Shown: positions 1 to 64,000 of the stretch, piece by piece
Numbering within the stretch: the stretch's first letter is position 1
How the letters are laid out: the number at the start of each line of letters is the position of its first letter
NCBI RefSeq assembly: GCF_003945325.1
Contig: NZ_AP019307.1
Location: 620,001 to 684,000, forward strand
Length of the DNA: 64,000 nucleotides
From: Nocardioides baekrokdamisoli
Lineage (GTDB): Bacteria; Actinomycetota; Actinomycetes; Propionibacteriales; Nocardioidaceae
Direction of reading: 5' to 3'
Made by a program: the position numbers and the translations under genes
Notes under the pieces: generated by a model
What the model was told of the DNA's origin: nothing
Databases searched by the model: none
What the model saw: the letters and a program-made list of their open reading frames with translations, nothing else

Positions 1-575
1 GTCATGGCCTTGATGCCGAGGTCCAACGCAGCGACGGTGAACCTCTTCTCACCGATCGCCGGGACAACGTACGCCTCGTCGGTCGACACCGCCTCCGACA
101 GGTTCGCGCCGGTCATCTCGGCACTGGTCCGGACCTTGGCCAGCAGTTTCTCGGGGTCGGTCTCGATCGTGGAGATGCCGACGCGCATGGCTCCGGCCTC
201 GCGGAGGTGGCGGGTGAGCGCACGGGTGTCGATGCCCTGGATGCCGACGATGCCCTGCGCCTTCAACTCGTCGTCGAGACTGCGCTGTGAGCGCCAGTTG
301 CTCGGGACTCGGGCGGGATCGCGGACGACGTACCCGGCGACCCAGATCCGTGCGGACTCTGGGTCTTCGTCATTGACGCCGGTGTTGCCGACGTGCGGGG
401 CTGTCATCACCACGACCTGACGGTGGTAACTCGGGTCGGTGAGCGTCTCCTGATAGCCGGTCATACCGGTGGAGAACACGGCCTCGCCGAAGGTCTCGCC
501 TTCGGCGCCATAGGCCTGGCCACGGAACGTCCTGCCGTCCTCAAGAACGAGCAGTGCGGGGGCATGCAGCGGCAC
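1..575 (-). CDS. carA: Carbamoyl-phosphate synthase small subunit, N-terminal part (gene runs off the window)
   Basis: Small chain of glutamine-dependent carbamoyl-phosphate synthase, which feeds ammonia to CarB for pyrimidine and arginine synthesis in the cytosol. About 191 N-terminal residues are visible. [33 protein letters not shown] and [12 protein letters not shown] are typical of the CPSase small-chain domain. The glutaminase domain with its catalytic Cys lies beyond coordinate 1. The start is GTG at 575, because AGAAGGAGG lies 6 nt upstream as the last part of a PyrR-type leader. The gene is separated from pyrRBC by four genes, two of them on the opposite strand, so it must have its own promoter. 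carB probably follows outside the window (inference). Confidence 0.96.
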
Positions 576-581
576 GCCGTA

Positions 582-622
582 CCTCCTTCTCCGCCTCACA
601 GGACGGCTCCTTAAAGGATGTC
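582..622 (-). promoter_or_regulatory. PyrR-binding mRNA leader of carA
   Basis: The transcript reads CCGTCCTGTGAGGCGG followed at once by the Shine-Dalgarno AGAAGGAGG. It contains the UCCNGNGAGGY core of the known PyrR-binding loop. CCG and CC pair with GG and CGG around a UGUGA loop, leaving one bulged U. The segment is almost identical (41 of 42 aligned bases apart from one indel) to 6331-6372 before pyrR. In mycobacteria PyrR represses translation through such elements near the ribosome binding site; the same mechanism is inferred here. A TAAGGT box at 640-635 is a weak -10 candidate. Confidence 0.85.
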
Positions 623-703
623 GGTCGAGGCCCGACCTTATCAGCCCGACCCCCGGGAGCAGGCATCGCAACGGCGCTCCTGCGTCCGATTACGCTGGCG
701 CGT

Positions 704-1225
704 GTGACCTGGTTTGTGGCATTGATCCGCGGCATCGGTCCCGGCGACCCACGGAAGTCGAACGAGTCGCTTCGCGGCGTCCTGGAAGAGCTCGGGTACG
801 GCGACGTGCGGTCGGTCATCTCGAGCGGAAATGTCGTGTTCACCAGCGACGAGACGGACGCTGACGCGATCGGCGATCGGCTCGAAGCCGCATGGCCGGA
901 GCTACGCGGTTTCACTGCGACCACGATCGTCCGGTCGCGCGAGCAACTCGCCGCCCTGGTCGAACGACTCCCGTTCACCGAACCGCACGACCGCGAGAAC
1001 TATCAGTTGGTGACGTTCTTCAAACGGTCGCAGGACCGGCAGGACCCGCCGGCGGGCATGGCGATGCGAGCGGTCGGGATGGTCGACGGTGCGCTCTGCA
1101 CGACCAGCAACCCGTCCGACCTGAAGACGCCCGAGGCGATGCGGTGGCTGGAGAAGACCTACTCGAAGGAACTGACCTCGCGTACGCCGCTGACGCTGGC
1201 GCGGATCCTCAAGAAGATGGAGTGA
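704..1225 (+). CDS. DUF1697 family protein
   Basis: A 173-residue protein of the DUF1697 family, of unknown biochemical role. The family pattern is seen in VALIRGIG near the N-terminus, LEELGYGDVRSVISSGNVVF around residues 26-45, and the C-terminal pattern TSNPSDLKTPEAMRWLEKTY. The length is usual for the family (about 180). The start is GTG at 704: no Shine-Dalgarno is present, but TACGCT at 691-696 is placed as a -10 box that would start the transcript at or next to the GTG, suggesting a leaderless message. It faces away from carA and lies inside what is normally a continuous pyr operon. Family membership is firm; function is not known. Confidence 0.85.
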   Translation: MTWFVALIRGIGPGDPRKSNESLRGVLEELGYGDVRSVISSGNVVFTSDETDADAIGDRLEAAWPELRGFTATTIVRSREQLAALVERLPFTEPHDRENYQLVTFFKRSQDRQDPPAGMAMRAVGMVDGALCTTSNPSDLKTPEAMRWLEKTYSKELTSRTPLTLARILKKME

Positions 1226-1291
1226 CACGGCATGCCGTCGTGCACCTGAGCCTGGTGTGACGACCGCTCAGGATGCCTTGTGCAGGACCCT

Positions 1292-1297
1292 TAGCAT
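1292..1297 (+). promoter_or_regulatory. -10 box giving a leaderless CapA-like transcript
   Basis: TAGCAT lies 7 nt before the ATG at 1305, so transcription would begin at the start codon. There is no Shine-Dalgarno. No convincing -35 box is visible. Confidence 0.45.
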
Positions 1298-1304
1298 CGC
1301 GGAC

Positions 1305-2519
1305 ATGAAGGCATTCGCGGACAGGGCCGCGCTGACGGCACTCGCCGTGGCCGCCTCCAGCCTCCTCACCGCAGGCTGCGGCATCGCACCGAAGGCCGAC
1401 TCGACGAGGCCGCCGGTCACGACATCGACGGGCGCCACGGCTGCCATCAGCTCCGTCACGGCGAACACCATGTTCTTCGGCAACACCTACTTCGGTCGGC
1501 ACATCAATGAGTGGTCTCAAGCGAGTCCCCTGCGCTATGCGTATCCGTTCTCTCGACTCAACGAGTTCAACCGAAAGCGGTACGACGCGTGGTTCACGGG
1601 CCTGGAATGCCCCACGGTGGCGGGGCTCAACCTGACCGCTGCCCAGGAGGAAGCCACGTTGACGTTCAACTGCAACCCGGCCTACTTGAAGGAAGCCGCA
1701 CACTGGTTCACCGCCTTCAGCCTGGCCAACAACCACTCGGGGAACCAGGGCGACCCTGGGGTCGAGGAGACCCGCCGACGCCTCGGCTCCGCCGGCATTC
1801 AGTATTGGGGTGACCCGGACCCGCGCAGGCTCAACGACATCTGCGAGGTGGTGGCTCTCCCGGTGAAGGTCCGCATGACCGATCACACGACCACGACCGG
1901 GAGCCTCCCCATCGCCCTGTGTGGCTACGCCTGGGTCTTCAGGATCCCCTCGCCCGAGTCGGTCGCGTTGATGACGAAGTACGCGGCCCTGATGCCCACC
2001 ATCGCGATGCCGCACGGCGGGACAGAGTACGACCCGAAGCCGGACCAACTGAAGACGAACCTGTACCACTCGATGATCGATGCCGGTGCCGACGCCGTGA
2101 TCGATGACCACCCCCACTGGGTGCAGACCTCAGAGGCCTACAAGGGGCGCCTGATCGTCTACGGCATGGGCAACTTCCTCTTCGACCAGCAGCACGATCC
2201 CGAGCGGACCCGGTCGGCAGGAATCAACGTGCGACTTGATGTCGACGCGACCCACTACAGCGCCGCCGAACGAGCCAACCTCCAGCGCTGGCTGAAGCTG
2301 GGGCCAACTTGCGCCACGTACCACGACGACTGCCTCGCCTCCGCCAGGAGCGAAGGCCTGACCAAGCTCAAGGTGACGTATCGGTTCGGCGTCGTCGGCA
2401 CCGATGATTCGGATCGGATCACCCGACCCGCGAGCCAGGAGCTCCAGCAGAGCATCCTTCAGCGCCTGAATTGGGCCGCCACGATCGCCGGACTCAGGGC
2501 TCCGTACAGCGGCCGGTGA
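1305..2519 (+). CDS. CapA-family (PGA_cap) putative lipoprotein
   Basis: A 404-residue exported protein of the CapA/PgsA capsule-synthesis-associated metallophosphatase-like family. The ATG at 1305 opens a signal peptide ending in LLTAGC (Cys25); Thr at -3 makes it a slightly atypical lipobox. Family motifs follow in order: FFGNTYF, FTGLECP, FSLANNHSGNQGDPG (the ANNHxxDxG type), AMPHGGTEYDPKPDQLK, DAGADAVIDDHPHWVQ and LIVYGMGNFLFDQ. The His, Asp and Asn residues of the fold are present. Many members are not linked to polyglutamate capsule, so the substrate is unknown. It is on the plus strand between carA and the rest of the pyr genes, with no capsule genes nearby. Confidence 0.85.
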   Translation: MKAFADRAALTALAVAASSLLTAGCGIAPKADSTRPPVTTSTGATAAISSVTANTMFFGNTYFGRHINEWSQASPLRYAYPFSRLNEFNRKRYDAWFTGLECPTVAGLNLTAAQEEATLTFNCNPAYLKEAAHWFTAFSLANNHSGNQGDPGVEETRRRLGSAGIQYWGDPDPRRLNDICEVVALPVKVRMTDHTTTTGSLPIALCGYAWVFRIPSPESVALMTKYAALMPTIAMPHGGTEYDPKPDQLKTNLYHSMIDAGADAVIDDHPHWVQTSEAYKGRLIVYGMGNFLFDQQHDPERTRSAGINVRLDVDATHYSAAERANLQRWLKLGPTCATYHDDCLASARSEGLTKLKVTYRFGVVGTDDSDRITRPASQELQQSILQRLNWAATIAGLRAPYSGR

Positions 2520-2613
2520 GGACGGCTCATGTGCACATGATCCCTGCGCTCCGCAACCTCGACCGGTGCCTCACATCGGCGGCACGCAGTACTGACAGTG
2601 TGTCCGGCGGTCG

Positions 2614-3105
2614 TCAGGCTTGCGGAGCGTTCCTGGCCATCACCAGATGGCCATCGTCGGTGGCGCGCAACAACTGGGTGAACCCGGCTTTGGCCAGCAC
2701 CCTCAGCGACGCGGCATTCGTCGGCTCGACTGACGCGCGGACGCGTACGTCCTCCGCCTCTGCGGTGTCGACCAACGCCTTGACGGCCTCCGTCGCGAAC
2801 CCCCAGCCCCAGGCCTCGCGAACCAGCCCGAACCCGATCTCTACTTCCGATACGCCGTCGACGTCTTCTGGCGGCCCGAAGAACCCGATCGAGCCGAGCA
2901 CAGTCACCCCGCGGACGATCGACCGCGGGCCCCACGGATCGCCTTCCCGCCACATCGACGCCGCGTCGACGTCGTCCTTGCGCGGGAAGTCGGCGTGCCA
3001 GCCCGGCTGGCGCAGCGGAGATTGACCCCGAATCGCGCGTACGTCTGCCGCATTCCACAGTGGGAGCGTCAGACGCTCGGTGACGATGACGTCATCGATG
3101 CTCAT
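2614..3105 (-). CDS. GNAT family N-acetyltransferase (RimJ/RimL type)
   Basis: A 163-residue GNAT enzyme expected to transfer acetyl from acetyl-CoA to an amine, perhaps a protein N-terminus or small molecule. TERLTLPLWNAAD opens the fold, followed by VEIGFGLVREAWGWGFATEA (the beta4 and acetyl-CoA loop region) and VEPTNAASLRVLAKAGF (the N-A-S-x-R-V-x-x-K-x-G-F motif). The ATG at 3105 overlaps the stop of the gene before it (ATGA), making it the last gene of the pyrR-pyrB-pyrC transcription unit. Substrate cannot be told. It may have been added to the operon; acetyltransferases are not a normal pyr component. Confidence 0.85.
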   Translation of the reverse strand: MSIDDVIVTERLTLPLWNAADVRAIRGQSPLRQPGWHADFPRKDDVDAASMWREGDPWGPRSIVRGVTVLGSIGFFGPPEDVDGVSEVEIGFGLVREAWGWGFATEAVKALVDTAEAEDVRVRASVEPTNAASLRVLAKAGFTQLLRATDDGHLVMARNAPQA

Positions 3106-3521
3106 TCGTCGACCTCGACCAGTGGGGGACCCCAGGTCTTCGCTGCTTCGAGGATGACGCTGAGGTCTTGTGAGGTGAACTCGACCGACGCGTTCGACCA
3201 GACCACCCGCACCCCTCGGCCGAATTCGTGCCGGACGAGCTCGATCGACGCCGCCGACGCAACCGGGACCTCGGCTCGGGGGTCACCCAGACGGTATCTG
3301 TTGACGGTCCAGACGCGGGCACCTTCCAGCTCAATCAGCTCCGCCCAAGGGTCAGTCCAGCCCGTCAGTGAACCTCCGACAACAACCGAGTGCCCCTTAC
3401 GAAGTTTCTTGACCAGGCGCCGCTGACGCCAGCTCAGCGTGGCATCAGTGACGACCGAGTCCACGAACAGCCCGAGGATGAAGTTGATCAGACCACCGAC
3501 GAGGTTTCCCAGAATGTCCAC
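3102..3521 (-). CDS. Small membrane-anchored protein downstream of pyrC
   Basis: A 139-residue protein that I do not recognise. The GTG at 3521 begins one base after the pyrC stop (3523-3525), and the stop overlaps the next ATG. An N-terminal hydrophobic stretch (LVGGLINFILGLFVDSVV, residues about 6-23) is followed by a basic patch (WRQRRLVKKLRKG) and a soluble, beta-rich region. Many actinobacteria carry a small membrane protein between pyrC and carA, and the position matches, but this one has only one clear membrane segment. Translational coupling to pyrC suggests it is made together with the pyrimidine enzymes; its role is unknown. Confidence 0.7.
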   Translation of the reverse strand: MDILGNLVGGLINFILGLFVDSVVTDATLSWRQRRLVKKLRKGHSVVVGGSLTGWTDPWAELIELEGARVWTVNRYRLGDPRAEVPVASAASIELVRHEFGRGVRVVWSNASVEFTSQDLSVILEAAKTWGPPLVEVDE

Positions 3522-3522
3522 G

Positions 3523-4812
3523 TCAGCCGAGGTACGTCTGCGTGCCGCGCAGGTACGTCGAATGGATCGCACCGTGCAACGTGCGTCCGTGCCACGGGTT
3601 GTTGCGCGACAGCGACAGGGACAGGTCACGATCGACGGTCCACACGGCGGTCGGATCGACCAGCGTGAAGTTGGCCGGCTCGCCGACCGCGATCGGGCGC
3701 CCGTGCCCGGCCAGTCCTGCGATCCCGGCCGGGTTGGTCGACATCACTCGAGCGACCCCGTCCCACCCGAGACGCTCGCCCAACACGGTCCAGACGACAG
3801 GCAGTGCGGTCTCCAGACCGATCATGCCGAACGCGGCGTCGACGAACGCGTGCTCCTTGTCGTGGCGGGCGTGCGGGGCGTGGTCGGTGGCGACCGCATC
3901 GATCGTGCCGTCGGCGAGGGCTTCGCGAAGCGCCTCGACGTCCTCCTGGGGACGCAGTGGCGGGTTGACCTTGAACGTCGGGTCGTACGAAGTGAGCAGA
4001 TCGGTGGTCAGCAGGAGGTGGTGCGGGGTCACCTCGGCGGTGACGCTGATCCCCTGGGCCTTGGCCCAGCGGATGACCTCCACGGACCCGGCCGTCGAGA
4101 CGTGTGCGACATGGACCCGGGACCCGGTGTGACGCGCGAGCATGACGTCGCGCGCGACGATCACCTCTTCAGCGACCGACGGCCACCCGGGCAGGCCGAG
4201 CCGTCCGGAGAGTTCACCCTCGTGGCAGCACGAGGCGTGCGGGGCCAACGACGGGTCCTGGCTGTGCTGGGAGATGACTCCCCCGAAGGCCTTCACATAC
4301 TCCAGGGCACGGCGCATCACGCGTGCGTCGCCGACACATTTGCCGTCGTCGGAGAAGACGCGTACGCCCGCGCGTGAGCGCGCCATCAGGCCGAGCTCGG
4401 CCAGCTCGGCGCCCTCGAGACCGCGAGTGACCGCGCCCACCGGCTGGACATCGACAAGACCCACCGCTCGACCGAGGTCGTGGACCCGTTCGGCGGCTTC
4501 AGCCGTGTCGGTGACCGGGCTGGTGTTGGCCATGGCGAGCACCGCGGTGAATCCCCCGGCTGCCGCGGCAGCGGAGCCCGTGGCGATCGTCTCGGCATCC
4601 TCACGACCCGGCTCCCGCAGGTGGGTGTGCAGGTCGACGAAGCCAGGCAGCAGCACCAGGCCGTCAGCGTCCACCGTGGTCTCGGCACCTGCCTCCGACG
4701 CTGCGCGACCGACAGAGGTGATCAAGCCATCGGTGACGAGGACGTCTGCGGTCTCTCCACCGAGGACCTTGGCACCCTTGATCAACAGCACGCCGTTGGT
4801 GGACGTTGTCAT
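3523..4812 (-). CDS. pyrC: Dihydroorotase
   Basis: Zinc-dependent dihydroorotase (class I, PyrC/multidomain type), closing N-carbamoyl-L-aspartate to dihydroorotate in the third step of pyrimidine synthesis. Of 429 residues, [16 protein letters not shown] carries the metal-binding His62 and His64, and [13 protein letters not shown] near residue 310 gives the catalytic Asp and substrate-loop His. [18 protein letters not shown] and the C-terminal [10 protein letters not shown] are family features. The ATG at 4812 overlaps the pyrB stop (ATGA). It belongs to the pyrR-led operon and so should fall under PyrR control. Confidence 0.97.
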
Positions 4813-5738
4813 GCTTCGGCCTCCCCAGCCAGCAGGTGGTACAGAACGGCCATCCGGACCGCGACTCCGGCCGAGACCTGCTCCAGGATCAGGCTGTCGG
4901 CGGCGTCGGCCGCCTCCGGCGAGATCTCCAGACCGCGGTTCATCGGGCCGGGGTGCAGGATCGGGGTCCCGGGCTTGAGCAGGTCGAGCCGCGACCGCGT
5001 CAGACCGTACGTGACCGCGTACTCGCGCGCACTCGGGAAGTAGCCGCCGCTCATCCGTTCCTTCTGGACGCGCAGCATCATCACCGCGTCGGCCTCGGGC
5101 AGCACCGCGTCGAGGTCGTACGACGTGGCGAAACCATCATGCGCGGACCAGGGACCGACGCCACTGGGCATCAAGGTCGGCGGAGCCACGACGGTCACCC
5201 TCGCGCCGAGTTTCGCGAGCAACTTGATGTTCGAGCGGAACACGCGCGAGTGGGTCAGGTCCCCGACGATCGCCACGTGCTTGCCCTCGAGCGAGCCGAG
5301 CTTGCGCGTGAGCGCGTACGCATCCAGGAGGGCCTGGGTCGGATGCTCATGGGTGCCATCACCTGCGTTGATGACCGGGACACCAGTCCAGGCCGCGACC
5401 TGTGCAGGAGCACCCGAGGCCGGATGCCTGATGACCAGGCCGTCGATGCCCATCGACGTCACGGTGAGCGCGGTGTCGCGCAGGCTCTCCCCCTTGGAGG
5501 TGGAGGAACCCTTCGCCGACAGGTTGATCACATCGGCCGAAAGCCACTTGCCCGCGATCTCGAAGGAGGAGCGCGTACGCGTCGAGTCCTCGAAGAACAG
5601 GTTGATGACCGTACGCCCACGCAGCGCCGGCAACTTCTTGACCTCGCGGGCCTGCACGTCGTGCATCTCGGCCGCGGTCGAGAAGATCCTCTCGACCTCC
5701 TGGAGGCTGACGTCGTCGATGCTCAGCAGGTTCTTCAC
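4809..5738 (-). CDS. pyrB: Aspartate carbamoyltransferase catalytic subunit
   Basis: Joins carbamoyl phosphate to aspartate, the committed step of pyrimidine synthesis. It has 309 residues, the normal length for a catalytic chain. [13 protein letters not shown] at 48-60 is the carbamoyl-phosphate loop; [16 protein letters not shown] near 127-141 holds the second phosphate-binding element with His132. [11 protein letters not shown] near the C-terminus is the conserved aspartate-binding region. The GTG at 5738 overlaps the pyrR stop by the GTGA arrangement. No pyrI regulatory subunit is seen, as usual in actinobacteria. Confidence 0.97.
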
Positions 5739-6319
5739 TCGGTCTCCCCCACGGTCTCGTGCGGCGCGGCCCCGGTCGGCACACTCTCCAGGCGGACCTC
5801 GTCCTCGCCATCGGTCTCGATCAACTTCAGGCGTACGCGCTCCGACCGCGCTGTCGGCAGATTCTTGCCGACGTGGTCGGCACGGATCGGGAGTTCGCGG
5901 TGGCCGCGATCGACCAGCACCGCCAGGCGTACGACCGCAGGACGGCCGAGGTCCGACAGCGCGTCCAGCGCCGCACGGATCGTCCGTCCGGAGAACAGCA
6001 CGTCATCGACGAGAACGACGGTCTTGCCATCGATCGAGCCGGGTACCGAGGTCTTGTGGGGTGCACGGGTAGGTTGCGACTTTATATCGTCGCGATACAT
6101 CGTGATGTCGAGGGAGCCGACCGCGACCGGATGCCCTTCGACGGCCTCAATCTTCGCCGCCAGTCGTTTCGCGAGCGGTACGCCGCGCGTCTGCAATCCG
6201 AGCAGGATCAGGTCCGACGCACCCTTGTTGTGTTCCAGGATCTCGTGCGAGATGCGGGTCAGCGCGCGGGAAATGTCTCCGGCGTCCAGCACGACCCGGC
6301 CGTCCGATGCAGAAGCCAT
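5735..6319 (-). CDS. pyrR: Bifunctional pyr operon regulator / uracil phosphoribosyltransferase
   Basis: PyrR binds pyr mRNA when UMP is plentiful and also has weak uracil phosphoribosyltransferase activity. The 194 residues contain [23 protein letters not shown] and the PRPP-binding motif [17 protein letters not shown] at 101-116. [17 protein letters not shown] is typical of the C-terminal part, which here has an acidic tail. The start is ATG at 6319 with GGAGG a little further upstream than usual, inside its own PyrR-binding leader. First gene of an operon running through pyrB, pyrC, the membrane protein and the GNAT gene. Confidence 0.97.
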
Positions 6320-6330
6320 CGTCAGCCCGA

Positions 6331-6372
6331 CCTCCTTCTCCGCCTCACAGGACGGCTCATTAAAGGAATGTC
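6331..6372 (-). promoter_or_regulatory. PyrR-binding mRNA leader of the pyrR operon
   Basis: Same element as in front of carA: GTCCTGTGAGGCGG and then GAGAAGGAGG just before the start of pyrR. The UCCNGNGAGGY core and the bulged-U hairpin are conserved. A TAAGAC box at 6377-6372, with GTCACA about 18 bp further upstream, is a possible promoter, which would place the transcript start close to the element. Autogenous translational repression of pyrR is inferred from the mycobacterial model. Confidence 0.85.
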
Positions 6373-6424
6373 TTACGGGTCACATGGTACGGGTGTGACG
6401 ACCCACGCGCGAGTCCCGAGTGCT

Positions 6425-8152
6425 CTACGGCGCCTGGATCACCAGTTCCACGTTGCGGTCAGCGGTCTGGCCCTCGCGGGTCAGGGTGCGCGACTGCCAG
6501 TCGTTCGCGCTGAGCTCTCGCGAGAGCGAGGCCAGCGCCACGGTGGTGTCGGTCTTGCCCCCGTAGGAGGCCGGGCCGGCGTGGTCGAGGACCGTGGCGA
6601 AGATCGAGAGCGTGCCGTCGCGGTTGTCGACGATCTCCAGCAGGCGGGCCTGCTGCGGGAAGTCGACGTGCGAGGCGGTGTTGATCTCCCAGAAGCCACG
6701 CGCTCCGCCGGGCCGGGCCCACACGTGGTTCTCGTGGGTGTGACCGTTGATCCAGGCCACGACCTCGCGGTGCTGCTGCAACAACGTGACCACAGCGGGC
6801 CCCTGGACTCGCGGCGAGATGTCCCCACCGGTGGCGACGAGCGGGTTGCCCATCGTCTCGCTGGTGTGGTGGCTGGCGATCACGACCATGCCGGCCTGCG
6901 GCGCCGCGAGTTGGGCGGTCAGCCAGTCGAACTGAGCCTGGTCGAGCGAACCGTCGGCGTAGCCGTTGGGATTGACCGTGTCGAGGACGATGAACTGCAC
7001 GCCGCCGTTGACGAACGTGTAGTACGCGGTCCCCGCCGAGCGGTTGGTGGTGGTGTAGCCGTGGCCGACCGGCATACCCGTCGTGGTGAAGTGCTCGTTG
7101 ACGATCTCGGCTCGCGTCAGGACCCGTCGGTTCGGGTCGGCCGAGACCACGCGTACGGCCGTGGTCAGCGCCAGGCTGTTGAGCAGGTCCAGCGGGTTCG
7201 ACCGAAGCGCACCCAGGACATCCGCCTGGCTCATCCCCGGCGGCACGTCGATGATCTTGAGGTTGCCGGTGGCGACGGCACTCATCCCTGCGCCCAGCGT
7301 CCCCGGCGGGAAGTTCCCCTGGACGCCGCCGTCGTGGTTGCCGAAGACCGAATACCACGGCATCTGCAGACCCGCCGGTACGAACGGGCGACGGGCCGCG
7401 TCCAGCAGGCCGGGCACGGTCGGGAAGCCGTACGTGGTCTTCGCGATGTCCGCGGCGCGCAGCAGCGGCGGGTTGTCGGGGTGCCAGTAGTGCTGGTCGT
7501 ACGTCAGGAAGTCGTTGTCAGCGACACCCTCCCACCTGCTCAGGTCGCCGGAGTCCGGCGTGAGGACCTTCTTGCCCCCGAGGACGTCGATGTTCCAGCG
7601 GGTCTCGTTGAACTGGGCGTTGTCGGCGTTGTCGCCGGTCTGGATCGCGAACGCCAACGGCAAACCGCTGACCGGTCCGCTCGCCACCGCATTGATCGCG
7701 CGGACCATGGCGTCGGCGACGTGGGAGCCGAGCATTTCGTGCGCCCGGTACGCCGACGAGGTCAATCCGGTGGTGGGGTCGCCGGGTGCGGCGGTGTCGT
7801 CATAACGGTCTGCCCACTCGACTCGCATCGGGGACTGCGCATCGACGATGTGCACGTCAGAGAGCTGCGCCCACGCGAGGATCCCCTTGCGCTGGGCCGC
7901 GCGGTTGGTTCCGGGCGACGCGACGAACTCGGTCCGGACGACGTGCGGCTCTCCGGCCGCGACGATCACGGGGCGGTACCCGCCCGCGCCGGCCGCTCCC
8001 TTGCGATACGTACGCGCGAGCGACGTCCCGCCTGTGTTGATCGGCACAGCGGCACTGGCAGGGGCGAACGCGCCCTCAGCGGCCACACCCACTCCCGCTA
8101 CGGCAGAGGCGGCCAGGGCACCACGAAAGAGGTCACGACGGGTGAGTTTCAC
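6425..8152 (-). CDS. Tat-exported metallophosphoesterase (TIGR03767-like)
   Basis: A 575-residue calcineurin-like phosphoesterase with an N-terminal twin-arginine signal (LTRRDLFRG, Arg5-Arg6, then an Ala-rich hydrophobic stretch to about residue 34). Metal-binding motifs appear in the family order: SDVH (98-101), QTGDNADN (171-178), GNHDGG (271-276), ASHHTSE and NGHTHENH. It resembles the actinobacterial group named TIGR03767, whose substrate is not established. The gene stands alone between the pyr leader and nusB, with its own good promoter and a leaderless GTG start at 8152. Export in folded, metal-loaded form is inferred from the Tat signal. Confidence 0.88.
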   Translation of the reverse strand: MKLTRRDLFRGALAASAVAGVGVAAEGAFAPASAAVPINTGGTSLARTYRKGAAGAGGYRPVIVAAGEPHVVRTEFVASPGTNRAAQRKGILAWAQLSDVHIVDAQSPMRVEWADRYDDTAAPGDPTTGLTSSAYRAHEMLGSHVADAMVRAINAVASGPVSGLPLAFAIQTGDNADNAQFNETRWNIDVLGGKKVLTPDSGDLSRWEGVADNDFLTYDQHYWHPDNPPLLRAADIAKTTYGFPTVPGLLDAARRPFVPAGLQMPWYSVFGNHDGGVQGNFPPGTLGAGMSAVATGNLKIIDVPPGMSQADVLGALRSNPLDLLNSLALTTAVRVVSADPNRRVLTRAEIVNEHFTTTGMPVGHGYTTTNRSAGTAYYTFVNGGVQFIVLDTVNPNGYADGSLDQAQFDWLTAQLAAPQAGMVVIASHHTSETMGNPLVATGGDISPRVQGPAVVTLLQQHREVVAWINGHTHENHVWARPGGARGFWEINTASHVDFPQQARLLEIVDNRDGTLSIFATVLDHAGPASYGGKTDTTVALASLSRELSANDWQSRTLTREGQTADRNVELVIQAP

Positions 8153-8187
8153 TCCCGTACCCTAAAACGAGAACACGTTCCTGTCAG
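8153..8187 (-). promoter_or_regulatory. Promoter of the metallophosphoesterase gene
   Basis: CTGACA (8187-8182), a 17-bp spacer and TAGGGT (8164-8159) form the best sigma-A-type promoter seen in the window. The start codon GTG at 8152 lies 6 nt after the -10 box, so the message would be leaderless. Confidence 0.7.
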
Positions 8188-8221
8188 CAACATGCTGTAC
8201 ATCAGCCGTTCACCCGGCGTG

Positions 8222-8632
8222 TCAATCGAGGGAGGGGCGGTCCTTCTCGATCGCGCCGAGGACACCGTTCACGAACTGCGGCGACTCGTCCGTCGACAGC
8301 GCCTGGGACAGTTCCACAGCCTCGGAGATCGCGACGTGGGACGGAACATCCTCCGGGCCGGCGAGCAGCTCGAAGACGCCCAGACGCAGGACGTTGCGGT
8401 CCACCGCCGGCATCCGCTCCAGCGGCCAGTCGCGGCTGTACTCGGCGAGCAGTTCGTCGATACGGGTCGCATGAGCTGCGACCCCACGGACCAGGTCCGC
8501 CGTGTACGGGTTGGCCAGATCGCCAGCCGCGATCCGCTCATCCAGGAGATCGGTCGCCGCAATCCCCTGGGCCTCAGCGGCGAAGAGGATGTCGAGAGCT
8601 CGCTTGCGCGCCTTCGTACGGGCGGTGATCAC
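8222..8632 (-). CDS. nusB: Transcription antitermination factor NusB
   Basis: Helical RNA-binding protein that pairs with NusE (S10) on boxA RNA during rRNA transcription. The 136 residues include TKARKRALDILFAAEAQG at the N-terminus, MPAVDRNVLRLGVFELL and VAISEAVELSQALSTDESPQ, ending in FVNGVLGAIEKD. All are NusB hallmarks. The GTG at 8632 is 9 nt from the efp stop, so it is co-transcribed with efp, as is usual in actinobacteria. Confidence 0.96.
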   Translation of the reverse strand: MITARTKARKRALDILFAAEAQGIAATDLLDERIAAGDLANPYTADLVRGVAAHATRIDELLAEYSRDWPLERMPAVDRNVLRLGVFELLAGPEDVPSHVAISEAVELSQALSTDESPQFVNGVLGAIEKDRPSLD

Positions 8633-8641
8633 AGTGCTTGA

Positions 8642-9208
8642 TCAGCTCTTGACTCGGCTGAGGTACGAGCCACCGTCGCGGGTGTCGACCTTGATCTTCT
8701 CGCCGTTCTCGATGAACAGCGGCACCTGGATCTCCGCGCCCGTCTCGAGTGTCGCCGGCTTCGTACGGCCGGTCGCCGAGTCACCCATGACACCCGGCTC
8801 GGTGTAGCTGATCACGAGCTCGACCGAGGCCGGGAGCTCGACGTAGAGGACCCGACCGTTGTTCATCGCGATGATGACGTCGAGGTTCTCGAGCATGAAG
8901 TTGGCGGCGTCGCCGACCTGCTCAGGCGCGACCTCGAGCTGCTCGAACGTGCCGCCGTCCATGAAGACGTAGTTCTGGCCGTCGTTGTAGAGGTACTGCC
9001 AGGTGCGCTTGTCGACTGTCTCGACCTCGACCTTGGTGCCGGCGTTGAACGTCTTGTCGACGTTCTTGCCCGACTCGACGTTCTTCAGCTTCGTACGCAC
9101 GAACGCGGGGCCCTTGCCCGGCTTGACGTGCTGGAACTCCACGACCTGCCAGAGCTGGCCGTCGATGTTGAGGACCATGCCGTTCTTGAGGTCATTCGTG
9201 CTCGCCAT
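8642..9208 (-). CDS. efp: Translation elongation factor P
   Basis: Relieves ribosome stalling at polyproline stretches. It has 188 residues with three beta-barrel domains. The loop tip of domain I reads VKPGKGPAF, with Lys32 inside the palindromic PGKGP (30-34) typical of actinobacterial EF-P; that type has been reported to work without modification of the lysine. No epmA, epmB or other modification gene is nearby. The ATG at 9208 follows AGGAG. A TAGACT box at 9260-9255 may be the -10 of its promoter. Confidence 0.97.
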
Positions 9209-9329
9209 GTCGCGCCAGCTCCTGTTGTTGGAAGGTCGGGTGGATCAGCGCGCGAGTCTAGCCGTCGCGGGGTGCAAAAAAAGATTTCGGAAGCGCGTTG
9301 CGAACCGCCTGGGCGGTGACAAGTAGCGG

Positions 9330-9355
9330 GTGAAGGTGGCTCGAGCCACCTTCAC
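9330..9355. repeat. Perfect 26-bp palindrome in front of the sigma factor cassette
   Basis: GTGAAGGTGGCTC is followed directly by its exact reverse complement, with no spacer. It lies between the divergent efp and 9376 genes, 20 nt before the GTG at 9376. Two direct copies of GGAGTTTCA (9356-9364, 9365-9373) follow, the second supplying the Shine-Dalgarno. There is no T-run, so a terminator is unlikely. It may be an operator for a dimeric regulator or a strong hairpin in the mRNA leader. Confidence 0.75.
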
Positions 9356-9375
9356 GGAGTTTCAGGAGTTTCACC

Positions 9376-9642
9376 GTGGTTTCCCCTCTCAACATGAAAG
9401 TCGCCGCCGGTGCGGCAGCTCTCCTGGTGGGCATCATCGGCGGGGCGTACGTGGCTGGTGCTGCCAGTCCGCAGGCCCAGACTCCTGTGGTGAGTTGGAC
9501 GACGCCTTCTCGGGTGGCGTCGCCGAGCGCTCCTGCGATCCAGGTATACGTGCCGACGATCGCGCCCAGGGCAACGCTGCACAAGCCCGACCAACACCCG
9601 CCGGAGCACGCGAAGCACCATTCGCACGGCAATGGCGACTGA
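9376..9642 (+). CDS. Small exported or membrane-anchored protein, first gene of sigma cassette
   Basis: An 88-residue protein that I do not recognise. The GTG at 9376 has AGGAG 7 nt upstream; an internal ATG at 9394 is less well placed. A hydrophobic segment (VAAGAAALLVGIIGGAYVAG, about residues 9-28) could be a signal peptide or a single anchor. The rest is low-complexity, rich in Pro, Ser, Thr and Ala, and ends in a His-rich tail (HKPDQHPPEHAKHHSHGN). The His-rich tail could bind metal, which is speculation. It is followed after 31 bases by a membrane protein and then an ECF sigma factor, all on the plus strand. Confidence 0.65.
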   Translation: MVSPLNMKVAAGAAALLVGIIGGAYVAGAASPQAQTPVVSWTTPSRVASPSAPAIQVYVPTIAPRATLHKPDQHPPEHAKHHSHGNGD

Positions 9643-9673
9643 CTTCGGTCAGTGATCAATGGAGAATGACCCT

Positions 9674-10195
9674 GTGACTTCGACCAAGTTCAGCCCACTG
9701 CACCTGGAGGCGCCTCGGCTCGTTGCCGACGTCGCCCTCGGTGAGCATCTGGCTGCCCTTGCTCGGGCGTCCGCCCCGAGCGGCACTTCTCGGGTGCGCC
9801 GCTCGGGGTGGAGGGTTCCCCTCGCTGCCATCGCCACCATCGCCGCCTCCGGAAGCGTGGCGTACGCGGGTCAGGCAGCACTCCACAGCGAGATCCGACC
9901 GGCCGCTCCTGCGGTCCCGGTGGATGCCTCGATCACCGAGGTCGCGGCGACCGCGGCCGACGCCACCGCTGCTGCGGCTGGCGCAGCCGTCCGCAGTCCC
10001 CGGCCAACCCATCCTCACGGCAAGATCGTCGGCCGTGGTCACCCCAAGACCGGCAGGGCCCTCGGTCATCCGGGCAAGCACGACGCCGGCAACCACGGGG
10101 CCCACAACCCTGACAAGGCGACGCCCTCCGGGGCCGACGACGACATGTCCCCGTGGCGGAAATCCGCCGGAACGGCGGGTACATCGACCCCGTGA
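9674..10195 (+). CDS. Single-pass membrane protein paired with an ECF sigma factor (possible anti-sigma factor)
   Basis: A 173-residue protein without a recognised domain. The start is taken as GTG at 9674 because GGAGA lies 8 nt before it; an ATG at 9659 is also open. About 45 cytoplasmic residues, with a helical LVADVALGEHLAALARAS, are followed by one membrane segment (VPLAAIATIAASGSVAYAG, about 48-66) and an extracytoplasmic part rich in Ala, Pro, His and Gly. This layout and the overlap with the next gene (TGATG at 10193-10197) are those of a membrane anti-sigma factor, but no zinc-binding HxxxCxxC motif is present. The role is therefore inferred from context only. Confidence 0.65.
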   Translation: MTSTKFSPLHLEAPRLVADVALGEHLAALARASAPSGTSRVRRSGWRVPLAAIATIAASGSVAYAGQAALHSEIRPAAPAVPVDASITEVAATAADATAAAAGAAVRSPRPTHPHGKIVGRGHPKTGRALGHPGKHDAGNHGAHNPDKATPSGADDDMSPWRKSAGTAGTSTP

Positions 10196-10737
10196 TGAGA
10201 CCGGCGAAGGCTGACACCTCGACGGTTGCTCGAGCACGAGAGGGAGATCCAGACGCCTGGCGAGAGCTCTACGACGCTCATGCCGGGCGTCTGTTGCTGT
10301 GGCTGCGCAAGACGCCCCTCAGTGATCCGAGCCTCGATCACGAGGACCTCGCGATGGAATCCTGGACGCTGGCGGCGTCCAGGATTGCTGATTTCGACGA
10401 GGACGACGACGCCTTTCCGGCGTGGCTGTTCACCGTGGCACGCAACCATCTGATGAATGCCGTACGCAAGGCCGCCCGCCGGGCCACGTACGCCACCGCG
10501 GACCTCCCCGAGCAGATCGATCTGATCGATCACACGCTGAGGATCGAGCACGACGAACTCGTACGCGAGGCGATCGCGCAGCTGCCCGCACGTGAAGGTG
10601 AGGTGATCGCCTGCATCGACGTCGTCGACCTCGACGTGGCCACAACTGCCGCGATCCTCGGGATCAGCCGGGCGAACGTACGCATGGCCCGGTCGCGCGG
10701 GCTGGCGCGCCTCCGAAAGGCTGGCTGGAGGGTGTGA
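10195..10737 (+). CDS. ECF-type RNA polymerase sigma factor
   Basis: A 180-residue sigma-70 family factor with only regions 2 and 4. Region 2 spans about residues 21-97 (WRELYDAHAGRLLLWLRK, then FPAWLFTVARNHLMNAVRK). Region 4 spans about 122-175 (AIAQLPAREGEVIACIDVVD, then TAAILGISRANVRMARSRGL). In region 2.2 the usual acidic pair appears as HEDLAMESW. The start is ATG at 10195 or GTG at 10192, overlapping the upstream stop. It is last in a three-gene plus-strand cassette, set where other actinobacteria have a peptidase gene between efp and aro. Sigma-70 class is certain; regulon unknown. Confidence 0.88.
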   Translation: MRPAKADTSTVARAREGDPDAWRELYDAHAGRLLLWLRKTPLSDPSLDHEDLAMESWTLAASRIADFDEDDDAFPAWLFTVARNHLMNAVRKAARRATYATADLPEQIDLIDHTLRIEHDELVREAIAQLPAREGEVIACIDVVDLDVATTAAILGISRANVRMARSRGLARLRKAGWRV

Positions 10738-10813
10738 GGAGCGAGGTCACATGCCGCGCTCGCGCGCGCATGTGCGCCGAGCGACGAACTCCCGCGGCCG
10801 CAGGTCGCCCGGT

Positions 10814-11248
10814 CTAGCCGGCGGCGATGAATTCGAGTGCGCGGCGGTAGCCGTCGACGCCCTCGCCCTCGATGACGAGCACCGCATGCGGGCTCACCAC
10901 CGACGTGTGCCGGAACTCCTCCGGCCGCTTCGAGGGAGCACTGATGTGGACCTCGACCAGCGGCGCCGTCAGTTGCGCACACGCGTCGAAGAGCGCGTAC
11001 GAGTAGTGCGTCCACGCCGCAGCGTTGAGCACCACCGGGGTGGCGTCGTCCGCGGCGGTGTTGAGCCAGTCGAGCAGTTCGCCCTCATGGTTCGTCTGCC
11101 GCACCTCGACGTCGAGACCGAGGGTGCTCCCCCAGGTCACGCACAGCGCGGCAAGCTCCGCGTACGTGGTGGAGCCGTAGATCTCCGGCTGGCGCTTGCC
11201 GAGCCGACCGAGATTGGGGCCGTTGAGGACGAGGACCTTGCTGGTCAT
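10814..11248 (-). CDS. aroQ: 3-dehydroquinate dehydratase, type II
   Basis: Removes water from 3-dehydroquinate to give 3-dehydroshikimate. It has 144 residues, the small dodecameric type II enzyme. [20 protein letters not shown] holds the catalytic Arg and Tyr of the lid loop; [12 protein letters not shown] and [17 protein letters not shown] carry the conserved His and Asn; [20 protein letters not shown] binds substrate. The ATG at 11248 overlaps the aroB stop. Last gene of the aroC-aroK-aroB-aroQ run. Confidence 0.96.
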
Positions 11249-12336
11249 GCCGACACCGCCGCGTACGCCGCGCGAAGGTCCTCATCCGTCGGGCCACGCA
11301 GGATCACGGGGTTGCCCACCTTGGTCAGGACCAGGAAGCGCAGCACCGAACCGCGGGTCTTCTTGTCCACCCGCATCGCTCCGATGAGGTCGTCGAACGA
11401 GGCACCCGGGTACGACGTCGGCAGGCCTGCACGACCGAAGGTGTCGCGGTGGCGCTGCACCGTACTGGCATCGAGCAGACCCGCCCGGAGGGCGAGTTCA
11501 GCAGCGTACACGCACCCGATCGCGACCGCCTCGCCGTGGCGGATCCGGTAGTTCTCACGCTTCTCGATCGCGTGCGCCAGCGTGTGTCCGTAGTTGAGAG
11601 CTTCGCGGCCGGGGTGGCCGTCGGCTCCGCCGGTCTCCTTCAGGTCGGCGGCGACGACGTCGGCCTTCACCTGGATGGCCCGCTCGACCAGTTCGGCGAG
11701 CACCGGAGAGTCGGCCGTGAGCGAGCCGACCGGCGCCTGCTCGACAAGCTCGAGGATGCGCTCGTCGGCGATGAAGCCGCACTTGACCACCTCGCCAAGA
11801 CCGGCGACCAGTTCGGCGGCCGGGAGCGTACGCAGGAAGTCGAGGTCGCAGAGCACCGCTGCAGGCTCGTGGAACGCTCCGACGAGGTTCTTGCCAGCGC
11901 CGGTGTTGATCCCCGTCTTCCCGCCGACGGCAGCGTCGACCATGGCCAACAGGGTGGTCGGCAGGTGCACGACGCGTACGCCCCGCAGCCAGGCGGCGGC
12001 GATGAAACCACCGACATCGGTCGTCGCACCTCCACCGAAGGTGACCACTGCGTCTGACCGGGTGAATCCGGCCTCGCCGAGTGCCTCCCAGACCGCACCA
12101 CAGACCTCGAGCGTCTTGGCATCCTCGCCGTCGGGGAGTGCCAACTGGACGACGTCGTAACGCTCACTGAGTACGTCGATGACCGGCGGAGTGAGCGCCT
12201 CAAGCGGCTCGGGGTAGATGAACGCAACCCGCTGGACGGCCTCGCCCAGGATCGAGGGCAGCACGGAGGCCAGATCGCGACCCACGAGCACCTCGTACGC
12301 GGTGCCGACCGGGATCCGGCGCTGGATGCTGGTCAT
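11245..12336 (-). CDS. aroB: 3-dehydroquinate synthase
   Basis: NAD- and metal-dependent enzyme converting DAHP to 3-dehydroquinate, the second step of the shikimate pathway. The 363 residues are full length. [51 protein letters not shown] and [10 protein letters not shown] are the NAD and substrate-binding stretches. The metal-binding Glu/His set includes [14 protein letters not shown] and RHGEAVAIG. The ATG at 12336 overlaps the aroK stop (ATGA). Confidence 0.97.
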
Positions 12337-12860
12337 GCGTTGTCTCCCTTGGGTGCTGGGTCAACCAGCAGTGCTTCGATCTCGGCGACGACCGAGCCCG
12401 TGTCGCGGCCGTCGGTCTCGACGACGTACGTCGCTACAGCGTTGTAGATCGGAGCACGCTCGTCCAACAGTTTCTTGATCGTGGCGCGGACGTTGCCCAC
12501 CAGCAACGGGCGTCCGTGGCCCAGACCAACACGCTTCACGGCGTCGGCGAGGCCGACGTTGAGGAACACCACCGTCTGACCGTCCAGGTGCTCCCGGGTG
12601 GCCGGATCGAGAATCGCTCCGCCGCCGAGGGACAGGATGCCGTCGTGATCGCTGATCGCCGAGGCAACCGCGTCCCGCTCCATCGCACGGAAGGCCGACT
12701 CGCCGTCCTCGACGAAGATGTCCTGGACCGACTTGCCCGCCAGATGGGCGATGTCGGCATCGGTGTCGCGGAACGTCACACCGAGCCGGTGCGCCAACCG
12801 CTGACCGACCGTCGACTTCCCCGCCCCCATGGGACCGACCAGGATCACCTTCGGGGGCAT
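12333..12860 (-). CDS. aroK: Shikimate kinase
   Basis: Phosphorylates shikimate with ATP. Of 175 residues, LVGPMGAGKSTVGQRLA holds the P-loop (about 7-23), FRDTDADIAHLAGKSVQDIF the substrate-binding Asp and helix, and LSLGGGAILDPATREHL the Gly-rich shikimate loop. The lid region has VGLGHGRPLLVGN. The ATG at 12860 overlaps the aroC stop by one base (TGATG), so translation is coupled to aroC. Confidence 0.96.
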   Translation of the reverse strand: MPPKVILVGPMGAGKSTVGQRLAHRLGVTFRDTDADIAHLAGKSVQDIFVEDGESAFRAMERDAVASAISDHDGILSLGGGAILDPATREHLDGQTVVFLNVGLADAVKRVGLGHGRPLLVGNVRATIKKLLDERAPIYNAVATYVVETDGRDTGSVVAEIEALLVDPAPKGDNA

Positions 12861-14038
12861 CAGTACGCGAGGTTCGCCAGGTAGGACTCGACGTTGCGCC
12901 TGGTCTCACCGACCGAGTCGCCACCGAACTTCTCGACCACGGCGTCGGCCAGCACGAGCGCGACCATCGCCTCGGCCACGATGCCCGCCGCCGGAACCGC
13001 ACAGACGTCGGAGCGCTGGTGATGCGCCACTGCTTCTTCGCCGGTCGCGACATCGATCGTCCGCAGGGCCCGCGGGACGGTCGCGATCGGCTTCATCGCG
13101 GCGCGTACGCGCAGAACCTCGCCGGTCGACATGCCGCCCTCGGTGCCGCCGGCGCGTCCGGACGTACGCCGGATCGCTCCGGTGTCGTCCTTGACGATCT
13201 CGTCGTGCGCCAGGCTGCCCGGGGTGGCGGCGAGCTCGAAGCCGTCGCCGATCTCGACACCCTTGATGGCCTGGATGCCCATCATCGCCGCGGCCAGACG
13301 AGCGTCGAGGCGCCGATCCCAGTGCACGTGCGACCCGAGCCCGGGCGGCAGTCCGTAGACCACGACCTCGACGACGCCGCCGAGTGTGTCGCCGTCCTTG
13401 TGCGCCTGATCGATGCGGGCGACCATCGCGGCCGCCGACTCGGCGTCGAGGCACCGCACCGGGTCCGCGTCCAGTCGCGCGGTGTCGGGAGGAGTCGGCA
13501 CGTCGCGGCTGGTGGTGCGTACGCCGCCGAGCTCGATCACGTGGCTGACGATTTCGGCGCCCAGGACCTGCTGGAGGAAGTTGCTGGCGACGCGACCGAG
13601 CGCGACCCGCGCTGCGGTCTCGCGGGCAGAGGCACGCTCGAGGATCGGACGAGCCTCGTCGAAGTCGTACTTCTGCATTCCGACCAGGTCGGCATGGCCC
13701 GGGCGCGGACGGGTGAGCTTGGCGTTGCGGCCGGTCTCCTTGAGCAGGGACGGGTCGACCGGGTCGACCGACATCACGGTCTCCCACTTCGGCCACTCGG
13801 AGTTGCCGACGTTCAGGGCGATCGGGCCGCCCTGGGTGACGCCGTGGCGTACGCCACCGGTGATCGTCACGACGTCCTGCTCAAAGGCCATCCGGGCACC
13901 GCGGCCGTAGCCGAGCCGACGACGCGCGAGCGAGTCGGCGATGTCGTCGGTCGTGATCTGGACGTGAGCGGGCAGCCCCTCCAGGATCGCGGTCAACTCA
14001 GGACCGTGGGACTCACCAGCCGTAAGCCAACGCAACAT
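12860..14038 (-). CDS. aroC: Chorismate synthase
   Basis: FMN-dependent enzyme making chorismate from EPSP, the last shared step to aromatic amino acids. About 392 residues. [20 protein letters not shown] opens the protein, followed by [28 protein letters not shown] and [30 protein letters not shown] and the C-terminal [19 protein letters not shown] are family signatures. The ATG at 14038 is preferred because it begins the usual MLRWLT sequence and has GGGAGA upstream; an ATG at 14047 would add three residues. First gene of the aroCKBQ unit. Confidence 0.96.
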
Positions 14039-14103
14039 GGGCGCCATTCTCCCATTCCTCGTCCGTCACTCCGGTACCGCGTCCACGGTGCCAGCACGGC
14101 CGC

Positions 14104-14853
14104 TCAGGGGATGACACGCAAGTGCGGAGCGAGCGCCATACCGGCGTACGCCCCCGCGATCATGAACGGTCCGAACGGGTACGCCTTCTTGAGGATCCCG
14201 CGATCGCGCCGGATGACCATCAGGCCGACGCCAAACACCGCGAACCCGACGAATCCCGCGTAGAGGCCGATGAGCCAGGCGTTCCAACCGACCGCAGCCA
14301 TGAGTATCCCGAGCGGCAGGGCGAGACGTACGTCTCCCAGGCCCATTCCCGCGCGGCGGATGAACCACAGCAGCCCGAAGATCAGCCAGGCGATGGCGCC
14401 ACCACAGAGCTCACGGATCAGGTCATCGGTGTTGCGACGGACAAGCCAGTCGATCAGCGCGAGCAGGACGATGACTGCGGTGAGCGGGCGGACGACGATC
14501 CGAGGCAGGAGACGACGGCGCCAGTCGACGACGACCAACAACGCACACACCGGCGCCACGACCATGGCGACCCAACCGACGCGTTCAGGGATGACGTGCC
14601 AAGCCAGGGTCGTCAGAGCTAGGAGTGGCCACACCGCCCACCATCCGCGTCGAAGCCGGACAGCGAGCTCGACGTACGTCTCGGACAGCCCCTCGTCACG
14701 CAACATCCGGTGCAGCGAGGTTTCCTCCGCCGATCCTTCCGGAGGGAGCTCCACCGGTGGCGGCTCGGGAAGTCGCTGCACGACCGGCGGAATGGCGATC
14801 GCTCCGATGACCAACGTCACCAACTGCGCCAACTCCAGGGCGGGCCAGTTCAT
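14104..14853 (-). CDS. A24-family prepilin peptidase-like membrane protease
   Basis: A 249-residue integral membrane protein with about six to seven hydrophobic segments. The second catalytic Asp of type IV prepilin peptidases is seen in AGMGLGDVRLALPLG; the first probably in VVVDWRRRLLPRIV. The N-terminal Cys-rich methyltransferase domain is missing; it is replaced by one helix and a charged segment. No pilin or secretion genes are close by. The ATG at 14853 overlaps the aroE stop (ATGA), so it is co-transcribed with mltG and aroE. A lone peptidase at this place may mature Flp/Tad-type pilins made elsewhere (inference). Confidence 0.85.
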   Translation of the reverse strand: MNWPALELAQLVTLVIGAIAIPPVVQRLPEPPPVELPPEGSAEETSLHRMLRDEGLSETYVELAVRLRRGWWAVWPLLALTTLAWHVIPERVGWVAMVVAPVCALLVVVDWRRRLLPRIVVRPLTAVIVLLALIDWLVRRNTDDLIRELCGGAIAWLIFGLLWFIRRAGMGLGDVRLALPLGILMAAVGWNAWLIGLYAGFVGFAVFGVGLMVIRRDRGILKKAYPFGPFMIAGAYAGMALAPHLRVIP

Positions 14854-15692
14854 CCGGCGGGCGCCTCGATCAGGTCCTCTAAGACAGCCGGCTCGAGCGA
14901 AGCCCGCATCGCCTCCATCGGCGCCACCTGACCGGTGAACAACTCGAACTGCAACGCAGCCTGATGAATCAGCAGGTCATGCCCACTCACTACAGCTCCG
15001 GTCGCCGCGGACGCGAGCGGCGTCGGCCAAGGGTCGTAGATCGCGTCGAAGATGATCGGGATGTCCTTGTACCGCGCCACGAGGTCGGGCGTCTGAGCGG
15101 CCGCCGGGATCGTGGAGATCAGGATGTCGACGTTCTCCAGGACGGTCTCGATCGGATCCACCGAGACGCCGACGCGGTGGTACTGGTCGTCGAGCACCGA
15201 TACCGTCTCCCCTGCCCGTTCGGCGTGCCGGGCCAGGATCGAGATGTGCTCGGCTCCGAGCTCGGCGACAGCAAGGCCAATCGAGGCCGCGGTAGCACCC
15301 GCGCCCAGGATCGCCGCATGCACGATCGGGTGCGAGGACCGCTCCCTGATGGCGGCCACCGCCCCGGGGAGGTCGGTGTTGTCACCGGCCCAGCCGTACG
15401 AAGTGCGTACCAAGGTGTTGATCGCACCGGCTGTACGCGCCCGCGGGGACATCGAGGCCACCAGCGGAAGCGCCTCCCGCTTGAGGGGCATGGTCAGCGA
15501 CAGCCCGCGTACGTCAGGGCCACACGTCGCCAGGAATGCAGCCAGGCCTCCTGCTGGCACCAGATGCCGGCCATAGGTCCAGTTCAGGCCGAGCGCTGCG
15601 TACGCCGCGTTGTGCAGCGTCGGCGACTGTGAGTGCTCGATCGGGTCCCCGAGCACCGCGCAGATGTAGTCGGCAGAGATCGCGTCGGTCAT
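14850..15692 (-). CDS. aroE: Shikimate dehydrogenase
   Basis: Reduces 3-dehydroshikimate to shikimate with NADPH. The 280 residues open with VLGDPIEHSQSPTLHNAAYA (shikimate-binding SxS), followed by GLSLTMPLKREALPL (catalytic Lys), WAGDNTDLPGAVAAI and the nucleotide-binding ILGAGATAASIGLA. The start is ATG at 15692, which overlaps the mltG stop by one base; the frame stays open upstream but without typical residues. It is separated from the other aro genes by the prepilin peptidase gene and a short gap. Confidence 0.95.
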   Translation of the reverse strand: MTDAISADYICAVLGDPIEHSQSPTLHNAAYAALGLNWTYGRHLVPAGGLAAFLATCGPDVRGLSLTMPLKREALPLVASMSPRARTAGAINTLVRTSYGWAGDNTDLPGAVAAIRERSSHPIVHAAILGAGATAASIGLAVAELGAEHISILARHAERAGETVSVLDDQYHRVGVSVDPIETVLENVDILISTIPAAAQTPDLVARYKDIPIIFDAIYDPWPTPLASAATGAVVSGHDLLIHQAALQFELFTGQVAPMEAMRASLEPAVLEDLIEAPAG

Positions 15693-16723
15693 CAGTGGCA
15701 ATTCGGAGACGTGGTCGACGCGCACCAGGCCCGCAGCTGGTTGACCGCCGCGTTGTGCTCGGCCAACGTGGTGCTGAAGACGGTCTCGCCGGTGTCGAGG
15801 TTGACCGGGACGAAGTAGAGCCACGGACCGTCCGCCGGATTGAGCGCGACGCTCAGCGCCTCCTCACCCGGGGAGCCGATCGGGCCTGGCGGCAGACCGT
15901 CGTGCACGTAGGTGTTGTACGGGGACGGATTGTCGAGTTGCGCCTGGGTCGACCAGACGGTGCCCGTCGAGCCGTTGGCGTACGCCACCGTCGCGTCCGA
16001 CTGCAGCCGCATCGGCTTGGCCAAACGGTTGTAGAACACCCGGGCGATCTTCGGGAGATCGTGCGAGCGCTTGCCCTCCCATTGCAGCAGGCTGGCCATC
16101 GTCACGACCTGTTCGGGGGTCATGCCCAGCTTCGCCGCGGCCTGGGTGATGCCGAGCGATTCCTGCACGGACACGGCCTTGGCGACCATCTGCTGCAGCA
16201 GTTCGGTCGCGGTCTCCTTCGGCGTGACGTCGTACGTGGCCGGGAAGAGGAAGCCCTCGACATCGTTGTGGGCGTACGCCGGGAGCCCCAGCGTCTCCGG
16301 GTGCTTGAGCGCCGCTTCGAGAGCTGAGCGGGTGATCTTGGTCTTCGACACGATGGCGTCGATCACGGTCGAGAGTCGGGATCCCTCGATGACCGTGACG
16401 CCGTTGCGGATCCGCTTGTCCGGGTCGTCCAGCACGGCCAGCGCAGCGTCGGAAGACATCTCCAGCTTGAGGTGATAGATCCCCGGCTGGATGCCTGCAG
16501 CCTTCGGGTCCTTGGCGGCGGCGGCCACGAACGCGTCCACCGACTTCACCACGCCAGCGGCTTTCAGTGTGTTGCCGATCTTGGCCGCCGTGTCCCCGGC
16601 GTGCACCTGGACGACCACGTCGCCGTGGCCGGCGCCCGAGAAGTCCGGGGCACCACCGCACGCAGTGAGTACGCCGAGGGCGAGGACGCAGCCCGCCAGG
16701 GCCGAGATCCGCTTGTTATTCAT
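15692..16723 (-). CDS. mltG: Endolytic peptidoglycan transglycosylase MltG (putative lipoprotein form)
   Basis: YceG/MltG enzyme that cuts nascent glycan strands and so sets their length. The 343 residues begin at ATG 16723, which gives a signal peptide ending in LGVLTAC (Cys22), a lipobox; most MltG proteins carry a transmembrane helix instead. A LysM-like segment (VVQVHAGDTAAKIGNTLKAA) precedes the catalytic domain. VEGFLFPATYDV, MASLLQWEGKRSHDLPKIAR (catalytic Glu) and VFYNRLAKPMRLQSDATVAYA are typical, as is SPYNTYVHDGLPPGPIGSPG. The start overlaps the last codons of ruvX (ATGAATAA). Confidence 0.92.
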   Translation of the reverse strand: MNNKRISALAGCVLALGVLTACGGAPDFSGAGHGDVVVQVHAGDTAAKIGNTLKAAGVVKSVDAFVAAAAKDPKAAGIQPGIYHLKLEMSSDAALAVLDDPDKRIRNGVTVIEGSRLSTVIDAIVSKTKITRSALEAALKHPETLGLPAYAHNDVEGFLFPATYDVTPKETATELLQQMVAKAVSVQESLGITQAAAKLGMTPEQVVTMASLLQWEGKRSHDLPKIARVFYNRLAKPMRLQSDATVAYANGSTGTVWSTQAQLDNPSPYNTYVHDGLPPGPIGSPGEEALSVALNPADGPWLYFVPVNLDTGETVFSTTLAEHNAAVNQLRAWCASTTSPNCH

Positions 16724-17180
16724 TGTCCACCAACTCTCCGGGCGCACGCCCGGACGTACGTTCCGTATCCAGCGCATGCTGAAGGATCATGACAGCCGCA
16801 GCCTGATCCACGACGGATCTGCGGTCTTGTCCTTTGCGGCCCATGTCGCGCAGCATCGACTCCGCACTCACTGTGGTGAGCCGCTCGTCGACCAGGCGTA
16901 CGGGCACCGGCAGCCGACGAGCCAACTGGGCGGCGAAAGCCCGGACCTTCTCCGTGGCCGGGTTCTCCCCGCCCTTGAGCGACCGCGGCAAGCCGACCAC
17001 GACCTCGAGCAGGGTCGATTCCTCGGCGATCTCAGCGGCGATGTCCTTGATCCGCTGCAGGTCACCTCGGCCGCGCTTGACGGTCTCCACCGGCGTCGCC
17101 AGGAAGCCCGTCGGGTCGCTCCTCGCCACTCCGATCCGGGCATCGCCCGGATCGATGCCGATCCGTACGCCGTGCCTCAT
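16716..17180 (-). CDS. ruvX: Holliday junction resolvase-like / pre-16S rRNA nuclease (YqgF/RuvX)
   Basis: A 154-residue RNase H-fold protein. GIDPGDARIGVARSD holds the first catalytic Asp; VVVGLPRSLKGGE and VRLVDERLTTVSAE follow, and VDQAAAVMILQHALD gives the last acidic residue. Bacterial homologues trim the 5' end of 16S rRNA; the resolvase name is historical. The ATG at 17180 is 13 nt after the alaS stop. The order alaS-ruvX-mltG-aroE is conserved in actinobacteria. Confidence 0.94.
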   Translation of the reverse strand: MRHGVRIGIDPGDARIGVARSDPTGFLATPVETVKRGRGDLQRIKDIAAEIAEESTLLEVVVGLPRSLKGGENPATEKVRAFAAQLARRLPVPVRLVDERLTTVSAESMLRDMGRKGQDRRSVVDQAAAVMILQHALDTERTSGRAPGELVDNE

Positions 17181-17193
17181 CGGAGTCGCAGTC

Positions 17194-19887
17194 TCATCCG
17201 CGGACGAGCGTCGGCACCAGGGCCAGCGCGTCGTCGATCTTGTCGACGTCAGTGCCACCGCCCTGCGCCAGGTCGTCCTTGCCGCCGCCCTTGCCACCGA
17301 GGATCGGGCCGACGCCCCGCAGCAGGTCGTTGGCCCACAGCCCCTTGTCACGCGCGCCCGCATTGGTGGCCGCCACGATCGAGACCTTGTCGTCCCCGTC
17401 ACCGATGAGGACCACAACAGCCGGCTTCTCGCCGAGTCGGCTGCGCACGTCCATCGCGAGCGTACGCACGTCGCCGCCCGATGCACCGGGCGCGCGGGCC
17501 GCCACAACTGCCACGCCGTCGACATCCGTGGCTGCGGCGGCGATCTGGCCGGCGGAGGCGAGCAGCGCCGCGACGCGGCCCTTCTCGAGTTCCTTCTCGG
17601 CGGCCTTGAGGCGTTCGATCAGGTCGCCCACACGTGGGATCAGGTCCTGCGGCTGCGTCTTCAGCAACTCGGTCAACTGCGCGACGACGTCCCGTTCGCG
17701 GGCGAGGTACTTGAACCCCTCGACCCCGGTGAAGGCTTCGATACGGCGGTTGCCGGAACCGACGGAGGCCTCACCGGTGATCGCAACCGTACCGATCTGG
17801 CTCGAGTGGGAGACGTGCGTACCGCCGCAGAGTTCGCGGCTCCACGGCCCGCCGATCTCGACGACACGAACCTTCGAGTCGTCGTACTTCTCCCCGAAGA
17901 GCGCGATCGCGCCCCAGTCCTTGGCCTGCGACAGCGTCATGTAGTCCCACGCGACTGGCAGGTCGGCGCGCAGCGCGTTGTTGGAGACCTCTTCGATCTC
18001 CTTCACCTGGCCGGTCGTCAGGCTCTGGGTCCAGCCGAAGTCGAGACGCAGATAGCCGGGCCGGTTGTACGACCCCGACTGCATCGCGGTGGGGCCGAGC
18101 ACCTCGCGGAGCGCCGCGTGGACGACGTGCGTGCCGGAGTGCGCCTGTCGGGCGCCGATCCGCCACTCGGGATCCACCTGGGCCAGGAAATGCTTGGCAC
18201 TCGGGGTCAACTCACCGTCGACGACGCGGACCTGGTGCACGATCAGCCCGTTCTGACGCTGTACGTCGAGCACCTCCAGTCGGCCACCCTCGAACTCGAT
18301 GACACCGGCATCGGCGATCTGACCACCGGACTCGGCGTAGAACGGCGTCCGGTCCAGGACGAGCTCGCCGACCTCACCGTTGCCGAGGACGTCCGTCGCC
18401 TTGCCACCCGAGAGCAGGGCCACCGGCGCCGACTCGGTCGTCAGGGTCTCGTACGCGAGCCACTCGGTCGGCCCGTGGGCGTCAAGGATGCCCCGGTAGA
18501 CCGACAGGTCGGCGTGCTGGCCCTTCTTCGACTTCGCGTCAGCTTTGGCACGCTCACGCTGCTCGGCCATCAAGCTCCGGAAGCCCTGCTCGTCCACACT
18601 CAGACCGGCCTCAGAAGCCATCTCCAGGGTCAGGTCGATCGGGAAGCCAAACGTGTCGTGGAGGGCGAATGCCTTCTCGCCCGACACGGTCGTGCCGCCG
18701 CCCTTCTTGACCTCGGTGGCAGCCAGATCGAAGATCTGCGTCCCCGCCTGGAGCGTCTTGCGGAAGGCGTCCTCCTCGGCAAAGGCGACCCGTGCGATCC
18801 GGTCCCAGTCGCCGAGCAGATCGGTGTAGGTCTCGCCCATCTTGTCGCGGCTGACCGGCATCAACTCCGGGAGCGCCGGGTCCTCATACCCGAGCAGACG
18901 GACGTTGCGGATCGCGCGTCGCAGGAGTCGGCGCAGGACGTACCCGCGACCCTCGTTGCCTGGGGTGACGCCGTCGCCGATGAGCATCAGCGAGCTGCGG
19001 ATGTGGTCCGCCACGACCCGGAAGCGGACGTCGTCGTCGTACGAACTCCCGTACTTCTTGCCAGTCAGCTCCTGGGCCTTCTCGATCACCGGGAAGACCA
19101 CGTCGGTCTCGTACATGTTGTTCCTGCCCTGGAGCAGGTAAGCGACGCGCTCGAGGCCCAGCCCGGTGTCGATGCCGGTCTGAGCGAGCTTGCCCGCGAT
19201 GTCGACGTCGTACTTGCTGCGGGCTGCGGAGATGTCGTCCTGCATGAAGACGAGGTTCCAGAACTCCAGGTAGCGGTCGCCCGCGTCCCAGTCGCGGTCA
19301 GCGCCGTACGCCGAGCCGCGGTCGATCAGGATCTCCGAACAGGGCCCTCCGGGTCCCGGCACACCCATCGACCAGTAGTTCTCGCTCGGGGGAAGTCGCA
19401 CAATGCGGTCGTCCGGCAGGCCGGAGATCTTCTTCCACAGCGCGACGGCCTCGTCGTCGCCGTCGAGCACCGAGGGGTAGAGGACGGACTCATCGAAGCC
19501 GAACCCCCCGTCGGCGATCGCCTTGGTGACCAGATCCCAGGCGAGCGTGATGGCGCCTTCCTTGAAGTAGTCACCGAAGGAGAAGTTGCCGCACATCTCG
19601 AAGAAGGTGCCGTGGCGCGTGGTCTTGCCGACCTCTTCGATGTCAGGCGTACGGATGCACTTCTGCACGCTCGTCGCGCGATCGAACGGAGGCGTCGCCT
19701 GGCCGAGGAAGTAGGGCTTGAACGGCACCATGCCGGCGTTGACGAACAACAGGTTCGGGTCGTCCAGAAGCAGCGACGCCGAGGGCACCGCCGTGTGTGG
19801 CAGTTCGGCGTTGTCTGCGAAATGGCTGGTGAATCGGCGGCGGATCTCCGCAGTGCTCAACCAGGTGTCCGGGCGGTCGTCAGTCAC
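17194..19887 (-). CDS. alaS: Alanyl-tRNA synthetase
   Basis: Charges tRNA-Ala. The 897 residues have the usual layout: class II catalytic domain (FFEMCGNFSFGDYFKEGAI; GIDTGLGLERVAYLLQG), tRNA-recognition helices, editing domain with HSGTHVVHAALREVLG and CGGTHVSHSSQIG (zinc-binding His and Cys), and a C-terminal DHHA1 domain with GGKGGGKDDLAQGGG. The start is GTG at 19887, overlapping the end of the previous gene (GTGACTGA); the frame is open further upstream but not AlaRS-like there. Confidence 0.97.
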   Translation of the reverse strand: MTDDRPDTWLSTAEIRRRFTSHFADNAELPHTAVPSASLLLDDPNLLFVNAGMVPFKPYFLGQATPPFDRATSVQKCIRTPDIEEVGKTTRHGTFFEMCGNFSFGDYFKEGAITLAWDLVTKAIADGGFGFDESVLYPSVLDGDDEAVALWKKISGLPDDRIVRLPPSENYWSMGVPGPGGPCSEILIDRGSAYGADRDWDAGDRYLEFWNLVFMQDDISAARSKYDVDIAGKLAQTGIDTGLGLERVAYLLQGRNNMYETDVVFPVIEKAQELTGKKYGSSYDDDVRFRVVADHIRSSLMLIGDGVTPGNEGRGYVLRRLLRRAIRNVRLLGYEDPALPELMPVSRDKMGETYTDLLGDWDRIARVAFAEEDAFRKTLQAGTQIFDLAATEVKKGGGTTVSGEKAFALHDTFGFPIDLTLEMASEAGLSVDEQGFRSLMAEQRERAKADAKSKKGQHADLSVYRGILDAHGPTEWLAYETLTTESAPVALLSGGKATDVLGNGEVGELVLDRTPFYAESGGQIADAGVIEFEGGRLEVLDVQRQNGLIVHQVRVVDGELTPSAKHFLAQVDPEWRIGARQAHSGTHVVHAALREVLGPTAMQSGSYNRPGYLRLDFGWTQSLTTGQVKEIEEVSNNALRADLPVAWDYMTLSQAKDWGAIALFGEKYDDSKVRVVEIGGPWSRELCGGTHVSHSSQIGTVAITGEASVGSGNRRIEAFTGVEGFKYLARERDVVAQLTELLKTQPQDLIPRVGDLIERLKAAEKELEKGRVAALLASAGQIAAAATDVDGVAVVAARAPGASGGDVRTLAMDVRSRLGEKPAVVVLIGDGDDKVSIVAATNAGARDKGLWANDLLRGVGPILGGKGGGKDDLAQGGGTDVDKIDDALALVPTLVRG

Positions 19888-20140
19888 CGTCGCTCGCTCT
19901 CTCCAACTCGGGGTTCTTCTGAGATGCCAGCGCGGGCATTCCGTAACGCTGGCGAAGTTCGTGTCGTCTGATGTGGTGCGCATCGCGTACGTCGTGGGCG
20001 AACGTGGCTGCGCCGTGGCTGATCGCCTGCCACCGGTCCTTGGCACCGTCCTGGGTGAGGATCTCGGTCGCACGCCGGATCTTGATCGCGCCGTACAAGG
20101 TGGTGCCTGCGCCGGCAACGAACCAGAACACCGGCTTCAT
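19880..20140 (-). CDS. Small membrane-associated protein upstream of alaS (DUF6167-like)
   Basis: An 86-residue protein of unknown function. A short hydrophobic N-terminus (VFWFVAGAGTTLYGAIKI) leads into an amphipathic region (RRATEILTQDG, then HGAATFAHDVRDAHHIRRHE). It resembles small proteins, listed as DUF6167, that accompany alaS in many actinobacteria; that match is from memory. The ATG at 20140 overlaps the stop of the upstream gene, and its own stop overlaps the alaS start by 8 nt, so all three are coupled. Confidence 0.75.
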   Translation of the reverse strand: MKPVFWFVAGAGTTLYGAIKIRRATEILTQDGAKDRWQAISHGAATFAHDVRDAHHIRRHELRQRYGMPALASQKNPELERASDGD

Positions 20141-20655
20141 GCTCCCTCTCCTGTGCCCGAGGCCGCGGCGTCGGAGTCGACCGGTGCCCGGTGCCTGGCG
20201 CGATACTCGCGCAGCGCTTCCTTCACTTCGGCCTTGCGGTCCTTGCGGACCCGGATCAGCTCGCGCTTGATCTCGTACGAGATCTTGGCGCGGTTCTCCT
20301 CGGACAACGCATTGCGTACGCCATGGGCCAGGCTCGCGGCTTCGATCATGACCGTACGCGCGACCTGCTCGAACTGGGGCCGCGCCTTGAACTCAACCCT
20401 CGCGGCTGTCTCGACCTCGTCCTCGACCTCGCCGACGGACGTGATCACGTACTCGGTCCGAGCAGCTGGCTTCCGGGGTTCGGGCACCCCGACGTTCAGA
20501 TCAGTCACCATGGGGACCTCGACCGGCGTCGGCAGGTTCGCGGTGACCGCAGCCCTGATCCGTCGCCCGGCGACCCTGATCGCGACCACCACGCCGAGCA
20601 ACACCCCGAGGACGAACGCGCCGGCGACGGCAGCGACGATCACAGGGGTGCTCAT
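20137..20655 (-). CDS. Single-pass membrane protein of the alaS operon
   Basis: A 172-residue protein that I do not recognise with certainty. The N-terminal helix VIVAAVAGAFVLGVLLGVVV (residues about 5-24) is followed by RVAGRRIRAAV, an acidic linker (VGEVEDEVETAARVEF) and a charged helical stretch (IKRELIRVRKDRKAEVKEAL) likely to form a coiled coil. It occupies the position where actinobacteria carry a small membrane protein between rarA and alaS. It lies only 11 nt after rarA and probably shares its transcript. Function unknown. Confidence 0.75.
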   Translation of the reverse strand: MSTPVIVAAVAGAFVLGVLLGVVVAIRVAGRRIRAAVTANLPTPVEVPMVTDLNVGVPEPRKPAARTEYVITSVGEVEDEVETAARVEFKARPQFEQVARTVMIEAASLAHGVRNALSEENRAKISYEIKRELIRVRKDRKAEVKEALREYRARHRAPVDSDAAASGTGEGA

Positions 20656-20666
20656 AACCCCCGACC

Positions 20667-22016
20667 CTATCGCCCGCGGATAATCCGTCTGACCCGCTCC
20701 CAGCGCTCGCGGACACCGGCTTCAGCCCCCAACGAAGTCGGCTCGTAGTAGACCGCGTCGACCAGCTCATCAGGCAGGTATTGCTGCTCTGCCACGCCGT
20801 ACGGGGCGTCATGGGCGTACTGGTAGCCAACACCGTGAGCCAGCTTCTTGGCCCCGGCGTAATGGGCGTCGCGAAGATGCGGCGGGACCTGTCCGATGCG
20901 CCCCTGCCGTACGTCCTGCATCGCGGCGCCGATCGCTCGAGTCACCGCATTCGACTTGGGCGCCACTGCGAGTGCGATCGTGGCGTGGGCGAGGGTCAAC
21001 TGCGCCTCCGGCATGCCGATCAACTGGACCGTCTGGGCCGCGGCCACTGCGGTGGTCAGCGCGGTCGAGTCCGCGAGACCGATGTCCTCACTCGCCAGGA
21101 TCATCAGCCGACGCGCGATGAATCTCGGGTCCTCACCCGCTTCGAGCATGCGCGCGAGGTAGTGCACCGCGGCGTCGGCATCTGAGCCGCGCACCGACTT
21201 GATGAACGCACTCACGACGTCATAGTGCTGGTCACCATCGCGGTCGTAGCGGGGTGCCGAGCGATCGACCGCCGTCTCCGCGTCCTGCAAAGTAATCGTG
21301 GGTCGACTAGCCGAAGGCGTATCGAGACCCGAGACCCCCGCGGCGGCCTCGAGATACGTCAGCGCCCGGCGCGCATCACCACCGGCCAGTCGGACGATGT
21401 GCTCGATCGCGTCAGTCGAGGCCGTACGCCCGTGGAGGCCGCGCTCATCCATCAGCGCCCGATCCAGCACAGCGGTGAGCTGCTCATCGGTGAGCGGCTG
21501 CAGGCGCACCAACAAGGACCGCGACAGCAACGGCGAGATCACCGAGAACGACGGATTCTCGGTCGTGGCAGCGATCAGAGTGACCCAGCCAGCCTCCACC
21601 GCCGGAAGGAGCGCGTCCTGTTGGGCCTTGTTGAACCGATGAACCTCGTCGATGAAGAGGACGGTCCCCTGCCCCCTGGCCAGATGCTCGCGCGCTCCAC
21701 TGATCGCGTCACGTACGTCCTTGATGCCGGCCGACACCGCCGAGAGCTCCACGAACCACCAGCCGGTCACGTCGCTCACCATCGAGGCGATCGTGGTCTT
21801 GCCGGTGCCGGGCGGACCCCACAGGACAATCGAGAGCGGTCGACGATCCTCCAGCAACTGGCGGATCGGTGACCCGGGCGCCTTGACCTGGTCGTGGCCG
21901 ATCAGGTCGTCGAGCGTTCGCGGCCGCATCCGCGCGGCCAGTGGTGCGCTCGCCGGCACCACAGGGCGTTCCGCCTCGACCTCGAAGAGACCGCCGCTGT
22001 CGAATGCTTCCTCCAC
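20667..22016 (-). CDS. rarA: Replication-associated recombination protein A (AAA+ ATPase)
   Basis: RarA/MgsA, a clamp-loader-like AAA+ ATPase acting at stalled replication forks. It has 449 residues: [18 protein letters not shown], Walker [12 protein letters not shown], Walker [20 protein letters not shown], and [18 protein letters not shown] with the sensor and Arg finger. The C-terminal part holds [20 protein letters not shown] and [16 protein letters not shown]. The start is GTG at 22016. TAGTGT at 22029-22024 lies 7 nt ahead and no Shine-Dalgarno is seen, so the transcript may be leaderless. The segment [12 protein letters not shown] is encoded by a repeat-like sequence (21301-21329). Confidence 0.96.
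21301..21329 (-). repeat. Interspersed palindromic repeat copy inside rarA
   Basis: On the minus strand it runs from GGTCTCGATACGCC through TTCGGC to TAGTCGACC. It shares the TCTCGATACGC...CTTCGGC...CGACC frame with the copy at 58042-58076. This resembles an intergenic palindromic repeat common in Nocardioidaceae and related actinobacteria (from memory). It is read in frame as LDTPSASRP in a loop of RarA. Confidence 0.6.
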
Positions 22017-22060
22017 CGAACGGACACTATCCCGGCAGACGCGCTGCTAGGGGCACCTGT

Positions 22061-22492
22061 TCAGCCGAGCCACGCGGCGAACGTCCAGCGGACCCCTGGG
22101 CCGACGACCACGCGCATGGATTGATCGTCCGCGCTCCCGACGTAATCCGTGCTGTAGATGTACGAAGTCGAGGAGCAGACACTGACCTGAAGTTCGGCAA
22201 CGGATTTCCTGTTGGAAATAGTCGCCCCGCCATTGCCCAGACAATTGAATTTCAGCGTCAGGTGTCGGCCTGGAACTCGTTTCGGGATTCGAATTTCCGA
22301 GGGGCCCACACCGTTGTGCTCAACAACTTGCTGACCGACCGGCGGCTGCACCTCTTTCGATGGCAACGGAGATATTCCCGCGTTCGAGGGTGATTGACCA
22401 GGAGCTACCGCCGGATTCGTTTTCGCGCACCCGGCCAGAGGGGCCACAACGAATCCGGCGACGCTCGCGACCGCGAAAGCTCGAAAAAGTAT
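22061..22492 (-). CDS. Putative lipoprotein with an apparent AUA start (or recently damaged start codon)
   Basis: A short secreted protein of unknown function. Only the reading from ATA at 22492 gives a complete signal peptide: LFRAFAVASVAGFVVAPLAGC, with a perfect lipobox LAGC. AAGGGG lies 8 nt before the ATA, and the ATA is 4 nt after the stop of the upstream gene. The first standard start, GTG at 22447, would leave only six residues before the Cys. A stop at 22507-22505 closes the frame upstream. The mature part (about 123 residues) is Pro-rich and then probably beta-rich, with two Cys. Either AUA is used, or an ATG was lost and the gene is decaying. Confidence 0.55.
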   Translation of the reverse strand: MLFRAFAVASVAGFVVAPLAGCAKTNPAVAPGQSPSNAGISPLPSKEVQPPVGQQVVEHNGVGPSEIRIPKRVPGRHLTLKFNCLGNGGATISNRKSVAELQVSVCSSTSYIYSTDYVGSADDQSMRVVVGPGVRWTFAAWLG

Positions 22493-22496
22493 GGCG

Positions 22497-23003
22497 TTAT
22501 CCCCTTACGTCCCAGAAAGCCGGAATGTGATACGGCGCATTTGCAGTTCCCGATCCGACGACGCGCTCCTTGCACGTGGGCTGCAATTCCAGGTATTGCC
22601 AGGTGAACGACTCGCGGTCAGCACCGGCATGGAGCTGACCTCTGGTCCAGGTCGCCGGCACGGTCCAGGAGTCTCCGTACGTGATTCCCGCAGAAAGCGA
22701 CGCGGACACGGACACTCCCAGCGACTGGTGCGCGGAGAACAGAATCGCACTCTCATCGAAACTGATATCGCCCGAGACGGTGGCTGACACCGAGATCCCC
22801 GCCGAAATGGTGATCGACAAGGTGTGTCCGCCGGGAGCACTCACGTACGGAACCAGGTCTTTGTAATTGTGCGAGCCGTTCGCCGTCCCGTACGACTCTT
22901 CGGGGGCACAGCCCGCAAAAGCCGGCAATGCTGTGGGCCCAAGAGCAACAAGCCCTCCGGCACCCATGACGACCGCAGCCGTTTGAGCAAACATTTTCCG
23001 CAT
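22497..23003 (-). CDS. Secreted protein of unknown function
   Basis: A 168-residue exported protein that I do not recognise. The ATG at 23003 has GGAGG 5 nt upstream. A signal peptide (MRKMFAQTAAVVMGAGGLVA and on to LPAFAG) is probably cut after AFA. The mature part starts with GCAPEESYGTANGSHNY and continues in a Ser/Val/Thr-rich, alternating pattern (TLSITISAGISVSATVSGDI; VSVSASLSAGITYGDSW) suggestive of a beta-sandwich. Two or three Cys could form a disulfide. Base composition is lower in GC than the housekeeping genes. It is followed by the putative lipoprotein, so the two may work together outside the cell. Confidence 0.75.
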   Translation of the reverse strand: MRKMFAQTAAVVMGAGGLVALGPTALPAFAGCAPEESYGTANGSHNYKDLVPYVSAPGGHTLSITISAGISVSATVSGDISFDESAILFSAHQSLGVSVSASLSAGITYGDSWTVPATWTRGQLHAGADRESFTWQYLELQPTCKERVVGSGTANAPYHIPAFWDVRG

Positions 23004-23183
23004 TGAAGCCTCCACACTGTCAATTTGGCGTCTGAGCCCCGTCGATGCCCCGTTGGGATGCATTGTTCGTGACTATTTGTGACAGTGACGCTAACACTCA
23101 TGGAGACCTCGCGTCAGGGCTTATCAACTGAATATTGCCTAAACGTTTTGTGAGACGTCCTGTGGAGCGGAACAGGCTGCACC

Positions 23184-23765
23184 TCACACTAGGAACGTGA
23201 GAACCGCGGCCAGTACCAGAGCCGCCAGACTCAACCAAGGCGCCCTCGGGAAGATGGCAAACACGGGGCCCGGGTCCTCGCCCTTGGACTTCGCCTCGCT
23301 GACCGCCGAGCGCAGGTAGTCGACCGCGTACGCCACACCGCTCTCGACGTACTGGCGACCAGCCGGGCTCGCGACAAGGCCCCGCGCCACATCAGCGTCG
23401 CCGCGAGCCAGGCTGGACCGCTTGAAGCCGATAGCCGGCGACGTGTACCGCTTACGCCCGACCGTCAGTTCGAGATAGGACCGGACCCGTACGTTGTCGA
23501 CGGCCGCCGCCGGGATACGCAGATCTCGCAGACTGTTGGTCAAGACGATGGCATCGCCGTCGACGGCCACGTGAGGCCGGACGAGAACGACCCAAGCAAC
23601 CCAGGCGACACCCCACACCACCAGGCACGCGCGGGCACCTCCGACGGTCGGGCTGTCGACGAACAGGTACGCGCCGAGCGCAGCAGCAGCGGCGGCGCTG
23701 ATCCACCCGATGATTCGTGTTGCTGCCGCGCGTGCACGATCACCGCGAGGTGTGCGACCTCGCAC
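23184..23765 (-). CDS. PH-domain-like membrane protein
   Basis: A 193-residue protein with two N-terminal membrane helices (IIGWISAAAAAALGAYLFV; ACLVVWGVAWVAWVVLV), a soluble middle and a C-terminal hydrophobic segment (LSLAALVLAAVLTFL). The middle, VAVDGDAIVLTNSLRDLRIP and VRSYLELTVGRKRYTSPAIG, has the pattern of the small bacterial PH domains. Function unknown. The GTG at 23765 is 2 nt from the stop of the permease gene, so it is the last gene of the ABC importer operon, although proteins of this type are often independent of transporters. Confidence 0.75.
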   Translation of the reverse strand: MRGRTPRGDRARAAATRIIGWISAAAAAALGAYLFVDSPTVGGARACLVVWGVAWVAWVVLVRPHVAVDGDAIVLTNSLRDLRIPAAAVDNVRVRSYLELTVGRKRYTSPAIGFKRSSLARGDADVARGLVASPAGRQYVESGVAYAVDYLRSAVSEAKSKGEDPGPVFAIFPRAPWLSLAALVLAAVLTFLV

Positions 23766-23767
23766 GA

Positions 23768-24754
23768 TCAGTAGAGCCGCACGCGTGGATCGAGTACGGC
23801 GTACAAGAGGTCGACGAGGAAGTTCGCCACGACGACGAACACGCTGACCAGGACCAGGATGCCGACGATGACCGGTAGGTCCTGGTTGTTGATTGCGTTG
23901 ACCGATTCGTTGCCGAGGCCGGGCATGCCGTAGATCTTCTCGGTCACGATCGTCCCGCCAGCCAGCGTTGCCAGGTCGATACCGAACTGGGTCACGACAG
24001 GGGTCAACGCACTACGAAGGGCATGCCTGGTGATGACCCGGCGTTCCGGGATGCCCTTTGCTCGGGCGGTGCGGATGTAGTCCTCGCTGAGAACCTCGAG
24101 CATCGAACCACGGGTGAACCGGGTGTATGCGGCAGCTGTGATGAGGGCGAGCGTCATCCATGGAAGGAACAGGTGCCTACCCCACTGGAACAAGCCGTGA
24201 TCGCTACTGGTCGGGCCGGGCGCACCGAGCCACGGAGCGTACCCAGCTGCAGGGAACCACGGATGGTGCGCGACCGTCAGCTTGTAATACAGGAAGTACA
24301 GGAAGAGCGATCCGAGGACCAACGACGGCATCGAGTAGAAGACCAACGCCATCACGTTGAGCACGCGGTCGGTGATCGTACGCGGACGGATCGCGGAGAT
24401 GATACCGGATCCGACGCCGAGGATGAGCCAGATGATGGCGGCGCCGATGGCGATCGAGAAACTGACGGGTGCGTCGGCCTTGATGATCGAGACGACTGAC
24501 TGACCGTGGTAGTAGTCGTACCCCAAATCGCCGTGGAGCGCGCGCCAGATGAAGTGCCCGTACTGGTACCAGAGCGGCTTGTCCAGCCCGAGCCGGTGGT
24601 TGATCAAAGCGATCATGTCCGGCGTCGCCATCTTGCCTGCCATGGTGCGGCCAACGTCCGTCGGAGCTGCGAAGAACAACAAGAACGTCGTGACGGTAAC
24701 CAGGAACAGCACAAGGATCCCGGTCAGGGCCCGAACGAAGATGTAGCGAATCAC
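23768..24754 (-). CDS. Peptide-type ABC importer, permease subunit (DppB/OppB family)
   Basis: A 328-residue inner-membrane permease with six expected helices. The N-terminus (YIFVRALTGILVLFLVTVTT, then FFAAPTDVGRTMAG) and HRLGLDKPLWYQYGHFIWRA are typical of DppB. The EAA loop that docks on the ATPases reads EVLSEDYIRTARAKGIPERR. VTEKIYGMPGLGNESVNAI is conserved in the family. The GTG at 24754 overlaps the stop of the second permease gene. With 24751-27790 and the binding protein it forms a full importer for oligopeptides or similar solutes; the substrate is unknown. Confidence 0.94.
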   Translation of the reverse strand: MIRYIFVRALTGILVLFLVTVTTFLLFFAAPTDVGRTMAGKMATPDMIALINHRLGLDKPLWYQYGHFIWRALHGDLGYDYYHGQSVVSIIKADAPVSFSIAIGAAIIWLILGVGSGIISAIRPRTITDRVLNVMALVFYSMPSLVLGSLFLYFLYYKLTVAHHPWFPAAGYAPWLGAPGPTSSDHGLFQWGRHLFLPWMTLALITAAAYTRFTRGSMLEVLSEDYIRTARAKGIPERRVITRHALRSALTPVVTQFGIDLATLAGGTIVTEKIYGMPGLGNESVNAINNQDLPVIVGILVLVSVFVVVANFLVDLLYAVLDPRVRLY

Positions 24755-25698
24755 TTCTGGAGCAGCCTTTCGATCCGCGGGTCGAGTGCATCGCGGATGC
24801 CGTCACCGAGCAAGTTGAAGACCAACGTGGTGAGTACGAGGATCGCGCCGGGGAAGAACGCGGTCCACCAAGCCTGATAGAAGAGCCCCTGGTCGGATGC
24901 GTCGCTGATCATTCCGCCCCAATCCGCGGCTGGAACCGGTAGACCAAGCCCGAGATATGCCAGCGTCGCCTCGGACACAATGTTCACGGGCACCAACAGC
25001 GAGAAATAGATCAGGATCGGCATCACCAGGTTCGGGAGCAACTCCACGAACATGATCCTGTAGGTGCTTGCTCCGAGGGACCGCGCCGCTTCGACGAATT
25101 CGCGTTCGCGCAGCGACAGCACCTGGCCGCGGATGATGCGTGCCATCGTCGCCCAACTGAAGAAGGCGAGCACCAGAACGATGATCGTCAGGCTCTGCCC
25201 GAAGATCGCGACCAGTGCGACAGCAGTCAGGACGAACGGCATGGCCAGCACCACGTCGAGAATGCGCGCGATTACCGTGTCGACGATGCCGCCGAGGTAC
25301 CCGGCAAGGAGACCCAGGACGACGCCGATCACTACGGCAAGGGCGGTTGAGAGCAGACCGATGCCCAACGAGACCTGACTACCGGAGATCATGCGCCCGA
25401 GAACATCGCGGCCAAGGGCGTCGGTGCCGAACCAGTGTGCTCCGCTCGGCCCGATCGGTAGGCCATTGGCGTCCGTGCCATTCGGGTCTTGGAAGTTCGG
25501 GCTCTGGCCGATCATGTCGTTGAGCAGTGGGGCGAAGATCGCCACCAGGATGATCAGCAACAGGATCGCACCAGAGATCAGCGCGACCTTGTCCTTGCGC
25601 AGGCGACGCCATGCCAGCTGCCAGGGGCCGCGGGCAACCACACCCGTGCTTGCTTTGAGTTGCACAGCCTCTTCGGGAGGCGCTGTGGAGGCGCTCAC
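24751..25698 (-). CDS. Peptide-type ABC importer, permease subunit (DppC/OppC family)
   Basis: A 315-residue partner permease. A cytoplasmic N-terminus leads to the first helix (ALISGAILLLIILVAIFAPL), followed by the DppC marker HWFGTDALGRDVLGRMISGS. The ATPase-docking EAA loop is EREFVEAARSLGASTYRIMF. The C-terminus FNLLGDGIRDALDPRI is also diagnostic. The GTG at 25698 overlaps the previous stop (GTGA). Periplasm-equivalent loops are normal in length. Confidence 0.94.
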   Translation of the reverse strand: MSASTAPPEEAVQLKASTGVVARGPWQLAWRRLRKDKVALISGAILLLIILVAIFAPLLNDMIGQSPNFQDPNGTDANGLPIGPSGAHWFGTDALGRDVLGRMISGSQVSLGIGLLSTALAVVIGVVLGLLAGYLGGIVDTVIARILDVVLAMPFVLTAVALVAIFGQSLTIIVLVLAFFSWATMARIIRGQVLSLREREFVEAARSLGASTYRIMFVELLPNLVMPILIYFSLLVPVNIVSEATLAYLGLGLPVPAADWGGMISDASDQGLFYQAWWTAFFPGAILVLTTLVFNLLGDGIRDALDPRIERLLQK

Positions 25699-26774
25699 AG
25701 GCCGACCTCCGATCCAGTGGACACGACGTCAGCGGTCACGATGCTGTCCTTGATCTGCGGGGTGAAACTTGCCAGCTCGTCGTCCTTCCTCAGCGGATGG
25801 AGGCAGTCGACGAAATGACGCTCGTATCCCTCCCCGGAAAGCAGGTCGGAAGTCGGGACGATCGTCGTGCAGTCCATCTCCGCCTTCGGGCACCGTGGGT
25901 GGAAACGGCAGCCCGAGGGAGGCGCGATCGGCGAAGGAAGGTCGCCCGCAAGCACGATCCGCTCTCGCCGATCGGCCGCGGTCGGGTCCGCGGCCGGCTT
26001 GGCCGACAGGAGTGCCCTCGTGTACGGGTGGGCGCTGGCGCTGAAGATGGTTTCGGACGGACCGGTCTCGATCACTCGCCCGAGGTACATCACAGCGATG
26101 CGATCGCTGATGTGCTGGACGACCGAGAGGTCGTGGCTGATGAACAGGTAGGTGAGCCCGAACTCCTTCTGCAGGTCCTGAAGAAGGTTGATCACCTGCG
26201 CCTGGATCGATACGTCCAGCGCAGAGACCGGCTCGTCACAGACGATCAGTTTGGGCTTCAGTGCCAGAGCGCGCGCGATCCCGATTCGCTGCCTCTGCCC
26301 GCCGGAGAAGTCGGCCGGGTACCGGTTGAAGTGCTCAGGATTGAGTCCCACGACCTCCATGAGTTCCTGGACCTTCGCCTTGCGAGCAGGACCGTCACCC
26401 ATCTTGTGGATGGCCAGTGCGTCACCGATGATCGACCCGACCCGCCGCTTGGGGTTCAACGAGCCGTACGGGTCCTGGAAGATCATCTGCATCTCGCGAC
26501 GCAGGGGTTGCATGTCCTTGCGCGACGTCTTCGTGATGTCGCGGCCGTCGAAGGTGAGCGAGCCGCTGTCGATGTCGTACAACTTCGTGAGGCATCGGGC
26601 GAGCGACGACTTGCCACATCCGCTCTCCCCCACCAGGCCGAGCGTCTCGCCTCGACGGATCTCGAGGCTGACGTCATCGACGGCGGTGAGTTTGACCTTG
26701 CCTCCGAGCAGGCCACGGCTGCCAACGGTGAACCGCTTCGTCACCCCAGTTGCTGAGAGGAGTACGTCGCTCAT
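25695..26774 (-). CDS. Peptide-type ABC importer, ATPase (DppF/OppF family)
   Basis: A 359-residue nucleotide-binding subunit. Walker A GLVGESGCGKSSLARCL, signature FSGGQRQRIGIARALA, Walker B KLIVCDEPVSALDVSIQ and the H-loop LFISHDLSVVQH are complete. NPKRRVGSIIGDAL and the C-terminal oligopeptide-type extension with CRFHPRCPKAEMDC (a Cys cluster) place it in the OppF group. The ATG at 26774 overlaps the stop of the other ATPase gene (ATGA). It pairs with 26771-27790 to power transport. Confidence 0.95.
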   Translation of the reverse strand: MSDVLLSATGVTKRFTVGSRGLLGGKVKLTAVDDVSLEIRRGETLGLVGESGCGKSSLARCLTKLYDIDSGSLTFDGRDITKTSRKDMQPLRREMQMIFQDPYGSLNPKRRVGSIIGDALAIHKMGDGPARKAKVQELMEVVGLNPEHFNRYPADFSGGQRQRIGIARALALKPKLIVCDEPVSALDVSIQAQVINLLQDLQKEFGLTYLFISHDLSVVQHISDRIAVMYLGRVIETGPSETIFSASAHPYTRALLSAKPAADPTAADRRERIVLAGDLPSPIAPPSGCRFHPRCPKAEMDCTTIVPTSDLLSGEGYERHFVDCLHPLRKDDELASFTPQIKDSIVTADVVSTGSEVGL

Positions 26775-27790
26775 CGCGCAGCCTCGGCTCCCAGACGGCG
26801 CTGGCGAAGTGCCTCGCGCTCTTCTGTGGACGGTGCGAGGAAGCAGGCCGACAGGTGTAGCTCGCTACGGCTTACGGGACCCAACAGTGGAACTTCCTTG
26901 TCACAGCGATCGAATGCGTAGGGACACCTCGGCTGGAACACGCAGCCAGGTGGCAGATTGATGAGGCTCGGCGGGACGCCCTTCACGGGGCGCAGCGGCT
27001 CACCGCGTTTCACTCGGCTCGGCATCGAGTCGAGCAGACCTTCGGTGTACGGGTGGTGCGGCGCGGCGAAGAGCTCGTTGCGTTGGGCGCGTTCGACGAT
27101 CGTGCCGGCATACATCACGGCCACCTCGTCGGCTACGTCAGCGATCACGCCGAGGTCGTGAGTGATCAGAATGATGGCGGTGCCGAATTCGTCTTGCACC
27201 TTGCGCATCAACTCGAGGACCTGCGCCTGAACGGTCACGTCGAGAGCCGTCGTGGGCTCGTCTGCGATGAGCAGCGCCGGGTCGAGCGCCATCGCCATGG
27301 CGATCATCACGCGCTGACGCATACCGCCGGAGAACTGGTGCGGAAAATCATCCACGCGCTGAGAAGGAAACGGGATGCCGACCATGCCGAGCAGGTCGAT
27401 CGCCCGTTGGCGCGCCTGCTTCTTGGTGATCTTCGTGTCGTGCCCGCGAATCATCTCGATGATCTGCCAGCCGACGCGATACGACGGGTGTAACGACGTC
27501 AACGGATCCTGGAAGATCATGCCGATCTTGTTGCCAAGAACTGCACGTCGCTGGGACGGGGTCGCCGTGATCAGGTCCACGCCATCGAAGATGGCGGAAC
27601 CCGACACGGTTGCCCCCCGGGTGAGCCCGGCCAGGGTTTGCGTCGAAACGCTCTTCCCTGAGCCGGACTCACCGACGATGCCGAGGGTCTTGCCCCGCTC
27701 GACTTCAAAGGAGATGCCTCGTACGGCTCTTACGACGCCGTCATCGGTGTTGAACGAGACATGCAGGTCTTTGACCTCTAACAGGGCCAC
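26771..27790 (-). CDS. Peptide-type ABC importer, ATPase (DppD/OppD family)
   Basis: A 339-residue nucleotide-binding subunit. VEVKDLHVSFNTDDGVVRA-type opening (actual start MALLEVKDLHVSF), Walker A GIVGESGSGKSVSTQTLAGL, IFQDPLTSLHPSYRVG (Q-loop), signature FSGGMRQRVMIAMAMA, Walker B LLIADEPTTALDVTVQ and H-loop ILITHDLGVIADV are all present. The oligopeptide C-terminal extension has CVFQPRCPYAFDRC. The start is GTG at 27790 with GAGGA upstream, 36 nt after the binding-protein stop. It is the first transport gene after the binding protein. Confidence 0.95.
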   Translation of the reverse strand: MALLEVKDLHVSFNTDDGVVRAVRGISFEVERGKTLGIVGESGSGKSVSTQTLAGLTRGATVSGSAIFDGVDLITATPSQRRAVLGNKIGMIFQDPLTSLHPSYRVGWQIIEMIRGHDTKITKKQARQRAIDLLGMVGIPFPSQRVDDFPHQFSGGMRQRVMIAMAMALDPALLIADEPTTALDVTVQAQVLELMRKVQDEFGTAIILITHDLGVIADVADEVAVMYAGTIVERAQRNELFAAPHHPYTEGLLDSMPSRVKRGEPLRPVKGVPPSLINLPPGCVFQPRCPYAFDRCDKEVPLLGPVSRSELHLSACFLAPSTEEREALRQRRLGAEAAR

Positions 27791-27826
27791 AGGTGAATCC
27801 TCAGAATCTTCGAAGTGCTGGTACTG

Positions 27827-29611
27827 CTACTTGAGCGCGGCGATCAGGTCGCTGTTCGCCTTGCCGACGTTGTACGCCCAGAGGTCGAACTGCTGCGAGC
27901 CGAGGATCTCCGCCGGAAGGATGTGGCTGAGCGGAATGTTCAGTTCCGGACCGCCAAGTACCTTGATCAGTGCATCACGGCTCAGAGCCTCCGACAGTGC
28001 CTGGCGAACAGCAGCCTTGGCCATCGCACCACCGTTGTTCGGCGAAGCCGTGTTGAACACCACGTACGGGTTGTTCGACGACGACGGCGTGATGATCAGG
28101 TTGGGGTCGTTCGACGCCTTCAGACTCGGAATCGTCGTAGCGGGCGGGAAGGTGTCCCACTCCATGTCGGCGTTGGAACTGCCGGTCTGGAGTTGCTGCT
28201 GGATAGCAGCCTGGTCACCGGACTCGTCCACGATCACCTTGGTGAAGTTCTGCTTGCGGATCGGGTCGTCGGCCTGCTTCCACAGTGGGTTCGGCACGAA
28301 CACGATCGACTTGGTCGGCACATAAGACTGGATGGCGTACGGGCCGTCGGAGATCGTGTGCTGTGCGAGATCGTTGCCACCAGGCAGGTAGTTCAGGTAC
28401 TCGACCGGTACCGGAGCGCTGATCGCCGAAAGGCCGGCGAGCATCGACACGAAGTATGACGCCGGCTGCGTGAGGTGGTAGACCACCGTCGTCGCGTTGG
28501 GCGCCGTCACACCAGACAACTCATTGTTGTTGATCGCCGTCTTGAGCGAGGCGACCGTCGGCGTCTTCCCCGCATCAGTAGCGAACTTGGCGCAGAACGC
28601 CGAGTAGCCCTCGATCAGTCCCGAAAAATCGGACTGCCCAGTGAACGGCTGAACCGGGTTACACGACCGCTTGACACCGAGCACGACGTCCTGAGCTGTC
28701 ACGGCGCGCGCCGGCGACGTGTTCCACATCACGCCGGGGCGCAGGTGGATCGTGATGGTCTTGCCGTCAGCGCTGATACCGCCATTGGCTTGAGTCGGGA
28801 TCTCAGTGGCGAGGTCCGCCGCTGCCTTTGTGGTCTGGCCCTGGATCGCCGGGTACGTGAACAGCTGCCGGGAATAGAAGCGCATCGCCTCGTAGCCCGT
28901 GCTGTAGTACGTCACACTCGGATCCATGTAGTCGACGTCGCCGACGCCGAGCATGTGCAGAGTCGAGGCATCCGCACCCGTCTTCGTGACATTGAGCGGG
29001 TCGATCTGCTGAAGAGACGGAATCGCGATGGCGTTTCCGAGGTTCTTCGAGTGGTAGTTAGCCGTCTGCGGGTCCGTGATCGGGTAGATCGCGGCATCCT
29101 GCATGACCTGACGGTCTGCCTTCGCCCAGTCGGCTTGCGCAGTCGCCGGGTCAGTGGCCGCCGCAGCATCCTTGATGAGTTGGTTGGTGGTGGCGCTGTT
29201 GTAAAGGCCGAAGTTGCTGCCGCCGTTCCACGGGAACGACTGCTCCCCGGAGAACAACGGAAGGAAGAACGAAGCCGCACCGTCGCCATACCAGTCCGGA
29301 CCCCAACCTGCGATCGCGAGGTCGAACTGCCCAGCCTTGGCGGCCGTTTTGGACTGGAGGTACTTGGTGTAGAAGTCTGCATTCGATGCGGGGAGTCCCT
29401 TGACGGTCACACCCGCGTTGGTGAGCTCCTGCTGGATCACCTGGAAGGCCTTGGTGCTGCCAACCGACTTGTTGCGGTACAGGATCGTCACTGTCAGGCC
29501 CGTGGACTTGATGTTGGCGGTACTGCCGCCACTGCTGCTGCCGCACGCCGTCAGTGTGATAGCGCTCGCCGTGCTGGCGGCGATGGCGAGGAATTTCCTG
29601 CCGAGTTTCAC
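27827..29611 (-). CDS. ABC importer substrate-binding lipoprotein, family 5, circularly permuted
   Basis: Binding subunit of the importer encoded just downstream. GTG at 29611 (GGGAGG 5 nt upstream) opens a lipoprotein signal, lipobox LTAC, Cys23; 594 residues, a normal total length. The order of the fold is rotated. Residues about 36-208 (GLTVTILYRNKS, FDLAIAGWGPDWYG, AIYPITDPQTANYH) match the segment that normally ends a DppA/OppA-type protein. Residues about 217-594 (TLHMLGVGDVDYMDPS, TITIHLRPGVMWN, VRQALSEALSRDALI, ending SDLIAALK) match the segment that normally begins it and leads into the first block. The junction is near coordinate 28980. No internal stop or frameshift is seen. A working permuted protein, or fusion and deletion between tandem copies, are possible origins. 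Confidence 0.88.
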   Translation of the reverse strand: MKLGRKFLAIAASTASAITLTACGSSSGGSTANIKSTGLTVTILYRNKSVGSTKAFQVIQQELTNAGVTVKGLPASNADFYTKYLQSKTAAKAGQFDLAIAGWGPDWYGDGAASFFLPLFSGEQSFPWNGGSNFGLYNSATTNQLIKDAAAATDPATAQADWAKADRQVMQDAAIYPITDPQTANYHSKNLGNAIAIPSLQQIDPLNVTKTGADASTLHMLGVGDVDYMDPSVTYYSTGYEAMRFYSRQLFTYPAIQGQTTKAAADLATEIPTQANGGISADGKTITIHLRPGVMWNTSPARAVTAQDVVLGVKRSCNPVQPFTGQSDFSGLIEGYSAFCAKFATDAGKTPTVASLKTAINNNELSGVTAPNATTVVYHLTQPASYFVSMLAGLSAISAPVPVEYLNYLPGGNDLAQHTISDGPYAIQSYVPTKSIVFVPNPLWKQADDPIRKQNFTKVIVDESGDQAAIQQQLQTGSSNADMEWDTFPPATTIPSLKASNDPNLIITPSSSNNPYVVFNTASPNNGGAMAKAAVRQALSEALSRDALIKVLGGPELNIPLSHILPAEILGSQQFDLWAYNVGKANSDLIAALK

Positions 29612-29649
29612 GTCTGCCTCCCTATGCATCTGGGAGCGCCCCACAGTGG

Positions 29650-29778
29650 GTAACGCCCCGGTGACGTAGGCAACACACTTGCATACGTGAACAGCGACTG
29701 AACAGTGTTTGGCGCCGGAAACGCCAACTATTTTGATGTCGAAGGAATCTTGTGTTGCCTGAGTAACGCACACGTTAC
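29650..29778. promoter_or_regulatory. Two operator-like inverted repeats before the ABC importer operon
   Basis: GTAACG-CACA-CGTTAC (29763-29778) is a perfect 6-bp inverted repeat with a 4-nt spacer. GTAACG-CCCC-GGTGAC (29650-29665), closer to the start codon, has the same spacing with two mismatches in the second arm. The sites are 113 bp apart, close to eleven helical turns, which would suit a looping repressor. The regulator is not known; nothing near encodes one. Apart from these sites nothing clear was seen in 29612-29897. Confidence 0.4.
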
Positions 29779-29897
29779 CCACGGACGCGTTTTGCGCGCA
29801 CATCGGGCGCTGAACACCTATGCCGTCGGGCCAACCTCAGCGATCCAGGGCACGCCGTCGATGGCGCTCCGCCCCGCGGATCTGACCGTTGTAGCGA

Positions 29898-31688
29898 CTA
29901 CGAACGTGGTTGCGCGGTCGGCGCCTCCGGGGTCGCGTCGACCCCGGCTTCCTTGCGCTGCTGCTCGGTGATCGGAGCCGGGGCCTCGGTCAGTGGGTCG
30001 AATCCGCCACCCGACTTCGGGAACGCGATCACGTCGCGGATCGAGTCGGATTTCGTGAGGTGCTGCAGCACCCGATCCATGCCCAGGGCGATGCCGCCGT
30101 GCGGCGGTGCGCCGAACTTGAACGCCTCGAGCAGGAAGCCGAACTTCTCGTCGGCCTGCTCCTCACTGATCCCCATCACACCGAAGACGCGTTTCTGGAT
30201 GTCCTCGCGGTGGATACGGATCGAGCCGCCGCCGAGCTCCGAGCCGTTGCAGACGATGTCGTACGCATAGGCGAGCGCCGAGCCGGGATCGGTGTCGAAG
30301 GTGTCCGCGAACTCCGGCTTCGGCCCCGTGAAGGCGTGGTGGACCGCGGTCCACTCCCCTGCTCCGACGGCCACATCGCCACTGGCCACGGCGTCGCCGG
30401 CGGGCTCGAACATCGGGGCGTCGACCACCCAGGTGAAGGCGAACGTGTCCGGGTCGAGGAGACCCAGTCGCTTGCCGATCTCCAGGCGAGCGGCACCCAG
30501 GAGCGCACGACTCGGCTTGGCGGCGCCGGCGGCGAAGAACGCACAGTCCCCGGCCTTGGCGCCGAGGAAGTCGGCCAGACCGGCCTGCTCGGTCTCGGAC
30601 AGGTTCTTGGCGACCGGGCCGCCCAGCGTGCCGTCCTCGTTGAAGAGCACGTACGCCAGGCCGCGGGCACCGCGCTGCTTGGCCCAGTCCTGCCACGCGT
30701 CCAGAGTCTTCCGGGGCTGGCTCGCGCCGCCCGGGTAGAGGACGGCTCCGACGTACTCGCTCTGGAAGACCCGGAACGGCGTCTCCTTGAAGTACGCGGC
30801 GCACTCGACGAGTTCCATGCCGAACCGCAGATCCGGCTTGTCCGAGCCGTACTTGGTCATCGCATCGGCGTACGTGATCCGCGGGAGCGGCGTGACGACC
30901 TCGACACCGATCGTCTGCCACATCGCGGTGACGACGTCCTCCATCATCTCGATGACGTCCTCCTGATCCACGAAGCTCATCTCGATGTCGAGCTGGGTGA
31001 ACTCCGGCTGGCGATCGGCGCGGAAGTCCTCGTCGCGGTAGCAACGAGCGATCTGGAAGTACTTCTCCACGCCGCCGACCATCAGTAGTTGCTTGAACAG
31101 CTGCGGGCTCTGCGGCAGTGCGTACCAACTGCCGGGGTGCAAGCGTGCGGGTACGAGGAAGTCGCGGGCACCCTCGGGCGTCGAGCGCGTCAGCGTCGGC
31201 GTCTCCACCTCGACGAAGTCGCGGGCAGCGAGGGTGTCGCGGATCGCCTTGTAGACCTGCGAGCGCAGGCGAAGGGCAGCTGCAGGACCGCTCCGGCGCA
31301 GGTCGAGGTACCGGTGCTTCAGACGGGCCTCCTCGCCGGGCTCGTCGTCGAGCTGGAACGGCAGCGGCGCGCTGGCGTTGAGGATCTCGAGGTCGGTGAC
31401 GACGATCTCGATCTCACCGGTGGCAAGGTTCGGGTTGACGTTGCCCTCGGTTCGCGCGACGACCTCGCCGGTCACCTTGATGCAGTACTCGCTGCGCAGG
31501 CTGTGGGCGACGTCCTCGTCACGGAAGACGAGTTGGACCACGCCGCTGGCTTCACGCAGGTCGATGAACGCGACACCGCCGTGATCGCGACGACGCGCGA
31601 CCCATCCGGCGAGGGTGACGGTCTGGCCGACATTCGCGGCGCGCAGCGCGCCGGCACTGTGCGTCCTGAGGGAGTGGGTGCGGATCAC
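29898..31688 (-). CDS. aspS: Aspartyl-tRNA synthetase
   Basis: Bacterial-type AspRS of 596 residues. N-terminal OB-fold ([20 protein letters not shown]), class II motif 1 ([20 protein letters not shown]), motif 2 ([20 protein letters not shown]), a GAD-type insertion domain and motif 3 ([18 protein letters not shown]). Bacterial AspRS may also charge tRNA-Asn in species that use GatCAB; this cannot be told here. The GTG at 31688 overlaps the hisS stop (GTGA) and is preceded by AAGGA. The stop is TAG. Confidence 0.97.
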
Positions 31689-33043
31689 TTCTGGTCCTTG
31701 CTGATTGGGAGTGCGTCGTTCTGGGTGATGGTCGGACGGAGGTCGGCAGCGGCCGGGACCCACGTCGCAGGGTCGATCGGGACCTGCTCCCCCGACCGGA
31801 TGTCCTTGATCTCGGGGCCGTTCTCGTTCAGGAACAGCACGTACGGGATGCCGCGCTTGTCGGCGTACGCGATCTGCTTGCCGAACTTGTCGGCCTTCGG
31901 TGCGACCTCGGTCGGAGTGCCGTTGGTCCGCAGCTGTTGCGCAACCGCCTCGGCCTCCGCACGCCCGTCATCGCTGGTGAGCGCGACAAGGACGGCACTC
32001 GGCACGCTGCGCGAGGCGCGTACGACTCCTTGCTGGAGCAAGGGCACCAGCGCCCTGCTGACCCCGAAGGAGATCCCCACGCCTGGATAGGTCGTACGGC
32101 CGTCGCTGGCCAGCGAGTCGTACCGGCCACCCGAGCAGATCGAGCCGAGCGACTCGAAGCCGTCGAGGCGGGTCTCGAACACGGTGCCGGTGTAGTAGTC
32201 GAGTCCGCGTGCGATCGAGAGGTCGGCGACGACGCGGACACGGTCGTCGGTGATCGAGGCGCAGCCGTCGACGACGGCGGCGAGTTCGGCCAACCCTTCA
32301 TCGAGCAGATCGTGCGTCACGCCGAGGGCACGTACGGCCTCGACGAAGCTGGTGTCGCCGCTGCAGATCTGGGCGAGTGCGAGCGTCTGGTCGGCCTGGT
32401 CCGCGCTCAGACCCGCGTCGCTCTGCAGCAGCGAGGCGAGCTTCTCGGCAGGCAGCTTGTCGAGCTTGTCGACGAGCTGCATGACCTTCATCGGGTCACT
32501 CGCACCGAGGCCGAGGTAGAAGCCCTGGATCAGTTTGCGGTTGTTGACCTGGATCCTGAAGCCCGGAAGGAACTCGAGACGACCGAGCGCCTCGGCCATC
32601 ACCCGGGCAACCTCGACGTCATGGTGGAAGCCGAGCGTGTCCCGGCCGACCACATCGATGTCGGCCTGGGTGAACTCGCGGAACCGACCGGCCTGGGGGC
32701 GCTCACCTCGCCAGACCTTCTGGATCTGGTAGCGACGGAACGGGAAGTCGAGCTTGCCGCTGTTCTCCAGGACGAACCGTGCGAACGGCACAGTCAGATC
32801 GAAGTGGAGGCCCATGCCCGCGTCTCCGTCGCCGGTGTCCTGCAGCCGTTTGAGGACGTACACCTCCTTGGAGGTCTCCCCCTTGGCCAGCAACTGGTCC
32901 ATCGGCTCGACCGCCCGGGTCTCGAGGTTGGCGAATCCGTGGAGCTCGAAGGTCCGGGCAAGGGTCGCGACGACCTCCTGCTCGACGAAGCGTTCGGCGG
33001 GCAGGAACTCCGGGAAGCCGCTCAGCGGCGTGGGCTTGGCCAT
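31685..33043 (-). CDS. hisS: Histidyl-tRNA synthetase
   Basis: Class II HisRS of 452 residues, acting as a dimer. [17 protein letters not shown] opens the protein. [15 protein letters not shown] and [20 protein letters not shown] are motif 2; the histidine-specific loop reads [17 protein letters not shown], with [12 protein letters not shown] and [15 protein letters not shown] (motif 3). The C-terminal anticodon-binding domain ends in the [14 protein letters not shown] region. The ATG at 33043 overlaps the stop of the MBL gene by one base. The order MBL-hisS-aspS is conserved in actinobacteria. Confidence 0.97.
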
Positions 33044-33714
33044 CAGATCAGATCCTGCAGATAGGGGTTGTACGCGCGTTCGCGACCGATCGACGTCTGC
33101 TCACCGTGTCCGGGCAGCACGACGACGTCATCGGCCAGCGGCAGGATCTTGTCGCGCAGGCTCCGCAGCATGGTCGCATGGTCGCCACCGGGCAGGTCCG
33201 TCCGACCGATCGATCCGGCGAAGAGGAAGTCTCCGCTGAACATCACCTGGCTGATCTCGTTCTGGTCGAACGGCGTACGGAACGTGATCGAGCCGTTCGT
33301 GTGGCCGGGCGTGTGGTCGACGATGAAGTCCAACCCCGCCAGCTGCAGTTCGGCGCCGTCGCCGATCTCCACGACGTTGTCCGGTTCGGCGTAGGAGTAG
33401 CCGCGTCCGAGCAACTGCACGATGTCCGGGCCGTGCGCGGGTGTCGGATCGATCAGCAGCCCCCGGTCGAGCGGGTGGATGTACGCAGTCGCGTCGTACG
33501 TCCCGGCGACCGGCGTGACAGAGAAGGTGTGATCGGCGTGACCGTGGGTCACCAGGATCGCAACCGGCTTGAGCTTGTGCTCTCGCACGATCTCAGCGAT
33601 GCCATCGCCCGCACCCATGCCCGGGTCGACCACGACGCACTCACTCCCGGCCTCAGTCGCCACGATGTAGCAGTTCGTCCCGAAGGGACCAGCGGGGAAT
33701 CCGGCGACCAACAC
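33043..33714 (-). CDS. Metallo-beta-lactamase fold hydrolase (glyoxalase II-like)
   Basis: A 223-residue MBL-fold enzyme. ILVTHGHADHTFSV (His57, His59, Asp61, His62) is the HxHxDH zinc motif; VDHTPGHTNGSI, VMFSGDFLFAGSIGRTDLPG and VVLPGHGEQTSIGRERAYNP carry the remaining ligands. The C-terminal PGHGxxTxxxxE pattern fits glyoxalase II-like hydrolases, which split thioesters such as lactoyl-glutathione equivalents; the true substrate is not known. The GTG at 33714 begins a unit running into hisS and aspS. It is divergent from the DUF349 gene. Confidence 0.92.
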   Translation of the reverse strand: MLVAGFPAGPFGTNCYIVATEAGSECVVVDPGMGAGDGIAEIVREHKLKPVAILVTHGHADHTFSVTPVAGTYDATAYIHPLDRGLLIDPTPAHGPDIVQLLGRGYSYAEPDNVVEIGDGAELQLAGLDFIVDHTPGHTNGSITFRTPFDQNEISQVMFSGDFLFAGSIGRTDLPGGDHATMLRSLRDKILPLADDVVVLPGHGEQTSIGRERAYNPYLQDLI

Positions 33715-33801
33715 CGGGTCAGCCTAGGCCAGCGCTTGCGCCCGGAGCACATTGATACTCGGTGTTCACCAGCCCCAACCACGGCGCCAACAGCCAGCCC
33801 G

Positions 33802-33807
33802 TACGAT
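33802..33807 (+). promoter_or_regulatory. -10 box for a leaderless DUF349 transcript
   Basis: TACGAT lies 6 nt before the GTG at 33814; there is no Shine-Dalgarno and no clear -35 box. Confidence 0.45.
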
Positions 33808-33813
33808 GCAACG

Positions 33814-35040
33814 GTGACTGACCAGCAGTGGGGCCGAGTCGATTCCGATGGCACTGTCTACGTCCGTACGAGCGACGGCGAGCGCGCCGTGGGTTCGTAC
33901 CCGGCGGGTACGCCTGAGGAGGCTCTGGCCTTCTTCTCCAACCGTTTCGACCAGCTCGCCTTCGAGGTTGAGCAGACCGAGCGCCGCGTACACGCCGGCA
34001 AGGCCAGCCCTGACGAGTGCAGTGACGCGGTCAAGACCGTACGCGCGAAGGTGGGCGAGGCCAACGCTGTCGGCGACCTGGCCGCCCTCACCGCTCGTCT
34101 GGATGCGTTGACCCCGGCCATTGCCGCGCAGCGCGAGGCTCGCAAGGCCGAGAAGGCTGCCAAGCTCGAGGAATCGCGCGGCGAGAAGGAGAAGTTGGTC
34201 TCCGAGGCCGAGACGTTGGCGGAGTCCAGCGACTGGCGCAATGGCGCCAACCGTCTGCGCGAACTGCTCGACCTGTGGAAGGCCCTTCCGCGACTGGAGC
34301 GTGCTGCGGATGACGCCCTGTGGCACCGGTTCTCCGCAGCCCGGACGACCTACACGCGTCGCCGGAAGTCTCACTTCGGCGAGGTGAGCGTCGCCCGTGA
34401 CGCCGCGAAGGCTGTCAAGGAACGACTGGTCGCCGAGGCCGAGAAGCTGTCCGAGTCGACGGACTGGGGCGTGACGGCTGGTCGCTACCGCGACCTCATG
34501 CTCGATTGGAAGGCCGCCGGGTCTGCCGCGAAGGACATCGACGACAAGCTCTGGGCCCGCTTCCGGGCGGCTCAGGACGTCTTCTTCGGTGCTCGCGACT
34601 CCGCGAACAAGGCGCTCGACGACGAGTTCGCCGGCAACGCGGAGATCAAGGAAGGCATCCTCAAGGAAGCTGAAGCGCTCCTCCCGATCACGGACTTCGC
34701 TGCGGCCAAGGCGGCCTATCGCACTCTGGCGGAACGCTGGGAGGCGGCCGGCAAGGTCCCGCGGGATCGCATCCGCGACCTCGAGGCCCGCATCCGCAAG
34801 GTTGAGCAGGCCATCAAGTCCCACGAGGACGAGCAGTGGCGGCGTACCGACCCCGAGAAGACCGCGCGAGCCAACGACATGGTGGTCAAGCTCGAGGAAG
34901 CCATCGCGAAGGTCGAGTCCGACCTCGAGAAGGCTCGTGCCGCTGGCGATGACCGTGCGGTGAAGTCACTCGAGGAGAACCTGGCTTCGCGTCAGATGTT
35001 CCTCGACGCGGCCAAGCGCGCCTCCGCCGACTTCAGCTGA
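33814..35040 (+). CDS. DUF349 domain protein
   Basis: A 408-residue, highly charged, helical protein made of repeated DUF349 units of about 70-75 residues. SDWRNGANRLRELLDLWKAL, TDWGVTAGRYRDLMLDWKAA and TDFAAAKAAYRTLAERWEAA are equivalent helices in successive repeats, each followed by a DxLWxRF-type helix (DDALWHRFSAA, DDKLWARFRAA). The N-terminus (GRVDSDGTVYVRTSDGERAV) is a small beta unit. Long coiled coils are likely. DUF349 proteins are common next to rel in actinobacteria but their role is not established. The start is GTG at 33814, probably leaderless. Confidence 0.9.
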   Translation: MTDQQWGRVDSDGTVYVRTSDGERAVGSYPAGTPEEALAFFSNRFDQLAFEVEQTERRVHAGKASPDECSDAVKTVRAKVGEANAVGDLAALTARLDALTPAIAAQREARKAEKAAKLEESRGEKEKLVSEAETLAESSDWRNGANRLRELLDLWKALPRLERAADDALWHRFSAARTTYTRRRKSHFGEVSVARDAAKAVKERLVAEAEKLSESTDWGVTAGRYRDLMLDWKAAGSAAKDIDDKLWARFRAAQDVFFGARDSANKALDDEFAGNAEIKEGILKEAEALLPITDFAAAKAAYRTLAERWEAAGKVPRDRIRDLEARIRKVEQAIKSHEDEQWRRTDPEKTARANDMVVKLEEAIAKVESDLEKARAAGDDRAVKSLEENLASRQMFLDAAKRASADFS

Positions 35041-35041
35041 C

Positions 35042-35216
35042 CGCCGAGACCCGGCATCCGTCAGGTCGAGACCCGACGGATGTCAGGCCGAGAACTGAGT
35101 TTGGCGCTCATCGACCGGAATTCAAGGATTTCGCCCTCAACGACCGCAGCATCCGGAGTGCGGATCTCGCGACGACGGATGCCCCATCTCGGCCTGACCG
35201 ATGTCGGGTCTCGGCG
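35042..35216. repeat. Inverted-repeat element with nested 22-bp units between convergent genes
   Basis: The left arm (35042-35071) begins CGCCGAGACCCGGCATCCGT; the right arm (35187-35216) is its reverse complement with 27 of 30 positions matching. A second, inner copy of the 22-bp unit (CGAGACCCGACGGATGTCAG) follows the left arm at 35068-35089, and a degenerate one precedes the right arm. The element fills the gap from the DUF349 stop to the rel stop almost exactly. It could be a MITE-like repeat or a two-way terminator; no T-runs are seen. Confidence 0.7.
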
Positions 35217-35217
35217 C

Positions 35218-37506
35218 TCAGGCGGTGATGCGGTACGCGTCAAACACGCCCGGCACATGGCGTACGGCGTTGAGCACCGTGTTCAGGTGCTTCGCATCAG
35301 CCATCTCGAAGGTGAACTTCGACTTGGCGACGCGGTCGCGGGAGGTCGTCAGCGAGGCCGAGAGGATGTTCACGTGCGCATCCGAGATCGCCATCGTGAT
35401 GTCCGACAGTAGGCGGGCACGGTCCAGCGCCTCGACCTGGATGTTGACCAGGAAGCTGGAGTTGCCGGTCGGAGCCCATTCGACGTCGACCAACCTCTCA
35501 GGCTGAGCCTTGAGCTCGGCAGCGTTGGTGCAGTCGGTGCGATGCACCGAGACTCCCCCGCCCTTGGTGACGAAGCCGAGGATCTCGTCCGGCGGCACCG
35601 GGGTGCAGCACTTGGCGAGCTTGACCCAGATCTCCGGTGACCCGGCGACGACGACACCAGCGTCACCACCGAGCACGGGAGAGCGTCGCGGACGGTGGAC
35701 CGGCTCCGCGCGTACGACCTCCTGGTCCTCGAGGCCGTGCTCGTGCTCGACCCGATGCACGACGGCCTGGGCGCCGATGTTGCCCTCGCCGACGGCGGCA
35801 TAGAGCGCGGAGACGTCGGCCAGGTTGAAGTGTGCGGCCACAGTCGACAGCGACTCATGCGACATCAGTCGCTTGAGGGAGTGCCCGTCCTTGCGGATGA
35901 GCTTCGCGATCTGCTCCTGGCCCTTCTCGATCGCCTCTTCGCGGCGCTCCTTGGTGAACCACTGCCGGATCTTCGACCGAGCCCGCTGCGACTTCACGAA
36001 CATCAGCCAGTCCTGCGAGGGCCCGGCCGTCGGCGCGCGGGAGGTGAGCACCTCGACCGAGTCACCACTCTTGAGCGAGGACTCGAGCGGTACCAGCCGG
36101 CCATTGACGCGGGCGCCGACCGTCCGGTGGCCGACCTCGGTGTGCACGGCGTACGCGAAGTCGACCGGGGTGGCATCGGCCGGCAGTGCGATCACGTCGC
36201 CCTTCGGCGTGAAGACGTACACCTCACTGCGATTCATCTCGAAGCGCAGTGAGTCGAGGAACTCACCCGGGTCCTGCACCTCGGACTGCCAGTCCATGAG
36301 CTGCTTGACCCAGCCCATGTCGGCATCGGAGCGACGCTCGGTGTCGACGGCGTTGCGGCCGTTCTCCTTGTACTTCCAGTGGGCCGCGACACCGTATTCA
36401 GCGCGGCGGTGCATGGAGAACGTACGGATCTGCATCTCGACGGCTTTGCCGGCCGGACCGATCACCGTCGTGTGCAGCGACTGGTACAGGTTGAACTTCG
36501 GGATCGCGACATAGTCCTTGAAGCGACCCAGGACCGGGCTCCAGCGGGAGTGGAGCACGCCGAGGACCGAGTAACAGTCCCGGTCATTGTCGACGAGGAT
36601 CCGGATCCCGACCAGGTCGTAGATGTCGGTGAACTCTTTCCCGCCGACGACCATCTTCTGATAGATCGAGTAGTAGTGCTTCGGTCGGCCGGTGACCGTG
36701 GCCTTGATCTTGGCGTCCGTCAGATCGCCCTCGACCTGCTTGATCACGTCAGCGAGGAACTGGTCGCGCGAGGGGGCCCGATCAGCGACCAGGCGGACGA
36801 TCTCGTCGTAGATCTTGGGGTGCAACGTCGCAAAGGCGAGGTCCTCGAGCTCCCACTTGATCGTGTTCATGCCGAGGCGGTGAGCCAGCGGCGCGTAGAT
36901 GTCGAGGGTCTCCCGGGCGGATCGTTCCTGGGACTTCTGCGGGACGTACCGCAGTGTCCGCATGTTGTGCAGCCGGTCGGCCAGTTTGATGACGAGCACG
37001 CGGATGTCCTTCGACATCGCGACAACCATCTTGCGGATGGTCTCGGCCTGCGCGTTCTCGCCGTAGTGGACCTTGTCGAGCTTGGTGACACCGTCGACCA
37101 GCGCTGCGACCTCGCCGCCGAAGTCGACGGTCAGTTCCTCCAGCGTGTACGGCGTGTCCTCCACCGTGTCGTGCAGCAAGGCAGCGACCAGGGTCGCCTC
37201 GGTCATGCCCAGCTCGGCGAGGATCACGGTCACCGCGAGCGGGTGGGTGATGTACGGATCGCCGCTCTTGCGCAGCTGCCCCTCGTGGAACCGCTCGGCG
37301 GTCAGGTATGCGCGCTCCAGGAGCGCAAGATCAGCCTTCGGGTGGTTCGTACGCACCGCACGGAAGAGCGGCTCGAGGACCGGGTTGCCACCGCTGGTGC
37401 GCCCCACGCGCGCCAGGCGCGTCCGCATGCTCCGTGCCGAGGACGCGTCGCGAGCGATCACACCCCGCTCCCGCGGGGGCGCGGGTGACCGTTCGGCGTC
37501 CTCCAT
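35218..37506 (-). CDS. rel: Bifunctional (p)ppGpp synthetase/hydrolase
   Basis: Long RSH enzyme that makes and breaks the stringent-response alarmone on the ribosome. Its 762 residues have the standard order: HD hydrolase ([20 protein letters not shown]), synthetase ([20 protein letters not shown], then [20 protein letters not shown]), TGS ([20 protein letters not shown]), a zinc-finger-type region ([19 protein letters not shown]) and a C-terminal ACT domain. Both active sites look intact. The ATG at 37506 is preceded by TAGACT, so the message may be leaderless. The apt gene often found between rel and secF is absent. Confidence 0.96.
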
Positions 37507-37512
37507 GCAGGG

Positions 37513-37518
37513 AGTCTA
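37513..37518 (-). promoter_or_regulatory. -10 box of rel
   Basis: TAGACT, 6 nt before the ATG at 37506, would make a leaderless transcript. The same hexamer occurs before efp (9260-9255) and yajC (40884-40879). No good -35 box is visible. Confidence 0.45.
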
Positions 37519-37555
37519 GTGGTGCGTGTGTGACGTCCCGCGTGCGCGGGTCGTA

Positions 37556-38797
37556 CTACTTGCGCTTGGACCGGGACGTGCGGTTGGGCTGCGGTCGACC
37601 GGCGGCGCCGGAGTCCCGTACGGGCGACTTGCTCTCAGGCGTCGTGCGTCCGCTCAGGTCGCCGGTCGGGCGATAGCCCGGGGTGTGCCCCTGCGTCGGG
37701 ATCGGGTCGCCCTCGTCACCGATCATGTCGGCGTCCAGCGGCTCCTCGATCGCCATGTCCTCGGTGAAGACCGGCACCGCGGCGTACTTGTCGTCCTTCT
37801 TGGCCCTCGCGTTGGCACGACGCGCAGCCTCCTTGACGAGCTTCTCCCCGGACTTGATGTGCACCAGGAACGGGGTGGCGATGAAGATCGAGGAGTACGT
37901 ACCGGCGGCCATACCAACGAACAGCGCCAGCGAGATGTCCTTGAGCGAGCTCGCACCCAGGAGCAGCGTCGACGTCACGAGAATGGCCGCGACCGGCAGC
38001 AAGGCGACCAGGGAGGTGTTGATCGAGCGGACCAGAGTCTGGTTCAGCGCGAGGTTCGCGGCACCCGCGTACGACTGCCTGCTGGCGCGCAGGTTCTTCG
38101 TGTTCTCACGCACCTTGTCGAAGACGACGACGGTGTCGTAGAGCGAGAAGCCGAGGATGGTCAGGAAGCCGGTGACAGTCGCGGGCGTGACCTCGAAGCC
38201 GGACAGCGCGTACACGCCGACGGTGATCACGACGTCGTGGGCAAGTGCCAACAGCGCCGCTGCAGACATCTTCCACTCGCGGAAGTAGGCCCAGATGAAC
38301 AGCGCCACCAGCACCAGGAAGACGCCGAGACCCCATTCCATCTTGTGCAGGACCTGGGTGCCCCAGCTCTTGCCGACGGTGCTGGAACTGATCTGGTTGG
38401 CGTCGACTCCGGCGTCGGCGGCAAGGATGCTCTGCACCTTCAGATCATCGGCGCTGCCGCTGGGGATGGTCCGGGTCTCGACGAGGATCGAGGCCTTGTT
38501 GCTCACCGGGTTGTACGCGGTCGTGACCGTCGGGGTCGCAGCGGCAGCGATGCCCGATCCGTTGAGATCGTTGCGGATCTTATCGACCACGCTCTGCGAG
38601 GAGGTCGCCACCTGGACGGTGTAGGAGTTGCCGCCCTTGAACTCGATGCCGAGGTTCAGCCCACGTACGGTCAGGCCGAGGACTGCCGCCACCAGAATGA
38701 CGCCGGACGCGGCGTACCAGAGCCACTTGCGACCGACGAAGTCGATCGACCTCTGCCCCGTGTAGAGCTGGTTGCCGATCCGTGAGAACGCGCCCAT
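37556..38797 (-). CDS. secF: Protein translocase subunit SecF
   Basis: Six-helix membrane protein that works with SecD to pull proteins through SecYEG with the proton gradient. Of 413 residues, LNLGIEFKGGNSYTVQV is the diagnostic N-terminal D1-type stretch; VGPSWG is replaced by VGKSWGTQVLHKMEWGL. LALAHDVVITVGVYALSGFEV, TVTGFLTILGFSLYDTVVVF and RSINTSLVALLPVAAILV are the conserved membrane motifs. The C-terminal tail of about 90 residues is charged and Pro-rich. The ATG at 38797 overlaps the secD stop by one base. Confidence 0.96.
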   Translation of the reverse strand: MGAFSRIGNQLYTGQRSIDFVGRKWLWYAASGVILVAAVLGLTVRGLNLGIEFKGGNSYTVQVATSSQSVVDKIRNDLNGSGIAAAATPTVTTAYNPVSNKASILVETRTIPSGSADDLKVQSILAADAGVDANQISSSTVGKSWGTQVLHKMEWGLGVFLVLVALFIWAYFREWKMSAAALLALAHDVVITVGVYALSGFEVTPATVTGFLTILGFSLYDTVVVFDKVRENTKNLRASRQSYAGAANLALNQTLVRSINTSLVALLPVAAILVTSTLLLGASSLKDISLALFVGMAAGTYSSIFIATPFLVHIKSGEKLVKEAARRANARAKKDDKYAAVPVFTEDMAIEEPLDADMIGDEGDPIPTQGHTPGYRPTGDLSGRTTPESKSPVRDSGAAGRPQPNRTSRSKRK

Positions 38798-40488
38798 CAG
38801 GCCTTACCTCCGACAGTGATGGCGTCAACGCCGAGGGTACGTGCGTCCAGTCCGGAGAGCCGGTGACCACGATTGAAAAACCGGCGCAGCGACAGGAGCT
38901 TGACCAGCGGGTGCGTGAAGTAGAAGAACACCACCAGGTCGATGACCGTCGAGAGCCCGAGCATGAAGGCGAAGCCCTTCACGTCGTTGGACGCGAAGAA
39001 GTAGAGCGTCAGAGCCGCCAACAGGGAGACCGAGTCGGCTGCCAGACACGTACGCCGTGCCCGGACCCAGGCGGCATCGACCGCGACACGCATCGACTTG
39101 CCGTCACGCATCTCATCTCGGATGCGCTCGAAGTACACGATGAAGGAGTCGGCGGTGATGCCGACCGCGACGATCAGACCGGCGATGCCGGGCAGGTCGA
39201 GGGTGACGCCCGCGCCCTTGGAGAGCAGCGCCACCAGGGAGTACGTCGCGGCACCGGCGAACATCAGGGAACCGATGACCACCAGCCCGAGTCCGCGGTA
39301 GTACACGAGCGAGAAGATCATCACCAGGAGCAGACCGATCGCGCCGGCCCACAGTCCTGCGGAGAGTTGGCTCCCGGCCAACTCAGGTCCGATGACCTGG
39401 ACTTCCTGGACGTCAAACTTGACGGGGAGCTGCCCGAACTTGAGGTTGTTGGAGAGCGACTTCGCCTGGTCGAGCGTGAAGTTGCCGGTGATCTGGGCAT
39501 TGCCGCCGCCGATGCGCTGGCTCGCGGTCGGCGCCGAAACGACCTGCCCGTCGACGGTGATGGCGAACTGGCCGCCGGTGCCAGCGATGTACGCGGTGGT
39601 GTCCGCGAAGACCTTGCTGCCGGCGTCCTTGAGGCTCAGGTCGACCTCGTAGGAGGCCGAGTTCGCCGACTGCCCGTACGAGGCGCTGGAGAGCTCGGTG
39701 CCCTCGATGATCGCCGGGGTCAGGAGGTACTTGCGCAGACCCTGCTGCGCGGCCGGGATCGGGTTGCCGTTCGCGTCCTTGGCATTGGGGTCCGGCTGGT
39801 CGCACGTGACGAGCGGCTTTCCCGGGACGTCGTTGACCGGCGTGCCGCAGATGTAGCTCTCGTACGCCGTTGCCGCTGCCTGCTCGTCCAGGCCGGCGCC
39901 CGTGAAGTACTTCTTGGCGTCGGCGAGGCTCATCACGTCGCTGGGAGTGGCGCTCGGCGCCGCGGTGGCCGTCGGCGTCGTCGAGGCCGTCGGCTTGATG
40001 GAGGCGGACGGGGTCGGCTTGGCCGTGGTCGAAGGACTCGCGAACGGTGCCCTCTTCGCGAGCGGACCGACCGCGGACCTGGCGAGGCCCTGGCAGATGG
40101 TGTCGCTGCCGGTGGAACACACGACCAGACGGAAGCGCAATTGGCTCGGCGCCGAGATCGCCTTCACGATGTTTTCGGACGCCTGTCCCTTGCCGGGAAT
40201 GGCCACGTCGATGCCGCTACCGCCGTCGGTCGTCACCTTGGCACCCGACACGCCGGAGCCGTTGGCGCGCTGATCGATGATGTCGCGGGCCAGCGCGAAC
40301 GAGTCGGAGGTGAGGGTCTGTCCGCCCTGTTGGGTCGACGCCTTGAGCCGGACCATCTGGCCGCCCTGCAGATCGAGACCCAACTGCGGCTTCCACGCGT
40401 TGTTGACGCCGATGAGTACGTACGCGAGCGCCAGGATCGCGCCGAAGATGAAGAGCGTCCGCGACGGACGCATGGTCTGGCTCGCCAT
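38797..40488 (-). CDS. secD: Protein translocase subunit SecD
   Basis: Partner of SecF. Of 563 residues, LGLDLQGGQMVRLKAS and DIIDQRANGSGVSGAKV mark the N-terminal P1 region. A Thr/Pro/Ser-rich insert (TAKPTPSASIKPTASTTPT, about residues 153-172) of the kind seen in actinobacteria lies in the extracytoplasmic part. SLSNNLKFGQLPVKFDVQEV, then the membrane domain with DLPGIAGLIVAVGITADSFI and KGFAFMLGLSTVIDLVVFF. The ATG at 40488 overlaps the yajC stop (TGATG). Confidence 0.96.
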   Translation of the reverse strand: MASQTMRPSRTLFIFGAILALAYVLIGVNNAWKPQLGLDLQGGQMVRLKASTQQGGQTLTSDSFALARDIIDQRANGSGVSGAKVTTDGGSGIDVAIPGKGQASENIVKAISAPSQLRFRLVVCSTGSDTICQGLARSAVGPLAKRAPFASPSTTAKPTPSASIKPTASTTPTATAAPSATPSDVMSLADAKKYFTGAGLDEQAAATAYESYICGTPVNDVPGKPLVTCDQPDPNAKDANGNPIPAAQQGLRKYLLTPAIIEGTELSSASYGQSANSASYEVDLSLKDAGSKVFADTTAYIAGTGGQFAITVDGQVVSAPTASQRIGGGNAQITGNFTLDQAKSLSNNLKFGQLPVKFDVQEVQVIGPELAGSQLSAGLWAGAIGLLLVMIFSLVYYRGLGLVVIGSLMFAGAATYSLVALLSKGAGVTLDLPGIAGLIVAVGITADSFIVYFERIRDEMRDGKSMRVAVDAAWVRARRTCLAADSVSLLAALTLYFFASNDVKGFAFMLGLSTVIDLVVFFYFTHPLVKLLSLRRFFNRGHRLSGLDARTLGVDAITVGGKA

Positions 40489-40805
40489 CAGTCGGTCTCC
40501 ACAGCCTCGTCAGTCGGCGCAGCGGCGTCGTCAGCCTCGTCGGACTTCTCCGGGGTCACGTTCGCGATGGCCACGCGCGTGACATGGATGACGACGCCCG
40601 GCGCGATCTCGACGCCGATCTTGGCGGAGTCCTCGTCGACCGATGCGACGCGACCGAAAATGCCCGAGGTCAGCATGACCTCCGCGCCGACCGAGGCCGT
40701 CGCCTGGTCCCGACGCATCTCCTTGTTCCGCTTGGAGGCGGGTCGGATGAAGACCGCCCACAGAATGACGAAGAAGACTGCGTAGACAGCCAGCGTGACG
40801 TTCAC
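40488..40805 (-). CDS. yajC: Preprotein translocase accessory subunit YajC
   Basis: A 105-residue single-helix protein of the SecDF-YajC complex. VYAVFFVILWAVFIRPASKR is the membrane segment and its basic flank; the cytoplasmic part reads GAEVMLTSGIFGRVASVDED and VVIHVTRVAIANV, followed by an acidic tail. The start is GTG at 40805, because GAGG lies 9 nt upstream; a TTG at 40820 is open but lacks a ribosome site. A TAGACT box at 40884-40879 may start a yajC-secD-secF transcript. Confidence 0.93.
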   Translation of the reverse strand: MNVTLAVYAVFFVILWAVFIRPASKRNKEMRRDQATASVGAEVMLTSGIFGRVASVDEDSAKIGVEIAPGVVIHVTRVAIANVTPEKSDEADDAAAPTDEAVETD

Positions 40806-40888
40806 AAGGACCAACCTCAAAAGGTGCGCAACAGATGAAGATCAGCGCGCCATACAGGTCGACGCTGACCGAGGTGTGAGTCTAGCCG

Positions 40889-41980
40889 TCAGCTGAAGTC
40901 GAGAGTGTCATCCGCGGACCCGTCCACCAGATAAGCACCGACACCTGCCGGCGGGGTCAGGCCGAGATGGCGCCAGGCAGCGGGAGTCGCGACCCGTCCG
41001 CGGGGCGTACGCGCCAGGAAACCGTTGCGGACCAGGAACGGTTCCGCCACCTCCTCGACGGTTTCCCGCTCCTCGCCGACGGCGACCGCGAGCGTCGAGA
41101 TCCCGACCGGACCTCCCCCGAATCGACGCACCAGGGCATCGAGTACGCCTCGGTCCAGGCGGTCGAGACCGAGGGGATCGACTTCGTACAGATCCAATGC
41201 CTGCGAGGCGATCTCGTGCGTCACCACTCCGTCGGCTCGCACCTGCGAGAAGTCCCGTACGCGCCGCAGGAGCCGGTTCGCGATACGAGGCGTCCCGCGC
41301 GAGCGGGAGGCGATCTCGGCTGCTCCCCCGTCGGTGAAGGCGACATCGAGCAGACCTGCCGAGCGACGAACGATCAGTTCCAGTTCATCGGCCTCATAGA
41401 ACTCCAGGTGCGCGGTGAAGCCGAAGCGGTCACGCAGCGGCCCCGGCAGCAGGCCTGCCCGCGTGGTGGCCCCGACGAGGGTGAACGGTGGCAACTCCAG
41501 CGGGATGCTGGTCGCGCCCGGCCCCTTCCCGATCACCACATCGACCCGGAAGTCCTCCATCGCCAGGTAGAGCATCTCCTCGGCCGGACGTGACATCCGG
41601 TGGATCTCGTCGACGAAGAGGACATCGCCCTCGTTGAGACCCGAGAGGATCGAGGCCAGATCACCCGCATGGGTGATCGCCGGGCCGCTGGTGATCCGCA
41701 GCGGAGCGCCCATCTCGGCAGAGATGATCATCGCCAGCGTGGTCTTGCCGAGACCGGGAGGACCACTGAGCAGGACATGGTCGGACGTACGCCCACGCTG
41801 CCGTGCCGCTTCCAGCACCAGACCCAGCTGCTCACGTACGCGCGTCTGCCCGATGACCTCGTCCAGGGTGCGCGGCCGCAGCGCAGCCTCCACAGCCCGA
41901 TCGTCGGCGCCTGCATCGGCCGCCGTCACGTGCTCCTTGAGGTGCGCCGTCTCCGCGGCAAGAAGGTCGTCCTCGTGCAT
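40889..41980 (-). CDS. ruvB: Holliday junction branch migration ATPase RuvB
   Basis: Hexameric AAA+ motor that drives branch migration with RuvA. Of 363 residues, [20 protein letters not shown], Walker [17 protein letters not shown], Walker [19 protein letters not shown] and [20 protein letters not shown] (sensor 1 and Arg finger) are clear. The winged helix includes [18 protein letters not shown]. An N-terminal extension of about 27 residues precedes the core. The ATG at 41980 is one base after the ruvA stop. Confidence 0.97.
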
Positions 41981-41981
41981 G

Positions 41982-42575
41982 TCAGGCCCTGCTCAGACTC
42001 TGCAGAGCGGCGCGCAGCAGCAGTCCGACGTTGGCGGCATCGCCGGCCTGGTCGGCCACCGCGTCCACCGCACGCTCGGCGTCCTTGACGTTGTATCCGA
42101 GCCCGACGATCGCCTGGGTGACCTGGTCACGCCACGTGGGCGTTGCCGACACGGCTGCGATCCGCGCGGCGACCGGCGCACCGATCCGGTCCTTGAGTTC
42201 GAGGATCAGACGCTGAGCGCCCTTCTGACCGATGCCCGGAACCCTGGTCAGCGACTTCACGTCGTCACCTGCGATGGCCACACGGATGCCATCCGGTGAC
42301 AGCACCGCCAGCAACGCCTGAGCCAGCTTCGGACCAACGCCGCTGGCCGTCTGCACGAGTTCGAAGACCTGCTTCTCGTCGTCGTCGGCGAAACCGAAGA
42401 GCGTCAGGCTGTCCTCGCGTACGACCAGGCTGCTCGCCAACGTCACGGACTCACCCAGACGCAGTCCGGCGAGCGTGTTCGGCGTCGCCATCAGTTCCAG
42501 ACCGATGCCGCCGACGTCCACGACGGCGCTCGACAGCGTCACGCCCGCGACCGTGCCTCTCACGTACGCGATCAC
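41982..42575 (-). CDS. ruvA: Holliday junction branch migration subunit RuvA
   Basis: Tetrameric DNA-binding clamp at the junction. It has 197 residues: N-terminal OB-fold ([20 protein letters not shown]), helix-hairpin-helix pairs ([40 protein letters not shown]) and a C-terminal domain that binds RuvB ([20 protein letters not shown]). The GTG at 42575 overlaps the ruvC stop (GTGA) and follows AGGGGG. Co-transcribed in the order ruvC-ruvA-ruvB. Confidence 0.97.
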
Positions 42576-43117
42576 CGGGTCCCCCTACCTGCTGCCGCAA
42601 CCGCGGCGGCGTACTTGTTCTGAGCTTCCGTGATCCGCTCGTGCGCGCCGCCCCGCCAGATGTGTGTGATCGCGAGAGCGAGCGCATCAGCGGCGTCAGC
42701 CGGCTTCGGCGGCGCATCCAACCGCAGGATGCGGGTCACCATGGCCGTGACCTGCGCCTTGTCAGCACGGCCGTTGCCGCTGACGGCGGCCTTGACCTCG
42801 GACGGCGTGTGCAGCGCCACCGGTATGCCTCGGCGAGCAGCAACGACCATTGCCAGTCCACTCGCCTGGGCGGTCCCCATGATCGTGGAGACGTCGGATC
42901 GGGCGAAGATCCGTTCGATGGACACCGCATCGGGACGGTGTTCCTCGATCCAGGCGTCGAGTGCCTTCTCGATGGTGACCAGCCGCTCCCAGACCGGCAG
43001 CGTGGACGTCGTCCGCACCACGTTCACGTCGATGAGCCGAAGCGGCCGGCCCACACTTCCTTCGACGACGCCGACACCGCATCGGGTCAGACCCGGGTCG
43101 ATTCCCAGTACGCGCAT
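42572..43117 (-). CDS. ruvC: Crossover junction endodeoxyribonuclease RuvC
   Basis: Cuts Holliday junctions. Of 181 residues, [19 protein letters not shown] holds the first catalytic Asp, [20 protein letters not shown] the Glu, [20 protein letters not shown] the third region and [20 protein letters not shown] the last Asp pair. The ATG at 43117 is preceded by AAAGGCGG and, 11 nt upstream, by a LexA-type box, so the ruvCAB unit is probably SOS-induced. Confidence 0.97.
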
Positions 43118-43128
43118 GTCACCGCCTT

Positions 43129-43144
43129 TCGAACGTCTGTTCGT
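43129..43144 (-). promoter_or_regulatory. LexA-binding SOS box of ruvCAB
   Basis: On the plus strand TCGAACGTCTGTTCGT matches the actinobacterial consensus TCGAAC-N4-GTTCGA at 11 of 12 fixed positions. It is 11 nt from the ruvC start codon, and ruvC is a known LexA target in mycobacteria. The nearby plus-strand hydrolase gene, 64 nt away on the other side, could also be affected. Confidence 0.8.
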
Positions 43145-43207
43145 AAAACGTAATTGACGCCGGCACCCCGGGTGCTCGCGACACGCTGCCGAAGGTCGTC
43201 CGGCATC

Positions 43208-44014
43208 ATGAGCGTCATGACGCGCGATTGGCAGGACGACCAGCCGTACCACCGCTCCGGGTCCGGAGAGACCGTGGTGCTGATCCACGGCTTCACCAGC
43301 AGTTGGCACCTGTGGAAGCCGGTCATCGAGATCCTGGAGAAGGACTACGACGTCCTCGCGCTGTCGGCGCCCGGTCACCTCGGCTGGCTCTGGCCCGACG
43401 GCCTTGAGGTGTCCATGGACAACGCGGTTGCCCTGGTCGAGCAGCGTCTCGGCGAGCTCGGCGTCGGGCAGGCACATGTGGTCGGCAACTCGCTCGGCGG
43501 AGCGATCGCACTCTGGATGGCGTCGCGGGGCACCGCTGCCACTGCGGTCGGCCTTGCCCCGGCGCTCGGCTGGGTGTCGGGCAGCATCCCAGTCGATCGC
43601 CTGTTCCTCGCCTCCCGCAAGGCGGTCACCGAGGCCATGCCGCAGGCCGCCGAGATCTTGGGCTCTCCCGAACTCCGCCAGCAGATCCTGGGTGTCTTCA
43701 TGAACCGCGGCGACCGGGTTCCGTTGGAGGAGGCCGTACGCATGTGGGAGGCCGTCCTGGCCGTGGACCCGATCGAGGACTACCTCCAGGTCCTCCACTC
43801 ATTCGAGCTCCCGACCCTGACCACAGACCAGAAGGCAGCGATCATCTGGTGCGGGGACGACACCCTGCTCCCGTACGACACCTGCTCGCAGGGCTGGATC
43901 GATCACGCTCCGTACGCAGCCTTCAGCACGCTCGAGGGCGTGGGCCACTCCCCCATGTACGACGACCCGCAGCGGGTGTCGGACGCCATCATCGGCGCGA
44001 TCAGGAGCGCGTGA
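43208..44014 (+). CDS. Alpha/beta-fold hydrolase
   Basis: A 268-residue alpha/beta hydrolase of unknown substrate. [20 protein letters not shown] holds the oxyanion HG motif, [17 protein letters not shown] the nucleophile elbow (Ser in GNSLGG), and [20 protein letters not shown] the catalytic His. The acid is probably in the [11 protein letters not shown] strand. The start could be ATG at 43208 or 43217; neither has a Shine-Dalgarno. It is transcribed away from ruvC, and its end overlaps the convergent DUF1801 gene by 14 bases. Confidence 0.85.
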
Positions 44015-44360
44015 GGCGAGCGTCGATCCCCTCACGGCTGTCGAGGACCATCTGGTCGAACGCCGCTGGCGGGATCAACCGGTCGGCGGTGAACCGTACG
44101 GCGCCACTGCTCGTCGGCAGACCACCCAGCAACCACGCCGCCCGCTCGATCGGCGCCGAACCGAACGGACAGAGCGAGAATCCGTGGGCGCGTACGACGA
44201 TCGCCACCAGACCCCGGTCGCGGTACGCCAGGGCGGCCATCCCGTACTTGCGTGCGGGTATCGCCTCGGGCACCAGCTCCAGGGCTCGCGTGTAGTAACC
44301 GCGGATGATGTCCGCGTCTGCCTGTGCAAGTGTCTCCAGATACGCCTCGACCTCGGTCAC
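44001..44360 (-). CDS. DUF1801 / YdhG-like protein
   Basis: A 119-residue protein of the DUF1801 (YdhG/YjhX-like) family. AYLETLAQADADIIRGYYTR opens it and AIPARKYGMAALAYRDRGLV carries the K-x-G-M-x-A-x-x-Y pattern, followed by VVRAHGFSLCPFG. The function of the family is uncertain; some members were proposed to be iron chaperones. The start is GTG at 44360, which begins the family-like sequence; an earlier in-frame start would add an unrelated 18 residues. Lies between yebC and ruvC, convergent with the hydrolase. Confidence 0.8.
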   Translation of the reverse strand: MTEVEAYLETLAQADADIIRGYYTRALELVPEAIPARKYGMAALAYRDRGLVAIVVRAHGFSLCPFGSAPIERAAWLLGGLPTSSGAVRFTADRLIPPAAFDQMVLDSREGIDARLTRS

Positions 44361-44400
44361 GCAGCCAGAATGCCACGCGACCGAGGTCGATCGGATGAGG

Positions 44401-45174
44401 TCAGTCCTCGTCACTCATCTCAGCAAGAACTTCGTCCGTGATGTCAGCGTTGGTGAAGACGTTCTGCACGTCGTCGAGGTCGTCGAGTACGTCCACGAGC
44501 CTCATCACCTTCTCGGCCGTCGGTACGTCGCCGACCGGGATGTCCATGGAGGCGATGAACTCGGACTCGGCCGACTCATAGTCCAGGCCGGCTTCCTCAA
44601 CCGCCTGACGGACCGCGATCACGTCGGTCGCCTCCGAGATCACCTGCCACGTGTCGCCGAGATCGTTGACGTCTTCGGCGCCAGCATCGAGGGTTGCCTC
44701 GAGCACCGCGTCCTCATCCACGTCCTTGCCGCCCTGCGCCTTGTTGAGGACGACGACGCCCTTGCGATTGAACAGCCGCGACACCGAACCCGGGTCGGCC
44801 ATCGTGCCGCCGTTGCGCGTGACAGCGGTACGCACCTCCATCGCGGCGCGGTTCTTGTTGTCGGTCAGACACTCGACGAGCAGCGCGATGCCGCTCGGGC
44901 CGTAGACCTCGTACATGATCGTGTCGTAGGAGACGGCCTCGCCACCGATGCCGGCGCCGCGCTTGACGGCGCGGTCGATGTTGTCGTTCGGGACCGACTG
45001 CTTCTTGGCCTTCTGGATCGCCTCGTACAGCGCCGGGTTGCCGGAGGTGTCAGCGCCCCCAGCCTTCGCCGCGACCTCGATGACCTTGATCAACTTCGCG
45101 AAGCTCTTGGCGCGCTTCTGGTCGATCGCGGCCTTCTTGTGCTTCGTGGTTGCCCATTTGGAGTGGCCAGACAT
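44401..45174 (-). CDS. yebC: YebC/PmpR family translational or transcriptional regulator
   Basis: A 257-residue member of the widely conserved YebC family. [20 protein letters not shown] is the standard start, followed by [40 protein letters not shown] and [20 protein letters not shown]. Older work called these transcription factors; recent work links some members to translation of proline-rich stretches. The ATG at 45174 follows AGGGA. A tandem repeat (45187-45248) lies in its leader. In other actinobacteria it stands directly before ruvC; here two genes intervene. Confidence 0.95.
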
Positions 45175-45186
45175 AGGTCCCTACTT

Positions 45187-45248
45187 CTTGAAACGGCACT
45201 GTTTGAGACGTGCACTGCTTGAAAGCGCACTGCTCGAAACGTGCACTG
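45187..45248 (-). repeat. 2 x 31-bp tandem repeat (four 15/16-bp units) in front of yebC
   Basis: On the plus strand the units are CTTGAAACGGCACTG, TTTGAGACGTGCACTG, CTTGAAAGCGCACTG and CTCGAAACGTGCACTG, head to tail at 45187-45201, 45202-45217, 45218-45232 and 45233-45248. The alternating 15 and 16 nt lengths give a 31-bp higher period, close to three helical turns. The array lies between the pdxT stop and the yebC ribosome site. Regular phasing suits cooperative protein binding or a repeated RNA element. Confidence 0.85.
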
Positions 45249-45266
45249 CGAACTGCGGATCCGAGT

Positions 45267-45863
45267 TTAACGACCGCGCACGAGGTCCACGAACGCGCCG
45301 TGGACGCGCCCGTCGCCATCGATCTCCGGATGGAACGAGGTGGCCATCAAATGCCCCTGACGGATAGCCACCGGATGCTCCCCGACCGCAGCCAGGATCT
45401 TGACCCCGTCGCCGACCTGCTCGACCCACGGAGCCCTGATGAAAACAGCGTGGACAGACCCGTCCACCCCGATCATTTCCAGGTCGGCTTCGAAGGAGTC
45501 GACCTGTCTGCCGAAGGCATTGCGGCGTACGGTCACATCCAGTCCACCGATGGTCTCCTGGTCGGCCGTACCATCCACGATCCGGTCCGCGAGCAGGATC
45601 ATTCCGGCGCAGGTACCGAAGGTGGGCAGGCCCTCCCGAATGCACGCCCGGAGCGGCTCCAGAACCTCGAAGTGTCGCGCAAGCTTGGCGATGGTCGTGG
45701 ACTCGCCACCGGGCAGGACGAGGCCATCGAGGCCATCGAGTTCGCGGGGCCTGCGTACGCCGAACGCCTCGACGTCCGAGGCCTCCAGGGCGCGTACGTG
45801 CTCGCGAACGTCACCCTGGAGCGCGAGGACGCCAATCCTCAACGGCGCCGCACCCAGGGTCAC
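45267..45863 (-). CDS. pdxT: Pyridoxal 5'-phosphate synthase glutaminase subunit
   Basis: Releases ammonia from glutamine for PdxS in vitamin B6 synthesis. Of 198 residues, [18 protein letters not shown] opens the fold, [17 protein letters not shown] is the family signature, [12 protein letters not shown] holds the catalytic Cys, and [19 protein letters not shown] the His-x-Glu of the triad. The GTG at 45863 overlaps the pdxS stop (GTGA). Confidence 0.96.
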
Positions 45864-46765
45864 CAGCCGCGCTCAGCGAGCCGGTGCGGCTGAGGGATGT
45901 CCTCCACGTTGATGCCGACCATCGCCTCGCCGAGACCACGAGAAACCTTCGCGACCACGTCCGGGTCGTCGAAGAAGGTCGTCGCCTTCACGATCGCCTC
46001 GGCGCGCTGCGCCGGGTTGCCCGACTTGAAGATGCCCGAGCCGACGAAGACGCCCTCGGCACCCAACTGCATCATCATCGCGGCGTCGGCTGGAGTGGCG
46101 ATGCCGCCGGCGGTGAAGAGTACGACGGGCAGCTTGCCGTTCTTCGCGACCTCGACGACCAGGTCGTACGGAGCCTGAAGCTCCTTGGCCGCCACGTACA
46201 ACTCGTCCTCGGAGAGGGCGCCGAGCTGACGGATCTGCTGGCGGATCGTGCGCATGTGGGTGACCGCGTTCGAGACGTCGCCGGTGCCGGCCTCGCCCTT
46301 GGAACGGATCATCGCGGCGCCCTCGGTGATACGACGCAGCGCCTCACCCAGGTTGGTGGCCCCGCACACGAAGGGGACAGTGAACTTGAACTTGTCGATG
46401 TGATTCGCGTAATCGGCCGGGGTGAGCACCTCGGACTCGTCGATGTAATCGACACCGAGACTCTGCAGGATCTGCGCCTCGGCGAAGTGACCGATGCGAG
46501 CCTTGGCCATCACCGGGATCGAGACCGCCTCGATGATGCCGTCGATCATGTCCGGGTCGGACATCCGGGAGACGCCGCCCTGGGCGCGGATGTCGGCAGG
46601 CACCCGCTCGAGGGCCATCACCGCGACCGCTCCTGCGTCCTCGGCGATCTTCGCCTGGTCCGCAGTGACGACGTCCATGATGACGCCGCCCTTGAGCATC
46701 TCGGCCATGCCCCGCTTCACGCGGGAGGTGCCAGTGGTCGCGGTCGTGTCAGCGGGGTTCGACAT
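45860..46765 (-). CDS. pdxS: Pyridoxal 5'-phosphate synthase lyase subunit
   Basis: Builds PLP from ribose 5-phosphate, glyceraldehyde 3-phosphate and ammonia. The 301 residues are near identical to the highly conserved family: [60 protein letters not shown] with the catalytic lysines, and [20 protein letters not shown]. The ATG at 46765 has TAGGAT 6 nt upstream and no Shine-Dalgarno, so it is probably leaderless. Forms a two-gene unit with pdxT. Confidence 0.97.
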
Positions 46766-46771
46766 GTCTCA

Positions 46772-46777
46772 ATCCTA
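46772..46777 (-). promoter_or_regulatory. -10 box for a leaderless pdxS transcript
   Basis: TAGGAT, with 6 nt to the ATG at 46765 and no ribosome binding site. The -35 region is unclear. Confidence 0.5.
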
Positions 46778-46831
46778 CGGACGTGAACGACAAGCGAACG
46801 AACCGGCGTACGTACTGAGCGGTAGCTTGCG

Positions 46832-47494
46832 CTAGTCGGTCGACGTCGCCTCGGTCGCGGCCGCTCGAGTGATGTCGCGGGACTGGATGTGCACCGCATG
46901 GATCCGCTGCGCGACCGTGATCGAGCTCGCGACGGCGAGGTAGCCGAGCATGATCGGGATCGCCCACAGGATCCGGCGATCGACTCCCAGATCGTGCAGG
47001 AGCGCGGCGATCCCCGTGGTCACCAGGATGAAGACGAGCCGATCCGCACGCTCCGCGATGCCGACCTTCGCCTGCATACCGAGCGATTCGGCCTTCGCAC
47101 GGGCGTACGAGGTGACGTTGCCCATCGCGAGACAGACGATGGCGAGAGCGGCGTACGCGTGGTTGTGACCCGGACCTACGTAGTACATCGCCAGCCCGCC
47201 AAAGATCGCAGCATCGCCGATCCGGTCGAGCGTCGAGTCGAGGAAGTTGCCGTAGAGCGACACGTTCCCCGTCGTACGCGCCATGTAGCCGTCGATCATG
47301 TCGCTGAACACGAAGGCGGTCACGACCATGACGCCGGTGAAGAGGTGTCCGGTCGGGAAGAAGATCAGGGCTCCTGCGACGACGCCCAGCGTGCCGACGA
47401 AGGTCACCGTGTTCGGGCTGACTCCCCACCGGATCAACAGGTTGCCGAGGGGGGCCCAGATGGCGGTCCAGAAGGCGCGGAATCTCTCAAGCAT
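46832..47494 (-). CDS. pgsA: CDP-alcohol phosphatidyltransferase (phosphatidylinositol phosphate synthase type)
   Basis: A 220-residue membrane enzyme. FSDMIDGYMARTTGNVSLYG followed by NFLDSTLDRIGD is the CDP-alcohol motif D-x2-D-G-x2-A-R-x8-G-x3-D-x3-D. The N-terminus (RFRAFWTAIWAPLGNLLIRW) and the position before pdxS match actinobacterial PgsA1, which joins CDP-diacylglycerol and inositol 1-phosphate on the way to phosphatidylinositol. The start is ATG at 47494. The acyltransferase and pimA genes that usually follow it are absent here; pdxS comes next. Confidence 0.88.
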   Translation of the reverse strand: MLERFRAFWTAIWAPLGNLLIRWGVSPNTVTFVGTLGVVAGALIFFPTGHLFTGVMVVTAFVFSDMIDGYMARTTGNVSLYGNFLDSTLDRIGDAAIFGGLAMYYVGPGHNHAYAALAIVCLAMGNVTSYARAKAESLGMQAKVGIAERADRLVFILVTTGIAALLHDLGVDRRILWAIPIMLGYLAVASSITVAQRIHAVHIQSRDITRAAATEATSTD

Positions 47495-47541
47495 GGCTGG
47501 CTCAGGGTATCGGTCAACTGGGGCTATCGCCGCGTCACGGC

Positions 47542-47988
47542 CTAACGGCGGCGCGTCCAGTCGGTGCCGGGCGTACGCGACTCCAACCAGGCCTGGAAGC
47601 CGATCAGCGACTGGGGAGACATGGCCAGTTCGACGGCCCGGTCGCGTTCGACGCACCGCACGACGAGGTGCTCGGGATAGATCGCACTCGCCTCGAGGCC
47701 TTCGGGGGCGTGCGAGGACTCGTACGTGAGATCCGTACGGTGCCACACCCGTTTGGGAGCGCTCGAAAGTGTGAAGACCCGGAACCACTCCAGGTCGTCG
47801 CCGGAATACCGGCCCATGCCGAGCTGCCAACCGCGTCCGGGTCGGGAGACCCGGACGCGGTGGCTCAGCTCGAACGTCCCGCCTGAGCGGGAGATGACGC
47901 GACGGCGCAGCACGAGTGCGACGCCGTACGCGAAGGCCAGGGCGATGGCCGAGGTAAGGACCCAGACAGGCCAGTCATACCAAGGCAT
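47542..47988 (-). CDS. DUF2550 membrane protein
   Basis: A 148-residue protein of the actinobacterial DUF2550 family, whose role is unknown. One N-terminal helix (VWVLTSAIALAFAYGVALVL) is followed by a basic stretch and a soluble domain: GRGWQLGMGRYSGDDLEWFR and SPQSLIGFQAWLESRTPGTD. Its constant place after atpC in actinobacteria, kept here with a 9-nt gap, suggests a link to the ATP synthase operon, but no function is shown. Confidence 0.9.
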   Translation of the reverse strand: MPWYDWPVWVLTSAIALAFAYGVALVLRRRVISRSGGTFELSHRVRVSRPGRGWQLGMGRYSGDDLEWFRVFTLSSAPKRVWHRTDLTYESSHAPEGLEASAIYPEHLVVRCVERDRAVELAMSPQSLIGFQAWLESRTPGTDWTRRR

Positions 47989-47997
47989 CGTGACCGA

Positions 47998-48254
47998 TCA
48001 GACCAGCGTGACGTGTTCCGACAGGATCGACACGCGATCCTGCGCAACAGACAGGAAGCCGCCGTCGACCGTGGCGTGAACCTTCTCGCCGTTGGTCGCC
48101 ACGATCTCGACCGTGCCCTCGCCCAGCAGCGAGAGGACCGGGGTGTGCCCGGTCAGGACACCGAGTTCGCCCTCGACCGTACGAGCGTTGACGACCGAGG
48201 CCTCCCCGGACCAGACGCGCTGGTCCGCGGAAACGAGCTCTACCTGCAGCGTCA

Positions 48255-48255
<1 letters not shown>
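47998..48255 (-). CDS. atpC: ATP synthase epsilon subunit, short form without the C-terminal domain
   Basis: F1 central-stalk subunit. Only 85 residues: the N-terminal beta-sandwich (LQVELVSADQRVWSGEASVV, GELGVLTGHTPVLSLLGEGT, VDGGFLSVAQDRVSILSE) is complete, but the protein ends at HVTLV where the C-terminal helical hairpin would begin. Epsilon of E. coli has about 138 residues and that of mycobacteria about 121. The helical domain inhibits ATP hydrolysis in many species, so this enzyme probably lacks that brake. DUF2550 starts 9 nt later, so no frameshifted remainder exists. The ATG at 48255 overlaps the atpD stop. Confidence 0.92.
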
Positions 48256-50629
<2,374 letters not shown>

Positions 50630-50672
50630 CAGTACTCACCTCCCTCGAAGCAATCAATGTGCGTCAACGCGA

Positions 50673-52313
50673 TCAGCCGCGCTTCTGCTTGACGATGGTC
50701 TCCTGCTCAACCTCATCGCCGTCGATCGGGTCCTCGTGGGCCGTACCCGCGTGAATGCCACCGTGGCTGCCCTCGAAGGTGGGCAGGAAGTGGTCGTACG
50801 CAGCGGTCAGGTCGGCCTCGGTGGAGTCCTCGAACTTCAGCGAGTCGGCGATGGCCTTGAGGATTTCCGGCTTCGACGTCTCGAGGTAGGACAGGAAGTC
50901 CTGCTCGAACTTGATCACGTCGGCGGTCTCGACCGGGTCGAGACGACCGGTCGTACCGAGCCACAGCGAGACCGTCATCTTGTCGACCGCGTACGGCGAG
51001 TAGGCCGGCTGCTTGAGCAGCGCCATCAGGCGCTGACCACGAGCAAGCTGCTGCTTCGACGCGGCGTCGAGGTCCGAGGCGAACATGGCGAACGCCTCCA
51101 TGGCGCGGAACTGCGCCAGGTCGACCTTGAGCGAACCGGTGACAGCCTTCATCGCCTTCGTCATGGCCGCGCCACCAACTCGCGAGACCGAGACACCGAC
51201 GTCGATGGCCGGGCGCTGGTTGGCCGCGAACAGGTCCGACTGCAGGAAGATCTGGCCATCGGTGATCGAGATGACGTTGGTCGGGATGAACGCCGACACG
51301 TCGTTGGCCTTGGTCTCGATGATCGGCAGACCCGTCATCGAGCCGGCACCGAGCTCGTCGGAGAGCTTCGCGCAACGCTCGAGCAGACGCGAGTGCAAGT
51401 AGAAGACGTCACCCGGGTACGCCTCGCGGCCCGGCGGACGGCGGAGCAGCAGCGACACGGAGCGGTACGCCTCGGCCTGCTTGGTCAGGTCATCGAACAC
51501 GATGAGGACGTGCTTGCCGTCGTACATCCAGTGCTGACCGATGGCCGAGCCGGTGTACGGGGCGAGGTACTTGAAGCCCGCGCTGTCCGAGGCCGGCGAG
51601 GCGACGATCGTGGTGTACTCCAGGGCGCCCGCAGCCTCGAGCGCGCCGCGGACGGCCGCGATGGTCGAGCCCTTCTGGCCGATCGCGACGTAGATGCAGC
51701 GAACCTGCTTGGAAGGGTCACCGGTCGCCCAGTTCTCCTTCTGGTTGATGATCGTGTCGATCGCAACCGTGGTCTTGCCGGTGGCGCGGTCGCCGATGAT
51801 CAACTGGCGCTGGCCGCGGCCGATCGGGGTCATCGCGTCGATGGCCTTGATGCCGGTGGCGAGCGGCTCGTGGACCGACTTGCGAGCCATGACGCCCGGG
51901 GCCTGCAACTCAAGGGCGCGGCGGCCGTCGATCGCAGTGATCTCGCCGAGACCGTCGATCGGCTGGCCGAGCGGGTCGACGACACGGCCGAGGTAGCCGT
52001 CACCGACGGGGACGGAGAGGATCTCTCCGGTGCGGCGAACGGCCTGGCCCTCTTCGATCTTGTCGAAGTCACCCAGGACGACGACACCGATCTCCTTGGT
52101 GTCGAGGTTCAGGGCGATGCCGAGCGTGCCGTCCTCGAACTGCAGGAGCTCGTTGGCCATGGCCGACGGCAGACCGGCGACACGGGCGATGCCGTCCGCG
52201 GTCTGGGCGACGGTGCCGACCTCTTCAGTGGTGGCAGCCTCGGGCTTGTAGTCGGCTACGTACTTCGCCAACGCGTCGCGGATCTCGTCCGGCCGGATGC
52301 TCAGGTCCGTCAT
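50673..52313 (-). CDS. atpA: ATP synthase alpha subunit
   Basis: Non-catalytic nucleotide-binding F1 subunit, 546 residues. [41 protein letters not shown]-loop [20 protein letters not shown] and [20 protein letters not shown] are typical. The C-terminus is about 30 residues longer than in E. coli and acidic ([20 protein letters not shown]), as in many actinobacteria, where such extensions have been linked to control of ATP hydrolysis. The start is ATG at 52313. Confidence 0.98.
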
Positions 52314-52355
52314 GTCTCTCTCGTCTCTCGTCTTGAGTCGTGTCTGGAGCCGGCG

Positions 52356-53150
52356 TCAGCCAGCGAGAAGTCGTCCGGCGTTCTCAAGCCGGGTTGCGAT
52401 GGTGCCGTCGATGACGTCGTCGCCAATCTCCACCTTGACTCCACCGAGGAGGGCGGAGTCGACAACGGTGTTGATGTGGATCGGACGCTTGTAGATCGCT
52501 GCCAGAGCTGTTTCCAGCCGAGCGGCGTGCTCCGTGGTGAGCTGGGCCGCCACGGTGACCGTGGCGATGCCCTCTCCGTTGACCTCGGCGGCCAGACGGC
52601 GGTAGGCCTCGAGCGCCTTGGAGACGGTGCCGTACGAGCCGCTCAGCGACTGCTTGGCGAGCTCCTGCGCGGCCGGCGATGCCGAGGCAAAGACGGTCGA
52701 GAGCAGGCCGGCCTTGTCGGCGGTCGAGCGGTTCGGTTCCGAGAGCGCGTTGCGCAGCTCGGCATCACCGTTGACCGTACGACCGATCACGAAGAGCTCG
52801 TCGCACAGCGCGCGGTGATCGCCGGCGCCGAGCACCGAAGCAATCTCCGAGAGCCGCTCGGCGGCTTTCGCAACGTCGCCCGCACCGGTCCAGCGCTGCT
52901 CGGCGATGCCCTTGAGGAGATCGGCCGTCGCAGGACTGACCTTGCCGCCGAAGACCTGAGCCACGAGGCCGGTCTTGGCCTCGCCAGCCACAGTCGCGTC
53001 GGCGAGGAAGCGGCGCAGGGCCGGGTCGTTCCGCAGGAGCCCGGCGACGGAGTACAACTCCCCCGCCAGACCCTCGGACGCACCGTTGGCCTTGAGTTGG
53101 TCGGTCAGCGCGGCAACCGCACCAGCCGACGCACCACGGAAGTCAACCAT
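52356..53150 (-). CDS. atpH: ATP synthase delta subunit
   Basis: Peripheral-stalk subunit linking F1 to the b subunits. 264 residues, longer than the roughly 180 of E. coli because of an N-terminal stretch of about 85 residues (ASAGAVAALTDQLKANGASE), common in high-GC actinobacteria. RWTGAGDVAKAAERLSEIAS and DELFVIGRTVNGDAELRNAL are in the helical domain, and VDSALLGGVKVEIGDDVIDG the conserved C-terminal motif. The start ATG is at 53150, 7 nt after atpF. Confidence 0.95.
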   Translation of the reverse strand: MVDFRGASAGAVAALTDQLKANGASEGLAGELYSVAGLLRNDPALRRFLADATVAGEAKTGLVAQVFGGKVSPATADLLKGIAEQRWTGAGDVAKAAERLSEIASVLGAGDHRALCDELFVIGRTVNGDAELRNALSEPNRSTADKAGLLSTVFASASPAAQELAKQSLSGSYGTVSKALEAYRRLAAEVNGEGIATVTVAAQLTTEHAARLETALAAIYKRPIHINTVVDSALLGGVKVEIGDDVIDGTIATRLENAGRLLAG

Positions 53151-53157
53151 CAGGCGC

Positions 53158-53670
53158 TCAGTTCTCCGTGGACTCGAGGTCGGCGAGGAAGCGCTCGACG
53201 ACGCGGCTCTGCACCGCGCTGTCCTCGAGGCTCTCTCCGACGATCTTGCCCGCCAGAGTGGTCGCCAGCGAGCCGACGTCCGAGCGCAGGCTGTGGGCAG
53301 CCTGCTGACGCTCGGCCTCGAGCTGGCTCTTGCCCTGGTCGACGACGCGCGCCTGCTCCGCGACCGCCTGGTCGCGTGCAGCACTCACGATTGTCACGCC
53401 CTGGGCACGCGCCTCCTCACGGATGCGGTTCGCCTCCTGACGCGCCTCGGTGAGCTGAGCCGCGTACGCAGCCTTGTCGCTCTCGGCGTCGGCCTTGGCC
53501 TGCTCGAGTTGCGAGAACTCGGAGCGGATCGCCTCCTGGCGCGCCTCCATGGCCTTGTTGATCGGCGGAAGGACGAACTTGCCCAGCAGGAACAGGATGA
53601 TCGCGAATGCGATCACCTCCACGATGAACGTGGCGTCCGGTACCAGGAAGTTGCTCTCAAGCGGAATCAC
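53158..53670 (-). CDS. atpF: ATP synthase b subunit
   Basis: Stator subunit of Fo, 170 residues. One N-terminal helix in the membrane (TFIVEVIAFAIILFLLGKFV) leads to a long charged coiled coil (RQEAIRSEFSQLEQAKADAE and on to EARQEANRIREEARAQGV) and the delta-binding C-terminus. The start is GTG at 53670 with GAGGAGT upstream. Only one b gene is present, so a homodimer is expected. Confidence 0.96.
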   Translation of the reverse strand: MIPLESNFLVPDATFIVEVIAFAIILFLLGKFVLPPINKAMEARQEAIRSEFSQLEQAKADAESDKAAYAAQLTEARQEANRIREEARAQGVTIVSAARDQAVAEQARVVDQGKSQLEAERQQAAHSLRSDVGSLATTLAGKIVGESLEDSAVQSRVVERFLADLESTEN

Positions 53671-53722
53671 GTTGGGGTACTCCTCTACCTCGTGTCCGTC
53701 GTTGCTCTGGTGGTGAGTGGGT

Positions 53723-53740
53723 GCAGCCCGTGAGGGCTGC
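53723..53740 (-). promoter_or_regulatory. Intercistronic hairpin between atpE and atpF
   Basis: GCAGCCC and GGGCTGC pair across a 4-nt loop, starting 2 nt after the atpE stop. A hairpin at this place could protect upstream atpE mRNA from 3' decay and help supply many c subunits per complex; this is inference from atp operons elsewhere. Confidence 0.55.
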
Positions 53741-53742
53741 GA

Positions 53743-54907
<1,165 letters not shown>

Positions 54908-54911
<4 letters not shown>

Positions 54912-55351
54912 TGGTTCTTGAGCTCCTTCAACAGCGGGATCGTGGTCATCACGAGGGCAATCAGGCGGAAGATCGCCAGCCCGAACAGCACGCCAAGTGC
55001 ATCGGGCCAGCCGAAGATTACCGCAGCAACGGCAGCCACCGCAGTCAGGGTCGTCAGACGCAAGATGGTGCTGCGCGTCATCGCTCCCCTGGTCGGTGAG
55101 GCGCCGGCCACGACGATCTTCAGACCCCACCATTCAGTGGCGAAGTGGTTGAACAGGCCGAGACCGACACCGGTCACGATGGCGAACCCGAGACCCCAGC
55201 GGCCGAAGCCGACTGAGACCCACAGGCCGGCGCCGGCCATCCCTGCTGCGAGCAGGATCGCCTTGCGCTGGAACTTGAGCAGCGTCCCCACCGTCACCTT
55301 GGTCGGCAGGTCGCCCACCGAGGACTCACCAGTCGTCATCGTCACCGTCAT
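54908..55351 (-). CDS. AtpI-like small membrane protein upstream of atpB
   Basis: A 147-residue protein with four hydrophobic segments (AILLAAGMAGAGLWVSVGF, LGFAIVTGVGLGLFNHFAT, TLTAVAAVAAVIFGWPDALG, GLAIFRLIALVMTTIPLL). Size and position fit the ATP synthase subunit I (AtpI) group, thought to assist c-ring assembly, though sequence in this group is poorly conserved. The ATG at 55351 has GGAGG 8 nt upstream and overlaps the preceding gene by 26 bases. Confidence 0.8.
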
Positions 55352-55592
55352 TGCTCACGCCTCCATGCCACGGCTCGATCGGCTCGCGCATCGCAGCGCG
55401 GATGCGCGCCGCGAAACCGAACCCTGCGAGCGCGATGCCGACGAAGACGCCGATGACCGCACACAGTGGGCTGGAATGAAGGACCGAATCAAGCCACATC
55501 CCGAGAGCCGTACAACCGACGACGGCACCAACGAGGAACGCGCCAAGACCGAGAAGGTCGCGGCCTCCGAAGGTCGGCGAGTCACCTGGCAT
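55326..55592 (-). CDS. AtpZ/AtpI-family small membrane protein, first gene of the atp operon
   Basis: An 88-residue protein with two helices: LLGLGAFLVGAVVGCTALGM and SPLCAVIGVFVGIALAGFGF. The pattern with WLDSVLHSSP between them fits the AtpZ/AtpI family found ahead of atp operons; such proteins have been tied to magnesium or calcium transport or to assembly. The C-terminus is acidic (GGVSNDGDDDDW). The start is ATG at 55592, beginning MPGDSPTFGG; no clear ribosome site is seen, so the start is uncertain. A TAGGTT box around 55684 is a weak promoter candidate. Confidence 0.75.
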   Translation of the reverse strand: MPGDSPTFGGRDLLGLGAFLVGAVVGCTALGMWLDSVLHSSPLCAVIGVFVGIALAGFGFAARIRAAMREPIEPWHGGVSNDGDDDDW

Positions 55593-55763
55593 CTGGCAAT
55601 ACCGTCGGTCGTCATGAGTGGCGGCCGTTCTGTGGGGGTTGGCAATTCCGCCCACCTGAGAAATCTCCGTGAGCGCGGTGGAAACCTATCACAGCGACCC
55701 GGGTCGATCCGAGTTCGGGAATCCGTTCACAAGCAGGTCTGAACCGACGATGACGCGTGCAGG

Positions 55764-56885
55764 TCAGGCTGTGTTGGAGGACTTCAACTTGGGCAGACCG
55801 AAGGTGAGCGCAGTGGTCACCAACAGTCCCACGCCGAGTGCGCTCCAGAGCCACGGCCCGTCGTACAGGCTGGCCAACACGGAGCCGAATGCGATCAGCG
55901 CCGCCCATGCCCACATGATCAACACCGCGATGCGCTGGGAGTGTCCGATCTCGAGCAGACGGTGGTGCAGATGCAGCTTGTCCGGTGCGAAGGGCGAGCG
56001 GCCCGCTCGGGTGCGGCGAACGACCGCGAGCACCAGATCCGCGATCGGAACGATGAGGATCGTGATCGGCAGGAAGATCGGCAGCAGGGTCGGCAGCAGG
56101 TTGGCATGAGTGCCGTACGCGCCGGTGGACAACTGGTCGGCCGAGAACTGGCCGGACAGGCTGACCGCGCTCGCCGACAGGACGAGGCCCAGCAGCATCG
56201 ACCCGCTGTCTCCCATGAAGAGCCGGGCGGGGTTCCAGTTGTGCACCAGGAAGCCGACGCAGGCACCCGCCAACGCGACACTGAGCAGGGCCGCCGTGGT
56301 GGCTCGATCGACTCCGTTGATCCGGGTCAGGGAGTAGCAGAAGACGAAGAAGGCGACCGCACCGATGCAGACGACGCCAGCCGCGAGACCGTCCAGCCCG
56401 TCGACGAAGTTCACCGCGTTGATGGTGGCCACGACGACGAAGCCGGTCAGGAGCGCCGACTGGGCCGGATCGAGGACGAACTGCGACCCGTCGGCCTTGG
56501 TGAAGAAGATGTACTGCACGTTGAAGTAGATGAGCACCGCAGTCGCGAGCAGCTGGCCACCCAGTTTGGTGAGGGCGTCGAGCTCGAGCACGTCGTCGAG
56601 GATGCCCACCACGCAGATCAGCGCGCCCGCGGCCAGCACGACCCCCGCGTCGTGGAGGACGAACTGCGACTTGGCCAGGAAGGGCAGCTGCCGCGCAACC
56701 AGATAGGCCGCGGCGAGTCCTCCGAGCATCGCCACCCCGCCCATGTAGGGGATCGGCTCGTCATGGACGTCGCGATCGCGCACCTTCGCTACCGCGCCGA
56801 GGCGCAGAGCGATCTCGCGCGCCACCACGGTCAAAAGGTAGGTCACGCTGCCGGCGACGGCGAAGAGCAGGAGGTACGCCCTCAC
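55764..56885 (-). CDS. wecA: Polyprenyl-phosphate HexNAc-1-phosphate transferase (WecA-like)
   Basis: A 373-residue membrane enzyme with about eleven helices, of the MraY/WecA family. VHDEPIPYMGGVAMLGGLAA, VGILDDVLELD, NFVDGLDGLAAG, FMGDSGSM and the C-terminal DKLHLHHRLLEIGHS (the HxHH motif) are all there. It should place a sugar phosphate, probably GlcNAc-1-P, on decaprenyl phosphate to begin arabinogalactan-, teichoic- or other cell-wall glycan. The GTG at 56885 overlaps the tsaC stop. This prfA-prmC-tsaC-wecA-atp order is conserved in actinobacteria. Confidence 0.93.
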   Translation of the reverse strand: MRAYLLLFAVAGSVTYLLTVVAREIALRLGAVAKVRDRDVHDEPIPYMGGVAMLGGLAAAYLVARQLPFLAKSQFVLHDAGVVLAAGALICVVGILDDVLELDALTKLGGQLLATAVLIYFNVQYIFFTKADGSQFVLDPAQSALLTGFVVVATINAVNFVDGLDGLAAGVVCIGAVAFFVFCYSLTRINGVDRATTAALLSVALAGACVGFLVHNWNPARLFMGDSGSMLLGLVLSASAVSLSGQFSADQLSTGAYGTHANLLPTLLPIFLPITILIVPIADLVLAVVRRTRAGRSPFAPDKLHLHHRLLEIGHSQRIAVLIMWAWAALIAFGSVLASLYDGPWLWSALGVGLLVTTALTFGLPKLKSSNTA

Positions 56886-57529
56886 TCGGCGGCCCCGAGG
56901 CGATGGCCGAACGGTACGAGGACCTCATCGAGCTGGGCGAGCGAGATGGCACCGAGACGCAGGATCCGCGGCGTACTCGTCGTCGCGTCGACGATCGTGG
57001 AGGCCTCGCCCACCGGCGAATCGCCGGCATCGAGGGTGACGAGATCGCCGAGCATGCGTTCCGCGTCCGCGGCGCTGGTGGCGGCGGGGCGCCCGGTCGT
57101 GTTGGCAGAGCTGACGGCGATCGGTCCGACCGAGGCGATCAGGTCGAGGGCGATCGCGTGGTCAGGCATCCGTACCGCCACGGTGCCCTTGGTCTCCCCC
57201 AGGTCCCACATCAGCGAAGATTGTTCGTGGAGGACGAGTGTCAGCGGCCCGGGCCAGAACTTCGCGATGAGCGCGCGCGCCCAATCCGGGATCTGGACCG
57301 CGAGAGCATCGACGGTGGCAGCCGTGGCAACCAGGACCGGCGGCGGCATCGAAGGGCCGCGGCCCTTCGCAGCAAGGAGGGCGCGCACCGCCTCGGGCTT
57401 GAACGCGTCGGCGGCGACGCCGTACACGGTGTCAGTCGGGATGACGACGACCTCACCCGATCGCAGGGCTTTGGCAGCGGCGGCCAACGCCGTCTCCCGC
57501 TGCTCAGCGGACTCGGTGGGGTACTGCAC
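56882..57529 (-). CDS. tsaC: L-threonylcarbamoyladenylate synthase (Sua5/YrdC/TsaC family)
   Basis: Makes the activated threonylcarbamoyl group used for t6A in tRNAs that read ANN codons. Of 215 residues, LRSGEVVVIPTDTVYGVAAD has the PTDTVYG motif, KFWPGPLTLVLHEQSSLMWD and VAVRMPDHAIALDLI the substrate loops, and GPIAVSSANTTGRPAATSAA the second signature. Length fits the short YrdC-only form rather than Sua5 with its extra domain. It lies 4 nt after prmC. Confidence 0.93.
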   Translation of the reverse strand: MQYPTESAEQRETALAAAAKALRSGEVVVIPTDTVYGVAADAFKPEAVRALLAAKGRGPSMPPPVLVATAATVDALAVQIPDWARALIAKFWPGPLTLVLHEQSSLMWDLGETKGTVAVRMPDHAIALDLIASVGPIAVSSANTTGRPAATSAADAERMLGDLVTLDAGDSPVGEASTIVDATTSTPRILRLGAISLAQLDEVLVPFGHRLGAAE

Positions 57530-57533
57530 TCGC

Positions 57534-58406
57534 CTATCCTCGCAAACGCGCTGTCAGAAAGCGCGCACGGCCGGCCAGATCCTTGTGGTCGCGTACGTCG
57601 CTCCACCGGCCGGTCGCCCGAAACACCTCGGGCGCCGACTCGCCCTGGGCGTCGGCGTGCTCGACCCCGACCACACCCCCGGGCCTGAGAAGCTCGGCAG
57701 CTCGGAGCTCGAGCAGGCGGATGGCGTCCAGGCCGTCCTGCCCGGAGAAGAGCGCGATCTGCGGATCGTGGTCGCGCGCCTCCAGCGCCACCGACTCCCA
57801 CGCCTCCAGCGGAATGTACGGCGGATTGCACGCGATGACATCGACCGTGCCGACCAGGTCGTCGAACGCCTTGAAGGCATCGCCCTGCCTCAGATCCACG
57901 TCGATGCCAGCGAGGTTCTTCTCCGCCCAGGCGAAGGCATCCACACTGAGCTCAACAGCGTGGACCTCAGCCGCCGGGCACTCGTCCTTCACCGCCTTCG
58001 CGATGGCACCCGAGCCCGTGCAGAGGTCCAGCACGATCGGTGATCTCGATACGCCGCCTTCGGCGTCTACCCGACCCGCTGGGTCGGCGGCGTCGATGGC
58101 CCATCCTGCGAGCAGCTCGGTCTCGGGCCGCGGGATGAAGACACCGGGACCCACCTGGAGTTCCACATGACGGAAGTACGCGACGCCGGTCAGGTGCTGG
58201 AGCGGGATCCGTGTCGCCCGTTGCGCCACCAGGGCCTCGTACTCTGCCTCGGCAGCGGCATCGATCTCATCGACGAGTGTCAGTTGGCTGCGGGTCACCT
58301 TCAGGACGTGGGTGAGCAATTCGGTGGCGTCGGACTGGGGACTCTCCACGCCCGCACCCGCCAGACGTCCGGCGGCGGCGGCGATGAGGTCGCGGGGCCG
58401 GCTCAC
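57534..58406 (-). CDS. prmC: Peptide chain release factor glutamine methyltransferase
   Basis: Methylates the Gln of the GGQ motif in release factors, including PrfA encoded just upstream. Of 290 residues, the N-terminal helical domain includes [40 protein letters not shown] leads to the SAM-binding [18 protein letters not shown] and the catalytic [20 protein letters not shown]. Between them lies a short unusual stretch, [13 protein letters not shown], encoded by an interspersed palindromic repeat (58042-58076). The GTG at 58406 overlaps the prfA stop (GTGA). Confidence 0.95.
58042..58076 (-). repeat. Interspersed palindromic repeat copy inside prmC
   Basis: The plus strand reads GATCTCGATACGCCGCCTTC, then GGCGTCTACCCGACC, followed by CGCTGGGTCGG. 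ACGCCG and CGGCGT pair around CCTT, giving a stem with TCTCGAT and TACCCGACC flanks. The same design occurs in rarA (21301-21329). It is in frame in prmC and adds about a dozen residues between the N-terminal domain and the SAM motif. Confidence 0.65.
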
Positions 58407-59476
58407 GTGTCCAACGCCGCGAGGCGCGATTCGAGGTCGGCATCGACGCAACTGGCGATGATCGGTGCCAGATCGCCGTTCAAGACCTGGTCGAGGTTGT
58501 ACGACTTGTAGCCGGTGCGATGGTCGGAGATCCGGTTCTCGGGGAAGTTGTAGGTCCGGATCCGCTCGGATCGGTCGACCGTACGCACCTGGCTGCGACG
58601 GGCGTCGCCGGCCTCGGCTGCGGCGGCTTCCTCGGCTGCAGCCAGCAGGCGCGCGCGGAGGATCCGCATGGCCTGCTCCTTGTTCTGCAGCTGCGACTTC
58701 TCGTTCTGGCAACTCACCACCGTCCCGGTCGGGATGTGGGTGATCCTGACAGCCGAATCCGTGGTGTTGACCGACTGGCCGCCGGGACCGCTCGACCGGA
58801 AGACATCGATGCGAAGGTCGTTCTCATCGACCACGACGTCGACCTGCTCGGCCTCGGGCATCACCAGGACGCCTGCTGCGGAGGTGTGGATCCGACCTTG
58901 CGACTCCGTCGCAGGCACGCGCTGCACACGATGCACGCCGCCCTCGAACTTGAGCAGCGCGTACGGTGCCTGACCCGGCTCGGGAGTGCCTTTGGCCTTG
59001 ATGGCGACGGTGACCGACTTGTAACCGCCGAGGTCGGACTCGTTGGCGTCGAGGATCTCGACCTTCCAGCCGAGTTGCTCGGCGTACCGGCTGTACATCC
59101 GGAGCAGATCGCCGGCGAAGAGCGCAGACTCCTCGCCACCCTCCCCCGACTTCACCTCGAGGATCGCGTCCTTGTCGTCGGACGGATCGCGCGGAACGAG
59201 CAGGCGGCGGAGCTTCTCCTCGGCCTCGTTGCGCCGCACGACGAGTGCGTCGACCTCGTCGGCAAAGGCCTCGTCCTCCGCAGCGAGTTCGCGGGCGGCC
59301 TCGATGTCCTCACCGAACGTCAGCCAGTCGCGGTAGACGCCGATGATCGCACTGAGTTCGGAGTAACGCGTGTTGAGTTTCTTCGACAGGCGCGCGTCTG
59401 CGTGCGTCTCAGGCGCACCCAGCCGACCCTCGAGTTCGCCGTGCTCGGCGACGAGTCCCTCAACAGCATCAAACAT
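58403..59476 (-). CDS. prfA: Peptide chain release factor 1
   Basis: Ends translation at UAA and UAG. 357 residues. The codon-reading PAT motif is at 188-190 ([20 protein letters not shown]), the peptidyl-hydrolysis GGQ at 232-234 ([20 protein letters not shown]), and [20 protein letters not shown] is in the C-terminal part. The start is ATG at 59476; the frame is open beyond it but lacks RF1-like sequence and crosses the rpmE terminator. The rpmE-prfA-prmC order allows coordinated supply of the factor and its methylase. Confidence 0.97.
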
Positions 59477-59499
59477 CCGTACTCCTCCATGCGCAGCGG

Positions 59500-59541
59500 A
59501 AAAGACAACACCGCCCGCCTCCCATGGGGAAGCGGGCGGTG
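59500..59541 (-). terminator. Rho-independent terminator after rpmE
   Basis: On the minus strand CACCGCCCGC and GCGGGCGGTG form a 10-bp stem around a 13-nt loop, followed by TTGTCTTTT. It starts 9 nt after the rpmE stop. It is the clearest intrinsic terminator in the window and would insulate prfA from rpmE. Confidence 0.88.
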
Positions 59542-59550
59542 CCATTGGAA

Positions 59551-59757
59551 CTACTTCTTGCCGTAGCGGGCCTCGAAGCGGGCCACGCGGCCGCCGGTGT
59601 CGAGGATCTTCTGCTTGCCGGTGTAGAACGGGTGGCACTCGCTGCAGACGTCCGCACGGATGGAACCGGTCGGGTTGGTCGAGCGGGTGGTGAACTCAGC
59701 GCCACAGGTACAGGTCACGTTGGTGACGATGTACTGCGGGTGGATGTCGGCCTTCAT
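59551..59757 (-). CDS. rpmE: 50S ribosomal protein L31
   Basis: A 68-residue ribosomal protein. [20 protein letters not shown] opens it, and the CxC plus [10 protein letters not shown] arrangement makes it the zinc-binding C+ form, used when zinc is plentiful; a C- paralogue may exist elsewhere. It ends [19 protein letters not shown]. The start is ATG at 59757 with AAAGGA 7 nt upstream. It is followed by a strong terminator. Confidence 0.97.
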
Positions 59758-59786
59758 GGGATGTCCTTTCATGGTGCCGGGTCCCC

Positions 59787-59801
59787 TGCCCCGACGGGGC
59801 A
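59787..59801 (-). promoter_or_regulatory. Hairpin in the rpmE leader
   Basis: TGCCCC and GGGGCA pair around a 3-nt loop, 30 nt before the rpmE start codon. It could be a site of control by ribosomal protein L31 or another factor, or simply a stable 5' stem. Rho's own 3' end also lies in this 139-base gap, with GCGTACGC repeated at 59866 and 59880, a possible weak hairpin. Confidence 0.4.
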
Positions 59802-59896
59802 CAGCGTCTTCGCGACGCCGTGGGGTGAACCGGAACTGACTGATGAAGTTTACGCAGCGAGTTTGCGTACGCCCAAAACGCGCGTACGCCCCGTTC

Positions 59897-61687
59897 TTAT
59901 TCCGAGGATCCGCCCGGGGTGGTGTTCTGGACCTGCATCAGGAACTCACCGTTGCTCTGCGTCTTCTTGAGGCGCTCGAGCAGCAGCTCGAGTGCCTGCT
60001 GACCGTCGAGCGCGGAGAGTACGCGGCGAAGCTTCCAGATGATGGCGAGTTCGTCCTTGCCCATCAGGAGTTCCTCGCGGCGCGTACCGGACTGGACCGC
60101 GTCGATGGCCGGGAAGATGCGCTTCTCCGCGAAGTCGCGGCGGAGGCGGATCTCCATGTTTCCGGTGCCCTTGAACTCCTCGAAGATGACCTCATCCATC
60201 TTGGAGCCGGACTCGATCAGGGCAGTGGCGAGGATGGTGAGCGAGCCACCGTGCTCGATGTTGCGCGCCGCACCGAAGAAGCGCTTCGGCGGGTAGAGCG
60301 CGGCGGAGTCGACACCACCGGACAGGATGCGACCCGACGCCGGAGCGGCGAGGTTGTACGCACGGCCCAGACGGGTGATGCCGTCGAGGAGCACGACGAC
60401 GTCGTGACCCAACTCGACCAGGCGCTTCGCGCGCTCGATCGCGAGCTCGGCGACGATCGTGTGGTCGGTCGCGGGCCGGTCGAAGGTGCTCGAGATGACC
60501 TCACCCTTGACCGAGCGCTCGAAGTCGGTGACTTCCTCCGGACGCTCGTCGACGAGGACGACCATCAGGTGACATTCGGGGTTGTTGATGGTGATCGAGT
60601 TCGCGATCGACTGCATCACCATCGTCTTGCCGGCCTTGGCCGGCGACACGATCAGACCGCGCTGGCCCTTGCCGATCGGGGCGGCGATATCGATCACGCG
60701 CCCGATCAGGTTCGTGTTGTCGGTCTCCATCCGGAGACGCTCGCTGGCGTACAGCGGCGTCAGCTTGGCAAAGTCCGCGCGCCCGGCAGCCTTGCTCGGA
60801 TCGACACCGTTGACCGAGTCGATCTTGACCATCGGGTTGAAGCTGGCGCGTGCCTCGCCCTCACGGGGCTGGCGGACCTGACCGACGATCGCGTCACCGC
60901 GGCGCAGGCCGAGCTTGCGCACCATCGAGATGGAGACGTACACGTCGTCCGAGCTCGGCAGGTAGCCGCTGGTGCGGACGAAGGCGTACTTGTCGTTGAC
61001 ATCCAGGATGCCGGCCGCCGGGACGAGTACATCGTCCTCGCGCACCTCGGTGTCGATCTCGCCACGAGGCATGCCACCGCCACCGGCGGCGCCGCCGCGA
61101 CGGTCGCGGTCACGGCTGCGACGTCGACGGTTGCGACTGCTGCGGCTGTCGCCGTCGCCGTCTCCGAAGTTGCCGCCGCCCTGGTTGTTGCCGCCGCCCT
61201 GGTTGTTGCCGCCGCCCTGGTTGCCCTGGTTCTGGCCGCGCTGGTTCTGGTTGTTGTTCTGGTTGTTGTTCTGGCGGCGCTCATTGCGCTGCGGCTGCTC
61301 ACCGCCGTCGCCTGCCTGCTCGCCTTGGGGAGCGTCCGTCTTCGGGGCGTCAGCCTTCGGGGCGTCCGAACCGGCGTTCTCGCCGGCATTCGTACGCGGC
61401 GCACGCTCACGACGAGGACGCTCACGGCGCTCGCCCTGCTCGCCGGCGTTGTCGCTCCTGGGGGTGTCGCTCTTCGGAGCGTCGTTCTTGGGCGCATCAG
61501 CCTTGGCAGCCGCCGACTTGGCGGACTGGGCAGCCTTGATCGCGGAGACCAGGTCGGCCTTCTTCATCGATCCGGTGCCGCTGATACCGAGGCCACCCGC
61601 CAGCGACTTGAGGTCGGCGAGCAGCATCGAGTTGAGTCCGCCGGACGCCTTCTTGGCAGGCGCAGCGGATTCGAGGGTTTCCGTCAC
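59897..61687 (-). CDS. rho: Transcription termination factor Rho
   Basis: Hexameric RNA helicase that ends transcription, 596 residues. The N-terminal helical domain ([20 protein letters not shown], residues 21-50) is split from the RNA-binding fold (from about 210) by an insert of about 150 residues. The insert is rich first in Ala, Asp, Lys and Arg, then in Asn, Gln and Gly (139-173), then in Arg. Walker A is SPAKAGKT (348-355), and [20 protein letters not shown] and [19 protein letters not shown] follow. Such inserts are typical of actinobacterial Rho and add RNA-binding capacity. The GTG at 61687 has AAGGACC upstream. Confidence 0.97.
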
Positions 61688-61903
61688 GTGAGGTCCTTCC
61701 CACGTATGAGCCCGCTTCGGCGCCTATCGCCGGCTGGGCAACTCTGGGTTCTCCCCCGCCTCGGGATGTGGCTCGCGGAGCCACGGTGGCGGAGGGAGGA
61801 GATGCATCGTGCGGGCGTGTGCCTCGCTGGATGCCACGTCGCTCAGGGGCGACGCTCGTTCAATGTAGCACCTGCGACCGTAGATCTATTCCCTGTGTGT
61901 CAA
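61688..61903 (-). promoter_or_regulatory. rho promoter and long leader
   Basis: TTGACA at 61903-61898 is a consensus -35 box; TACGGT at 61882-61877 is the best -10 but the 15-bp spacer is short. A transcript from here would have a leader of about 180 nt. The leader holds a GTGGCTC-GCG-GAGCCAC hairpin (61768-61784). Long leaders allow Rho to control its own gene; this is inference. Confidence 0.45.
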
Positions 61904-61944
61904 GCCCGCGCGTCGCGAGCCCCGGCACCCGTGGTGGGAGACGT

Positions 61945-62841
61945 TCAGGCCAGGGAGGCGCGTACGCCGGCGGTGTCGATCCGGAGGTGGTGCGAGACCC
62001 AGCCTGCAGGCGTACGCGCGAGCAACTCGTCCGCGTTCTCAACGACAAATGCCAGAACGGTAGGGCCGGCACCGGAGACGATCGCGGCGATCCCATCGGC
62101 CCGCAGCGCATCGACCAGAGCCAGCGATTCGGGCATCGCCGGACGGCGGTAGTCCTGATGCAGGTAGTCCCGCGTCGCCCGGTGCAGTTGGTCGGGCGCG
62201 AACCCGAGGGCAGCAACCATCAAGGCTGCTCGACCACTGTTGGCAGCCGCGTCGGCGTGCGGCACCTCAGCCGGCAGCAACCCCCGGGCGACCTTCGTCT
62301 CGACACCGGTCGGCGGGATGAACACGACAGCGCTCAGGCGTTCGTCGACGGGCGCCGTGACCGCGTAGAAGGCGTCGTCGTTGCCGGAGATGGTGAAGCC
62401 TCCGTACACCGCTGGCGCCACGTTGTCGGGGTGGCCCTCGATCTCGGCTGCAAGCTCGAAGAGCTCATCATCAGTCAGGCGCTCGCGGCCGTCCCGGACG
62501 AGCGCACGAGCCAGCGCCAGACCACCGACGATCGCGGCGGAGGACGAACCCAGTCCACGCGCATGCGGAATGACGTTCTCGCAGGTCAGACGCAATCCCG
62601 AGGGGTTCTCCCCCAACACCGCGAACGCCTGCCTCATCGACCGCACGACCAGATGCGACTCGTCACGTGGGACCGAATCGGCACCAGCGCCCGTGACCTC
62701 GATCTCGAGTCCCCCCGCGATCACCTCGGCGTGCAAGGTGTCGTGGAGACCGAGCGCGAGACCGAGCGAGTCGAACCCCGGGCCGAGATTGGCCGACGTC
62801 GCCGGGACCGTGACGGTGACCCGTCCGGCGACCAGACTCAT
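61945..62841 (-). CDS. thrB: Homoserine kinase
   Basis: GHMP kinase that phosphorylates homoserine for threonine synthesis. Of 298 residues, [20 protein letters not shown] and [20 protein letters not shown] (phosphate-binding loop) are the key motifs; [15 protein letters not shown] is motif 3. The ATG at 62841 overlaps the thrC stop (ATGA). Last gene of hom-thrC-thrB. Confidence 0.96.
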
Positions 62842-63902
62842 GCCAGGCCTGCGGCGCCCGCCGCGGCGTCGATGTCCGCGTCGACGACCACATCGTCGAT
62901 GTCGCCGTGGTGCTCCAGCGCCGTGACCGTGTCCTTGAGGCCGTTGCCGGTCACGACGATGACGACCTTCTTGCCGGCGTACGAGTCGCCTGCGGCGAGC
63001 TCCTGCAGCAGACCGGCCACACCGGCCGCCGATGCGGGCTCGACGAAGACACCGTCCTCGCGGGCCAATGCTGCCTGGGCGTCGAGGATCTGCTCGTCGG
63101 TGACCGAGGCGAACCGACCGCCCGAACCGTCACGCGCGGCCTCCGCGAGCTTCCACGAGGCAGGGTTGCCGATCCGGATCGCAGTGGCGCGGGTCTCCGG
63201 GTTCGCGACCGGGTGACCGAGCACCAGCGGCGCGGCGCCGGCCGCCTGGAAGGCCCGCAGCACGGGGGTGCGGGTGGCGCGGCCAAGCTCGGCGTACTGC
63301 TGATAACCCAGCCAGTAGGCGCTCATGTTGCCGGCATTGCCGATCGGCATCAGTTGATAGTCCGGGGCATCGCCGAGCGCGTCGACGATCTCGAAGGCTC
63401 CGGTCTTCTGGCCCTGGAGACGGACCGGGTTGACGCTGTTGACCAGCGCGACGGGGTAGTGCTCGGCCAGACCACGGGAGAGTCGGAGGCAGTCGTCGAA
63501 GTTCCCGCGGACCTTGATCACCTTGCCGCCGTGCATGATCGCCTGCGCCATCTTGCCGGCCGCGATCTTGCCGTCCGGGACGAGCACGATCGGAGTGATG
63601 CGGGCCTTCGCCGCGTACGCCGCCATCGAGGCCGAGGTGTTGCCGGTCGAGGCGCAGACGACGGCCTTGGCACCCTCGTGGACGGCAACCGAGATCGCCG
63701 CCGTCATGCCGCGGTCCTTGAACGATCCGGTCGGGTTGGCACCCTCGACCTTGAGCCAGACGTCTCCGCCGGTCAGGCCGCTGAGCCACTCCGAGCGGAC
63801 GAGTGGCGTACCGCCCTCGCCCAACGAGATCGCCGGGGTGTCCGCCGGAATGTCGAGGAATTCGCGGTACTCCTCGATCAGGCCGCGCCACTGGTGACTC
63901 AT
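62838..63902 (-). CDS. thrC: Threonine synthase
   Basis: PLP enzyme turning O-phosphohomoserine into threonine, 354 residues, the short type. [20 protein letters not shown] opens it; [20 protein letters not shown] holds the PLP-binding Lys; [20 protein letters not shown] binds the phosphate, and [20 protein letters not shown] is conserved. The ATG at 63902 overlaps the hom stop. Confidence 0.97.
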
Positions 63903-64000
63903 GCGTCGATCCCCTCAACCCGCATCACCGAGGTGACGTCGCGGACAACATCCATGCTCCGAAGGTGCGCCACGGTGGCGGCCAGTTGGGCGTCCGTCGC
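63899..64000 (-). CDS. hom: Homoserine dehydrogenase, C-terminal end (gene runs off the window)
   Basis: Only the last 33 codons and the stop are visible, ending [19 protein letters not shown]. This is the usual end of actinobacterial homoserine dehydrogenase, including its ACT domain ([14 protein letters not shown]). The stop overlaps the thrC ATG, so hom-thrC-thrB form one operon. Confidence 0.88.

What the first reader, a model, noticed from the sequence alone, without database searches (positions are those of the whole stretch)
27827..29611. Naturally circularly permuted ABC-importer binding protein
The sequence shows a lipoprotein signal, then the segment that normally ends an SBP family 5 protein (GLTVTILYRNKS to NYHSKNLGNAIAI), then the segment that normally begins it (TLHMLGVGDVDYMDPS to SDLIAALK). 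Compared from memory with E. coli DppA, both blocks align in full but in swapped order, and the end of the gene leads directly into its beginning. In the known fold the chain ends of this family are not simply adjacent, so a rotated order that still makes a normal-length protein in an intact operon would be remarkable. It could have arisen from a tandem duplication with loss of both outer parts. I know of no described permuted member.
Basis: partly seen in the sequence, partly recalled or inferred. Interest (0 to 1): 0.88.

Follow-up and report, generated by a model that had tools for sequence, protein, structure and literature searches.

The report
Naturally rotated peptide-binding transport protein
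In a Nocardioides bacterium the binding protein of a peptide-type importer is built with its tail part in front of its head part, an order shared by a small group of relatives and still predicted to fold into the normal two-lobed shape.

Summary
A profile built from ordinary relatives matches it as two nearly complete pieces in swapped order: protein 36-208 = profile 419-590, protein 212-592 = profile 41-416 of 599. Assembly error is ruled out: 12 of 222 fetched homologues (the window's own included) carry the same cut and junction, among them Nocardioides nematodiphilus (same locus) and N. montaniterrae; 210 are collinear. The 12 form one clade, 100/100, one change on a 61-row tree. The gene heads an intact A-D-F-C-B Opp operon, is the only SBP_bac_5 match in a single-contig 2.97 Mb genome, and is constrained like its partners. 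AlphaFold2 gives one confident fold (pLDDT 92.9, pTM 0.89), but only with block fragments of collinear relatives in the alignment; permuted rows alone failed (55.3). Best reading: a working lipid-anchored peptide-binding protein, permuted once, its anchor moved to the other lobe. A permuted binding protein is known in Cluster B (TpMglB-2); I found none described for family 5. New variant of a known kind.

The parts
27827..29611 (-). Circularly permuted SBP family 5 lipoprotein gene, 594 aa, GTG start at 29611, stop 27827-27829
29617..29623 (-). Shine-Dalgarno-like AGGGAGG, five bases ahead of the GTG start (read by eye)
   Evidence: sequence
29543..29611 (-). Signal peptide and lipobox LTAC with Cys23 (recognised by eye); the Cys is invariant in the 12 permuted proteins
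28988..29506 (-). Block that normally ends the protein (residues 36-208, profile 419-590 of 599); holds Asp106, which aligns with Asp419 of the OppA chain 9rd1
28964..28987 (-). Junction TKTGADAS (residues 209-216) joining old C-end to old N-end; 8 residues in 12 of 12 permuted proteins
27830..28963 (-). Block that normally begins the mature protein (residues 217-594); the new C-terminus lies just before the loop at the cut
26771..27790 (-). OppD-type ATPase (ABC_tran + oligo_HPY; D/F named by position)
25695..26774 (-). OppF-type ATPase (ABC_tran + oligo_HPY; D/F named by position)
24751..25698 (-). OppC-type permease (BPD_transp_1 + OppC_N)
23768..24754 (-). OppB-type permease (BPD_transp_1 + BPD_transp_1_N)

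Best explanation
The gene encodes a working, lipid-anchored substrate-binding protein of an oligopeptide/dipeptide-type ABC importer whose chain order is circularly permuted. SHOWN: swapped order with little lost; a conserved junction; one clade; conserved operon; codon-level constraint; no other SBP_bac_5 match in the genome. PREDICTED: the chain folds into the usual two-lobed family-5 shape. INFERRED: both old ends lie in lobe I and are joined by 8 residues, while the new ends open a loop in lobe II, so no extra crossing between lobes is needed; the protein captures peptides (the Asp that pairs with the peptide amino group in OppA/DppA is kept), closes, docks on OppB/OppC and hands over its cargo as usual; the main physical change is that the membrane anchor now hangs from lobe II instead of lobe I. 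INFERRED origin: in-frame tandem duplication of the SBP gene with loss of the first copy's head (behind its signal peptide) and the second copy's tail, once, in an ancestor of a clade whose named members are Nocardioides.
Against: With the 12 permuted rows alone the model was poor (pLDDT 55.3, pTM 0.43). The good model used 104 unpaired block fragments of collinear relatives besides 11 permuted rows, so packing of one block on the other rests largely on what the network knows of the fold. Sequential aligners confirm only about residues 191-594 against solved structures. Expression, ligand and transport are untested. No duplication intermediate was seen. The signal peptide's origin cannot be read from sequence.
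Confidence: 0.88

Rival explanations
1. Assembly artefact: the swapped order was made by the assembler and the real gene is collinear.
For: Read coverage was not available; a single genome alone would not exclude it.
Against: The same cut and junction are in 11 further 90%-identity clusters from several sources, including one on a 217,841-base contig of N. montaniterrae and one on a 426,168-base contig of N. nematodiphilus, at 53-72% identity to the window protein, which one error could not produce.
Confidence: 0.01
2. Non-functional or re-purposed relic: the permuted protein no longer binds and delivers solute but survives, for example as a sensor, chaperone or decoy lipoprotein.
For: No functional data; the first fold prediction was poor.
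Against: Conserved first place in the D-F-C-B operon, codon constraint like the partners, kept peptide-anchoring Asp, and no other SBP_bac_5 match in the genome to serve the importer.
Confidence: 0.08
3. Chimera rather than permutation: head and tail blocks come from two different SBP genes brought together by fusion of gene pieces.
For: Two blocks could in principle have different sources; the collinear rows nearest to the window row differ between the block trees (P0012 for the head, P0111 for the tail).
Against: Both block trees give one permuted clade; both blocks have the same mean identity to 172 collinear relatives (57.0% and 56.8%) and to the 11 other permuted ones (67.4% and 66.9%).
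Confidence: 0.07

Closest known systems
SBP_bac_5 / Cluster C peptide-binding proteins (OppA, DppA; nearest solved 2wok, clavulanic acid OppA2)
   Same: Both sequence blocks, predicted fold, lipoprotein signal, Opp operon, peptide-amino-binding Asp.
   Different: Chain order rotated: the chain ends at the equivalent of DppA 340 and begins with what follows; anchor on the other lobe (inferred).
TpMglB-2 (Tp0684), 'Cluster Bc' permuted glucose-binding protein (PMC4990184; passages and Discussion seen)
   Same: Natural circular permutation of a tethered ABC-importer binding protein, shared by a set of relatives.
   Different: Sugar-binding Cluster B fold; N lobe rearranged, with a fourth hinge crossing; permuted part poorly conserved there. 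Here family 5/Cluster C, cut in lobe II, no extra crossing expected, about 57% identity to collinear relatives in both blocks.
Collinear A-D-F-C-B orthologues in Kribbella, Phycicoccus, Jiangella, N. pinisoli
   Same: Same operon order and 54-59% identity per block.
   Different: Ordinary chain order.

Membership tests
SBP_bac_5 (PF00496) | Profile match over the curated cut-off | tested here: met
   153.4 bits against 32.4
SBP_bac_5 (PF00496) | Collinear match along the profile | tested here: not met
   Profile 287-362 lies upstream of 11-273; reversed in 12 of 12. Filed as a permuted variant, not as an ordinary member
SBP_bac_5 (PF00496) | Two-lobed Cluster C fold | tested here: inconclusive
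   Predicted only: pLDDT 92.9, 55.3 with permuted rows alone; residues from 191 or 216 to 594 align with 2wok/DppA; tail-block placement not testable with a sequential aligner
Opp/Dpp-type ABC importer | Operon with two oligo_HPY ATPases and two permeases | tested here: met
Opp/Dpp-type ABC importer | Peptide binding and uptake | not testable with these tools
   Only the conserved Asp106 = OppA D419
Natural circular permutant | Both parts complete, order exchanged, old ends joined, new ends inside the old chain | tested here: met
   Profile 41-416 and 419-590 of 599; junction and cut region
Cluster Bc (TpMglB-2) | Cluster B sugar-binding fold with permuted N lobe | tested here: not met
   Sequence is family 5; same kind of event, different family

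The most novel reading that the evidence does not exclude
The permutation was kept because it moves the lipid anchor from lobe I to lobe II. With the permuted TpMglB-2 it would be a second, independent case in which a membrane-tethered binding protein was rewired to change where it is tethered, and so how it docks on its permease. In this genus the permuted protein's operon sits in the chromosomal slot that other species use for an ordinary Opp operon.
Probability: 0.25. Interest if true: 0.78.

Novelty: new variant of a known kind. Interest (0 to 1): 0.64.

Why it matters
It is a clean natural experiment: a large and well-studied binding-protein family, a single ancestral rotation, close collinear relatives (about 57% identity), and no second SBP_bac_5 copy in the genome. 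It lets one test directly whether chain order, folding path and anchor position matter for a binding protein. It also warns that homology tools show such genes as partial matches: collinear relatives appear at about 63% query coverage.

Tried and rejected
Assembly error was rejected by independent assemblies. A patchwork of two SBPs is unlikely from the block trees. A viral-contig scan with the window protein gave no relative. The first structure prediction (12 permuted rows) was unusable. Foldseek TM-scores are low over the whole chain (for example 0.47 by query length for 2wop), as expected when a sequential aligner can use only one block. A tandem-duplicate intermediate was looked for only among loci at hand: L057 has two collinear copies about 4 kb apart, not a fusion. 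The order-wide scan shows that 40 of 42 matching genomes do not match across the junction, but at that cut-off it does not itself show their order. A junction search with P0011 gave 57 proteins, of which 3 match across the junction (P0011, P0016, P0008); none is new.

Not searched: other, independent permutations elsewhere in SBP_bac_5 (no tool lists piece order at scale). More diverged permuted proteins may lie below the 120 rows listed in each; P0011 and P0016 themselves are missing from the list.

Literature: statements on print rest in an open-access library, and on the listed part of each (25 of 455 papers, 10 of 1,564); subscription papers are mostly missing.

Full report
WHAT IS THERE. 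The ORF is on the minus strand of the window, GTG at 29611 to stop at 27827, 594 aa, with AGGGAGG five bases ahead of the start and a signal peptide ending in LTAC, Cys23 (motifs read by eye). The frame is open further upstream (658 aa ORF); the start is chosen from the ribosome-binding site, the lipobox and the permuted relatives. A gene that I name aspS by eye lies upstream. OppD, OppF, OppC and OppB follow on the same strand with a 36-base gap and then short overlaps.

THE SWAP IS REAL. Pfam gives one family, SBP_bac_5, in two stretches. In the genome search they are profile 11-273 at G000 647845-648780 and profile 287-362 at 649252-649509, both minus strand, so the tail piece comes first. 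Against solved structures the first part of the protein matches the end of OppA (38-178 = 358-482 of 9rd1) and the second part matches the start of 2wok (215-578 = 32-365). I then built a profile (599 positions) from 60 of 210 collinear relatives. All 12 permuted proteins gave two pieces in reversed order and all 150 held-out collinear proteins one piece. For the window protein the pieces are 36-208 = 419-590 and 212-592 = 41-416: nearly the whole mature protein, cut at about profile 417/419.

WHERE THE CUT IS. Collinear relatives read, for example...KAKSLLADAGYSDG-LTLKFLY... at this point. The permuted proteins end with, for example...KAKKDLAAALKKK (window...KANSDLIAALK) and begin, behind the lipid cysteine and a tether of varying length, with ...LTVTILY or similar. 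The old C-end (for example DPANVWLSPDMQGG) and old N-end (..GGTLNMLGTGDVDYMDP) are joined in the window protein as DPLNVTKTGADASTLHMLGVGDVDYMDP. The linker has 8 residues in 12 of 12, starting TKTG in 9 of 12.

NOT AN ARTEFACT, AND OLD. Among the 120 listed of 2398 hits, 12 clusters (the window's own included) are permuted and 108 collinear. After two more searches the count is 12 of 222 permuted and 210 collinear, none unreadable. Named carriers are N. montaniterrae (P0016, contig 217,841 bases) and N. nematodiphilus (the L031 protein reads as P0003). In 44 genome-contig loci, order could be read in 42 (L060 and L072 gave the head block only); 1 is permuted, L031. In 215 genomes of the genus, 6 have a match at 1e-10: 2 run across the junction (the window genome and G118) and 4 are split in ordinary order. 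G118 is taken to be N. nematodiphilus: its contig has 426,168 bases, as has the record of L031. So the window is inferred to be a Nocardioides. In 391 genomes of the order, 42 match at 1e-25 and the same 2 cross the junction.

ONE ORIGIN. A tree of 61 rows (12 permuted, 40 of the then 172 collinear proteins, 9 collinear loci; 132 collinear proteins left out for size) puts the permuted proteins in one clade, 100/100, one change; 0 of 500 shuffles as low. The root is a midpoint, but collinear rows lie on both sides of it. The head and tail blocks alone each give the same single clade (SH-aLRT 99), and both blocks are equally distant from collinear relatives (57.0% and 56.8%). So one rotated gene, not a patchwork, is the likely history. 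Long branches (P0009, P0010, several outgroups) are flagged.

SIGNS OF FUNCTION. Against N. nematodiphilus the gene differs by 21/15/42% at codon positions 1/2/3 and has 73% amino-acid identity, alongside OppD 82%, OppF 78%, OppC 74%, OppB 78%. No other PF00496 match at E <= 0.001 exists in the single-contig, 2,965,302-base genome (98.7% complete), so this appears to be the only family-5 receptor available to the importer. Asp106 aligns with Asp419 of OppA (residue counted along the printed alignment) and is invariant in the 12. For E. coli DppA, pairing with the dipeptide amino group is described for D436 in PMC12136057 (passages); that D436 and OppA D419 are equivalent is recalled, not aligned here.

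A SLOT TAKEN OVER. In 27 of 29 other Nocardioides loci around rarA that I fetched (from a scan of 31 genomes), an Opp gene is next to rarA. Two read further (L133, L134) show aspS - OppC - an SBP - OppB - OppD - OppF - rarA; the SBP is collinear in L133, while in L134 only its head block was matched. In the window genome and N. nematodiphilus the same slot between aspS and rarA holds the permuted SBP - D - F - C - B and a small membrane protein. That order is the one of the Kribbella-type operon, shown by 13 of the 14 loci other than L031 that were printed (14 of 43 were printed; L068 showed no D-F-C-B). So a different Opp operon, with the permuted receptor, seems to have replaced the genus-typical one in the same slot. 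Whether the rotation happened before or after that is open.

MECHANISM. Shown: order, junction, operon, single clade, constraint. Predicted: normal two-lobed fold. Inferred: normal bind-close-deliver cycle for peptides, with the lipid anchor moved to lobe II. The usual domain division of OppA (both ends in domain I, cut point in domain III) is recalled. By that topology the rotation needs no extra crossing between lobes, unlike TpMglB-2, where a fourth crossing was reported. The origin by duplication and loss is the standard model (recalled); no intermediate was found.

KNOWN OR NEW. TpMglB-2 of Treponema pallidum is a naturally permuted glucose-binding protein shared by relatives in treponemes and Gram-positives, named 'Cluster Bc' by its authors, who suggest anchoring as a possible reason (PMC4990184; passages, Discussion). 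No paper in the library holds both 'circular permut' and 'OppA'; the searches for related terms showed nothing on a permuted family-5 protein in the listed titles and abstract starts. So the kind is known and the family is new to it, as far as could be searched.

Noticed in passing
window 23768-29611; L133, L134, L135: The aspS-rarA slot that holds a C-A-B-D-F Opp operon in two other Nocardioides read further (and an Opp gene in 27 of 29 loci) carries the A-D-F-C-B operon with the permuted SBP here and in N. nematodiphilus: an apparent in-place operon replacement.
   Followed up: partly
window 23184-23765: Small, membrane-protein-like gene with no Pfam match, between OppB and rarA; 56% identical copy at the same place in N. 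nematodiphilus.
   Followed up: no
window 22497-23063: Secreted-looking protein without Pfam match; no match at E 1e-8 in L031.
   Followed up: no
whole genome G000: At 2.97 Mb the genome is smaller than the 36 other same-genus genomes listed (3.2-6.3 Mb) and has a single SBP_bac_5 gene.
   Followed up: no
L057 2678-4297 and 8629-10251: Acidimicrobiaceae MAG with two collinear copies of this SBP subfamily about 4 kb apart: the kind of duplication that could precede a permutation.
   Followed up: no
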